A stretch of DNA of 36,019 bases from a virus, in IMG/VR virus record IMGVR_UViG_3300046654_000024, positions 1 through 36,019 of that record. One strand, given 5' to 3'. Every line of letters begins with the position of its first letter. Position 1 is the first letter of the stretch. The notes under the pieces are model-generated. The model did no database searches and had not been told where the DNA came from. It saw only the letters and a list, made by a program, of their open reading frames with translations. This document shows, piece by piece, positions 1 to 36,019 of the stretch. The translations under genes were made by a program, and so were the position numbers.

Positions 1-75
1 GTAGTACGCGAAAATCAATCCACGTTGGCCGCAATTAGAGATTTCTTGATCCGAGTTCACCGCCCAGGAGAGTAA

Positions 76-510
76 ATGGACCAGACTAAAATATGCACAG
101 TATGCCGGCGGATTCTGCCAGTTGTGGAATTCTACCGAGATAGACGAATGTCCCTCGGCGCCCGAAGTGATTGCAAAATGTGCACGCTTCAGCGCATTGC
201 AGACAGAGGAAAGACAGACGATGGAATACGGGCTACACGTTCCAAAAACCTCAAATCGCACTACGGGATCAGCCGTGAGAGATACGACAAACTCCTTGCT
301 TCTCAAGGGGGGGTATGCGCCGCATGTGGAAATCCTCCGGGGGACCCTGCTGGAAAGAGGTTCCATAACCTTGAAGTTGACCACTGTCATTCTTCGCTTG
401 AGATCCGAGCATTGCTCTGCTGGAGGTGCAACATAACCATTGGTCATTTCATGGAAAGCGTCGATGCTGTCGAGTCGGCAATCGAACATTTGGAACAGTG
501 CTCCCACTAG
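76..510 (+). CDS. Recombination endonuclease VII-like HNH nuclease
   Basis: This 144-residue protein has the zinc-binding HNH architecture of the T4 endonuclease VII family. An N-terminal CTVC...CKMC zinc knuckle (residues 8-36) is followed by QGGVCAACG (about 80-88), the metal/catalytic VDHCH (about 103-107) and a second knuckle, LLCWRCN. Known members cleave branched or mismatched DNA, or act as free-standing homing nucleases. The start has a GGAGAG ribosome site 3 nt upstream. The gene is antisense to the resident phage genes, ends 4 nt before a copy of the dispersed palindrome, and resembles the gene at 9374-9934. I infer a mobile or homing-type insertion. Confidence 0.85.
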   Translation: MDQTKICTVCRRILPVVEFYRDRRMSLGARSDCKMCTLQRIADRGKTDDGIRATRSKNLKSHYGISRERYDKLLASQGGVCAACGNPPGDPAGKRFHNLEVDHCHSSLEIRALLCWRCNITIGHFMESVDAVESAIEHLEQCSH

Positions 511-514
511 ATGC

Positions 515-528
515 GTCCAACGTTGGAC
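515..528. repeat. Dispersed 14-bp palindrome, copy 1 (GTCCAACGTTGGAC)
   Basis: A perfect 14-bp palindrome, 4 nt after the stop of the endonuclease VII-like gene. It is one of seven exact matches to GTCCAAYRTTGGAC in the window; two further sites have one mismatch. The spacing is irregular (1.8-5.6 kb). Function unknown; binding site or operator is an inference. Confidence 0.9.
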
Positions 529-564
529 GGGGCGATGTCCGCCGGGCGCCGCCCCTCCATCGGG

Positions 565-660
565 TCAGTACCGCTTCGACTTTCGGGACTTCTTCTTGCC
601 ACCACCGAGGGCTCGGGCTGGATCGTTCGGCATCTTCTTCCCGCGTTTGCCTTTCTTCAT
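565..660 (-). CDS. Very basic small protein (31 aa)
   Basis: A short ORF with an excellent ribosome site: TAGGAGG lies 6 nt before the ATG. The product starts MKKGKRGKKMPNDPARALGG and ends in a Lys/Arg-rich GGGKKKSRKSKRY tail, so it is strongly cationic with no hydrophobic segment. Nucleic-acid binding is plausible from charge only. It lies in tandem with the gene at 696-893, between two plus-strand nuclease cassettes. I do not recognise a family. Confidence 0.6.
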   Translation of the reverse strand: MKKGKRGKKMPNDPARALGGGKKKSRKSKRY

Positions 661-695
661 GCACTACCTCCTAAACAAGAGTTTAGCACCCGCGA

Positions 696-893
696 TCAAC
701 ATGCGTCGCCCGGCCGAAAGGTGGCGCCACCACGAGTCTTGCGCCGCTCGATCTTCTCGCAGTCTCGATAGTCCTGCATCATCTTCGCCTTCATTGCGTG
801 GCCGTCAGGACCACACAACTCGGCCCCGCCCGTGAGCGCCTTATTGGCGGCCCCTTCTTTACCTGTCCGGCCAACTCCGTGATCAATCAGCAT
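696..893 (-). CDS. Small hypothetical phage protein
   Basis: A 65-residue product with a GAGAGG ribosome site 5 nt before the ATG. It has a Gly/Ala-rich N-terminus, then ELCGPDGHAMKAKMMQDYRDCEK, which holds two cysteines that could bind metal or form a disulfide, and a basic C-terminus. It runs toward the small basic gene at 565-660 and is probably co-transcribed with it. The 109 nt between its start and the plus-strand HNH gene at 1003 are AT-richer, with TAGAAT/TATTCT boxes on both strands that may serve divergent transcription. Confidence 0.55.
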   Translation of the reverse strand: MLIDHGVGRTGKEGAANKALTGGAELCGPDGHAMKAKMMQDYRDCEKIERRKTRGGATFRPGDAC

Positions 894-1002
894 GAAAGAC
901 CTCTCGCGATTAGAATACCACCTGCGGTAGAATAAAGGAACGGGCCACCGTGGCGTGCAACCGCCGCGACAGCCCTACCAAAAGATCTATTAAGGAGATC
1001 AG

Positions 1003-1497
1003 ATGGCTACACTGAGTAAACCACTTCCGCCGCTCACAGCGCAAGACATTGCCCGGTTCTGGTCGAAGGTGGATCAATCTCCCGGACAAGGCCCTCAGGG
1101 AAACTGCTGGGGTTGGATGGCAGGGGTCAACAACAAAAAGAGAGCCGTATTCGCCGTCAATAACAGGATGCGCCTAGCTACTCGCATCGCGTACTTCCTG
1201 CAATACGGCGAAGACCCCCACCCCCTGATGGTCTGCCACACCTGCGACAACCCACCGTGCTGCCGTGGAGAGCATCTATTCAAAGGGACTCAAGCGAACA
1301 ATCTTTCCGACATGACATCCAAAGGTCGTCGTTCGCACGGTCAATCCGCCGGATGGCTCACCAGCGAACAGGTGTATCAAATTCGTGTATTGTGGGCCAC
1401 CGGGCAATATCGTCAGTGGCAATTAGCCGAGTTATTCGGATCCTCGCAGAGCCACATTTCTCAAATCACTACCGGTCAACAGAGGATCTTAGATTAG
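1003..1497 (+). CDS. HNH endonuclease with C-terminal helix-turn-helix
   Basis: A 164-residue free-standing homing-type nuclease. The HNH core is visible as MVCHTCDNPPCC, then GEHLFKGTQANNLSDMTSKGR (about residues 78-112), the arrangement of the phage HNH_3-type endonucleases. The C-terminal part (about 118-160) reads as a helix-turn-helix: LTSEQVYQIRVLW, then WQLAELFGSSQSHISQI. In such enzymes this part gives DNA specificity. An AAGGAGA ribosome site lies 4 nt before the ATG. The gene sits antisense at the 3' edge of the structural gene at 1506-2666, 8 nt from its stop. Confidence 0.88.
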   Translation: MATLSKPLPPLTAQDIARFWSKVDQSPGQGPQGNCWGWMAGVNNKKRAVFAVNNRMRLATRIAYFLQYGEDPHPLMVCHTCDNPPCCRGEHLFKGTQANNLSDMTSKGRRSHGQSAGWLTSEQVYQIRVLWATGQYRQWQLAELFGSSQSHISQITTGQQRILD

Positions 1498-1505
1498 GGG
1501 TACCC

Positions 1506-2666
1506 CTACATTCCCCACCCAGACCCGGCTGCGGATACAGCGTGGCCCCTAAGCCAGTTATAGGAGTACGATTGGAGTTCCTCTCGGTAGTTAGAGATGT
1601 AATTCGTCCGACGACCTTGGTCTGACTGAGTGGCTATTTCCAGTAGACGGGCATACTCACCTTCCCAGTACATCGCATCTTGTGGTGAATAGTAGTCGTC
1701 CCGCGACCCCGCCGCCTTGATCACCTTCGTGCGCAGGGCATCGGCGCAGGCTCCGGCAATAATGATCTCATTGTTCAGGAATGGTGGCAGGGGATCGGTG
1801 TCGTATCGTAGGGTAGGCCACCCATCTACATAAAGGACTGCGATGGCATACTGAACTGTTTGATAAGGCCAAACGCGCCACTGGGCTACACCACCCGGCG
1901 CAGCACTCATCTTCAGCAACTCTAGAGGATTTCCCGTGGACTGATCCTGCGGGTCCAGATTGATAGCCCACGTATCATCCTTTTCAACCCCAATAGTTTG
2001 ACCGGCAATTGCATCCCACGCGAACTTCACATACTTCGCCGTAGGGCTGATCTGCACGTACTCCTTCCGGATCATGTACGAGACGTTGGTCTGGGGCAAA
2101 CCTCCGTAGGACATATCGAGTTGGAGCGACGTGGCTGACAAGATCGCCTGCACGGTATACGTGTACGAATCTGTAGCGAACTGCTGGCCGGCCAAGCTCG
2201 ACATCTGCAAGGTGCAGTTGGTCTGGTGGGCGAACTGGCAGTAGGCCATGAAGCTCGTTGGGCCAACCGACTGGACGGTGAGAACCTCCGTGATGGAGGC
2301 ATTCTCCTGGTCGATCAGGAGCAGTGACCCAGGAAAGATCTTGCCGATGAACCCGGCACCCGGCGTGATCTCCATGAACCCCGGCGAGTCCGTGATCGGA
2401 TTGACACTCACCGTGTTGATGGAGTCGTTCACCGGCCACGTCGTCCCGTTCCCGGCCACCAGTGGAGATCCCGGCGTCATGGTTACCTTCCCGGCCGTAG
2501 TCGCTGCGGGGATGACCACCATCCCTCGCTTGAACACGTCTGACCACGTACGGACATCCAAAACATTCGCGATACGGCGATTGATGAAGCCTTCCGCTTG
2601 CGACGGAGGGCAGTTAGGCTTAACTTCCCTAATTCGGCCGCGACACTGCCAGAGGCTCATCGACAT
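1506..2666 (-). CDS. Putative virion structural protein (head-tail adaptor candidate)
   Basis: A 386-residue soluble protein rich in Gly, Thr, Ser and aromatic residues with beta-strand-like patterning, no signal peptide and no membrane helix. A GGAG site lies 7 nt before the ATG. The N-terminus (GRIREVKPNCPPSQAEGFINRR, continuing with WSDVFKRG) suggests a helical head followed by beta domains, and the C-terminus has SNYREELQSYSYNWLRGHA. Its place well downstream of the capsid genes suggests a connector, neck or tail-adaptor protein. I cannot assign a named family, and the structural call rests on composition and position. Confidence 0.6.
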   Translation of the reverse strand: MSMSLWQCRGRIREVKPNCPPSQAEGFINRRIANVLDVRTWSDVFKRGMVVIPAATTAGKVTMTPGSPLVAGNGTTWPVNDSINTVSVNPITDSPGFMEITPGAGFIGKIFPGSLLLIDQENASITEVLTVQSVGPTSFMAYCQFAHQTNCTLQMSSLAGQQFATDSYTYTVQAILSATSLQLDMSYGGLPQTNVSYMIRKEYVQISPTAKYVKFAWDAIAGQTIGVEKDDTWAINLDPQDQSTGNPLELLKMSAAPGGVAQWRVWPYQTVQYAIAVLYVDGWPTLRYDTDPLPPFLNNEIIIAGACADALRTKVIKAAGSRDDYYSPQDAMYWEGEYARLLEIATQSDQGRRTNYISNYREELQSYSYNWLRGHAVSAAGSGWGM

Positions 2667-2668
2667 CG

Positions 2669-3028
2669 TTATACTCCGGTGCTCGCGGTAACCCCGACGC
2701 TCGCTGTCTTGTTTACCACGATCTTCTTGGAAAACTCTGGGAGGTCCCAGGTCCCAGGCTCATGCTCGTCGGACTGCTTCACGTCCTGCTTCCACAAGAT
2801 CCCAAGGGGGATAGGTATGGCTGAACCGCGCGTAACGATATTGTCCTTCGCCCAGTTCGGAAATAGCGTCAGGTCCACCAAGCCGGCCTCAGCGTCGGTG
2901 ATGCCCACGATCAGGGCCACCACACTGCGGCCTTCCGGCAGCGGAGTCTTGGCCTGCAAGATCTGGTCCACATCCTCCGGTGCTAAGAAGTATCGGACTA
3001 TCCGGCCTTCTGTGAGTCCTTGAATCAT
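2669..3028 (-). CDS. Hypothetical protein
   Basis: 119 residues from the ATG at 3028, which overlaps the epimerase stop as ATGA and has GGGAGGAG 8 nt upstream. A GTG three codons earlier abuts the ribosome site and is unlikely. The sequence looks globular: EGRIVRYFLAPEDVDQIL, then SVVALIVGITDAEAGLVDLTLFPNW. It includes a Trp-rich stretch and a Ser/Thr/Val-rich end. It lies between the epimerase and the structural gene and is probably translated by coupling. Family not recognised. Confidence 0.7.
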   Translation of the reverse strand: MIQGLTEGRIVRYFLAPEDVDQILQAKTPLPEGRSVVALIVGITDAEAGLVDLTLFPNWAKDNIVTRGSAIPIPLGILWKQDVKQSDEHEPGTWDLPEFSKKIVVNKTASVGVTASTGV

Positions 3029-4083
3029 CGTCTGCACTCCTCCCTAAGTGTACCCAAATACGACACCACCCGCGATACGCCTTCGCGTAAACTGACCTTG
3101 GGGGTAAACCCAAGGGACCGTTGCTTGGACGTGTCCCCAACCCGGCAGAATACCCCCACCGGCTTATCCGAGAGCGGACGGATCTGCGGAACGATGGCAT
3201 ACCCTGCTACTTCGGATGCCAACCTGATGATATCATTGAAGCTCGTGGCGACCCCAGTGGACAGATTCACGGCGGACCCGTCGTCGATCTTGTCCATCAT
3301 AGTCAGCACCCCGTCGATGCAGTCTTCGATGTAGATGAAGTCCCGCATCTGTTCTCCGGTCCCCCAGACCTCAACCGGAACGGCCGGATGATCCTTATAG
3401 TCCAGCACCTTCTTACACAGAGAAGGGAAGGGGTAGGCCATGTCTTGATCCTCACCGTAGCCGGAGAACGGGCGGAAGCAGATGGACTTCAGACCGTGCT
3501 TCTCGTAGGCGAGTCTGGCCAAGTACTCCATCGTCAGTTTCGACCAGCCGTACGTGAGGTCAGGAACTCCGATTGTGCCACACCCTAGCGTGAAACTTCC
3601 GATTGTGCCACACCCTAGCGTGAAACTAATGTCACGTTCACGGAGGGGACCTTGCACGTAGGCACGTTGAAGATGTATCGGGTACGCCGCACTCGAACTG
3701 AAGATCACCGACTTCCCCGGCCGCGCTATGGCCGCCCACTGCCAGTAGGCTGCGTCGATGGACAGATCGTCGGCCACAGATAGCGGGTTGTTCTCGATCA
3801 TCTCCCGTCCGCCAACGATGGCCGCAAGGTGGAAGGCGTAGTCGAAGTGGAGGTCGTAGTTGTATCGGAACCAAGAGCGGCAGTCGTTAGGATACAAGAC
3901 AAATCGTGTTGGACCGTTGTTATACTTTCCAGGGTTGAACAGCGGCCACTCGAACAGAGGAAGCCCTCCGGTTCCCGGAACAATCGGGTCCACCACATGG
4001 ACCTCATCGCCGCGTTCAAGCAAGGCGCGGACCAACCTTCTCCCTACAAATCCACACCCCCCGGTTATGAGGCAGCGGCTCAT
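3025..4083 (-). CDS. NAD-dependent nucleotide-sugar epimerase/dehydratase (extended SDR)
   Basis: 352 residues, typical of the extended SDR family. The N-terminus carries the Rossmann dinucleotide motif TGGCGFVG (residues 7-14), then an acidic residue after strand 2 (VVDPIVPG). The active-site serine region is VIFSSSAAYP and the catalytic YxxxK is YGWSK, followed by the C-terminal sugar-binding part (WGTGEQMRDFIYIEDC). Relatives act on NDP-sugars such as UDP-glucose or GDP-mannose derivatives; substrate cannot be named here. The start overlaps the upstream stop as ATGA. Unusually, a perfect 30-bp in-frame tandem duplication lies between the serine and YxxxK motifs and adds ten residues. A role in glycan or nucleotide-sugar supply for virion or host-surface modification is inference. 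Confidence 0.88.
   Translation of the reverse strand: MSRCLITGGCGFVGRRLVRALLERGDEVHVVDPIVPGTGGLPLFEWPLFNPGKYNNGPTRFVLYPNDCRSWFRYNYDLHFDYAFHLAAIVGGREMIENNPLSVADDLSIDAAYWQWAAIARPGKSVIFSSSAAYPIHLQRAYVQGPLRERDISFTLGCGTIGSFTLGCGTIGVPDLTYGWSKLTMEYLARLAYEKHGLKSICFRPFSGYGEDQDMAYPFPSLCKKVLDYKDHPAVPVEVWGTGEQMRDFIYIEDCIDGVLTMMDKIDDGSAVNLSTGVATSFNDIIRLASEVAGYAIVPQIRPLSDKPVGVFCRVGDTSKQRSLGFTPKVSLREGVSRVVSYLGTLREECRR
3568..3627. repeat. Perfect 30-bp tandem duplication within the epimerase gene
   Basis: Two identical 30-bp units, 3568-3597 and 3598-3627, abut without spacer. In the gene's frame they encode the decapeptide SFTLGCGTIG twice. Length 30 keeps the frame open. It could be a real recent duplication or an assembly artefact. 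Confidence 0.95.
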
Positions 4084-4367
4084 CGGAGGGTCACCTTCGA
4101 CCCGGCGCCTAGATGCGAGTTGATCTCCTTTTGATAGGAGTCAACCTCTGCCTCCATCTGGTCCGCAATGGCCTTCTGATATTCCTCCAGGGTGAACACT
4201 CCCTTGGATATGAGGAGGTAGACCAGTGCGGCGGAATCGCTCATGGACGCATTGATACCCACACGGAGGTGCTTCGGCTCCGTCTCCTTGCCGTTGAAGT
4301 TCATCTTCATGGCCACGCCGGATTGCATCGCATGGCAGGCCGCTTGATACCGCTCGTTGTCCGTCAT
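4080..4367 (-). CDS. Hypothetical protein
   Basis: 95 residues from the ATG at 4367, chosen because AAGGAG lies 5 nt upstream; the upstream in-frame ATG lacks such a site. It is mainly helical and polar: NERYQAACHAMQSGVAMKM, then a predicted coiled or helical C-terminal half (LEEYQKAIADQMEAEVDSYQ). Its stop overlaps the epimerase start and its start overlaps the ASCH gene stop, so it is translationally coupled in the operon. No family recognised. Confidence 0.75.
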   Translation of the reverse strand: MTDNERYQAACHAMQSGVAMKMNFNGKETEPKHLRVGINASMSDSAALVYLLISKGVFTLEEYQKAIADQMEAEVDSYQKEINSHLGAGSKVTLR

Positions 4368-4750
4368 GATTGCTCCTTCCATTCCCAAAGTCCCAACATC
4401 CCCTTCGCCGGGATCGGTTCCGGAAGTTCCTGCGCTTCGTTGAGCACCAGACCGTACCTGCCACAGAACCAGGGTGACTCATGGCGTGTGACCACCCGAT
4501 CAAGGAACGCTGTCCCAACGATGAACCCACGCGGCAGATCAGCTAATGGAGGGACATAAAAGTCAGGACCGATTACGTGATGGATCCAATCTACGGCATC
4601 GGCGTATTCCTGCTTGCCGCAACCCGCAGCCGCGTGTATCCAAAGGGAACCCCGATATCCAGACCACGGGTACATCTGATCGCGGTTCTCGATAGGTTTG
4701 CCGTGAAGTAGGCACCACGCCCACGGCTGGCGAACGCTGATCGCCTTCAC
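4364..4750 (-). CDS. ASCH-domain protein
   Basis: A 128-residue protein matching the ASCH fold (PUA-like, predicted RNA-binding). It begins KAISVRQPWAWCLLHGKPIE, the usual opening of phage ASCH proteins, followed by RGSLWIHAA, GFIVGTAFLDRVVTRHESPW and YGLVLNEAQELPEP. Family members are thought to bind RNA or modified nucleotides and some have nuclease or amidohydrolase activity; the role in phages is largely unknown. Both ends overlap neighbours by 4 nt. Confidence 0.82.
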   Translation of the reverse strand: MKAISVRQPWAWCLLHGKPIENRDQMYPWSGYRGSLWIHAAAGCGKQEYADAVDWIHHVIGPDFYVPPLADLPRGFIVGTAFLDRVVTRHESPWFCGRYGLVLNEAQELPEPIPAKGMLGLWEWKEQS

Positions 4751-5262
4751 GCCGTCTTCCCTCCACGCATCTCCGCGATCGTTGCCGGGTCGTCAACACG
4801 ATGGCGCCCTCGATCCGGGTCCCCATCCCCGTGGTCAAGCCGGTACTCCTCGAAGCGTTCTGCCAGTGCGAGCACGTCGTTACAGTACTGCTCGTTGAAA
4901 CCCAGGGCACGCGCCTTGTTGGCATATCCCCGGATTGCGGCCGGCGCCGCCGGATCCTTGGCACCGATCACGAAGTTGGGCCATTCAGGGACAGTTCCGT
5001 CGCGGCGCTTTACAAGGTACTTCCCTTCGGGTGTCGCCGGATCATTCCGCCATAACCCGGAGGGCGGCTTGGCCGGCTGGTCCGTGACCGACATAACCGC
5101 AGGGGCCTCCGCCTGAAGCGCAATCCCTCCCATGTCGATCACCGGAACCCCATCGGACCCCAGGAAGCAGTAGCCGTAGTCGGCCGCCTTGAGTTTGGCG
5201 GCGATCTCGTCGTACGCCGCTTGGCTCACTTCGAGCACAGCGAAGGTGTGAGTGTGCCTCAT
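4747..5262 (-). CDS. Hypothetical phage protein
   Basis: A 171-residue polar protein starting MRHTHTFAVLEVSQAAYDEI, a beginning I associate with conserved uncharacterised phage proteins. The middle is Pro/Ala-rich. The C-terminal half contains YANKARALGFNEQYCNDVLA and an acidic, Asp-rich tail (DHGDGDPDRGRHRVDD). No membrane segment is seen. It overlaps both neighbours by 4 nt in the 5956-to-1506 operon. Function unknown. Confidence 0.75.
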   Translation of the reverse strand: MRHTHTFAVLEVSQAAYDEIAAKLKAADYGYCFLGSDGVPVIDMGGIALQAEAPAVMSVTDQPAKPPSGLWRNDPATPEGKYLVKRRDGTVPEWPNFVIGAKDPAAPAAIRGYANKARALGFNEQYCNDVLALAERFEEYRLDHGDGDPDRGRHRVDDPATIAEMRGGKTA

Positions 5263-5441
5263 TCCTCCGGCCCTTCCTCAATAGGCGTCTCGTCGGTGTC
5301 CCCAACAACCCACCGGATCCCGGCCAACACCCCGGACTCGTAGCTCCTGCCTGGAGCGGCCGAACCGCCAGCCTCTTCCCACGCGGCGCCCAGGTTCAGT
5401 TGCTCGTTGATGTCTTTGTCTTTCTGGTTCACTCCGTACAT
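5259..5441 (-). CDS. Small hypothetical protein (60 aa)
   Basis: AAGGAGA lies 9 nt before the ATG. The product is acidic: MYGVNQKDKDINEQLNLG, a Gly/Ser-rich linker, YESGVLAGIRWVVGD, and an acidic DETPIEEGPEE tail. It overlaps the next gene by 4 nt. It could be a small regulatory or interaction protein; nothing identifies it. Confidence 0.65.
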   Translation of the reverse strand: MYGVNQKDKDINEQLNLGAAWEEAGGSAAPGRSYESGVLAGIRWVVGDTDETPIEEGPEE

Positions 5442-5454
5442 GTCGGTGTTCTCC

Positions 5455-5619
5455 TTACAGCAGGTGTACTGGAAACTCCTTCTCGTCTTTTGGGTTTGAT
5501 GCCAGTGGCGGTGGCCAGGGTTTATCGACGGGCCACTCGTGCTGGCAGGTTAACGTTGGTTGCGGCGAGAAATTACCTCGCAGGTCCGTCCACATGACTT
5601 TAGTTGTCCGGTAGGACAT
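5455..5619 (-). CDS. Small hypothetical protein (54 aa)
   Basis: The ATG at 5619 follows GGAGGAGAAGG closely, a very strong ribosome site. An in-frame codon ten residues upstream lacks one. The peptide begins MSYRTTKVMWTDLRGNF, contains CQHEWPVDKPWPPP and ends EFPVHLL. It is short, polar and Trp/Pro-rich, and lies between two genes of the same operon. Unrecognised. Confidence 0.6.
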   Translation of the reverse strand: MSYRTTKVMWTDLRGNFSPQPTLTCQHEWPVDKPWPPPLASNPKDEKEFPVHLL

Positions 5620-5632
5620 TCCTTCTCCTCCG

Positions 5633-5956
5633 TCAACATCCTGTCCCATGTGTCCTCCAGGTGAACGTCGCCTCCGGCGCCAGCATCACGGCCTTGAACC
5701 GGCGGAAGGCTTCGATCAGCCGCCCCTCTTCTTCACTTAGGGTTAGAAGTAAGGTGACCGTAGGCGCGGATGGCGTAGCGCCATAGCCGTCATAATTGTA
5801 GGGTAAGAACTCAACCTTCAGCCTGTCCCCGGCCGCAAGCACCACCACTGAAATGGGAGACTTGTGTGGCACGGCCTGTGGCTCCACCGTAGCCGGGGAG
5901 GTGTGCTTGAATCCCGTCCACCTAAACTCGTTGGGACTTGGATCTTCTGTCGGCAT
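5633..5956 (-). CDS. Hypothetical protein, first gene of the left operon
   Basis: 107 residues from the ATG at 5956, which has AGGAGA 4 nt upstream. The first half is Pro-rich (MPTEDPSPNEFRWTGFKHTS), then ISVVVLAAGDRLKVEFLPYNYDGYGA, a beta-rich stretch, and a helical LSEEEGRLIEAFRRFKAVML. A palindrome copy (5972-5985) lies 15 nt upstream, between the promoter at 6146-6174 and this start, where a bound protein could affect expression. Function unknown. Confidence 0.7.
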   Translation of the reverse strand: MPTEDPSPNEFRWTGFKHTSPATVEPQAVPHKSPISVVVLAAGDRLKVEFLPYNYDGYGATPSAPTVTLLLTLSEEEGRLIEAFRRFKAVMLAPEATFTWRTHGTGC

Positions 5957-5971
5957 TGCTTCTCCTGTAGC

Positions 5972-5985
5972 GTCCAATGTTGGAC
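5972..5985. repeat. Dispersed 14-bp palindrome, copy 2 (GTCCAATGTTGGAC)
   Basis: Exact match to GTCCAAYRTTGGAC, in the untranslated leader just upstream of the ribosome site of the gene at 5633-5956. This is the copy best placed to act as an operator or road-block. Confidence 0.88.
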
Positions 5986-6145
5986 CCGGTGGCGCTGTAT
6001 CCGTCTGCCATCATTACCGGCCTGAGTTCCTCTCACCGTGCCGAACCTTTAGAGGGAGCGACCCACCCAAAGGGGGTTGGGGTCCACGTCCCGCTTGCGC
6101 GGCACGGCGGAAACTGGTCTCCGTTGCCCCACCGAATCCAAGTAA

Positions 6146-6174
6146 AGGGTACCAGCCCACCGTTCCGAAGTCAA
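6146..6174 (-). promoter_or_regulatory. Sigma70-type promoter for the left operon
   Basis: On the minus strand TTGACT (6169-6174), a 17-bp spacer and TACCCT (6146-6151). It lies just downstream of the terminator at 6187-6236, so it restarts transcription after the capsid operon. The predicted start near 6139 leaves a leader of about 180 nt. The 306 nt between 5957 and 6262 hold this promoter, the terminator, the palindrome and the leader; I see no convincing gene there. Confidence 0.7.
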
Positions 6175-6186
6175 GAGGAAATAAAA

Positions 6187-6236
6187 AGGCGCACCCCGCC
6201 CGGTCGGAACCGGAAGAGATGCGCCTCTGCGAGGAT
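6187..6236 (-). terminator. Intrinsic terminator of the capsid/fibre operon
   Basis: On the minus strand AGGCGCA (6230-6236) pairs with TGCGCCT (6187-6193) around an inner CCGGTTC...ACCGG hairpin, followed at once by a TTTTTATTT tract. It lies 27 nt beyond the stop of the gene at 6263-7639. Confidence 0.75.
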
Positions 6237-6262
6237 AAGGTTGCTCTGGCCTACCCGCGACT

Positions 6263-7639
6263 TTACCTTGGTACCAACGTGACCGTGATCGCCACGAGCG
6301 CGGTGGATTGCGCCGCACCAGCCACCTTCAGGCCCAACCGATCTCCGGCGGCCAAGAGCCGTAGCTGCCGGCCGGCCATCGTTGCTACCTGGACCGTGCG
6401 GGCCGTCGCCGCCAGATCGAAACCAGCGCTCGAATTGTCCGTCTGCACGGCAGATCCGGCGCCAGGGGCCGTTGTACCCTTGTCGATCGTGATGGCGATT
6501 TTCGATGCACCGCCCGCCGCCACATCGTGGACTTGCTGTGCTTCGACCAGTTCATAGGCCCGATCGGCAACAAAAAAGGTCTGGGCAATCTGCTGTTGAG
6601 CGTTGAGGGCAAGTTGCCATGTCTGTGCCTGCTCACCGGAGACCGGCGCGAAGGACACCATCACACAGACTCCAACCCCCGTGGTGGTGGCTGAGAACTT
6701 AACAGCCAGCCGGTCGCCGGTACCCAGTGCCAACGTGGCCGCCGTGGCTGCCAACGCTGGAGTGATCACCGTGTTGACGGCACCGTCAGCCGCCATCGCT
6801 GCGGCCAAGATAGAGGTTCCCCCACCAGCGGCGGTGGTCCCCGTATCCTTGGTTACATCGAGAGTCGCAGCGGCGACAAAGGCTGTGGCATAGCACGCCT
6901 TCACCCCGGTAACGACCATATCGCGTTGAGCGACCAAAAACGACTGCGTAGCGATATCGGCGTTGACGTTGGCGAAGTACACGGCCGTCTGACTCTGCCC
7001 CTGGGGCGTCATGTACACGCTGATCGTGACACCCGCCAAGGTAGTAAGCGTTCCGCCAAACAGCACGGCTAGCCGATCTCCGGCCGCCATCGTGAGGTTT
7101 GCAGACGTGGCGGTAAGCGTGGCGGAGAGCACCGTGTTAGCCGCCGTGTTCTTGGCGTCAAAGGTGCCGGTCTGTAGGGCCGCCCCTGTGCCGGGTGCCT
7201 GGGTGCCAGTGTCCTTCGTGATCGATGCCACCGCACCCGTAACGGTCCCGGCAGTCTTGTGAACGTACTTGATGCCGGTGATCGTGTAGGCTCGGTCAGC
7301 AATGAAGAACGTCTGCGTCCCCAGAGACGCGTTGTTCTGGAGGTCGAACGTCACAACCTTCTGCTGCGGCCCGGCTAATGTCTCCGTCCCCAACAGAATG
7401 TTGCCGTTACCGTCGAGCATCGTAGCGCCTATGGCTTGCCACACACCATCGTAGTTGCTGGCCGATGGTGCCGTGATGCACTTGTAGAACGCCGGAATCC
7501 CGGCCGCAGGCGAGGTGATCCATAGGTAATCCCCCGCCTGCCACGGCGCGATACTGGTGTTCCCAGAGGGGGGCGCATCTGCTGCCCAGATGTCGGCCCC
7601 GTTGGGCATGATGATACCGAGTGGAGATGGATAGAACAT
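6263..7639 (-). CDS. Triple-repeat head fibre/decoration-like structural protein
   Basis: A 458-residue Ala/Thr/Gly-rich protein. After an N-terminal region (about 1-100, with PSGNTSIAPWQAGDYLWIT, a likely attachment part) it has three tandem beta-rich repeats of about 110 residues. Each starts TFFIADRAYTITGIKYV, SFLVAQRDMVVTGVKACYA or TFFVADRAYELVEAQQVHD, then has a DxGTxAxGxG turn, then AAGDRLAVLF / GTGDRLAVKF / AAGDRLGLKV. AAGGAGA lies 4 nt before the ATG. It is close downstream of the major capsid gene and followed by a terminator, so I infer a head decoration or head-fibre protein. The exact virion position is not shown by sequence. Confidence 0.7.
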   Translation of the reverse strand: MFYPSPLGIIMPNGADIWAADAPPSGNTSIAPWQAGDYLWITSPAAGIPAFYKCITAPSASNYDGVWQAIGATMLDGNGNILLGTETLAGPQQKVVTFDLQNNASLGTQTFFIADRAYTITGIKYVHKTAGTVTGAVASITKDTGTQAPGTGAALQTGTFDAKNTAANTVLSATLTATSANLTMAAGDRLAVLFGGTLTTLAGVTISVYMTPQGQSQTAVYFANVNADIATQSFLVAQRDMVVTGVKACYATAFVAAATLDVTKDTGTTAAGGGTSILAAAMAADGAVNTVITPALAATAATLALGTGDRLAVKFSATTTGVGVCVMVSFAPVSGEQAQTWQLALNAQQQIAQTFFVADRAYELVEAQQVHDVAAGGASKIAITIDKGTTAPGAGSAVQTDNSSAGFDLAATARTVQVATMAGRQLRLLAAGDRLGLKVAGAAQSTALVAITVTLVPR

Positions 7640-7648
7640 CGTTTCTCC

Positions 7649-8141
7649 TTACAGCGGGTTCGGGCTTACCTGGACCTGATTGGAGACCTGTCCGGTCGTC
7701 GTAATCGGGCACAGGAAGACATCGATGTTGACCACACCGGCCGTGCAGACCGAGCAGTTGGCCCCCGTGGGCGTGAAGGTCACAGTCGGCGTAACAGCCG
7801 AAAGTTTCCCCATGGCCGGCGTTGCAGTCTCCTGGAGGGTGCCATCAGCCACCGCTTGGTAGACGTCGTACGCCGACGTGAACTGCGTAGCCGACCCACC
7901 AGACGATCCCAGGCTGACTGTCATGGCCGAGATGCTCGGGCCGGCGAAGGCCACCGAGTGCTTCACCCGGACCTTCAGCACGATCGAGGCGAGCGGCCAC
8001 GTTTCCGCAATTGAAGTGTTGTACGGTGGTCCGCTCAACAGGTTGAACAGGTTGAGGGTCCTGGAGATCGAGATAGGTGAACTGGTAAGACCAGACCTGG
8101 ATTCCAGGCCCGAGATTGGAGGCAAGTCCTTGTTTTGTCAT
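7649..8141 (-). CDS. Virion protein downstream of the capsid gene, reading frame split (+1 shift near 8056-8064)
   Basis: The only good start is the ATG at 8141, with AAGGAGG upstream, opening MTKQGLASNLGPGIQVWSYQ and FTYLDLQ. That frame soon becomes Arg/Gly-rich and shadow-like. The coherent beta-rich body is one frame over: TLNLFNLLSGPPYNTSIAET, then WPLASIVLKVRVKHSVAFAG, and a C-terminal TFTPTGANCSVCTAGVVNID. A +1 shift at about 8056-8064 (a CCAGGACCC run) joins them into a product of about 163 residues. The body frame has no ribosome site of its own. Explanations: programmed frameshift, a disrupting mutation, or a sequencing indel. The position suggests a capsid-associated protein. Confidence 0.6.
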
Positions 8142-8156
8142 GACGTTATATCCTCC

Positions 8157-9143
8157 TTAGAATAGGGTTGAGGCGAGTTTCGCGCCGGTTCGTGGGCTGG
8201 GCACCATGATGTTTGATCCCACCAAGAATTGGCCGCTCACGTCGATCGAGTTGTTCACGCCCTTGAAGCCGGTCCAGCCGAATTGAAAAAGGTCCACTTG
8301 GCTGAAATACCACTCGATGTACGCCGTGTTCATCAGGAACATGAGGCCGATCGGGTTGCTGCCGCTGGGCAGGTACCGGTCGATCACCACGTCCGCGCTA
8401 TTGAACTTGAAATTCTGGAAGCCGATGTTGGCCAGATCGTTGTCGGTATTCGAATACCGCATCGACGGCTGCGTCCCCTGCCAGATCAGGTTCCACCCGT
8501 TCTGTGTCACCGGGATGATGTCCGGGTGATCGCTTCCCCAGCACGCGTTGCCGTACGCCGTGTTGAGTTGGGCCAACGTGAACGTCGCCAACGTCGCCTG
8601 ATATGCGTTCAACCCACCCACCGTCCCGTTCGGGATCCCGTTGATGTCCGACCGGGTTTGGCCACCAACCACGGGGTAATTCGTCCCGTCGTCGTACCAT
8701 TCCTTGAAGCCGTTCAGGTACTTCGCCCGGCCCGTCGAACTCTGGCCGTCGTTGTACATGTTCACCGCCAACAGCTTCGCCATCTTCAAGCTGGCATTGA
8801 GGAATTTCATTTCGCATTGGTTGAAGATAGCCTCGGGGCCATCGTCATTCATGGCGTCAAATCCGAAGAGGGTGATGTTCACCCACGCGACTTTCATGTC
8901 AACGGTGATCGCGGCGTCGGTCGTAACGAAGCTGATGTCCATGGTGTCACCCTTGGACATAAAGTCTCCATTTAACTCGCCCACGATAATGGGACGTCTT
9001 ACGCGGCTGTTGCCGGTAAAGGGCATCGGGTTCTGCGTTTCCAGCCGAGTGAACACCGGGCTGGAGGCATATATTACATCTGTAGTACGATCAACGATAT
9101 GATCGTAAACGTATGCATCTAATTCAGTTAGGGTAAGCGCCAC
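8157..9143 (-). CDS. Major capsid protein
   Basis: 328 residues with a GTG start at 9143; GGAGG lies 6 nt upstream. The N-terminal part (LTELDAYVYDHIVDRTTDVI, then SPVFTRLETQNPMPFTGNSRV and RRPIIVGELNGDFMSKGD) is typical of HK97-fold major capsid proteins. The middle has the long helix-like GPEAIFNQCEMKFLNASLKMAKLL (spine) and the C-terminus has NPIGLMFLMNTAYIEWYFSQ. Its position after scaffold-like and portal genes agrees. It was assigned by composition, architecture and synteny, not by alignment. A plus-strand nuclease cassette (9174-10213) separates it from the upstream capsid-operon genes. Confidence 0.8.
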   Translation of the reverse strand: MALTLTELDAYVYDHIVDRTTDVIYASSPVFTRLETQNPMPFTGNSRVRRPIIVGELNGDFMSKGDTMDISFVTTDAAITVDMKVAWVNITLFGFDAMNDDGPEAIFNQCEMKFLNASLKMAKLLAVNMYNDGQSSTGRAKYLNGFKEWYDDGTNYPVVGGQTRSDINGIPNGTVGGLNAYQATLATFTLAQLNTAYGNACWGSDHPDIIPVTQNGWNLIWQGTQPSMRYSNTDNDLANIGFQNFKFNSADVVIDRYLPSGSNPIGLMFLMNTAYIEWYFSQVDLFQFGWTGFKGVNNSIDVSGQFLVGSNIMVPSPRTGAKLASTLF

Positions 9144-9173
9144 AGGCTACCTCCACCCTTCCCGAGTTAGTTC

Positions 9174-9202
9174 TTGACATAAACACGTTTTTGTCATATA
9201 CT
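9174..9202 (+). promoter_or_regulatory. Consensus sigma70 promoter of the nuclease cassette
   Basis: TTGACA (9174-9179), 17-bp spacer, TATACT (9197-9202): 11 of 12 consensus bases. The next ATG is at 9210, only 7 nt after the -10 box, so the transcript should start at or within a base or two of the ATG and be leaderless. Confidence 0.85.
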
Positions 9203-9209
9203 AACCTCC

Positions 9210-9353
9210 ATGAAGAGAAAAACGCCTGCGAAACACCCAGGGGGCAGGCCCCCCACCTTTGTCCCTTGCGGCTGGTGCCACCAGGAATTTAAGACCGGCG
9301 AGATCAGGAGCCACTTTACAAAATGTCCGAAACGACCAAAGCCGGTAAACTGA
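9210..9353 (+). CDS. Small zinc-knuckle protein (47 aa)
   Basis: A short ORF that directly follows the strong promoter. The product starts MKRKTPAKHPGGRPPTF and contains VPCGWCHQEF followed by IRSHFTKC. C-x2-C then H-x4-C is a one-finger zinc-binding pattern. The same pattern (MCIWCGG...IHLSRC) opens the next gene, so this may be a detached copy of that domain. It has no ribosome site, which fits leaderless translation. Its end overlaps the extended frame of the next gene. Nucleic-acid binding is inferred. Confidence 0.6.
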   Translation: MKRKTPAKHPGGRPPTFVPCGWCHQEFKTGEIRSHFTKCPKRPKPVN

Positions 9354-9373
9354 ACCACCGGGAGACGGTCGCT

Positions 9374-9934
9374 ATGTGCATTTGGTGCGGCGGAAATATC
9401 TTGGCCTACCGGCTTCAGATCCACCTCTCCCGTTGCGGAGCCGCACCACGCCCTCGCATCGGAGAGAAGATTTGCAGCGGTTGCCAGCACATATTTCCAA
9501 CGAACGAATTTGCGCTCGACAAGAACCGACAAGACGGGCACGGCAACTACTGCCGTACCTGTGGCAGGAAATCCGCCAACCTTAGATACGGCCGCCCCGT
9601 CAATGCTGACAAGCAATTCGACCGAGTGCTCCGGTTCCACTACAATATGACGGCCGCACAGTATTACGAGCGCCTTGCGCAGCAAGGTGGCGTATGCGCG
9701 TTGTGCGGCAAACCGCCACGCACGGACACACGCTCCAAGCGCCTTCACGTTGACCACGACCACCTGCGCGACAAACCCACGGGAGAGAAGTACATTCGCG
9801 GCCTTCTCTGCTCCGAATGCAATCACGGCATCGGCAAATTCGGGGACGACCCCGATCTTATGCTCAAGGCCGCTAACTGGGTCCGCCACCATCGCGGGCT
9901 CTTGGACTCCACGTACCAAACCGAAAAGGAATAG
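9374..9934 (+). CDS. Recombination endonuclease VII-like nuclease with N-terminal zinc finger
   Basis: 186 residues from the ATG at 9374, chosen because GGGAGA lies 8 nt upstream; an in-frame ATG at 9323 lacks a ribosome site. Order: C2HC finger (CIWCGG...HLSRC), CSGCQHIFPTNEF with YCRTCGRK (a second knuckle), then the endonuclease VII core QGGVCALCG, LHVDHDH and LLCSECNHGIG with a helical tail GDDPDLMLKAANWV. The HNH metal residues are intact. Family members resolve branched DNA or act as homing nucleases. It sits antisense inside the capsid operon with two small relatives. Confidence 0.88.
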   Translation: MCIWCGGNILAYRLQIHLSRCGAAPRPRIGEKICSGCQHIFPTNEFALDKNRQDGHGNYCRTCGRKSANLRYGRPVNADKQFDRVLRFHYNMTAAQYYERLAQQGGVCALCGKPPRTDTRSKRLHVDHDHLRDKPTGEKYIRGLLCSECNHGIGKFGDDPDLMLKAANWVRHHRGLLDSTYQTEKE

Positions 9935-9937
9935 ACG

Positions 9938-10213
9938 ATGACTGCCCAAACGACGAACACTGACATCACCAAGCGATGGAAAGACCTGTACAGATCCCAG
10001 GGAGGCAGGTGCGCCCTCTGTAATCGAAAGGCTCGCCGCAAAGACATGTGGGAGGACTGGGACCCCGAGACCGACGAACTCCGGGGACTCATGCACAATG
10101 ACTGCCGCCTGCTCATCATGAGCGTTGAGCACAACCCCACCCTTCTCGACGCAGCGAAGGCTTACCTTCTTCGCCACGGCGCCGAGATGTTGCAGGAATC
10201 CCATACGGCCTAA
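9938..10213 (+). CDS. Degenerate endonuclease VII-like protein
   Basis: A 91-residue protein, 3 nt after the preceding nuclease. It keeps the fold landmarks QGGRCALCNRKARRK and RGLMHNDCRLLIMSVEHNP and the tail LLDAAKAYLLRHG. At the position of the catalytic VDHDH it has DWDPETDEL, so the key histidines are missing and the second CxxC is reduced to one Cys. I expect no nuclease activity; it could be a DNA-binding partner of the upstream protein. Its TAA overlaps the TAG of the opposing gene at 10210. Confidence 0.65.
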   Translation: MTAQTTNTDITKRWKDLYRSQGGRCALCNRKARRKDMWEDWDPETDELRGLMHNDCRLLIMSVEHNPTLLDAAKAYLLRHGAEMLQESHTA

Positions 10214-10494
10214 CTGGCTACCGGCTGAATCGAGACGGAGACCGTCTGCACGGCACCCGCCTTGGTGTCCCAGGCGTCGAAAGCCATGTGGCCATTCGCA
10301 CTCACCGAAACGGTCTTGGTCTGGTCGAACGTTTCAAGGCATTGCGAGATCGTAGCAGCAACGCGCCGCACTGTCTCACGCTCGCCTTCATCCGAGAGGC
10401 CAGCAGGCGGCTCCGCAAGGGGAGAGGAGAACTGCCGCGTCAACTCTGCTTGCACTTCGTCTGGAGTCCCTTTTGCGTTTACGCTCCAACTCAT
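10210..10494 (-). CDS. Hypothetical protein in the capsid operon
   Basis: A 94-residue protein starting MSWSVNAKGTPDEVQAELTR. It has a helical middle (GERETVRRVAATISQCLETF) and a beta-like C-terminus (TKTVSVSANGHMAFDAWDT, AVQTVSVSIQPVAS). GGAGGAG lies 7 nt upstream of the ATG. It lies between the scaffold-like gene and, past the antisense cassette, the capsid gene. This kind of small protein is common near capsid genes; function unknown. Confidence 0.75.
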   Translation of the reverse strand: MSWSVNAKGTPDEVQAELTRQFSSPLAEPPAGLSDEGERETVRRVAATISQCLETFDQTKTVSVSANGHMAFDAWDTKAGAVQTVSVSIQPVAS

Positions 10495-10503
10495 AAGCTC
10501 CTC

Positions 10504-11448
10504 CTACTGGACCGCCCCGGCTTTCTTGTCGAAGTACTCCTGGGTGGCCACACGGGCGATACCCTTGCCCAGCGGGATCTTGCTGGTGTCCAGATCGCCA
10601 TCGGCCTTCTTGGGCATCCTGGCTTCGGCCCGGCGCATCAACGCTCCCTGGCGCCGGCCGCCGCCGCTGTCGCCGCCGTCCACGGGGCTCCGGTTCTTGC
10701 CGACTTCCTGGAGAGCCTTCTTGGTCCCTTCGGCCACGCCACGATCGTACTCGGCCTTCTTCTCGGCGGCCGTCTGGGCGCTGGACTTCTCGGTAAACTT
10801 GGTGGCGAAGAGGTCGTTGTACGCTTCGATAGGATCGATGTCCTGCCGAACGCCGGACTTCCTGAACCGGTCTTCAGCCATGACCTTCATGTGCTCGATG
10901 ACCTTATCCATCGGGAGCACTTCGCCGAAATCCTTCTCGTGTTGGCTGACCTTCGGGGTCAAAGCGGAGAACACCTTCTCGAATCGGCTGGTCAGGCCGT
11001 TGACCTTGGAGTCCAATGTTGGACCGACCTTCTCGTTCACGAGCTTCGTCATCTGGGCATCGAGGTCGGAGTTGCGAACCAACCCGGCCGCGTCCAGGGT
11101 TTCCTTCACGATCTGCTTGATTTCGTCGGGTGTCACTTCGGCGCTCCTTCCATTTTGCAGATCGGCTACAGTGGCCGCTGCCTCGGCGAGTGCTGTTTGC
11201 AACCGCTCGTGTTCTGTTTGCCATGCCGGCCAATCGTTGGCCCGGAATTTCCGCCAGTCTTCCAGTTCCTTGACCGGCGCTTCGAAGTCGTTCTCGTAGG
11301 TGGGGTGTAGGGACTTCAATCGCTCCCGCACCGGCTTGACCTTTTCCCCAAGCTCGAAGTATTCCTTGAGCGTCGGGAACTTGGCCGCCATCTCGTTCAG
11401 CTTCACCTTGTCGTCGTCGGCTGCTAACTGCAAAAGGTTGTCAAACAT
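10504..11448 (-). CDS. Scaffold-like protein
   Basis: A 314-residue, highly charged, mostly helical protein with coiled-coil character: LEDWRKFRANDWPAWQTEHE, LQTALAEAAATVADLQNG, then EIKQIVKETLDAAGLV. The C-terminal third is basic and flexible (RSPVDGGDSGGGRRQG). Lack of cysteine, high Glu/Lys and location between portal and capsid genes are typical of phage scaffolding proteins, which organise procapsid assembly and then leave. The internal palindrome copy 11011-11024 is read here as PTLD. Assigned from composition and synteny. Confidence 0.65.
   Translation of the reverse strand: MFDNLLQLAADDDKVKLNEMAAKFPTLKEYFELGEKVKPVRERLKSLHPTYENDFEAPVKELEDWRKFRANDWPAWQTEHERLQTALAEAAATVADLQNGRSAEVTPDEIKQIVKETLDAAGLVRNSDLDAQMTKLVNEKVGPTLDSKVNGLTSRFEKVFSALTPKVSQHEKDFGEVLPMDKVIEHMKVMAEDRFRKSGVRQDIDPIEAYNDLFATKFTEKSSAQTAAEKKAEYDRGVAEGTKKALQEVGKNRSPVDGGDSGGGRRQGALMRRAEARMPKKADGDLDTSKIPLGKGIARVATQEYFDKKAGAVQ
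11011..11024. repeat. Dispersed 14-bp palindrome, copy 3
   Basis: GTCCAATGTTGGAC inside the scaffold-like gene, where its minus-strand reading encodes Pro-Thr-Leu-Asp. The same tetrapeptide arises from copies at 12834 and 25336, so the DNA word is kept in coding regions in one frame. Confidence 0.88.
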
Positions 11449-11457
11449 AACGCTCTC

Positions 11458-11841
11458 CTAACTCGCGGCGTTTGGATTCGGCGGCCCTGCCGCCGGGTTG
11501 GGTGGGCCTTGCGGGGGGACGACGGGAGAACCTTGCGCCATCCCGCTCCGCTTGGCCTTCTCCTGAACAGCTTTCACGATCTCCATGGCTGGCTTGCCGA
11601 TCTGTTCCAAGAGCGGCATCAGGGAGGGGTCGAACGACTGGAGGAGGTTTTTGGTTTCCCCCACCCAGGCATCGAGCTTCTGCATCTGCTGGCCGATCTG
11701 CTGAACGACCTGCATCCCCTGCTGTGGTTGGCCGACGCCCTGCGCGTTGAACACCGACTGCGCTTGCTCCGGCTGTGCCTGAGCCTGAACGTCCGGTGGC
11801 AGCGGCGGTTGACCTGGATTCGCTTGGGCGCCTGCGGCCAT
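11458..11841 (-). CDS. Hypothetical capsid-operon protein, Pro/Gln-rich
   Basis: 127 residues. The N-terminal half is low-complexity Ala/Gln/Pro (ANPGQPPLPPDVQAQAQPEQ). The centre is a helix, MQVVQQIGQQMQKLDAWVGE, followed by LLQSFDPSLMPLLEQIGKPA, and the tail is Pro/Asn-rich (GPPNPAAGPPNPNAAS). It lies 9 nt before the scaffold-like gene and could assist assembly. No family recognised. Confidence 0.7.
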   Translation of the reverse strand: MAAGAQANPGQPPLPPDVQAQAQPEQAQSVFNAQGVGQPQQGMQVVQQIGQQMQKLDAWVGETKNLLQSFDPSLMPLLEQIGKPAMEIVKAVQEKAKRSGMAQGSPVVPPQGPPNPAAGPPNPNAAS

Positions 11842-11844
11842 GGA

Positions 11845-12138
11845 TTACTTCTTCTTCCCCTTGAAGCTCATCTGCGGCTTGGTCGGGTTCATGCCTTCCT
11901 TCTCGTACGGACTGTTGGAGGTCCGGCTGAGTGGCGCCCGCGTGCTCTCGCACTGGACTGTGCCCATCCCTGGCCGGGCGCCGAAAGCGGCCACCGGGTT
12001 CTCTGTCCGGCTGAGCTTGACCTGGGAGGAAGTGACCTGAGCATTTGGTTTGGGACCGCCGCGATCCGGCATATCTGCCGGGCCTTTCTTGAGCGGCTTG
12101 TCCGTGGAAGTGGTCTGTACAAATTTTGGAATGGCCAT
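11845..12138 (-). CDS. Small basic hypothetical protein
   Basis: 97 residues from the ATG at 12138, preceded by GGTGAA; an in-frame ATG 28 codons upstream is the alternative. The sequence is disordered and basic: MAIPKFVQTTSTDKPLKKG, then PNAQVTSSQVKLSRTENPVA, ending in a KGKKK tail. It is the second gene after the 12-residue ORF at 12295-12333 and leads into the capsid operon. Unrecognised. Confidence 0.55.
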   Translation of the reverse strand: MAIPKFVQTTSTDKPLKKGPADMPDRGGPKPNAQVTSSQVKLSRTENPVAAFGARPGMGTVQCESTRAPLSRTSNSPYEKEGMNPTKPQMSFKGKKK

Positions 12139-12294
12139 GGTTTCACCGACGATAGGTGCGCTTACTACCGCGCGTTCTCTTCCGCTTTCCCTTTCTCCCT
12201 GGCATACTGATTTCTCATACATTGGACCTGTTGGGCGGCTTATTTTGCGCACTTAGACACGCTACCGAGCCGCCCTAGCGGCGAGCGTGTTGAG

Positions 12295-12333
12295 TTACTT
12301 GCGCTTTGCGTGCCGGGCCTTTTTGCGTGCCAT
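12295..12333 (-). CDS. 12-residue polybasic micro-ORF (MARKKARHAKRK)
   Basis: AAGGAGG, 8 nt before the ATG, is one of the best ribosome sites in the window, yet it opens an ORF of only 12 codons, eight of them Lys/Arg/His. A GC-rich hairpin (CACGCT...AGCGTG, 12257-12288) follows the stop. It could be a real micropeptide or a leader peptide with ribosome-dependent control of the genes downstream. The 12334-12452 stretch upstream holds no larger gene; a weak TTGACC box lies there. Confidence 0.45.
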   Translation of the reverse strand: MARKKARHAKRK

Positions 12334-12464
12334 GATGAGAGCCTCCTTGTTTTCAGATCCTCGGGTAAACACCAGAGGTCAATTGCATATTGGCACATCT
12401 GAAACCGCGTAGGCCAACATCGAAAATGCCACAACTCTTCCATGAAAAATGCTAAGATATGCGC

Positions 12465-12689
12465 ATGAGCAAGATAACGGAAGGGTTACCGCCGTTCGTA
12501 GACCCGGAGATTGAATACGTCGGTGTCGGAAAACTACGGCAGACCATGACCAGGGACGGGTTGGAGAGCTTGGAACGCCCACTGCTGGTGTTGGGAGCCC
12601 GTCGAACCAAGCCGATCGCCGTGATCATCAGCTACGCTCAGTTCCTCGAAATGCAGGAGGCCGTGCTATGGCGGTTCAGGGACCAGTAG
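12465..12689 (+). CDS. Phd/YefM-like antitoxin-type protein
   Basis: 74 residues from 12465 (an ATG two codons upstream is also possible). The core VGVGKLRQTMTRDGLESLER, then PLLVLGARRTKPIAVIISYA and QFLEMQEAV, follows the Phd/YefM antitoxin pattern: a DNA-binding N-terminal strand-helix, then a strand ending in PIAVIISY. Such proteins neutralise a toxin and repress their own operon. TAAGAT lies 6 nt before the start and no ribosome site is seen, which fits a leaderless mRNA. The next gene is coupled to it but does not look like a RelE or Doc toxin. Confidence 0.6.
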   Translation: MSKITEGLPPFVDPEIEYVGVGKLRQTMTRDGLESLERPLLVLGARRTKPIAVIISYAQFLEMQEAVLWRFRDQ

Positions 12690-12832
12690 GCAAAGATCGG
12701 ATATACACCCCGAGCGAGTTCATGGACCTACTGGAGAAGGCGCAAGCACTGGGGTTCTCCCTGGAGAGGGGGACTATTTTGGAGAAGCTCACCGTGGGCG
12801 AACTGGACGTGCTAGTCAACCAGCGGCAGTAG
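12668..12832 (+). CDS. Small protein coupled to the antitoxin-like gene (54 aa)
   Basis: The start lies inside the end of the previous gene, with GGAGG 7 nt upstream. Product: MAVQGPVGKDRIYTPSEFMD, then LLEKAQALGFSLERGTILEK and LTVGELDVLVNQRQ. It is helical and acidic, without recognised catalytic residues of known toxins. It may be a partner of the antitoxin-like protein, a toxin of unknown type, or an unrelated gene. It ends 1 nt before a palindrome copy and overlaps the opposing gene by 17 nt. Confidence 0.55.
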   Translation: MAVQGPVGKDRIYTPSEFMDLLEKAQALGFSLERGTILEKLTVGELDVLVNQRQ

Positions 12833-13271
12833 CGTCCAACGTTGGACCGGCCTTATCGTAAAGAACGAGCGGAAATTTCTGCCGCTCAACGACATGGGGG
12901 AACCGAGCGCATGCGTAAGCGAACGCCTCCTGAGATTCCGGATATCCAAACCCGCGCACGTAGAATCCTGAGTTGCAGGCTCCGCGCGTATCCGCTGAGC
13001 GGTCCCACCAGCAGAAGGCATACCAGAACGCTTTCTCCCCACCGCAGGTAAAATAGACTCGGCCATCCGGAAGATCTCGGACCTTTCGGTTGCGGAGTAA
13101 CGTGGCGTCCATGAGACCGTCATCCCAAGGGAGATCCGGCGGGCGGTCATCGTACAAGTGATGTCCGCTGACGTCATGGAGGAAGTGCCCAGCATAGCGC
13201 CAGCAACCAAAGTACAGGGCCAGCAACCCCAATCGCTTTCCCGCTTCAATCGATTCTTGCAAGGTGACCAT
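12816..13271 (-). CDS. Hypothetical protein, Trp/Cys-rich
   Basis: A 151-residue globular protein: MVTLQESIEAGKRLGLLALY, FGCWRYAGHFLHDVSGHHLY, then DGLMDATLLRNRKVRDLPDG, and near the end ACARFPHVVERQKFPLVLYD. The many Trp, His and Cys residues suggest a structured, possibly metal-binding domain, but I do not recognise it. No ribosome site is visible. The TAA of the small ORF upstream is 1 nt before its ATG, so coupled translation is likely. Its C-terminus is encoded across the palindrome at 12834-12847 (GPTLD). Confidence 0.65.
   Translation of the reverse strand: MVTLQESIEAGKRLGLLALYFGCWRYAGHFLHDVSGHHLYDDRPPDLPWDDGLMDATLLRNRKVRDLPDGRVYFTCGGEKAFWYAFCWWDRSADTRGACNSGFYVRGFGYPESQEAFAYACARFPHVVERQKFPLVLYDKAGPTLDATAAG
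12834..12847. repeat. Dispersed 14-bp palindrome, copy 4 (GTCCAACGTTGGAC)
   Basis: A perfect palindrome, 1 nt beyond the stop of the plus-strand gene at 12668-12832 and inside the 3' end of the minus-strand gene. Like copy 1, it marks the downstream edge of a plus-strand cassette. Confidence 0.9.
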
Positions 13272-13272
13272 T

Positions 13273-13398
13273 TTAGTTCAAACAGTAGTGAATGTACATC
13301 GTGTATCCGATGGGCAGGATATCCACCGGGATCACCACGTACGCGGTCATGTGGACCGACGCGTGAATGATCTCGGCGTAAAAACCAAGGAGTACCAT
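13273..13398 (-). CDS. Small hydrophobic peptide (41 aa)
   Basis: An ORF directly upstream of the gene at 12816-13271 (1 nt apart). Product: MVLLGFYAEIIHASVHMTAY, then VVIPVDILPIGYTMYIHYCLN. It is hydrophobic enough for one or two membrane passes. The ribosome site is weak, so this is a possible rather than certain gene. It diverges from the promoter at 13424. Between it and that promoter I see only 25 nt of AT-rich sequence. Confidence 0.4.
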   Translation of the reverse strand: MVLLGFYAEIIHASVHMTAYVVIPVDILPIGYTMYIHYCLN

Positions 13399-13423
13399 GC
13401 GCTCAGCATAGCATCTTTTCTTC

Positions 13424-13452
13424 TTGAAACAGCAACCGCTTTATGTTATATT
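13424..13452 (+). promoter_or_regulatory. Sigma70 promoter of the plus-strand HNH operon
   Basis: TTGAAA (13424-13429), 17-bp spacer, TATATT (13447-13452). The next ATG, at 13460, is 7 nt past the -10 box, so the mRNA is predicted to be leaderless. Geometry is the same as at 9174-9202. Confidence 0.8.
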
Positions 13453-13459
13453 CGGTTGC

Positions 13460-14011
13460 ATGAGCACACCGGAACACAACGCAGATCAACTGTACCACGT
13501 TTGGATAAACCGCCGTCAAGATGAGCGTCGGAAGGCTGGCGCAGAGTGGGAGGGAAGTCTCTACGAATTCAAGTCCATGCTTAACTTCCTTTCCTACGGC
13601 CATGACCAGATAAGGAAAGCAGTGGAGGGCCGGTTGCCCGCTACTCACCGGCAATGCTCACGCTGCGAGCCGGAGCCGGTCGAGAATAACCGACTGATGT
13701 GCTGCCTCGGGAAGGACGTTCTTACCTGCCCAATTCTGTGTTCGCTCAAGGCGACCATTGAAGAGGAGCGCTATCGGGTTGCCCCCTACGACGGTGAGAA
13801 GCATTACGCCAACGTGGATGATGAGCAACTGTACCGCCTGATGGCCCGTACCTGTGCGTGGCATATCTACCATGAGGAGACTGGTATCCAGGACGGCCAC
13901 CACTTCCAGGTAGACACCAGCGAAGGGTACCTGCTGGACAAGACCGACCGGATCTTTTGGGATCGAGTCTACACTTCGCTTGCTGGATCCGATCCGGATG
14001 GTGCCGAGTGA
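13460..14011 (+). CDS. Hypothetical protein, first gene of the HNH operon
   Basis: 183 residues from the ATG at 13460. The longer upstream frame is excluded because the promoter lies within it. The sequence has many Cys and His: QCSRCEPEPVE, MCCLGKDVLTCPILC, then HHFQVDTSEGYLL near the end. The spacing CxxC...CC...CxxxC suggests zinc binding. DNA or RNA binding is possible. It is not an HNH. Its stop overlaps the next start as GTGA. I do not recognise a family. Confidence 0.65.
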   Translation: MSTPEHNADQLYHVWINRRQDERRKAGAEWEGSLYEFKSMLNFLSYGHDQIRKAVEGRLPATHRQCSRCEPEPVENNRLMCCLGKDVLTCPILCSLKATIEEERYRVAPYDGEKHYANVDDEQLYRLMARTCAWHIYHEETGIQDGHHFQVDTSEGYLLDKTDRIFWDRVYTSLAGSDPDGAE

Positions 14012-14148
14012 AGCCGAAGAACAAAGCGGCCGTCGCCCTCGGCCGGTGCGGCGGCAAGAAGACCGCCGAACGCGGCTCTGAATACTACAAGCAGATCTCC
14101 GCCATGCGGAAGAACAAGAAGGGCGGGAGGCCGAAGAAGAATGGCTAA
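14008..14148 (+). CDS. Small Lys/Gly-rich protein (46 aa)
   Basis: GTG start within GTGA of the previous stop. Sequence: MKPKNKAAVALGRCGGKKTA, then ERGSEYYKQISAMRKNKKGG and RPKKNG. The A-LG-x-GGKK-TAERG opening followed by a basic tail resembles the widespread small KGG/LGxxGGK phage and plasmid proteins, whose role is unclear. It overlaps the HNH gene start by 8 nt. Predicted nucleic-acid binder by charge only. Confidence 0.6.
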   Translation: MKPKNKAAVALGRCGGKKTAERGSEYYKQISAMRKNKKGGRPKKNG

Positions 14149-14773
14149 CCACACCTACAAACAGATCTCAGCGCCCGGCCACCCGTTGATCTCCCCTACC
14201 GCTAGACAGGTCATCCATCTACACCGTGCCGTGCTGTACGACAAGATCGGTCCTGGACCTCATCCGTGCCACTGGTGCGGGGAGAGCGTTAACTGGGCGA
14301 TCACTACGCTAGACACCCCAGATAGATTCAAGGGTGTCCTGGTCGTTGATCACCTGGACAACACCGACTCCAATAATGACCCGTCCAACCTTGCCCCTTC
14401 ATGTCACTCGTGCAACATCCACCGCACTGGGAATGATCGATTCTCCGCAATCACCTACTTGGTGGCGTATGGATGCCGACACGCGGCTGTAGAATTAGTA
14501 TGCACGATATGCGCTACCCCGTTCCTGGCAACCCATAGCCAGATTTCCAGGCACGATAACGGAGGGAAATACTGCTCACTCACCTGTCGTGACATCGGTA
14601 GATTCAGGGCGTCACGAGAACATCGGTCTTGCCTGCAATGCGGCGGCGCATTCACGTCCATAAAGAAGTTATCAAAACACAAGGAGAGCCATAAGGTCGG
14701 GGTATTCTGCTGCCGATCATGCTTCCACACGCACCGCAGGGAACACCCCGAATACCACAAGAGGACTCCCTAG
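14141..14773 (+). CDS. HNH endonuclease with C-terminal zinc fingers
   Basis: 210 residues. HNH core: PCHWCGESVNW, then VVDHLDNTDSNNDPSNLAPS and CHSCNIHR (about 43-90), with the catalytic DH and the Asn of the second helix. Downstream come two Cys/His modules (VCTICATPFLATHSQISRH, CLTC-like YCSLTCRDIGRF; CLQCGGAFTSIKKLSKHKES with CCRSCFHTH) likely to read DNA. The HNH part is clearly related to that of the GIY-YIG protein at 16637-17503, on the other side of the portal gene. Its TAG overlaps the portal TAG in a shared CTAG. Confidence 0.85.
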   Translation: MANHTYKQISAPGHPLISPTARQVIHLHRAVLYDKIGPGPHPCHWCGESVNWAITTLDTPDRFKGVLVVDHLDNTDSNNDPSNLAPSCHSCNIHRTGNDRFSAITYLVAYGCRHAAVELVCTICATPFLATHSQISRHDNGGKYCSLTCRDIGRFRASREHRSCLQCGGAFTSIKKLSKHKESHKVGVFCCRSCFHTHRREHPEYHKRTP

Positions 14774-16632
14774 AGCGGCGCCCCTTGTCTTTGCGCCCGA
14801 TTCTGCCTGGGTTGCTTGCCGCCACCACCAATCCCCATCTCATGTTCTTTCTTGAGGCGCTCCATTTCGGTCTTAGCGTTAGCCGGAGCATTGATCAGTT
14901 CGTACAAACCTTCCATGCTGAGGACGCCTGCCTTATACATAGTAAACGCCTCTACTTTGGCCTGGGTCCGCGAGCTTCCGTGGCTCGATCCGGGGGCGAT
15001 CTTAAATGCGAACGAGCGCCAATGCGACTCTGGGTCTGATGAATCGGGGACCATAGTGGAGGCCCGATAATCGAAGTCCTCCCAGGTCACCCCATCGGCT
15101 CCCAGGATTCTCAACCGGCTATCCATGTCGGCGTACTGGAAGACGTTGGAAACCGTCTGCGCACCACACTGCTCCAGGCCAGCTTCGAGGTACCGGCCTT
15201 CCAGGCGGAACGGGGAACTCATGGTATCCCGCATCTGCTCGATGGCATCACCGCCGGGTGCCTGCTTCTTACGGGCCAACCCCTGGATGTCCAGGGAACC
15301 CGACCGGCGCTTCACGTCGTCCACGAGGTACTTCAGCCACTCCGCCACCTGAGAGGGCAGGGACGGCGCTGTCATTTCCTTGAACTCGTTGATGTTGGCC
15401 ACCGGGTTAAGTAGGACCTTCTGTCCAGGCTTGCCCGGCTGGAAGGCTTCCCAGACTGCTTCGGGGATGGCGCCACGCTTGGCCACCCAGGTTCCGTTGA
15501 GAGCCCGCATGACGCTCTCGTCGATCCCGGCGCCCACGGCGTTGATCGACCGACAGAGTGGGATCAGATCGTGGTATTTCGAGATCCCTCCGGGGCTCCA
15601 CACGCACGGATTCAACTGGAGCATGGCGAACGGATAGAGGCCATGCCAGAACGGCGAAGGCCCATCGTACATCACGCGATCCCCAGCGAAGACCACCAGC
15701 CGCTTGCGCGGGTAGAGCCTCGCGCCCGGCGGAACGATGTAGTGGTAGTTGTGTTCTTCCCGGCCAAGGTCCGGGTGGTGGATCCATACCGGGTGGTCAA
15801 ACTCGTTGATGGACCAATCGTCGTAGTAGATCTCCATCAGCGGGATCACTGGGAACGGAGAGTAGTTGTTCCCCTGCTGCTGGAGCGAGGCGTTGCGGAG
15901 GGACACTCGGCGCTGAAGGCGCGGGCTCAAAGCGTCCCAGGTATACTCCGGAACTCCCGCCGGGCGCTGGTACCGCTCGGTCCCCAACTGCTGGGCGATC
16001 TTGACGGACTGGCGCTCCAGGCCGATGCACTTCTCCGGGCCGAAGGAATTCTGGAAATACCCCAGGCTCTTGTACGCCTTGTAGACCACGGCGCCGGATG
16101 ACTGGAGATCCCCATTGCACTGCACCGGGATTACCTGATCCGGCCCATGAGCGCTGAACATGAACTGGTTCGGCCGTGCCACCATCTTCATGAACCCGGT
16201 ACCGAAGAGTGCGTGGTCCAACCACGTCACGATCTTCAAGTCCAGGTTCTCGGAACTCCACAGGTGACGGATGTACGAGTGCTGGACCTTGGCCTGCTCC
16301 TTGTACGCTTCCACCGAAGAGGTGATGTCAATCGACGGCCGGATGTCGGAGAGGGACGCCAGCGCCTCGCGACGTTGGTCGCTGAGGTAGTTGTCCACAA
16401 AAGCGCTGCGATACGCTGGCCTGTTAGCTCCCCACCAATCCCCTTCAAGATAGGAGATCACCCGATCGATTTCCTGAACGGATCTCCATGCTTGCATTTC
16501 GGACGAACCCTGGCGGACGAGATCTTCCTTCCAACGCTGCATGCGGGTGTCATATCCCGAGGAGTGGTCCCACGTCCCTGACTTCTCACGCTGTACTGCT
16601 GCGCGGGGAGGGAATTGTGCTAACGAAGCCAT
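14770..16632 (-). CDS. Portal protein
   Basis: 620 residues, in the size range of P22-like portals. Recognised from the overall portal pattern: a helical N-terminus with SLSDIRPSIDITSSVEAYKE, a stem/wing region LKIVTWLDHALFGTGFMKM, the typical DGPSPFWHGLYPFAMLQLNP followed by KYHDLIPLCRSINAVGAGID, and a charged, Gly-rich C-terminal tail (KKEHEMGIGGGGKQPRQNRA). Portals form the dodecameric DNA channel at one capsid vertex and dock the terminase. It is flanked on both sides by related homing nucleases. It starts 4 nt after the stop of the nuclease gene at 16637. Confidence 0.82.
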   Translation of the reverse strand: MASLAQFPPRAAVQREKSGTWDHSSGYDTRMQRWKEDLVRQGSSEMQAWRSVQEIDRVISYLEGDWWGANRPAYRSAFVDNYLSDQRREALASLSDIRPSIDITSSVEAYKEQAKVQHSYIRHLWSSENLDLKIVTWLDHALFGTGFMKMVARPNQFMFSAHGPDQVIPVQCNGDLQSSGAVVYKAYKSLGYFQNSFGPEKCIGLERQSVKIAQQLGTERYQRPAGVPEYTWDALSPRLQRRVSLRNASLQQQGNNYSPFPVIPLMEIYYDDWSINEFDHPVWIHHPDLGREEHNYHYIVPPGARLYPRKRLVVFAGDRVMYDGPSPFWHGLYPFAMLQLNPCVWSPGGISKYHDLIPLCRSINAVGAGIDESVMRALNGTWVAKRGAIPEAVWEAFQPGKPGQKVLLNPVANINEFKEMTAPSLPSQVAEWLKYLVDDVKRRSGSLDIQGLARKKQAPGGDAIEQMRDTMSSPFRLEGRYLEAGLEQCGAQTVSNVFQYADMDSRLRILGADGVTWEDFDYRASTMVPDSSDPESHWRSFAFKIAPGSSHGSSRTQAKVEAFTMYKAGVLSMEGLYELINAPANAKTEMERLKKEHEMGIGGGGKQPRQNRAQRQGAPL

Positions 16633-16636
16633 ACAG

Positions 16637-17503
16637 TCACGCTCTCCTGCGGTCCAAGTTTTGCTTTCTTACTTGATGGACATAGATGATCGTGCATCGC
16701 TGTGAACAGGTCTGAGCCGTTTTGTTTTTGTAGATCAACTTCTCCGTCCCGCAGATCCGACATTTGAACTTCCTAGCCCTCACCTTGTTGCCACAGTACA
16801 ATACCTGCAACTCATCGTCTTTAATCTTCCCATATTTAGAACGCTGCACGTTGCAGGCGGAGCACGACGGGACAAGGTTGGATGCAACGTCGTTCCCTCG
16901 GTTGGTGTCTATATGGTCAGCGACGATAGCGTTTGGACCCGGCTCTCCAACTGCCCATCGAATGTCAGCGCCACACCAATGGCAACCGCAAGGGAATGGC
17001 CCCACCTTCTCGTAAAGTATGGCGCGGCTTAAAAGTACGCTCCCATCTTTTCTGGCTAGTGGGTGGTTTGGCAGGTATACTTTTCGATACGTGTTTTCTT
17101 TCAGGCGAGTGCTCAGCGGCTTACCGGTGAACGCTAGGTGCCCATCCCTGTATTCGTATGATTTGTTCCCCGCCGGTCGGCCGGGCGGTAACCTGTCATA
17201 GTGGCGGGTCCGGCATCTTTCTGCGCGGACGGTCTTCCTGTTTAGCAAGTCGAACCCATAGTCTCTCAGGCGATCAATCCATGCCCGTTCCTCATCTCTT
17301 GACGCGGCGTCTGGGTTCAGTATTCGGATAGCGGGGCGGCTTCCCCTTTGGACCAACTCTCTTATCCACGCAGTGCTAGGGATCTCCCTGTGAACATCCA
17401 GCGAGTGGCGGTTTAGCCTCTCGCGGGCGGTTGCTGTCGTTGACCCAACATAACGAGGAATCAGCGTCTCTGGTTCCAGTAATACGTACACGCACAAAGG
17501 CAC
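16637..17503 (-). CDS. GIY-YIG and HNH fusion endonuclease
   Basis: 288 residues, GTG start with GGAGG 7 nt upstream. The N-terminal 95 residues are a GIY-YIG nuclease: VYVLLEPETLIPRYVGSTT, with the YVG replacing YIG, then the conserved Arg in ARERLNRH and EERAWIDRLRDYGFDLLN. The centre (about 110-145) is basic, and residues about 145-225 form an HNH: CHWCGADIRWAV, IVADHIDTNRGND and LVPSCSACNVQRS. The end has CRICGTEKL with CSQRC, a zinc knuckle. Two different nuclease folds in one homing protein is unusual. It lies between the portal gene and the gene at 17506. Confidence 0.85.
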   Translation of the reverse strand: MPLCVYVLLEPETLIPRYVGSTTATARERLNRHSLDVHREIPSTAWIRELVQRGSRPAIRILNPDAASRDEERAWIDRLRDYGFDLLNRKTVRAERCRTRHYDRLPPGRPAGNKSYEYRDGHLAFTGKPLSTRLKENTYRKVYLPNHPLARKDGSVLLSRAILYEKVGPFPCGCHWCGADIRWAVGEPGPNAIVADHIDTNRGNDVASNLVPSCSACNVQRSKYGKIKDDELQVLYCGNKVRARKFKCRICGTEKLIYKNKTAQTCSQRCTIIYVHQVRKQNLDRRRA

Positions 17504-17505
17504 GC

Positions 17506-17907
17506 CTACACCTCCGTACCGGGCATGCCACAGGTGTTGAGCGTGGTCTTTCCATCTGGAGCGACTTCGTAGTTATTTGGCATTTCACTGGGCATGACGA
17601 GGTTGTTACGCTTCACATAGTCCCGCTGGTCCTGCCAAGTTTCAATGTACGTGGCCTTGGCATCTTTCCCATGCTTTGGCCCGTTCTCGAAAACCCAGTG
17701 GCCACCGTCACGCTTGTTGCCGCCCTCTTTGGACCGGTCCAAGTACTTGGCGGAAATCGGCCCAACCCACAGCGGCTTGAGTGCGTAGACCACAATCTCC
17801 AGTCGGCTACCGCACTCGCAGTGGAGCACTTCGTCGGCGGTCATGGAGGCCACCGGCTGGTAGGCCGGGCACGCCTCGTTCTTGCAGACCAGTTCGCGGC
17901 TAGGCAA
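17506..17907 (-). CDS. Hypothetical protein with a zinc-ribbon N-terminus
   Basis: 133 residues with a proposed TTG start at 17907, because GGGAGG lies 8 nt upstream; the GTG at 17916 overlaps that ribosome site. Two cysteine pairs, LVCKNEACPAY and LHCECGSRLE (about 10-40), probably bind zinc. The C-terminal half includes GGHWVFENGPKHGKDA, YIETWQDQRDYVKRNNL and SEMPNNYEVAPDGKT. It overlaps the previous gene. Function unknown; possibly a small nucleic-acid-associated protein. Confidence 0.6.
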   Translation of the reverse strand: MPSRELVCKNEACPAYQPVASMTADEVLHCECGSRLEIVVYALKPLWVGPISAKYLDRSKEGGNKRDGGHWVFENGPKHGKDAKATYIETWQDQRDYVKRNNLVMPSEMPNNYEVAPDGKTTLNTCGMPGTEV

Positions 17908-18082
17908 TGGGGTCACCTCCCAGGAAACACGAGTTGTCCCGGCTGTTCAGTTCCGTGTAGAAGATTGGGCTCCGGGTGAAGATCTGATCCGCACAGGGGG
18001 AGAACCCGTACGTGCTGATTTCCGGAGTACGCTTGGCGATCAGCGGCGCCAGCACGGTGGCGAAAAAGGCCCGACGGTTCAT
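17900..18082 (-). CDS. Small protein with signal-like N-terminus
   Basis: 60 residues beginning MNRRAFFATVLAPLIAKRTP, a twin-arginine, hydrophobic N-terminus that looks like a signal or Tat-type leader, followed by ADQIFTRSPIFYTELNSRDN. I have the impression that RSPIFYTELNSR is conserved in phage proteins. Its ATG overlaps the upstream stop as ATGA. Exported or membrane-associated function is inferred. Confidence 0.6.
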   Translation of the reverse strand: MNRRAFFATVLAPLIAKRTPEISTYGFSPCADQIFTRSPIFYTELNSRDNSCFLGGDPIA

Positions 18083-18420
18083 GCCCCCCTCCGATCTCTC
18101 TTGAACTTACTGAATGCCTTGAAGTCCCAGGTCACCCACCACCCTCTCCATTCCTTGTCGTTCTGGTGGGATGCGTTCTTGATGGGACACTCGGTGTCCA
18201 AGTAAACCGGCTGGAGGGGGTGGTTGAATGTGGCTGATACGAGCCACAGATTCCCGTGCAGGAGTACGCGGATTCGCTCTCGCCAAGTGAACCTCCATCG
18301 GGTCACGACGTTGCCGGTGTCGTCGCGATACGCCGGGAGGGGCGCGTATTCGGATTGGTGCTCCGCAAGCACAACCTCCGGGAGATCAAATCCAGGAACA
18401 ACAGGGGACACCGGCTCCAT
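18079..18420 (-). CDS. Hypothetical phage protein, Trp-rich
   Basis: 113 residues from the ATG at 18420 (TGATG overlap with the previous stop). Contains HQSEYAPLPAYRDDTGNVVT followed by RWRFTWRERIRVLLHGNLWL and FNHPLQPVYL, a pattern common in uncharacterised phage proteins with a compact beta domain. The C-terminus is WRGWWVTWDFKAFSKFKRDR. Operon member between the 18420-19037 gene and the small exported-like protein. Confidence 0.7.
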   Translation of the reverse strand: MEPVSPVVPGFDLPEVVLAEHQSEYAPLPAYRDDTGNVVTRWRFTWRERIRVLLHGNLWLVSATFNHPLQPVYLDTECPIKNASHQNDKEWRGWWVTWDFKAFSKFKRDRRGA

Positions 18421-19037
18421 CACTCCACCCGTCCAACATTGGACGCCGTTTCCTCAAACAGGCTACTCGCGTCTTCCTCGGCCGGCGGCGCCAGCTTCTT
18501 CTCGATCAGGTCCGCCAGTTCCGTCCCGGTGTTGAACTTCGCACCCAGGATCTCGGCCAGCCGTTCGGCCGCCACCTCGGTCATGAGTACGTGGTGCGGC
18601 CGGGGGTGAAGCTCGTACACCCACTCGTTCTCCTGCACCGCGTCCACCACTTCCTGCATGAGCGCATCGACCGTCCGCTCCTGCGTGCGGGCCAGTTCCT
18701 CGTACGCCGGGTAGTTGGCCGGATCGATCAGCACGGTCACCCGGTGCTTCCCGTCCACCATTCCCGCCACGTCGCTGATGTAGGGGATCAGTTCCTCGGC
18801 GTTGCTCAATTGGACGCCCGTGGAATCCAGGACCAACTTCACATCATCCGGCGGGAACAGGACGCCGCCGGTCGCGATCTGGGTCAGGACGTCCTCGGTC
18901 ATGTCGCGGATCTTCTGGGAGGGCGATGCGTCCACCCCTTCCGGCATCTCCATCATGTCCGTCAGGATTGGGACGTGCGCCTCTTTAAGTTCGATTTCAA
19001 GGTTGTACTTCACTGTGTCGGTTGGCTTCTTTGCCAT
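18420..19037 (-). CDS. Hypothetical acidic protein
   Basis: 205 residues from the ATG at 19037 (AGGAGA 10 nt upstream). A longer frame to 19088 is excluded because the promoter lies inside it. The sequence is acidic and helical: MAKKPTDTVKYNLEIELKEA, TDMMEMPEGVDASPSQKIRD, then VLIDPANYPAYEELARTQER. Residues about 130-165 (LMTEVAAERLAEILGAKFNT) also look helical. The palindrome at 18431-18444 is read here as ASNVGR. Structural or regulatory role unknown. Confidence 0.7.
   Translation of the reverse strand: MAKKPTDTVKYNLEIELKEAHVPILTDMMEMPEGVDASPSQKIRDMTEDVLTQIATGGVLFPPDDVKLVLDSTGVQLSNAEELIPYISDVAGMVDGKHRVTVLIDPANYPAYEELARTQERTVDALMQEVVDAVQENEWVYELHPRPHHVLMTEVAAERLAEILGAKFNTGTELADLIEKKLAPPAEEDASSLFEETASNVGRVE
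18431..18444. repeat. Dispersed 14-bp palindrome, copy 5 (GTCCAACATTGGAC)
   Basis: Exact match inside the last codons of the gene at 18420-19037, in a different frame from the PTLD copies, so codon use alone does not explain the repeat. Confidence 0.88.
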
Positions 19038-19059
19038 GGAATTGGAATCTCCTGTGAGC

Positions 19060-19088
19060 ACTGTAACGCAAAGGGTTACTGGAGTCAA
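19060..19088 (-). promoter_or_regulatory. Sigma70-type promoter
   Basis: On the minus strand TTGACT (19083-19088), 17-bp spacer, TACAGT (19060-19065). It starts the genes at 19037 and below. Predicted leader is about 15-20 nt and contains the AGGAGA site. Confidence 0.75.
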
Positions 19089-19093
19089 GGGAT

Positions 19094-19498
19094 GTGGCGG
19101 TAATCACATCTTTCCTGCCTGTATTCGTGATACTCTTCGTTTGTATGGTCACCTTACGTATTGACGTGTACCATCATGCCGCTCATGAGGACGACGATGA
19201 TAACTCCAGTCTCACCCGGATTCTCATGGCGGTCACCAGATTGGAGAAAAAAATGGCAGCTTTGGACGAAGCATTAACAGCACTCACCCAGAAAGTCACC
19301 GACGAGAACACCGTGATCGACGGTGCCATCGTCTTCATCGGCGGAATCCCAGCGCTCATCAAGTCCGCCGTGGATGCGGCTCTGGCGCAAGGGGCCACCC
19401 CCACTCAACTCCAGGCCATGACGGATTTGGGAACCAGCATCCAGAACAAGAAAGACGCACTGGCCGCCGCGCTGGTTGCCGGTACCCCCTCCGCTTAA
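19094..19498 (+). CDS. Membrane-anchored coiled-coil protein
   Basis: 134 residues if the GTG at 19094 is used (GGAG 9 nt upstream), with a membrane helix ITSFLPVFVILFVCMVTLRI, then an acidic HEDDDDNSS stretch and heptads LTRILMAVTRLEKKMAALDE. A stronger ribosome site (GGAG-A6-ATG) at 19253 would give an 81-residue form lacking the anchor. Both forms share the Ala-rich C-terminus (VIDGAIVFIGGIPALIKSAV). Dual starts are possible. It is followed by a strong terminator, so it forms a single-gene unit. Confidence 0.65.
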   Translation: MAVITSFLPVFVILFVCMVTLRIDVYHHAAHEDDDDNSSLTRILMAVTRLEKKMAALDEALTALTQKVTDENTVIDGAIVFIGGIPALIKSAVDAALAQGATPTQLQAMTDLGTSIQNKKDALAAALVAGTPSA

Positions 19499-19521
19499 CC
19501 TTCAAGCCGCATCGGCAAATT

Positions 19522-19560
19522 AAAACGGCCCGCTTCCCTTCGCAGGGGGCGGGCCGTTTC
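19522..19560 (+). terminator. Strong bidirectional intrinsic terminator
   Basis: AAACGGCCCGC (19523-19533) pairs perfectly over 11 bp with GCGGGCCGTTT (19549-19559). With a T-run on either strand it can stop the plus-strand gene at 19094-19498 and minus-strand transcription from 19598. Confidence 0.9.
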
Positions 19561-19588
19561 AGTTGGCGATTCCCTAAAGGCTGTTGGT

Positions 19589-19607
19589 CCTATCGTATCA
19601 CGATAGG
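19589..19607. repeat. Inverted repeat spanning a stop codon
   Basis: CCTATCGT (19589-19596), 3-nt loop, ACGATAGG (19600-19607). It contains the TGA of the gene at 19598-20101 and lies next to the terminator. Possibly an mRNA 3'-end stabiliser; no T-run follows. Confidence 0.75.
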
Positions 19608-20101
19608 CGCTTCCAGGTGGTGCCGTCCGCCTGCATGGCGGTCCCGCCGATCGCGGCGATCATAAGCTCTACCCCTGGGGTGGGCTTCAGGACGGGAGCG
19701 GCGGGAGGCGGCGGCATCACGAAGGAGAACGGCTGGCCGATCTCCATGGCGAACGCTTGGTTGATTTGCTCGACGGATGCGAAGTCGTTGAAGTACTTCG
19801 CCATCAACCCGGCGTTGCGCGGGGTGATGCTTTCGTCGGGTAGCTGGATCATCTGATTCGGCTGGTTTTGCCCCAGCGGTCCACCTACTCCCGTGATCGC
19901 GTTGACCTCGACCACCTTGCAACTGCCCGGCGGCAGGCCGGCGCCCAGTTCGATGATCTGGCAAAGCAGTTGAGCCGTTGCCACGGTGGCGAAGTAGTAA
20001 GGGCTGTACAGGTACGGCCCGGAGTTGGAACTCCCTCCGGGCGGGGGATCGGTTACCCAAGGGTTGGGGCCGAACAACTGTTGTGCAGTGGGGCTCGTCA
20101 T
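19598..20101 (-). CDS. Hypothetical protein, Pro/Gly-rich, possible virion protein
   Basis: 167 residues from the ATG at 20101 (AAGGA about 10 nt upstream); the upstream frame is within tRNA genes and is rejected. Sequence: MTSPTAQQLFGPNPWVTDPP, then SSNSGPYLYSPYYFATVATA, QIIELGAGLPPGSCKVVEVN and a Pro/Ala-rich tail (FSFVMPPPPAAPVLKPTPGV). It looks extracellular or structural rather than enzymatic. It is the last gene of the tRNA transcription unit. Confidence 0.65.
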   Translation of the reverse strand: MTSPTAQQLFGPNPWVTDPPPGGSSNSGPYLYSPYYFATVATAQLLCQIIELGAGLPPGSCKVVEVNAITGVGGPLGQNQPNQMIQLPDESITPRNAGLMAKYFNDFASVEQINQAFAMEIGQPFSFVMPPPPAAPVLKPTPGVELMIAAIGGTAMQADGTTWKRLS

Positions 20102-20161
20102 AAAGGTTTGGTTCCTTCCAATTCGGAGTATACCACCCTTTACTTGGGTGGGGATGGCAAA

Positions 20162-20239
20162 TGGAAGGCCGGATGGGAGTCGAACCCACATCGTCCAAAT
20201 TACGGCTACTGGGGTAGAAACCCAGACCGATACCGGCCC
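20162..20239 (-). tRNA. Atypical tRNA, likely Arg (anticodon TCT)
   Basis: A 7-bp acceptor stem (GGGCCGG/CCGGCCT, 1 wobble), T-arm GTGGG-TTCGACT-CCCAT and encoded CCA are clear. A perfect arm CTGGG-TTTCTAC-CCCAG gives anticodon TCT. It follows after only 7 nt in place of a D-arm and is then followed by a 19-nt variable region. Either a D-arm-poor tRNA or an alternative fold is present, so identity is uncertain. Confidence 0.55.
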
Positions 20240-20240
20240 A

Positions 20241-20308
20241 TGGAGGGGATGGCGGGATTCGAACCCGCTACCTGTGGAAACCCAGGGCACGGCCGCTATA
20301 CCAGCCCC
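20241..20308 (-). tRNA. Degenerate tRNA-like gene, possibly Gly (TCC)
   Basis: Acceptor GGGGCTG/CATCCCC has one C-T mismatch; T-arm GCGGG-TTCGAAT-CCCGC and encoded CCA are good, and a D-arm GTAT...GTGC can form. The anticodon arm is CCTG-GGTTTCCA-CAGG: 4 bp and an 8-nt loop. Total length is about 8 nt short. It shares CTGGGTTTCYAC with the Arg-like gene next to it, suggesting duplication and decay. It lies 1 nt from that gene. Confidence 0.45.
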
Positions 20309-20382
20309 GCTTCATTGATTACTACCTACACCTTCTATTTTCAAACATCGATCCGCGCCTTCATGGTACTGCGCGGCCAAAA

Positions 20383-20459
20383 TGGTCGGGGAGGGTGGAT
20401 TCGAACCACCGCTCCTCTGCTCCCAAGGCAGATGGGTTAAACCGCTTCCCTACTCCCCG
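20383..20459 (-). tRNA. tRNA-Pro (TGG)
   Basis: Acceptor CGGGGAG/CTCCCCG, anticodon arm TCTGC-CTTGGGA-GCAGA, T-arm GGTGG-TTCGAAT-CCACC, A73 and encoded CCA. The C1-G72 pair agrees with proline identity. Confidence 0.92.
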
Positions 20460-20468
20460 AAAACTTAA

Positions 20469-20505
20469 AGGCCCGGTCGATCCTTTTTGTGGGACCGCCG
20501 GGCCG
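20469..20505 (-). terminator. Hairpin terminator after the small ORF
   Basis: GGCCCGG (20470-20476) pairs with CCGGGCC (20498-20504), with further pairing inside; on the minus strand it is followed by TTTAAGTTT. It lies between the short ORF at 20532-20636 and tRNA-Pro, so it may attenuate rather than end transcription. Confidence 0.6.
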
Positions 20506-20531
20506 CTTTCATCGTGTTTTGGCTGAAAGAA

Positions 20532-20636
20532 TCAGTCGATGACCGGCGGCCCATCCTGGGTATCCACGTGCTTCGCACGGCCGATATTGGCCGGCTGCAT
20601 CGTTTCGTTTCTCCCGAATTTGGGTTGCCTTGTCAT
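20532..20636 (-). CDS. Short ORF with its own promoter and hairpin (34 or 22 aa)
   Basis: From the ATG at 20636 the product is MTRQPKFGRNETMQPANIGR, then AKHVDTQDGPPVID. The inner ATG at 20600 has GGGAGA 9 nt upstream and gives 22 residues. A promoter (20646-20675) and a hairpin (20469-20505) frame it, making a tidy miniature unit inside the tRNA array. Could be a small protein or a leader-type element. Confidence 0.45.
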   Translation of the reverse strand: MTRQPKFGRNETMQPANIGRAKHVDTQDGPPVID

Positions 20637-20645
20637 CTGAGTTAG

Positions 20646-20675
20646 AGTCTACATCGGATCCGTTTTGGAAGTCAA
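20646..20675 (-). promoter_or_regulatory. Sigma70-type promoter of the short ORF
   Basis: On the minus strand TTGACT (20670-20675), 18-bp spacer, TAGACT (20646-20651). A palindrome copy lies 13 nt upstream of the -35 box (20689-20702). Confidence 0.65.
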
Positions 20676-20688
20676 GACTTATTTTCCG

Positions 20689-20702
20689 GTCCAATGTTGG
20701 AC
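20689..20702. repeat. Dispersed 14-bp palindrome, copy 6 (GTCCAATGTTGGAC)
   Basis: Exact match, between the membrane-protein gene at 20710-20910 and the promoter at 20646-20675. It is in the right place to act on that promoter. Confidence 0.88.
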
Positions 20703-20709
20703 GCGTCGA

Positions 20710-20910
20710 TCACCTCGTTCGGATCAAAGGTGGCCCCGACCCGGCGTACCCGAGAAGAATCGAGAGTAGCCACAAGCAAACCGCCACGATCACCACCACC
20801 CGAATGATCCTTGCGATGGCGGCATCCATCGGGATCTGCGCAACCACCCACAGCACGAGGCCCACGATGATCAGGACAATCACTATCTGCACCAAGAATG
20901 CTGGGAACAT
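20710..20910 (-). CDS. Small two-helix membrane protein, Thivi_2564-like
   Basis: 66 residues, ATG with AGGAGGAACT immediately upstream. Two hydrophobic segments (FLVQIVIVLIIVGLVLWVV and ARIIRVVVIVAVCLWLLSIL) flank QIPMDAAI, the pattern of the Thivi_2564 family of small bacterial membrane proteins of unknown function. It lies between tRNA-Ser(CGA) and tRNA-Pro, thus within the tRNA transcription unit. A role in the envelope or in lysis is speculative. Confidence 0.75.
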   Translation of the reverse strand: MFPAFLVQIVIVLIIVGLVLWVVAQIPMDAAIARIIRVVVIVAVCLWLLSILLGYAGSGPPLIRTR

Positions 20911-20978
20911 AGTTCCTCCTGGGTGCAGTATGATCCTATTCCGTATGATTGCCTGTGCAGATCTGTACAGTGTGGGAG

Positions 20979-21068
20979 TGGAGGAGAGGGTGGGATTTGA
21001 ACCCACGGACCCCGAAGGGCCTGCGGTTTTCGGGACCGCCGCCTTAAACCGGGCTCGGCCACCTCTCC
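20979..21068 (-). tRNA. tRNA-Ser (CGA) with C at position 33
   Basis: Acceptor GGAGAGG/CCTCTCC, long variable arm (GGCCC-TTCG-GGGTCC type) and T-arm GTGGG-TTCAAAT-CCCAC. Anticodon arm GCGGT-CCCGAAA-ACCGC gives CGA, but the universal U33 is C. Discriminator is T rather than the usual G. Confidence 0.82.
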
Positions 21069-21071
21069 TCA

Positions 21072-21144
21072 TGGAGCACCGCCTCGGAATTGAACCGAGT
21101 TCTACCGGGTTGCAGCCGGTGCGCTCTCCGTTTGCTTGCGGTGC
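21072..21144 (-). tRNA. tRNA-Cys (GCA), overlapped by the GGQ gene
   Basis: Acceptor GCACCGC/GCGGTGC, anticodon arm ACCGG-CTGCAAC-CCGGT, T-arm CTCGG-TTCAATT-CCGAG, discriminator T73 (a cysteine identity element) and encoded CCA. The D-stem is short and position 8 is A. Its first 43 nt are also the last 14 codons and stop of the gene at 21102-21566. Confidence 0.85.
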
Positions 21145-21566
21145 TGAACTAAATCCGTGATCAACTTTTCCAAACGCCCATCCATGATCGGTGCCAGCGG
21201 GTACTGCTTGTCCAGCCGCTCGTCGGTCACCCGCTGTTCAGGGAAGTGGTATGTCCTGATCCGGCCTTCTCCAAACGCTGCTTGGCGCCGGACATTCTCT
21301 TCCGGCTCGCCGACCTTCCCCATTCTCCTGGCGCATTCAAGTTTGTGCCAGTCCTTGAACTGCTTCGTCGCAACCATCCGGAGGAACGCTGTCCGCTTGT
21401 TCGTGGTTTGGCTCCGCTCGTCGGCGGAGTACCCGACCGCCCCGCTCGGCGGGTGCGTCATGCGGATCGCCGTGTGGCTTCGGTTGGCGTGTTGGCCGCC
21501 CTTGCCACCGGACGTCAGGTCCTCGATCTTGAAATCCTTCGCCGTCAATGAAAACAGAAGCGTCAT
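21102..21566 (-). CDS. GGQ-domain peptide chain release/rescue factor
   Basis: 154 residues from the ATG at 21566 (AGGAGG 4 nt upstream). It has the class I release-factor GGQ catalytic motif in SGGKGGQHANRSHTAIRM (about 18-35), then SADERSQTTNKRTAFLRM, as in RF domain 3 and ArfB/YaeJ. The codon-recognition domain of RF1/RF2 (PxT or SPF) is absent. Such proteins hydrolyse peptidyl-tRNA in the ribosome, mostly to rescue stalled ones. The C-terminus is basic. Remarkably, its last 43 nt, including the TAG, are the 5' half of tRNA-Cys on the same strand, so tRNA maturation would cut off the stop codon. It lies in the tRNA operon between tRNA-Trp and tRNA-Cys. Confidence 0.85.
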   Translation of the reverse strand: MTLLFSLTAKDFKIEDLTSGGKGGQHANRSHTAIRMTHPPSGAVGYSADERSQTTNKRTAFLRMVATKQFKDWHKLECARRMGKVGEPEENVRRQAAFGEGRIRTYHFPEQRVTDERLDKQYPLAPIMDGRLEKLITDLVQHRKQTESAPAATR

Positions 21567-21583
21567 GAACCCTCCTGAAACTT

Positions 21584-21658
21584 TGGCACTCTCGGCCCGA
21601 TTCGAACAGGCGTCATCCGGGTTGGAGCCGGAGGTCCTAGCCACTGAACGACGAGAGC
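21584..21658 (-). tRNA. tRNA-Trp (CCA)
   Basis: Acceptor GCTCTCG/CGAGAGT, D-stem GTTC/GGAC, anticodon arm TCCGG-CTCCAAC-CCGGA, T-arm GCCTG-TTCGAAT-CGGGC, G73 as in Trp, encoded CCA. It lies 17 nt upstream of the GGQ gene start. Confidence 0.92.
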
Positions 21659-21659
21659 A

Positions 21660-21743
21660 TGGTCCGCCCTGCTGGATTCGAACCAGCAACGCCCGAAGGC
21701 CACCGATTTTGAGCCGGCTGCTTTACCGTTTTGCTAAGGGCGG
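21660..21743 (-). tRNA. tRNA-Leu (CAA)
   Basis: Acceptor CCGCCCT/AGGGCGG, anticodon arm GCCGG-CTCAAAA-TCGGT (CAA, reads TTG), long variable arm with GGCC-TTCG-GGC, T-arm GCTGG-TTCGAAT-CCAGC, A73, encoded CCA. One nucleotide from tRNA-Trp. Confidence 0.9.
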
Positions 21744-21749
21744 AAAACT

Positions 21750-21834
21750 TGGTACCGGGGGAGGGACTCCCACCCTCACGTCCTAAGACAGTAGTTCCTA
21801 AGACTACCGCGTCTAGTAATTCCGCCACCCCGGC
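21750..21834 (-). tRNA. tRNA-Leu (TAG) with non-canonical T-loop
   Basis: Acceptor GCCGGGG/CCCCGGT, D-arm GCGGAATTACTAGACGC, anticodon arm GTAGT-CTTAGGA-ACTAC (TAG, reads CTA), long variable arm, A73, encoded CCA. The T-arm is GAGGG-TGGGAGT-CCCTC: the loop lacks the near-universal T55 and C56. Confidence 0.85.
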
Positions 21835-21841
21835 ATAAACT

Positions 21842-21931
21842 TGGTGGACGCGGATGGATTTGAACCACCGTGGCCCCCGAAGAGACAACAGGTTTACAGC
21901 CTGTCCGTTTCAACCGCTCACGCACGCGTCC
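21842..21931 (-). tRNA. tRNA-Tyr (GTA)
   Basis: Acceptor GGACGCG/CGCGTCC, anticodon arm ACAGG-CTGTAAA-CCTGT, long variable arm as in bacterial tRNA-Tyr, T-arm GGTGG-TTCAAAT-CCATC, A73, encoded CCA. Confidence 0.92.
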
Positions 21932-21954
21932 AATTCAGATGTCAAAGAACTTGA

Positions 21955-22044
21955 TGGCGGAAGGTGAGGGATTTGAACCCACGGTGGCCGAGGCCACAAC
22001 AGATTAGCAATCTGCCGCAATAAGCCGGACTCTGCCAACCTTCC
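21955..22044 (-). tRNA. tRNA-Ser (GCT)
   Basis: Acceptor GGAAGGT/ACCTTCC, anticodon arm GCAGA-TTGCTAA-TCTGT (GCT, reads AGC/AGT), long variable arm GTGGCC-TCG-GGCCAC, T-loop TTCAAAT, G73, encoded CCA. First tRNA after the promoter at 22150-22178. One T-stem mismatch. Confidence 0.9.
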
Positions 22045-22071
22045 GAATGTAGCTAGAGGGGATACAAACAG

Positions 22072-22098
22072 GAGCCGGCCGACCAGAGTCGGTGGCTC
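22072..22098 (-). other. Leader hairpin of the tRNA operon
   Basis: GAGCC (22072-22076) pairs with GGCTC (22094-22098) and inner CCGAC/GTCGG pair too, in the roughly 100-nt leader between the promoter and tRNA-Ser(GCT). It may guide processing. The rest of 22045-22149 shows no gene. Confidence 0.5.
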
Positions 22099-22149
22099 GA
22101 TAGGAGGGACGAACTTGAGAACAGGTAACGCATATCAGTTCCGATTTAG

Positions 22150-22178
22150 ATAGTAACTGGAGATGGCTTGGATGTCAA
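22150..22178 (-). promoter_or_regulatory. Promoter of the tRNA/rescue-factor operon
   Basis: On the minus strand TTGACA (22173-22178), 17-bp spacer, TACTAT (22150-22155): a near-consensus sigma70 promoter overlapping the last codons of the gene at 22175. It lets tRNAs be made independently of terminase transcription. Confidence 0.82.
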
Positions 22179-22432
22179 GAGGATTTCTTCTTATCGTCTC
22201 GCGCCTGCTCTACCATGGCCTGCGCTCGTCCCTCGACGTTGCCCTGGCTCCTGGCCGCTTCCTTGGTGGCCGCCAGCAATTCATCCATCCGACTGTTGAT
22301 CTGAAGGTGAACCGCGTCGATCTTCCTGCTGAGGATGATCCCCACGAAAGACAGGACCGCCGCAAAGATGGCCGGGGCTCCCGCCAGAATCACCAACCAC
22401 ACCGTGAACTGCTGCGCTGGAATCATATTCAT
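22175..22432 (-). CDS. Small membrane protein with coiled-coil tail
   Basis: 85 residues from the ATG at 22432, which overlaps the terminase stop as ATGA. One membrane-spanning segment, FTVWLVILAGAPAIFAAVLS, continuing to FVGIILSRK, is followed by a helical, charged tail (VHLQINSRMDELLAATKEAA). Similar small proteins occur beside terminase or lysis genes in phages; holin or spanin function is a guess. Confidence 0.7.
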   Translation of the reverse strand: MNMIPAQQFTVWLVILAGAPAIFAAVLSFVGIILSRKIDAVHLQINSRMDELLAATKEAARSQGNVEGRAQAMVEQARDDKKKSS

Positions 22433-24906
22433 CGTCCCCAATAATTCTCGCGGCTCTCTCCTGGGTCAGGCCGGCCGTTGCCCCGGAGACCTTCCGGGTG
22501 GGTGTGCTGGATCACGCGCGAGTCATATCCCTTGTACGGCGCTATCGACTCGCCTTTCTCCCCAGTCTTAACCCCAAGCAGGGTATCAAGGTCCAACGTG
22601 GCCCGTGGGTCCGGAGCCTCCAGCGGGATACCAACCAGGAAGATGCTACCACAGTCTTCCTTCGGGCACCGGTACTCCGTGTCCGGCCGCGCCGCTCCCC
22701 ACTCACAGCCGCATTTCTTGCAGATCATTTTGTAGCGCGGCGGTTCGACCTCTGATATAGCTAAAGGCGGGTTGATCCTCCCACTGTCGTCGGCGGCCCA
22801 TTCGTGGGCACAGTACAGTGCGATCAACACAGAAAGGAGTTCGTCATCGTGGCAGCCCTTGGCGTGCTCGGCCTTCTTGTCGTCCTCGTCGTCCTTCTGG
22901 AAGGTCTGACTTTCCTCCACGAAGTTCGGCGAGCGCACGATGAACCACCCGGCCTTGATCCACTTCCGTCCCTGTTGCCACAGCTTCGGCTTCGTGTTCG
23001 GCTGAGTCATCCAGTGGAACTTGTTGGACATCGGGTCCTTCGAGTCCAGATGCTTCCACCGGAAAAGATTCGGGTACTGATACTGGCCACGGACGGCATC
23101 GGCCACCGACTTATAGAAGTTGTACTCGATGCACATGAGGGCTTCGTTGTACATCCGGCCGATCGTGTTGGCGAAGAATGCCAGATCCAGCGGCTCAACG
23201 TCGTTCGATCTCCAAATAGCCACTTGCTCATCCGGAGATCCAGCCTTACCCAGTTTGTTCACCGCGATGACGGAGTAGTCCTCACCGATTCCTTCAGCGA
23301 TATCCACCCCAACCGAATACTCCCGGCCTGGGATCGGAGCTTCCCACTGGATGAAGGTGGACTCGTCCTCGCAGAGTTGCGACGTCCTGTGGTCTGCTGG
23401 ACAACCATCCACAAAGCATCCAATTTTCAGTTGCTTGCTGCCATCACGGCCGCGATCAAACTTCACCCCGTGGAAGCGCCCCTTGGAGTCGATGAACCCC
23501 ACCTTGACGTCCGGGCTCGTCAGGGGGTTCCTCACCGTGAGGGCCATCGCGTCCTGGCACGCCTCGTCGAACACGGCATATCCGGAAAGTTGCCACCCGT
23601 CTTCCGCCGTACAGGCAGTTTCCTGGTGGTGTAACTTCAATGATTCCTTATCTTTAGCCTCTGCGTTCTTCCGCTTGAGTTCCTTCCATCGGAGTTGTTC
23701 GTCGGAAAGACACGCCGGATTCAGAGTTCCTTTATCGCAGGCCGGGCAGATCATTCCGATCCGACTCTCTCCGCCGAACTTAGCCACGTGATACTGAGCG
23801 CACGCATCACACTTAACCCACTCGCTCATGACGCGCTCTCGCAACATCCGTTCTGGCTTGTCAACGTGCCACCCTTGCGGCGGCGCCACGACACGGCTAC
23901 GCTCCAGAAAGAACGGCAGGAACAACGGATACCACTCAGCATCCTCTCCCATCTTGATATTGGCTTTCCACAGCATGTGTGAGTAGCTTCCGGAGCCTCG
24001 TCCGGTGGACTCCAAGAACCCAAACGAGTTGGGATCGTTATCGTGGATGGAGTGGAGCAAATCGCCTTCGATGATCTCCTTGGCCTTCGCCTGTTGGAAG
24101 TCTGAATACTCCGAGACGTGTGCGGCCGACAGCCGCTTACCTTGCCCGACGCCGGACAACTGGTTGGCGTGCTGCACGTAGATGTGCGAGTTCATGCCTG
24201 GGTTCCGCTGGCGTTGTTCACGGTCCTTGCGGTCGAAGTGAAGTCCACCTTTCACCTCCAGAGTGGCTGCTTCCGGCTTCAGCCACCACGGCATTTTATC
24301 GTAAAAATGCAACATCAGACCGTACAGGTAGGAGCTTTGTTCTTCATCCACCGAGACCACGATGGCCTCGGTGTTTCGAAAGAACATCGTCCGCCAAGCT
24401 ATCATGGCCTCGATGAGGAGCGAGCAACCCAATTGGCGCCCTTTCAAGATCATGATCTTCTGGGCGCGTGACTTCTTTTTCAACTCCATCCATTTCTGGA
24501 GCACGAGCCACTGGGACTCCCACAGGGTGAACAGTTGGTCGTGGCCTTGGTCATTCGTGATCCAGAAGAATTGGCGGGCCGCGTAGATGAAGTCTCGGCG
24601 GCAGAACCGGGCTTGTTCCAGGACAGAGTTGCGCTCGTCTTTATTGAGGGTTTGGAACCTCTCATCCGGTCCCATCCGGTCCCACTCACCCTCTCGGATG
24701 TACTTGTCCGCATGTGCGTCCAGGTGGTCCACGAGAAGCTGAACCCCCCGATCTCTCCCCTTGGGAATGACGAGGTTGCCGATCGATACGGTGGCGGCTG
24801 ACGGAGGTAGTTTCTTGGCCTGGGGGATGATTATGGCCGGCGGAATGATGATCTGCGGAGGCGGTGGCTGAATCAGGCAAGCGGCCGGATCGAATAGGCT
24901 ACCCAT
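22429..24906 (-). CDS. terL: Terminase large subunit (TerL)
   Basis: 825 residues. The packaging ATPase has Walker A ILKGRQLGCS (about 154-162), Walker B-like AAHVSEYSDF (about 261-270) and a coupling motif near FLESTGRGSGSY (298-308). The nuclease domain shows VGVDIAEGIGEDYSV (about 532-546), CIEYNFY (592-598) and the GCHDDELL metal motif (684-691). Unusual extras are a zinc-ribbon-like insert between the domains (CDAC at 366-369, CPAC at 387-390) and a C-terminal one (CKKCGC near 729-734, CPKEDC near 747-752), plus a Pro-rich N-terminus. TerL translocates and cuts DNA at the portal. It starts 3 nt after the candidate small subunit. Confidence 0.92.
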   Translation of the reverse strand: MGSLFDPAACLIQPPPPQIIIPPAIIIPQAKKLPPSAATVSIGNLVIPKGRDRGVQLLVDHLDAHADKYIREGEWDRMGPDERFQTLNKDERNSVLEQARFCRRDFIYAARQFFWITNDQGHDQLFTLWESQWLVLQKWMELKKKSRAQKIMILKGRQLGCSLLIEAMIAWRTMFFRNTEAIVVSVDEEQSSYLYGLMLHFYDKMPWWLKPEAATLEVKGGLHFDRKDREQRQRNPGMNSHIYVQHANQLSGVGQGKRLSAAHVSEYSDFQQAKAKEIIEGDLLHSIHDNDPNSFGFLESTGRGSGSYSHMLWKANIKMGEDAEWYPLFLPFFLERSRVVAPPQGWHVDKPERMLRERVMSEWVKCDACAQYHVAKFGGESRIGMICPACDKGTLNPACLSDEQLRWKELKRKNAEAKDKESLKLHHQETACTAEDGWQLSGYAVFDEACQDAMALTVRNPLTSPDVKVGFIDSKGRFHGVKFDRGRDGSKQLKIGCFVDGCPADHRTSQLCEDESTFIQWEAPIPGREYSVGVDIAEGIGEDYSVIAVNKLGKAGSPDEQVAIWRSNDVEPLDLAFFANTIGRMYNEALMCIEYNFYKSVADAVRGQYQYPNLFRWKHLDSKDPMSNKFHWMTQPNTKPKLWQQGRKWIKAGWFIVRSPNFVEESQTFQKDDEDDKKAEHAKGCHDDELLSVLIALYCAHEWAADDSGRINPPLAISEVEPPRYKMICKKCGCEWGAARPDTEYRCPKEDCGSIFLVGIPLEAPDPRATLDLDTLLGVKTGEKGESIAPYKGYDSRVIQHTHPEGLRGNGRPDPGESRENYWGR

Positions 24907-24909
24907 GAG

Positions 24910-25380
24910 CTACTCTTCTACGAGTACCGCATCTGGCGTGGGTTCGAACGAGATCACATCGAAGCTGGCTGGGATCGCCTTGCGCTGCTTCTCCTCTTCT
25001 TCGAGGATTCGCTGGATATCCTCGAACGACCTTGGCCCATCCGAAGCCCGGTGCGCGTGGCTTTCGGCCGTGTTGTTGTTCTGCTGGTTGACGTTAACCA
25101 CCAAGCCTCTGTCCTTCGCGCCGGTCAATCCGAAGATTTCTGCGATGAGCTTGTTAGCTTGCATGTCGTTTAGGTGTGTACTCCGACGAAGGCTATTGAT
25201 CATATCAGGGATGAGGATTGGCGCCACGGCCGCGAGGATGGCCTTCTGGTACGTGCCTTTACCAAGACTCTTGGCAGTGACGCTGCGGGTTGCGATCTTG
25301 TCGGGTAGCTTGATGTCCTTGATAGGTTTGCGGCCGTCCAATGTTGGACTGGCCGGCTTCTTTTTGTGCGAGGTGGCCAT
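24910..25380 (-). CDS. Candidate terminase small subunit
   Basis: A 156-residue basic, helical protein directly upstream of terL. MATSHKKKPASPTLDGRKPI, then a helical core ILAAVAPILIPDMINSLRRS and NDMQANKLIAEIFGLTGAKD, and an acidic C-terminal end (FEDIQRILEEEEKQRKAIPA). Position, size and helical DNA-binding-like features fit a small terminase subunit, but no specific motif proves it. The palindrome at 25336-25349 encodes its PTLD. Confidence 0.5.
   Translation of the reverse strand: MATSHKKKPASPTLDGRKPIKDIKLPDKIATRSVTAKSLGKGTYQKAILAAVAPILIPDMINSLRRSTHLNDMQANKLIAEIFGLTGAKDRGLVVNVNQQNNNTAESHAHRASDGPRSFEDIQRILEEEEKQRKAIPASFDVISFEPTPDAVLVEE
25336..25349. repeat. Dispersed 14-bp palindrome, copy 7 (GTCCAATGTTGGAC)
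   Basis: Exact match near the 5' end of the small-terminase candidate gene, encoding Pro-Thr-Leu-Asp. If pac-like, a site inside the terminase gene would be a typical place. Confidence 0.88.
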
Positions 25381-25415
25381 CGTCCGCCATCATACCACGG
25401 GTGTAGAATAACACC

Positions 25416-25568
25416 ATGAGACCTTTTGAAGATCGTAAGAAACATGATGAGGAACCGCAACCTCCGCATCCCCACCATCCACACAAGCACGAACCGCATC
25501 CGGACGCTCCACCAGAACCGCCGGCCGTGGAATCGGATCCCCCGCCTCCACCGGATACTGGTGGGTAG
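25416..25568 (+). CDS. Pro/His-rich small protein (50 aa)
   Basis: Short ORF starting MRPFEDRKKHDEEPQPPHPH with HPHKHEPHPDAPPEPPAVES and a DPPPPPD tract: 17 Pro and 8 His of 50 residues. No ribosome site. TAGAAT at 25404-25409, 6 nt before the ATG, suggests a leaderless mRNA; the -35 match is poor. Metal binding by His clusters is conceivable. It diverges from the terminase genes. Confidence 0.5.
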   Translation: MRPFEDRKKHDEEPQPPHPHHPHKHEPHPDAPPEPPAVESDPPPPPDTGG

Positions 25569-25603
25569 GTTTTAGTACTATTGGTACATGGAGACCATAG
25601 GAC

Positions 25604-25963
25604 ATGCTCAGTATCAACGGCAACGAGCCGACGCCTAGTGGAAACTGGGCATGGATAAGCGCGGTAATCGCTGGTGTCTTTTCAATTCTTACGGCGGTTG
25701 TGCATCGCTTGACGAGACGGCCGCCGCACATCCCCACCCAAAATGCCGCCGAGATCTTCGAGCGACTATCCTACATCGAATCCAAGCAGGCCAACACAGA
25801 CGATGGGCACAACCGAACCTGGGTATCTATCGAAGACATCCGCCGGGACATCAGCGAGATCCGGCGGGAAATGGTTTCTCGCGAGGAGTTGGAGCGTTCC
25901 TTGTTCGACCTGAAGAGAGATCTGAAGAAAGAACTTTCCCGGATTCTGGACAGCACAACGTAA
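25604..25963 (+). CDS. Membrane-anchored coiled-coil protein (holin-like candidate)
   Basis: 119 residues. One hydrophobic segment near the N-terminus (WAWISAVIAGVFSILTAVVH, about 16-35), then a basic HRLTRRPP stop-transfer and a long amphipathic coiled coil (SIEDIRRDISEIRREMVSRE, ELERSLFDLKRDLKKELSRI). GGAG lies about 10 nt upstream and a TACTAT box at 25576-25581. Such small anchored helical proteins occur near phage lysis genes. Its 3' end overlaps the opposing gene by 113 nt. Confidence 0.65.
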   Translation: MLSINGNEPTPSGNWAWISAVIAGVFSILTAVVHRLTRRPPHIPTQNAAEIFERLSYIESKQANTDDGHNRTWVSIEDIRRDISEIRREMVSREELERSLFDLKRDLKKELSRILDSTT

Positions 25964-26594
25964 TCCACGCCACGCAGCACATGATCATAATTGCCATGAA
26001 CGCCTTCTGACAGGTGGGGCCGTCGTACCCTATCCTGGCCAATGGGGCTATCAGCGAGTGGGACAAAATCAGTATAGAGAACACCCACGAGTGGCGGACT
26101 AAGCTTCGTGGTTCAGGCTTACGGTCCCTTGACGGAGTGGCAAAGAACGTCACCACCACCCCACACACGATGGCCACCCCCAGCCACACAAACTCCCTCG
26201 CGTAGACAAACCATCCAAACCACGTGTCGTACTCGCCCATGCTCCACGAGAACCCGACCAATCCCACCGCTACCACAGGAGCCCATATTCGCAAACAGAA
26301 CCGCTCGAAGCTGTGCCCGAAGCTGGTGCGCTTGACCAGGATCTCCACCGCTGCGGAGACCGCGCCGGCCACCACCAGTAGCTCCATGGGAGCCCAGATG
26401 GTATGCCACCACCACACATCCGACGCCGGGTGAGGGAAACCGAAGGACGCTATGACCGACTGTAGGCATGATGCCGTGAGGAACGCCATGAACGCCGGGG
26501 CTCCCCTCCACCAGCGCTTTTTCCACAAAATCCCCAGGGCGGCCATTTGTGATCCGACGAACATCAGGTGCAACAAACGCTCCAGCAGGTTCAT
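25851..26594 (-). CDS. Polytopic membrane protein
   Basis: 247 residues with about six to seven hydrophobic segments, among them LGILWKKRWWRGAPAFMAFL, WAPMELLVVAGAVSAAVEIL, WAPVVAVGLVGFSWSMG and GVAIVCGVVVTFFAT. The hydrophilic C-terminus (SSDLSSGRTRNAPTPREKPF) is encoded in the 113-nt overlap with the plus-strand gene at 25604-25963. No transporter or enzyme motif is recognised. Possibly a host-envelope modifying protein; function unknown. Confidence 0.65.
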   Translation of the reverse strand: MNLLERLLHLMFVGSQMAALGILWKKRWWRGAPAFMAFLTASCLQSVIASFGFPHPASDVWWWHTIWAPMELLVVAGAVSAAVEILVKRTSFGHSFERFCLRIWAPVVAVGLVGFSWSMGEYDTWFGWFVYAREFVWLGVAIVCGVVVTFFATPSRDRKPEPRSLVRHSWVFSILILSHSLIAPLARIGYDGPTCQKAFMAIMIMCCVAWITLCCPESGKVLSSDLSSGRTRNAPTPREKPFPAGSR

Positions 26595-26599
26595 AGTAT

Positions 26600-27628
26600 T
26601 TACTTTACCCTGAGTTGCGCCTCTCTGGGGACGAGCGCACTGTTGCTCTGCCGGGATGATGCCAAGACCCGCTGTAAGATTTCGTCGCGGCTGCGATCAG
26701 CATGCTCGGTATGAGTTGTGGCGAAGGCCCTCTGCCCAGGCTGTAGGTCGATGGCTGCCGCCTCACCAACCCCCAGTTTAGGGTCGATTTTACCGCCAGC
26801 GGCGGCGCCGGCCGCGATCCTTGCCCGGATCATGTTCATGTCGGGCTCTGCCCCCACTGCTACCGGGTCCTGCATCCCACCACTGCGGTCGCGGTAGATC
26901 CCCACCAACTGGGCCACGATGCTCTTGAGACCCGCCTCCACGTCGATGACCTCATCGTATAGGCTGAACGGGTGCTGGGCCACCAACGTGATCTCTCCGC
27001 CCTCGCCAACACGAGGGTCCTTGTACGTCAGAGATACACCGCCCAACCCCTGCTTGTTGATCACGTTCCGTTTGGCCGTGATCCGGAACGGGCTACCGTC
27101 CGCCCGCTCGATATCAAACGGGATCTCTTCGGGAGTGGTCTCCAGGATCTTGTCGATTAGCTCGGCTTCGTCCCAGTATTGCTTCTGCGGAGCATTGGAC
27201 CCTGGACGTTTTATGGCCCTCTTCATCGACGCCTTTATTGTCCCCGGTCGAACCGAGACATCGGCGGGTTTCGTCTGGTTGAACTCCGGATCTGTTGGCA
27301 TCACGATGAGGCTCTTGGCCGCTTGGCCCACGGGAGTCATCGCCTTGCTCGGTGGTGGCGGGGTCAGGAAGTGCGGACGCCCGTCCTCCACCTCGGCGGC
27401 CGGCGCATTGGACCGGTGATCCCACACCGGCTCGGGAGATTGTGTCCGAAGCGCTTCCGGCACGGACGCGATGCCCGATTCCTCGAAGTGCATATCGTGA
27501 ACAAGTTCGACCGCATCCACGATGCGCTCGGTTAGGTCGATCGGGTCAATGGCCACGCCGCGCGCCACGGTGTTCGAGATTGCCTTGTGGATGTACTTGG
27601 CCATCCGGTCTTTCAAGTCCTGCGTCAT
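26600..27628 (-). CDS. Hypothetical protein
   Basis: 342 residues. N-terminal helix region (KDRMAKYIHKAISNTVARGV and IDLTERIVDAVELVHDMHF), a Pro-rich linker (RPHFLTPPPPSKAMTP), a central domain ETTPEEIPFDIERADGSPFR with VINKQGLGGVSLTYKDPRV, and a C-terminal Ala/Gly-rich part. No membrane helix. It starts inside the stop of the gene at 27625. Possibly structural or a packaging accessory; no family recognised. Confidence 0.7.
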   Translation of the reverse strand: MTQDLKDRMAKYIHKAISNTVARGVAIDPIDLTERIVDAVELVHDMHFEESGIASVPEALRTQSPEPVWDHRSNAPAAEVEDGRPHFLTPPPPSKAMTPVGQAAKSLIVMPTDPEFNQTKPADVSVRPGTIKASMKRAIKRPGSNAPQKQYWDEAELIDKILETTPEEIPFDIERADGSPFRITAKRNVINKQGLGGVSLTYKDPRVGEGGEITLVAQHPFSLYDEVIDVEAGLKSIVAQLVGIYRDRSGGMQDPVAVGAEPDMNMIRARIAAGAAAGGKIDPKLGVGEAAAIDLQPGQRAFATTHTEHADRSRDEILQRVLASSRQSNSALVPREAQLRVK

Positions 27629-28422
27629 ACATCCCCCTTCATTCCCTTGCCGGTGTTCGGTTGGTAGACTTCGGCCCCACGAACCCGCTCCACGGCCGCC
27701 TCGCGCGTGAGTCCGTATCGCCGCTGAAGCGCGAGGATCTTCTCCTCCTGTGCGGAAGTCTCATCATCCATCGTCTGGATCGAACCGCCATTGAAAAGGA
27801 CCTGCTGGAATTCCTTCTGCTGCTTGGCGAACTTGCCGAAGTCCAACACCACGGCGTCAAGCGCCAGGATCTTCTGCGCGTCCTGCTTCTTGATGAATAA
27901 CTGGAGGTCGTCCAACTTGGAGATGACGCCTTGGAGATCGGCATGGAGGAGGAGTTCGGAATCAATCGCCTTCACGGCCAGTGCCGTAGCGATCTCTTCC
28001 AGGCGGCCGTCGATGCCCTTCCATTGTTCGAGTGCTTCATCAAACTGCTTCCGGCTTGCCAACTCGTGGCGTATCTCTGCCATCTTATCCAACATTGGAC
28101 CAGTGGCCGTGGTAGACTCCATCATCGCAATGGCGAACACATGGAACTCACCCTGCAATGCGGCAGTGCGATCCACTTGATCCGTCAGCGCGTTACTGAT
28201 ATTCAGCAACATGCCGGACTGCATTCCCATCTCTGGATTCGGCCGGCGCAATCCTTCGTTCACCGATGCCAGCGCCACCAGGATCTCACTGAGCCGCTGA
28301 ACCGTCAGGTCTGCTTTACTGTGATGGTTCGGTAAATGGTGCAGCACCCACCGGAAACCCAGGATGATACCCGCAAAGCTGGCGAGCATCCCCAGAATTA
28401 CAAACACGTCTTTGATATTCAT
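27625..28422 (-). CDS. Membrane-anchored coiled-coil protein
   Basis: 265 residues. An N-terminal membrane segment (DVFVILGMLASFAGIILGFR, about 5-24) is followed by a long helical region (QRLSEILVALASVNEGLRRP, GRLEEIATALAVKAIDSELL, ILALDAVVLDFGKFAKQQKE). It ends with LALQRRYGLTREAAVERVRG. A near copy of the palindrome (28087-28100) is read as GPMLD. First gene after the hairpin at 28444-28470. Function unknown. Confidence 0.68.
   Translation of the reverse strand: MNIKDVFVILGMLASFAGIILGFRWVLHHLPNHHSKADLTVQRLSEILVALASVNEGLRRPNPEMGMQSGMLLNISNALTDQVDRTAALQGEFHVFAIAMMESTTATGPMLDKMAEIRHELASRKQFDEALEQWKGIDGRLEEIATALAVKAIDSELLLHADLQGVISKLDDLQLFIKKQDAQKILALDAVVLDFGKFAKQQKEFQQVLFNGGSIQTMDDETSAQEEKILALQRRYGLTREAAVERVRGAEVYQPNTGKGMKGDV
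28087..28100. repeat. Near copy of the 14-bp palindrome (ATCCAACATTGGAC)
   Basis: One mismatch to GTCCAAYRTTGGAC at the first base. It lies inside the gene at 27625-28422 and encodes GPMLD. Confidence 0.7.
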
Positions 28423-28443
28423 GAAGTCCTTTTCAAGAAAGAT

Positions 28444-28470
28444 CCGCCGCCTGGACTAGCCAAGCGGCGG
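28444..28470 (-). terminator. Hairpin between operons
   Basis: CCGCCGC (28464-28470 read on the minus strand) pairs with GCGGCGG (28444-28450) around a 13-nt loop, followed by ATCTTTCTT. The T-run is broken, so this is a weak terminator or attenuator. The remainder of 28423-28521 shows no gene. Confidence 0.55.
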
Positions 28471-28521
28471 GTGCAAAGGAGCACGTAGAAGCTACCGACG
28501 TCTCCAATTATGGCACCCCTG

Positions 28522-28866
28522 TTACTGAATGTCCTTGCCATTGATGTTCCGGAAGCACCCTCGGTCCATCAGAAACTTCACGCCAACATCCGTGTACTGG
28601 TTAACGCGGGCCTTCGAAATCAGCGGCCCACTGCGCACTACCCGGTCCTTTTCCAACATGCCGTCCTGTTCCAGGGAACGGCTTATCTCCTGCCACGGCT
28701 TACCCTGGAGGAACAAGAGCGCTGCGCGTACGGCCACCTTCAGCCGGTCCTGCCGCCATGCCGGCCATTCAGGCGGAGGCGCCGGGGCCTTGCCACGGTA
28801 GATCTTGGGGTCCACCGCCGTCATCTCGCCTCTGGTGATCGCACTACGCAGCGCTCGTGGAGTCAT
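28522..28866 (-). CDS. Hypothetical protein, possible winged helix
   Basis: 114 residues. N-terminal MTPRALRSAITRGEMTAVDP, then RQDRLKVAVRAALLFLQGKP and WQEISRSLEQDGMLEKDRVV with a C-terminal GVKFLMDRGCFRNINGKD. The helix-turn-helix-like spacing suggests a winged-helix DNA binder, though this is not certain. Its ATG overlaps the previous stop as ATGA. Confidence 0.65.
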   Translation of the reverse strand: MTPRALRSAITRGEMTAVDPKIYRGKAPAPPPEWPAWRQDRLKVAVRAALLFLQGKPWQEISRSLEQDGMLEKDRVVRSGPLISKARVNQYTDVGVKFLMDRGCFRNINGKDIQ

Positions 28867-29132
28867 TGTTTGTTACCTTCGTGTTCTTCAGCGGCGGCCA
28901 GCCACGCGGGGACTGGAGCGCCGTTGTAGATCATCTCCAGGAACTCCAGCGCCATCGTGGCGGCATTGGACTCCACGTCCTCGATCCGTTGCCAGTTCGG
29001 GGTGGTAGGGTCCGCCGCATCGCTGAACCGCTGCATGGCGTGGATCAGTTTGTTGGGGCCGCCGTGGCGAAGCTCATACATGAGCCCTGCTGTTTTGATT
29101 TGCTCGAAGATGAGCGTACACTTGTCAAACAA
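28863..29132 (-). CDS. Hypothetical protein with TTG start
   Basis: 89 residues if the TTG at 29132 is the start; GGAGGAG lies 4 nt upstream and the TTG overlaps the RyR gene's stop region (TTGTTTGA). Sequence: MFDKCTLIFEQIKTAGLMYE, LRHGGPNKLIHAMQRFSDAA, then NAATMALEFLEMIYNGAPVP. It is helical and acidic at its end. Upstream in-frame codons lie in the RyR gene. No family recognised. Confidence 0.6.
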   Translation of the reverse strand: MFDKCTLIFEQIKTAGLMYELRHGGPNKLIHAMQRFSDAADPTTPNWQRIEDVESNAATMALEFLEMIYNGAPVPAWLAAAEEHEGNKQ

Positions 29133-29490
29133 GAGGCTCCTCCAGGTTGGCTTGGACGAATGCCGACACCACAGCCTTGAAAAGGTAGCCCTTGAGCCGT
29201 TGCTCCACAGGGAGTTGTTCGTACGGCACAAGGCACGGGTGCGTCTTCAGGGCAGCGTTCTTCTCTGCCCCCCACACCCAACCATCCTTCACCTTGTCGG
29301 CGCACCAAGCATCGTGCTGCGTTGAAGCCGGCGCTCCTGGAGTGGAGATCGCAAACACTACCCCTTCAATGGCGGAGTACTTCTGCCACTGTTCAGCCTC
29401 GTCCCATGGCTTCTGAGTTTGGTCACCGATCGTTTGGCAGAACGCTCGGTTTGTCTCGTGGCACACGCGTGCGATTTGTTCGATTTCCAT
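29125..29490 (-). CDS. RyR-domain protein
   Basis: 121 residues matching the RyR domain (as in ryanodine receptors, also frequent in phages and bacteria): IEQIARVCHETNRAFCQTIG, then KPWDEAEQWQKYSAIEGVVF, DAWCADKVKDGWVWGAEKNA and THPCLVPYEQLPVEQRLKGY. Its biochemical role in phages is unknown; links to nucleotide signalling have been proposed. It lies just after the ParB-like gene (1 nt between stop and ATG). Confidence 0.78.
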   Translation of the reverse strand: MEIEQIARVCHETNRAFCQTIGDQTQKPWDEAEQWQKYSAIEGVVFAISTPGAPASTQHDAWCADKVKDGWVWGAEKNAALKTHPCLVPYEQLPVEQRLKGYLFKAVVSAFVQANLEEPLV

Positions 29491-29491
29491 G

Positions 29492-30385
29492 TTACGCCTC
29501 CTGGACGGCCAGCTTGCCGTCGCCCTCGTAGCGGAAGGTCACCTTCGACAGGGAGACCTCCTTCACCACAACTTCCGTCTCTACCTGCGCCCGATTGTTC
29601 TTTCCCACGACCTTCAGCGTCACCGTCTGCCCCGGCCGACCCATGAAGTAGTAGGCATATTCAGCCGTGTTGAACAGTTCCACCACCTCGGCCTCATCCA
29701 CCTGATCGAGATCGATCCAACTTTGGATCTGCTTGAGGATCGCCGCCTTGGTTGGCTTCACGTCCTTGGGAGTACGCTCCCGTGCTGTTGCCTCACGCGG
29801 CGCCGGACTCTCATCGTCCTGTTTCCCGCTGGCCGGGCTGGCTGCCGTTCCTACGTTCTTCTTGTCCGCCCGCTTCTTGGATTTCTCCGTCTTCACTTCC
29901 GGGGTCTCGCCGCGCCGGGCATCGGCGATCAAGCTCTGGGAGCACCCGACCAGACGGGCAAGGTCCTTGTCCTTCATCTCTCCCAGGTCGGCATCGAGTA
30001 CCGCCATCTCGGCCGCGTGCCGCTTCTCGGCGTTCGTCATGGGAGCACCGTGGTGGCCGTTCTCCCCCAGGGCGAACCGGAGAGCCCGAGACTTTGTGCC
30101 CTGTCGGTAGACGGTCGGGATGGTCTCGGCCTTTTCCGCCAAGGCCGCGTCGATCCGGTGGAACCCGTCTGCGATCCAGCGTGGTCCATCGTCGGTTTCG
30201 TAGAAGACGGTGATGGGATCCATCGTCCCTACCTTGCCGTCCTCTCCGTTGTCCTTCATGATCTTGCGGTAGCGATCGACCTTCGCCGGATCGATCCCTC
30301 CGCGAACCTGGAGGGAGTGGTCGTACGTCAGGACCAACTCCAACGGTGCGCATTTTTTCTTGTCGGTTGCTATTGTCGGTGTCAC
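29492..30385 (-). CDS. ParB/sulfiredoxin-domain protein
   Basis: 297 residues from the GTG at 30385 (GGAGAG 9 nt upstream). A longer frame to 30457 is rejected because the promoter lies inside it. ParB N-terminal fold: PITVFYETDD, then WIADGFHRIDAA (about 70-81), as in ParB box regions, and GENGHHG (107-113). A helix-turn-helix follows (KDKDLARLVGCSQSLIADAR, about 138-157). The C-terminal half is charged, then QSWIDLDQVDEAEVVELFNT. Homologues bind centromere-like palindromes as CTP-dependent clamps or act as nucleases. It might bind the dispersed palindrome; not shown. Confidence 0.8.
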   Translation of the reverse strand: MTPTIATDKKKCAPLELVLTYDHSLQVRGGIDPAKVDRYRKIMKDNGEDGKVGTMDPITVFYETDDGPRWIADGFHRIDAALAEKAETIPTVYRQGTKSRALRFALGENGHHGAPMTNAEKRHAAEMAVLDADLGEMKDKDLARLVGCSQSLIADARRGETPEVKTEKSKKRADKKNVGTAASPASGKQDDESPAPREATARERTPKDVKPTKAAILKQIQSWIDLDQVDEAEVVELFNTAEYAYYFMGRPGQTVTLKVVGKNNRAQVETEVVVKEVSLSKVTFRYEGDGKLAVQEA

Positions 30386-30409
30386 TTCGGTGTGCTCTCC
30401 ATGGCATCC

Positions 30410-30438
30410 AGAGTAAACCCCCTCCACTATAAAGTCAA
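30410..30438 (-). promoter_or_regulatory. Sigma70-type promoter of the ParB-like operon
   Basis: On the minus strand TTGACT (30433-30438), 17-bp spacer, TACTCT (30410-30415). The start site near 30403 leaves an 18-nt leader with the GGAGAG ribosome site before the GTG at 30385. Confidence 0.72.
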
Positions 30439-30463
30439 GACCTTTCCTTTTGGGCAAACAAAA

Positions 30464-30494
30464 ACCCCGGCGCGAGTGGTCTCGAAACCGGGGT
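30464..30494 (-). terminator. Intrinsic terminator of the right operon
   Basis: On the minus strand ACCCCGG and CCGGGGT (30488-30494 and 30464-30470) form a 7-bp stem, with a loop of 17 nt, followed by TTTTTGTTTG. Ends transcription of the genes from 30517 upward. Confidence 0.85.
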
Positions 30495-30516
30495 CATGGC
30501 GCCGAGAAACTGGGGG

Positions 30517-30696
30517 TTAGCACTTCGGCAAAGGGAGATACGGTTTCAACACCGGGCGATACCCCAACTCCACGAGCCGATCATTCGGAAGCCACCAATC
30601 GCCATCCTCAACCCATCCCATTCCGCGCAGCACGTCGTACGGCGTGAGTGGGTTGCCTGGACCGGCGTTGCTGATTCCCGTCTGTTGGGAGATCAT
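30517..30696 (-). CDS. Small hypothetical protein (59 aa)
   Basis: ATG at 30694-30696 overlaps the upstream stop as ATGA. Product: MISQQTGISNAGPGNPLTPY, DVLRGMGWVEDGDWWLPNDR, LVELGYRPVLKPYLPLPKC. It looks like a compact Trp/Pro-rich domain; the GYRPV pattern also occurs in the gene at 33388-33702. Ends 20 nt before the terminator, so it is the last gene of its operon. Confidence 0.65.
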   Translation of the reverse strand: MISQQTGISNAGPGNPLTPYDVLRGMGWVEDGDWWLPNDRLVELGYRPVLKPYLPLPKC

Positions 30697-30989
30697 GCCT
30701 TCACCGGAGCAGTAGGAACGGGCGGTGGCGGAGCGGGAGGTGGGTCGGCCTTAGTGATCACAGAAGTTTGCGAGGACTGGCCGGGTTTGGGATCTCCCGC
30801 CTGCTGTGGCATGGACCTACCAAACTTGTAACTGATGACGGAAGTGAAGGCGATGGCGATCACTTCCGTAACGCGATCCGCTGCCTTTGAGTATGCTGGG
30901 ACGACGAAGAATGAGAGCGCCGCCAGGAACAGTAGTGCTGCCCCAAGCTCGACGACTAGCCAGCTATCACCGCTCATCTTTTCATTCAT
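30693..30989 (-). CDS. Small membrane protein, holin-like candidate
   Basis: 98 residues, GAGG 5 nt upstream. An N-terminal membrane segment (LVVELGAALLFLAALSFFVV, about 11-30) and a second weaker one (VTEVIAIAFTSVISYKFG, about 40-57), then a Pro-rich soluble tail (ADPPPAPPPPVPTAPVKA). Two-segment topology with a polar tail fits small holins, but the family is not identified. The neighbours are another short protein and a lipoprotein, so a lysis role is possible. Confidence 0.65.
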   Translation of the reverse strand: MNEKMSGDSWLVVELGAALLFLAALSFFVVPAYSKAADRVTEVIAIAFTSVISYKFGRSMPQQAGDPKPGQSSQTSVITKADPPPAPPPPVPTAPVKA

Positions 30990-30997
30990 CTCGGCCT

Positions 30998-31222
30998 CTA
31001 TACGATAGGGTGCGATGCTTGGTCCGCGTCGATCTTAGAGATCAACGCATCGGCGGCCGTGTCGTTGGTCCCCGTCATGGCAGACAGGACAGCGATCAAC
31101 TCGGCATCGCTCATTTGCGGATACTGCTTTCTGAACTCCATCACCGCCTTGAACAAATTGGCGACCGCTGGAATCCCGGTAGCAGCGAGTCCGAGGAGCG
31201 CATTCAAGCTTTCCTGCGTCAT
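30998..31222 (-). CDS. Small hypothetical helical protein
   Basis: 74 residues: MTQESLNALLGLAATGIPAV, ANLFKAVMEFRKQYPQMSDA, ELIAVLSAMTGTNDTAADAL, ending ISKIDADQASHPIV. Mostly amphipathic helices. Start overlaps the lipoprotein gene's stop as ATGA. Belongs to the putative lysis/envelope group. Not recognised. Confidence 0.65.
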   Translation of the reverse strand: MTQESLNALLGLAATGIPAVANLFKAVMEFRKQYPQMSDAELIAVLSAMTGTNDTAADALISKIDADQASHPIV

Positions 31223-31680
31223 AACGTAGGCCCTCCCACCGCACCGCTGATCTGATTCACGATCAGCACCACCGAAGCGATCAGCACCCGCGCGGCTGGT
31301 GAGACATGAGCCTGGACTTCTCCCAGCCCCAAGGAAGCCATAGTTTGCAGGATTTGAACCCGTTGCACCGCCCAGGTGTCACCAGAGCGTAGCTCCTTGT
31401 CCACCTTCTTCATAGCGACCGCACCGGACCGGCAAACGTTCTCAATAGTCCGGACGTCGGCTGCATCCACCTTTCCCGCATCACGAGCCGCGATTGAGGT
31501 GGTAACCGCTCCATCGCACGCGGCGATGAACGCGCCGGCCGCATTGGCTACAGTGATCTGCGGCGGAGTCGGAGGGGGAGGAGTTGATGTATTCGGAGCT
31601 TTGCCGGCGCAGGACACGAGGCAGAGGAACAATAGGGCCACGGCAGCTAAGCTAAGTTTTCTGTTTCGGAAATTCCGCAT
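31219..31680 (-). CDS. Lipoprotein
   Basis: 153 residues from the ATG at 31680 (GGAG 8 nt upstream). The N-terminus MRNFRNRKLSLAAVALLFLC continues LVSC, a lipobox with Cys about 24, so it should be processed by signal peptidase II and lipid-anchored. The mature part has a Pro-rich linker (NTSTPPPPTPPQ) and helical domain FIAACDGAVTTSIAARDAGK. Could serve as an Rz1-like or superinfection-exclusion lipoprotein. Its own promoter is at 31721-31749. Confidence 0.7.
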   Translation of the reverse strand: MRNFRNRKLSLAAVALLFLCLVSCAGKAPNTSTPPPPTPPQITVANAAGAFIAACDGAVTTSIAARDAGKVDAADVRTIENVCRSGAVAMKKVDKELRSGDTWAVQRVQILQTMASLGLGEVQAHVSPAARVLIASVVLIVNQISGAVGGPTL

Positions 31681-31720
31681 TCGTTTTTCTCCAATTGGTA
31701 CTGCTAACGTTAGCACCCTT

Positions 31721-31749
31721 ATGATGGACTTTACTCGGGGTAAAGTCAA
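31721..31749 (-). promoter_or_regulatory. Probable promoter before the lipoprotein gene
   Basis: On the minus strand TTGACT (31744-31749), 17-bp spacer, CATCAT (31721-31726; 4 of 6). The spacer contains an inverted repeat GACTTTAC...GTAAAGTC (31728-31748) that could be an operator. Confidence 0.5.
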
Positions 31750-31753
31750 GGGG

Positions 31754-31972
31754 TTACTCTTCTGAGTCTTGGGCGGCCAGGGTCGCCTGGAACTGCCCTG
31801 CATCCCACTCGTCATGGCTCCGCCCTGGTGGGTATGGGTTGGAATCGTTACCCTTCAACTCGCTGCCGGGCCATTCGGCCTCCATGTATGCCACCCATCC
31901 CTGTATGCGCGGGGTGAGTTTCTGGTACTCGGCCAAGGTAACTAGCCCCTTCTTCTCGGAAGGTTGTATCAT
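31754..31972 (-). CDS. Small hypothetical phage protein
   Basis: 72 residues: MIQPSEKKGLVTLAEYQKLT, PRIQGWVAYMEAEWPGSELK, GNDSNPYPPGRSHDEWDAGQ and a short acidic end. The LTPRxQGWxxYMxxEWPGSEL pattern recurs in many phage genomes with no known function. Overlaps the exonuclease stop as ATGA. Confidence 0.72.
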   Translation of the reverse strand: MIQPSEKKGLVTLAEYQKLTPRIQGWVAYMEAEWPGSELKGNDSNPYPPGRSHDEWDAGQFQATLAAQDSEE

Positions 31973-32730
31973 GCTACCTCCGCCAGTCGATCGAACTCCG
32001 CCATCAACGCTTCCCTGGTGGATTCCGGGAAGTCCTTGTTGAGCATCCAGTGGCCGAACCCCGGCTCGTCGCTCACCTTCTTATCCCGCTGCGGGCCAAA
32101 CGCATAGCGGGCGTCTCCATCCTTGTCGCGGTAGAGTTTCCCAGCGACGTCGATGTACGGGTTATCCTGGATCCGCGAGAAGTCGGCGATGGAGCCAAGC
32201 TCCATCGCCGCCAACTCCGGGTACATCCCGATCTGCCCCAGGAACACATCCAGTGTCGCGGCAGCATCGGCTAGAGCCCCGTGGGCGCCATCGTGCTCCC
32301 GGCCGCAATACTTCCGCACCGCGTCCTCCAGCTTCTTGGGTTCCTTCTTACTGAAGATCCCGAAGCAGTCGATAACCCGAACCCCGGTGAGATCGAGCTT
32401 GTGTCCGGCTCGGCGCAGTTCCTCGTCCAACATTGGAAGGTCCATGCGCCATGGGTTGTATCCGGCCAGATCCTTACCTGCTATCGATCTGGCCACCTTA
32501 CCGGCGTAGTCGGCGAACAGTGGGCAGTCCTTGACGTCCTCGTCGGTGATTCCGTGGACCTCCGTTGAGGCCGGCGGAATCGGCATCTCCGGGTTGAACC
32601 GCTTGCTCCACGGCACCCTCTGTCCATCCGGGAGGTAGGCCACCATGCCTAGCTCGACGATCCGGTCATGCACCGGGTCAACCCCGGTGCTTTCGATATC
32701 CAGGAATACTATAGGCCGTTCGATCTTCAC
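31969..32730 (-). CDS. DnaQ-like DEDDh 3'-5' exonuclease
   Basis: 253 residues from the GTG at 32730 (AAAGGGG upstream, GTGA overlap). Exo I IVFLDIESTGVDPVHDRIVE (about 7-26, the DxE pair), Exo II within DLAGYNPWRMDLPML (Asn and Asp), Exo III HGALADAAATLDVF (His and Asp). This is the DEDDh family of proofreading and single-strand exonucleases. A C-terminal region of about 80 residues (YIDVAGKLYRDKDGDARYAF, DEPGFGHWMLNKDFPESTRE) follows, a KDFP-type module seen in some phage DnaQ-like proteins. Likely in phage replication or recombination. Confidence 0.88.
   Translation of the reverse strand: MKIERPIVFLDIESTGVDPVHDRIVELGMVAYLPDGQRVPWSKRFNPEMPIPPASTEVHGITDEDVKDCPLFADYAGKVARSIAGKDLAGYNPWRMDLPMLDEELRRAGHKLDLTGVRVIDCFGIFSKKEPKKLEDAVRKYCGREHDGAHGALADAAATLDVFLGQIGMYPELAAMELGSIADFSRIQDNPYIDVAGKLYRDKDGDARYAFGPQRDKKVSDEPGFGHWMLNKDFPESTREALMAEFDRLAEVA
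32425..32438. repeat. Near copy of the 14-bp palindrome (GTCCAACATTGGAA)
   Basis: One mismatch at the last base. It lies in the exonuclease gene, where it encodes LPMLDEEL. Confidence 0.65.
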
Positions 32731-32999
32731 TTGTTCCCCTTTACTCTTCGGCGCCGCTCGGCCTCCAGATCCCGCAGCGCCCGCAGCCTGACCCGGCCTT
32801 GAGCTTCCCCACCATCCCAGCACCCAGACCGCTCCATGGACTCCAGTTCCGCCAACTCCTCCAGAGTCCGTATCCTCCGGCTGTAAGATCCTACCTGTTC
32901 CCACCGGCCGGAGAGGTGGGCCACCACCGCAATCAAGAGTGGAACCACAATGTGGACTACTATCAGCACCGGTCTCGTCGTTGGAATCCAGTCGCTCAT
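32727..32999 (-). CDS. Small membrane protein
   Basis: 90 residues from the ATG at 32999 (GGGGAG 7 nt upstream). One hydrophobic segment (PVLIVVHIVVPLLIAVVAHL, about 10-29), then basic and helical: SYSRRIRTLEELAELESMER with EAQGRVRLRALRDLEAERRR. Its stop overlaps the exonuclease GTG. Possible role at the host membrane; not recognised. Confidence 0.6.
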   Translation of the reverse strand: MSDWIPTTRPVLIVVHIVVPLLIAVVAHLSGRWEQVGSYSRRIRTLEELAELESMERSGCWDGGEAQGRVRLRALRDLEAERRRRVKGNK

Positions 33000-33191
33000 T
33001 TTTCTTCTCCCCTTATCACCGCCGCTAAGGCGACGATCTTCTGTTTGGCAGTGGCGTGGAGTAACAGCCAGCGCTCTGTAGTCACCTTCGGCCATCCGGT
33101 AGATCGACTCCCGGCTCAACTGGGACGGGCTGCACCCCTCCAACCTGCCGGCCGCCTGAATCCGGCGTTCTTCAATCTCCAACCGGGTCAT
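32996..33191 (-). CDS. Small helical protein, frame broken near 33090
   Basis: ATG at 33189-33191 (ATGA overlap) opens MTRLEIEERRIQAAGRLEGC, then SPSQLSRESIYRMAEG. The frame then becomes Arg-rich and runs without stop into the membrane protein. One frame over, TTERWLLLHATAKQKIVALA, then AVIRGEEK, is a better protein ending at 32996, 1 nt before that gene's ATG. A +1 shift joins them into about 65 residues. A sequence error or a real frameshift is likely. Confidence 0.42.
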
Positions 33192-33370
33192 AGTATCCAC
33201 CAACCCTTCACCAGTAAGACTACCGCCTGCGCCACGTTCAGGCTGATCGACGCGAGCAAGAACCACCACAACCGGCGGTCCCGCTGCTTCACATGTCGCA
33301 CCTGATCCCATGCCATCCACAACTCGTCCTGCTTCCGTCGCATCGTCGAACGACTCACCACTCCTGCCAT
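33188..33370 (-). CDS. Small membrane-associated protein
   Basis: 60 residues from the ATG at 33370 (GGAGGA 6 nt upstream; an ATG at 33388 overlapping the previous stop is the alternative). Basic N-terminal MAGVVSRSTMRRKQDELWMA, then a hydrophobic C-terminus (WWFLLASISLNVAQAVVLLV). One membrane pass is predicted. Unknown. Confidence 0.55.
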   Translation of the reverse strand: MAGVVSRSTMRRKQDELWMAWDQVRHVKQRDRRLWWFLLASISLNVAQAVVLLVKGWWIL

Positions 33371-33387
33371 ATTGTATCCTCCGGCCA

Positions 33388-33702
33388 TCACGCCACCCCC
33401 ATCACGTCTCTCGCCCGCAATAAACAACTCTCCGCCGTAGGAGCATGGAACGACTGCTCCAGCGCCTTATCGAAGTCCGTCCGTAGCGGAAACGGTTTAC
33501 ACTCCACCGGCCGATACCCTAATGTCCGCAAGTCGCTCTCCCCCATCACCGTGTACGGCCGCGTTGTCCAGCTTGGCCGGCGGATCGCAAACGTCACGCT
33601 CGTCCGTTTGTGGTGGCTAACATCCCTCACGATCCGCAGAAGGCCAGCCCCCGACTCTAGCACGTCACCCTTCTTGATGTTCTTGATCCAGTCTGATCCC
33701 AT
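33388..33702 (-). CDS. Hypothetical protein
   Basis: 104 residues from the ATG at 33702 (GGAGGAGG closely upstream). N-terminal MGSDWIKNIKKGDVLESGAG, LLRIVRDVSHHKRTSVTFAI, then SDLRTLGYRPVECKPFPLRT and FDKALEQSFHAPTAESCLLR. A beta-rich small domain similar to phage proteins with a KKGDVL-type opening. Operon member; function unknown. Confidence 0.65.
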   Translation of the reverse strand: MGSDWIKNIKKGDVLESGAGLLRIVRDVSHHKRTSVTFAIRRPSWTTRPYTVMGESDLRTLGYRPVECKPFPLRTDFDKALEQSFHAPTAESCLLRARDVMGVA

Positions 33703-33880
33703 TACGCCTCCTCCCGGCCAACCGCTCCTGCCTCCGTATCCCCGCCGCCAATGCCACACGAGACACCCACTGCAACCGACACCCCTCCCGCAACGCTACC
33801 TCTTTATAAGGTTGTCCCGCCCGAATCCCATCCAGTATCCGGTTCCGCCGGTTCAACTGCTCTAACCCCTTGGTAGTCAC
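33665..33880 (-). CDS. Small HTH-like basic protein
   Basis: 71 residues, GTG start with GGGAGG 4 nt upstream and GTGA overlap. LEQLNRRNRILDGIRAGQPY, KEVALREGCRLQWVSRVALA and a basic RRQERLAGRRR end: two helices spaced as in a helix-turn-helix. It overlaps the next gene by 38 nt. A regulator is likely but not proven. Confidence 0.55.
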   Translation of the reverse strand: MTTKGLEQLNRRNRILDGIRAGQPYKEVALREGCRLQWVSRVALAAGIRRQERLAGRRRNGIRLDQEHQEG

Positions 33881-34176
33881 ACCACCTCCCGATCCTTCTT
33901 GCGCTGCAATCGGTCGATCTCGGCCGCAATCAAGGCTCCGGCCTTCACAAGGTTACGGATCGGATCGGGCGACGGCTTCCACCAGCGAAGATCCCACGGC
34001 CACGACAATGGACGCGGGTAGTCCGAGTGCTGTATCTGGCACACCGCGTTTCCCGCATAACTCACCGCCGCCTGCGTCAGGTCTCCGAAGCGGTGCTCGT
34101 CGTCGTGCTCGGCCGTCCACCCCTCCACAGAAACCTGCCTCTCCCTTTCTGCCGATATCCTCTCGATGCCCGTCAT
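33877..34176 (-). CDS. Conserved hypothetical phage protein
   Basis: 99 residues: RISAERERQVSVEGWTAEHD, EHRFGDLTQAAVSYAGNAV, then WPWDLRWWKPSPDPIRNLVK and AGALIAAEIDRLQRKKDRE. This pattern is widespread in phages and prophages without an assigned function. Start 1 nt from the NUDIX stop. Confidence 0.82.
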   Translation of the reverse strand: MTGIERISAERERQVSVEGWTAEHDDEHRFGDLTQAAVSYAGNAVCQIQHSDYPRPLSWPWDLRWWKPSPDPIRNLVKAGALIAAEIDRLQRKKDREVV

Positions 34177-34177
34177 G

Positions 34178-34735
34178 CTATACCACCTCCTGTATCTCGA
34201 ACCGCCACGCCCGCTCCTTCTCCATCGAGAGGGCCATCTGGACCAGCCACCTCAGATTTGTCACCGTCTCCGGCAAGCCATCCACCGGCCACAATCCCAC
34301 CGGCTCATCCGTACACGTCTCCAGATTCAAGATCGCGTCCGAGAAGCAGAGGAAGTAGTGGACCTGGAACGTAACCTCTCCCGGCGTCTTCTCCGACCCG
34401 GAGATCGTCGCGAACTGGCGCCACCGCACCAACCACTCCCGCGACGGCAGACTAACGCCAGCTTCTTCCAGGAACTCCCGACGCATCGCTTCCTCTACCC
34501 TCTCTCCTAGTTCCACCTTCCCACCAACCCCGTTCCACTTCCCAGCCTGCCACTCCGGCCGGTTCTTATGGACCAGCGCCACAGACTCCCGATCCTCGCT
34601 GAACAGCAGCCCTACCACGTATTCGATCGTCCCACTCGGCGCTGTCGCCTGCCTGTGCTCCTGCAAATACTCCGCCACGTACTCGTCGTTCAGCCTGTCC
34701 GCCTCACCCCACCCCGCTGGTTTCGTTTCACTCAC
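34178..34735 (-). CDS. NUDIX hydrolase (MutT-like)
   Basis: 185 residues, GTG start overlapping the previous stop (GTGA). After an N-terminal extension the NUDIX domain begins IEYVVGLLFSEDRESVALVH and carries the full box: GGKVELGERVEEAMRREF, then LEEAGV, which matches Gx5Ex7REUxEExGU. Such enzymes hydrolyse nucleoside diphosphates linked to X, for example oxidised dNTPs, NAD-type or capped substrates; the actual substrate is unknown. It belongs to the metabolic part of the right operon. Confidence 0.9.
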   Translation of the reverse strand: MSETKPAGWGEADRLNDEYVAEYLQEHRQATAPSGTIEYVVGLLFSEDRESVALVHKNRPEWQAGKWNGVGGKVELGERVEEAMRREFLEEAGVSLPSREWLVRWRQFATISGSEKTPGEVTFQVHYFLCFSDAILNLETCTDEPVGLWPVDGLPETVTNLRWLVQMALSMEKERAWRFEIQEVV

Positions 34736-35106
34736 ACCGACCTCCCAACCCCTTGCACCACCGCACTAAACTCCGGCAACACCCGCCCGTCCTCCGTGTC
34801 CATCCGCGCCCACAAGTGCAGACAGTTCGGATGAATGTTCACATACTTCGACGTCGGCGGAAGCACCGCGTAAGCGTACCGATCCCCAATGAACGCGGCC
34901 TTCACCTTACATGTGTCCGCGTGGTTCGGTACCCAGTCCTTCCGCGAGTAGCTCACATGCAACCACGGGTTGCCGTCTTCCTTGAACTCGCAGTCCACCA
35001 ACACCCGAATCCCGCCACCGTCTTCCCGTAACGCAAACCCGTCACCCCAGCGCTGCAAAACTGTCCAACCCTTCGGTGCGTGAAAGTGCCACTCGAACCG
35101 CTCCAT
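34732..35106 (-). CDS. DUF7694-like phage protein
   Basis: 124 residues from the ATG at 35106 (TGATG overlap). HFHAPKGWTVLQRWGDGFAL, LVDCEFKEDGNPWLHVSYSR, then CKVKAAFIGDRYAYAVLPPT and YVNIHPNCLHLWARMDTEDG. The HVSxSR...VKxxFIG...P....NIHPxCLHLW pattern recalls the DUF7694 group of phage proteins, function unknown. Confidence 0.75.
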   Translation of the reverse strand: MERFEWHFHAPKGWTVLQRWGDGFALREDGGGIRVLVDCEFKEDGNPWLHVSYSRKDWVPNHADTCKVKAAFIGDRYAYAVLPPTSKYVNIHPNCLHLWARMDTEDGRVLPEFSAVVQGVGRSV

Positions 35107-35576
35107 CAATCACCGCCCATCAACATCGCCCGCACCGCCTGCCACTCGTGATTCCGGAATGCAGACCCGGCGTATATCCTCAGTTCACCTCGATGGTTGT
35201 GACCATTTTCCTCGATGTATCGTTGCGCCCCTGCCTCCGTGAAGAACGGCTGCACATACTCCCAGTACTCGTGATACCCCACCCGACGCAGTTGGTCGCA
35301 TCGGCCCTCGCTCAAAACCCAACCACCTCTCCCGTCCTCTTCAACCACCGGCTCATCGCCGTGGTCTCCGTACCAAGCCTCCGCCAGCACCGCCAACTCC
35401 GCCGAAACCTCCCCCTCGTCCGGCCACATCCACGCAATCTTCGGATCGTAGTCAGTGTCGATCCCGTATACCCGCTTCCGCTCCTGAACCTCGAATATCG
35501 GATGCGCCGTGATCCGGTTGTTCTGCGTCCGCAACCGCTCCCCCATCGCGTCAAGGCTGAACATGTCGCTCGCCAT
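35106..35576 (-). CDS. Conserved hypothetical phage protein
   Basis: 156 residues from the ATG at 35576 (TGATG overlap, GGAG 4 nt upstream). MASDMFSLDAMGERLRTQNN, RITAHPIFEVQERKRVYGID, then FFTEAGAQRYIEENGHNHRG. The TAHPIFxVQxRxRxxGxD opening is common in phage genomes and usually unannotated. Acidic overall, no membrane segment. Confidence 0.75.
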   Translation of the reverse strand: MASDMFSLDAMGERLRTQNNRITAHPIFEVQERKRVYGIDTDYDPKIAWMWPDEGEVSAELAVLAEAWYGDHGDEPVVEEDGRGGWVLSEGRCDQLRRVGYHEYWEYVQPFFTEAGAQRYIEENGHNHRGELRIYAGSAFRNHEWQAVRAMLMGGD

Positions 35577-35770
35577 CACTCTCCTCCACCTTTCCTTACC
35601 CCCGGCTCCGGCGCCGCGTCAATCGCCTCGCGCAGCGAATGGTACAGCCATTCTTTCCCCTTCCTCGGCCGCGCGATAATCCTCCCACTCGCCGTCACCC
35701 CATACCAGTGCCGGTGCATCACCACCGCCTCTATCCGCTCCAACTTGTCCAGCCTCTCTGTGTCCGTCAC
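35576..35770 (-). CDS. Small hypothetical protein
   Basis: 64 residues with the GTG at 35770, which overlaps the previous stop as GTGA and has GGAGG 4 nt upstream; the ATG at 35773 abuts the ribosome site. TDTERLDKLERIEAVVMHRH, then WYGVTASGRIIARPRKGKEW and LYHSLREAIDAAPEPGVRKG. Basic, probably a small single domain. Unrecognised. Confidence 0.65.
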   Translation of the reverse strand: MTDTERLDKLERIEAVVMHRHWYGVTASGRIIARPRKGKEWLYHSLREAIDAAPEPGVRKGGGE

Positions 35771-36003
35771 CATACCTCCGGATCCTCCTCCACCACCTGC
35801 CCATCCCCCACCCGCTCCACCCTCGTCTTCACCACCATACGCTTCAGCCGCCCTGCCCGCCTAGGCTTCACTTCCGCCGACGCGGCATCAGAAACCCCAA
35901 CAACGTCCACCACACCAACAACCCCAACACTACCCAGACTCCCGTCATCTTGAACGTCCTCCACTTCTCTTGTAGACACTTCACCAGCCCCACGCTCCCC
36001 CAC
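35767..36003 (-). CDS. Hypothetical protein, start uncertain, possibly cut by the window edge
   Basis: An open frame of 78 residues from a GTG at 36003: Val/Gly/Asp-rich N-terminal half, then ASAEVKPRRAGRLKRMVVKT and RVERVGDGQVVEEDPEVW. The true start may lie beyond the window. Its stop overlaps the next gene as GTGA, which supports it as real. Confidence 0.45.
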   Translation of the reverse strand: MGERGAGEVSTREVEDVQDDGSLGSVGVVGVVDVVGVSDAASAEVKPRRAGRLKRMVVKTRVERVGDGQVVEEDPEVW

Positions 36004-36019
36004 CGGACCTGCCCCAGCC

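What the first reader, a model, noticed from the sequence alone, without database searches (positions are those of the whole stretch)
21072..21566. GGQ rescue-factor gene whose stop codon lies inside tRNA-Cys
The 154-residue GGQ protein gene and tRNA-Cys lie on the same strand and share 43 nt; the TAG is tRNA nucleotides 41-43. RNase P cleavage at the tRNA 5' end (21144) would remove the last 14 codons and the stop, leaving a non-stop mRNA after Val-Cys-less codons for a protein that itself looks like a non-stop rescue factor. This recalls E. coli ArfA, made from a non-stop mRNA and kept low by tmRNA. The overlap is read directly; the feedback loop is an inference. A trade-off is also possible: each transcript yields either tRNA-Cys or a full-length factor.
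Basis: partly seen in the sequence, partly recalled or inferred. Interest (0 to 1): 0.82.

Follow-up and report, generated by a model that had tools for sequence, protein, structure and literature searches.

The report
Phage release-factor gene overlapping a tRNA
An uncultured phage carries a small ribosome-release protein gene packed into a row of tRNA genes, and its last codons really do run into the next tRNA, but other genes in such phage tRNA rows do the same about as often, so the overlap looks like tight packing and not a special feedback switch.

Summary
A 154-codon RF-1-domain (GGQ) gene (21566-21102, minus) shares 43 nt with a downstream same-strand tRNA-Cys(GCA) (21144-21072). The TAG is tRNA nt 41-43, and the tRNA 5' end falls in codon 141. 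Two other contigs of the same virus carry the identical junction. The protein is RF1 domain 3 plus an RF1-like C-terminus, without the codon-reading domains.

The proposed feedback loop is not supported. In related viral tRNA arrays, 4/19 GGQ genes and 13/50 other ORFs end inside the next tRNA. The others include recognisable HNH endonuclease, phosphatase and RNase H-like genes with 43-53 nt overlaps. In one mycobacterial lineage (72-74% identical proteins) one member has a GGQ/tRNA-Glu overlap, while six have the stop upstream. A 13-codon open run has probability about 0.66 by chance.

What recurs is placement: GGQ genes lie within 1.5 kb of same-strand tRNAs in 7/17 contigs (1.3 expected), sometimes next to RtcB RNA ligase. 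I read this as a phage translation-rescue gene in a compact accessory tRNA island. Processing tRNA-Cys would destroy that transcript's stop codon, probably as a passive cost. Precedents are published: selB/tRNA-Sec overlaps, and RF-1 genes in mycobacterial tRNA arrays.

The parts
21102..21566 (-). RF-1-domain (GGQ) gene, 154 codons, ATG at 21566, TAG at 21104-21102
   Evidence: PF00472; residues 8-146 align with E. coli RF1 about 218-351 of 360
21072..21144 (-). tRNA-Cys (GCA) with encoded CCA; degenerate D-domain, A at position 8
21102..21144 (-). 43-nt overlap: codon 141 third base to the stop codon = tRNA nt 1-43
   Evidence: sequence
21571..21576 (-). Shine-Dalgarno-like AGGAGG, 4 nt before the ATG, inside the 17-nt spacer after tRNA-Trp
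   Evidence: read directly
21584..21658 (-). tRNA-Trp (CCA), immediately upstream of the GGQ gene
21660..22044 (-). tRNA-Leu(CAA), tRNA-Leu(TAG), tRNA-Tyr(GTA), tRNA-Ser(GCT): upstream part of the array
20979..21068 (-). tRNA-Ser (CGA), 3 nt after the tRNA-Cys CCA
20383..20459 (-). tRNA-Pro (TGG)
20243..20308 (-). tRNA-like gene with reduced D-domain and an apparent 8-nt anticodon loop
   Evidence: 26.7 bits; missed by ARAGORN
20164..20240 (-). tRNA-like gene, apparent anticodon TCT, only 7 nt where the D-arm should be, long variable region
   Evidence: (33.1 bits in the same virus)

Best explanation
This is a phage-encoded, stop-codon-independent peptide-release (ribosome-rescue type) protein, a free-standing RF1 catalytic domain, whose gene sits inside a compact accessory tRNA island between terminase and portal genes. 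Its 3' end overlaps tRNA-Cys because array genes are packed end to end and the tRNA supplies the stop codon; it is not a dedicated regulatory device. Shown: the overlap, the protein family, the island's absence at the same place in a relative, and that unrelated array genes overlap tRNAs equally often. Inferred: that RNase P cuts at 21144, so each transcript yields either mature tRNA-Cys or an mRNA with its stop; that truncated messages are cleared by host trans-translation as a passive cost; and that the factor releases ribosomes stalled during infection, for example after damage to tRNA or rRNA.
For: RF-1 domain and alignment to RF1 domain 3 plus C-terminus. Predicted model: confident core (pLDDT over 90 in most of residues 1-20 and 31-80), last helix 131-148, so the tRNA-encoded residues 141-154 are only the end of the last helix. 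3' overlap 4/19 GGQ against 13/50 other ORFs, at least 25 nt 2/19 against 5/50, with homology support for several of the others. Overlapping and non-overlapping versions within one lineage. The relative L010 has 506 nt between terminase and the next shared region where the window has 3.9 kb and has no tRNA. GGQ genes near same-strand tRNAs 7/17 against 1.28 expected. GGQ gene followed by tRNA-Glu and an RtcB RNA ligase in M. abscessus prophage prophiGD54-2, and RtcB beside GGQ in two further contigs.
Against: No expression or processing data exist. The control ORFs are mechanical (70 aa or more) and some may not be genes. The rescue function is by homology only; this virus's 94.6-kb contig shows no RtcB and no tmRNA. 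No close homologue exists to test whether the junction is conserved.
Confidence: 0.68

Rival explanations
1. ArfA-like feedback: tRNA-Cys processing makes the factor's mRNA non-stop; tmRNA normally tags the product, and when rescue capacity is short untagged truncated factor accumulates and acts.
For: Anatomy permits it: the cut falls in codon 141 and the GGQ core lies well upstream, residues 141-154 being the end of the last helix. arfA mRNA does lack a stop codon and is repressed by trans-translation (PMC10107115).
Against: The arrangement is not special to GGQ genes, is absent from most array-embedded GGQ relatives, and is gained or lost within one lineage.
Confidence: 0.07
2. Selected trade-off, as proposed for selB/tRNA-Sec: mature tRNA-Cys and factor are alternative products of one transcript, which holds their ratio.
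For: A second translation-factor gene with its stop in the middle of a tRNA (tRNA nt 46-48 in Dyella and Luteibacter selB/selC; PMC8124441) shows the geometry recurs for translation factors. Four GGQ lineages overlap four different tRNAs.
Against: Different tRNAs and different overlap lengths (43, 27, 15, 10 nt) argue against one conserved device; other array genes overlap equally often. Unlike selB/selC there is no obvious functional pairing of this factor with tRNA-Cys.
Confidence: 0.12
3. tRNA-Cys is decaying and no longer processed, so the overlap has no consequence.
For: D-stem mismatches, A instead of U at position 8, missed by ARAGORN. In this reading frame a U at position 8 (U8-A9-G10) would be a TAG stop.
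Against: All 17 acceptor, anticodon and T-stem pairs, U73, GCA and CCA are intact. Roughly a tenth of the tRNAs in such phage arrays also lack U8 (42 of 289 before allowing for end-register errors), and two further tRNA-like genes of this array have reduced D-domains, so this may be a style of phage tRNA and not decay.
Confidence: 0.13

Closest known systems
selB/selC (tRNA-Sec) overlapping genes, PMC8124441
   Same: A translation-factor gene runs into a same-strand tRNA; in Dyella and Luteibacter the stop codon lies mid-tRNA (nt 46-48, here 41-43). The author proposed that tRNA processing gives a non-stop mRNA.
   Different: There the tRNA is the factor's own substrate and the overlap is shared by many species; here it is tRNA-Cys, in one virus, within a multi-tRNA array.
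RF-1-domain gene of mycobacterial and cluster M phage tRNA arrays (PMC5966550; prophiGD54-2)
   Same: Same domain, embedded in a same-strand tRNA array, adjoining tRNAs on both sides.
   Different: Short C-terminus (112 aa), stop 6 nt before tRNA-Glu, start codon abutting tRNA-Asp, RtcB gene downstream.
PrfH of the RtcB2-PrfH module (PMC9223846)
   Same: RF1-derived GGQ factor for ribosomes that cannot terminate normally; several phage relatives also sit beside RtcB.
   Different: The PrfH model is far below its cut-off (57.4 against 166.65 bits), there is no N-terminal PrfH portion and no RtcB in this contig.
ArfA of E. coli (PMC10107115)
   Same: Rescue-related gene whose mRNA could lack a stop codon.
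   Different: ArfA has no GGQ domain and recruits RF2; its loss of the stop codon does not involve a tRNA gene (general knowledge).

Membership tests
RF-1 domain GGQ peptidyl hydrolases (PF00472) | Match above the curated cut-off with the GGQ motif | tested here: met
   66.7 bits against 35, GGQ at residues 23-25
Class I release factor RF1 (full) | N-terminal and codon-recognition domains before domain 3 | tested here: not met
   Only RF1 positions about 211-351 are present; 95.4 bits against a cut-off of 400
ArfB (YaeJ) | Family score and basic C-terminal tail | tested here: not met
   19.5 bits against 100, match limited to residues 5-37; the C-terminus aligns with RF1 instead
PrfH | PrfH family score; rtcB neighbour | tested here: not met
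   57.4 bits against 166.65; no RtcB in the 94.6-kb contig
Overlapping translation-factor/tRNA genes (selB/selC type) | Stop codon of the factor inside a same-strand tRNA | tested here: met
Overlapping translation-factor/tRNA genes (selB/selC type) | Overlap conserved among relatives of the factor | tested here: inconclusive
   Overlaps in 4/19 array GGQ genes with different tRNAs; no close relative of this protein outside the same virus
ArfA-type non-stop autoregulation | Truncated mRNA in vivo and repression by tmRNA | not testable with these tools
   Needs RNA ends and ssrA mutants

The most novel reading that the evidence does not exclude
Phage RF-1-domain genes threaded between tRNA genes form a class whose mRNAs are cut out by the tRNA-processing enzymes themselves: start codons at 0-8 nt from the upstream tRNA and stops inside or a few nt before the next one, so that supply of a ribosome-rescue factor is tied to how fast tRNAs are matured or damaged during infection. 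The window would be the case in which the cut removes the stop codon.
Probability: 0.08. Interest if true: 0.78.

Novelty: new member of a known kind. Interest (0 to 1): 0.33.

Why it matters
If the overlap were regulatory it would be a new way to couple ribosome rescue to tRNA maturation. The evidence points to a humbler message: in phage tRNA arrays protein genes routinely borrow their stop codon from the next tRNA, which gene callers and tRNA finders handle badly. The recurrent embedding of RF-1-domain genes in tRNA arrays of unrelated phages, sometimes beside the RNA ligase RtcB, suggests a phage translation-repair kit that is easy to test.

Tried and rejected
Sequencing error: rejected by two further contigs of the same virus. 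Chance tRNA-like fold: rejected by three detectors. Conserved GGQ/tRNA-Cys unit: no other locus has it; tRNA-Cys lies 106-140 nt downstream of the GGQ stop in L042, L070 and L167 without overlap. Loss of U8 as proof of selection for the coding extension: weakened, since roughly a tenth of tRNAs in these arrays lack U8. GGQ start codons abutting upstream tRNAs as a special trait: 11/19 against 11/50 (P 0.008), but many GGQ cases are one mycobacterial lineage, and about 6/14 after collapsing lineages by eye is not convincing. Phage-encoded tmRNA or RtcB in this virus: none found. Megablast of the region against named phages: no match. The terminase search gave only one usable relative. A host was not assigned. 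The Planctomycetota hits of the genome scan that I looked at proved to be full-length RF1/RF2-size proteins, not free-standing domains.

Full report
What is there. On the minus strand the window holds an array of ten tRNA-like genes between 22044 and 20164, between a terminase gene (22429-24906) and a portal gene (14770-16632). Between tRNA-Trp (3' end 21584) and tRNA-Cys (5' end 21144) lies a 154-codon gene with the GGQ motif. A 17-nt spacer after tRNA-Trp contains AGGAGG, 4 nt before the ATG (read), so initiation does not depend on the tRNA. The gene's last 14 codons (counting the split codon 141) and its TAG lie inside tRNA-Cys.

Is tRNA-Cys real? ARAGORN and the default Rfam scan miss it. 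Permissive Rfam scoring gives 36.3 bits, above the gathering score, and a model made here from 30 other phage tRNAs gives 38.6 bits. Acceptor, anticodon and T stems are perfect, with U33, anticodon GCA, U73 (a cysteine identity base, general knowledge) and CCA. The D-domain is poor and position 8 is A. In the GGQ frame the usual U8-A9-G10 would be a TAG stop, and in locus L144 the GGQ gene ends on exactly that trinucleotide. The A8 here lets the frame run on to nt 41-43. I do not take this as proof of selection, because roughly a tenth of the tRNAs in comparable arrays also lack U8.

What the protein is. It is an RF-1 domain whose residues 8-146 align with RF1 domain 3 and its C-terminus (E. 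coli RF1 about 218-351 of 360). RF1 beats RF2, PrfH and ArfB by score, all below the full-length cut-offs. Most phage relatives are 110-125 aa and lack the RTYHFPEQRVTD-type tail; this protein keeps it. The predicted model (32 sequences, mean pLDDT 81) is confident for the core; residues 131-148 form the last helix, so a cut at codon 141 would remove its second half. Foldseek finds RF1, RF2 and PrfH on ribosomes. A stop-codon-independent release or rescue role is therefore likely by homology but untested.

Same virus and relatives. Two other IMG/VR contigs carry the region, one identical, one with two distant differences. A relative with 77-80% identical terminase has no tRNA and only about 0.5 kb where the window has 3.9 kb between shared flanks, so the island is an accessory insert. 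Beyond the same virus the nearest GGQ proteins are about 50% identical, and the tree leaves this one on a long branch.

Is the overlap special? I collected 127 distinct viral GGQ loci. In 23 the gene adjoins a same-strand tRNA; on a poorly resolved tree this trait changes 15 times, at least 4 changes being forced by supported branches. Overlaps with the next tRNA are 43 nt (window, Cys), 27 (L033, Thr), 15 (L062, Glu) and 10 (L144, Arg); several others end 4-6 nt before it. As control I took every ORF of 70 aa or more between consecutive same-strand tRNAs in the same loci: 4/19 GGQ genes and 13/50 other ORFs end inside the next tRNA; for overlaps of 25 nt or more, 2/19 and 5/50. Six of ten overlapping control ORFs tested have family support, among them HNH endonucleases (43 and 47 nt), a dual-specificity phosphatase-like gene (51 nt) and an RNase H-like gene (53 nt). 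Overlap is thus a property of the arrays. In the mycobacterial lineage L062 overlaps tRNA-Glu by 15 nt, while six relatives with 72-74% identical proteins stop 6-41 nt before it.

What does recur. In 17 GGQ contigs not chosen for tRNAs, with tRNA positions as listed (a truncated list), the GGQ gene lies within 1.5 kb of a same-strand tRNA in 7, against 1.28 expected (simulated P about 1e-4; a rough estimate that ignores shared ancestry). In M. abscessus prophage prophiGD54-2 the order is tRNA-Asp, RF-1 gene starting on the next base, tRNA-Glu after 6 nt, RtcB RNA ligase. RtcB also neighbours the GGQ gene in the contigs of L062 and L060. This resembles the RtcB2-PrfH module, which protects E. 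coli from a 16S rRNA-cleaving colicin (PMC9223846). The RF-1 gene in mycobacterial tRNA arrays, and a link to ribosome rescue, were noted before (PMC5966550).

How it most likely works. Transcribed as part of the tRNA precursor, the GGQ message is translated from its own ribosome-binding site. Once tRNA-Cys folds and RNase P cuts at 21144 (inferred), that transcript loses the stop codon. Loss of some messages to trans-translation is the expected price of packing; an evolved feedback is possible but nothing found here favours it. The same logic was proposed, also without experiment, for selB/tRNA-Sec (PMC8124441).

Limits. There are no RNA data, no host, and no close homologues; the control ORFs were found mechanically, and the tRNA detector differs between the window (three methods) and the survey (ARAGORN plus a helix scanner).

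Noticed in passing
window 20164-20240 and 20243-20308 (minus): Two further tRNA-like genes missed by ARAGORN: one with only 7 nt in place of the D-arm, anticodon stem-loop for TCT and an 18-nt variable region; one with reduced D-domain and an apparent 8-nt anticodon loop.
   Followed up: partly
L021, L041, L144, L192: Several large phage tRNA arrays hold many tRNAs without U8 but with intact stems, suggesting a recurrent non-canonical D-domain style in phage tRNAs.
   Followed up: partly
L062, L065, L070, L074, L126, L192; L281:1186-1524: RF-1-domain start codons lie 0 or 1 nt after the 3' end of the upstream tRNA, so 3' processing of that tRNA would leave a leaderless message.
   Followed up: partly
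L281 (prophiGD54-2), contigs of L060 and L062: RtcB RNA ligase gene beside the phage RF-1-domain gene, resembling bacterial RtcB2-PrfH.
   Followed up: partly
L074:1272-1484, L085:888-1100: A 70-codon ORF (VNKYRLTAAG...) fits exactly between two tRNAs with no spacer on either side.
   Followed up: no
L010:3-788: The terminase gene of the relative is interrupted by what looks like an intein or homing endonuclease segment absent from the window's terminase.
   Followed up: no
window 20710-20910 (minus): Small hydrophobic ORF with its own AGGAGG; its frame stays open upstream through the whole of tRNA-Ser(CGA), showing that open frames across tRNAs arise by chance here.
   Followed up: no
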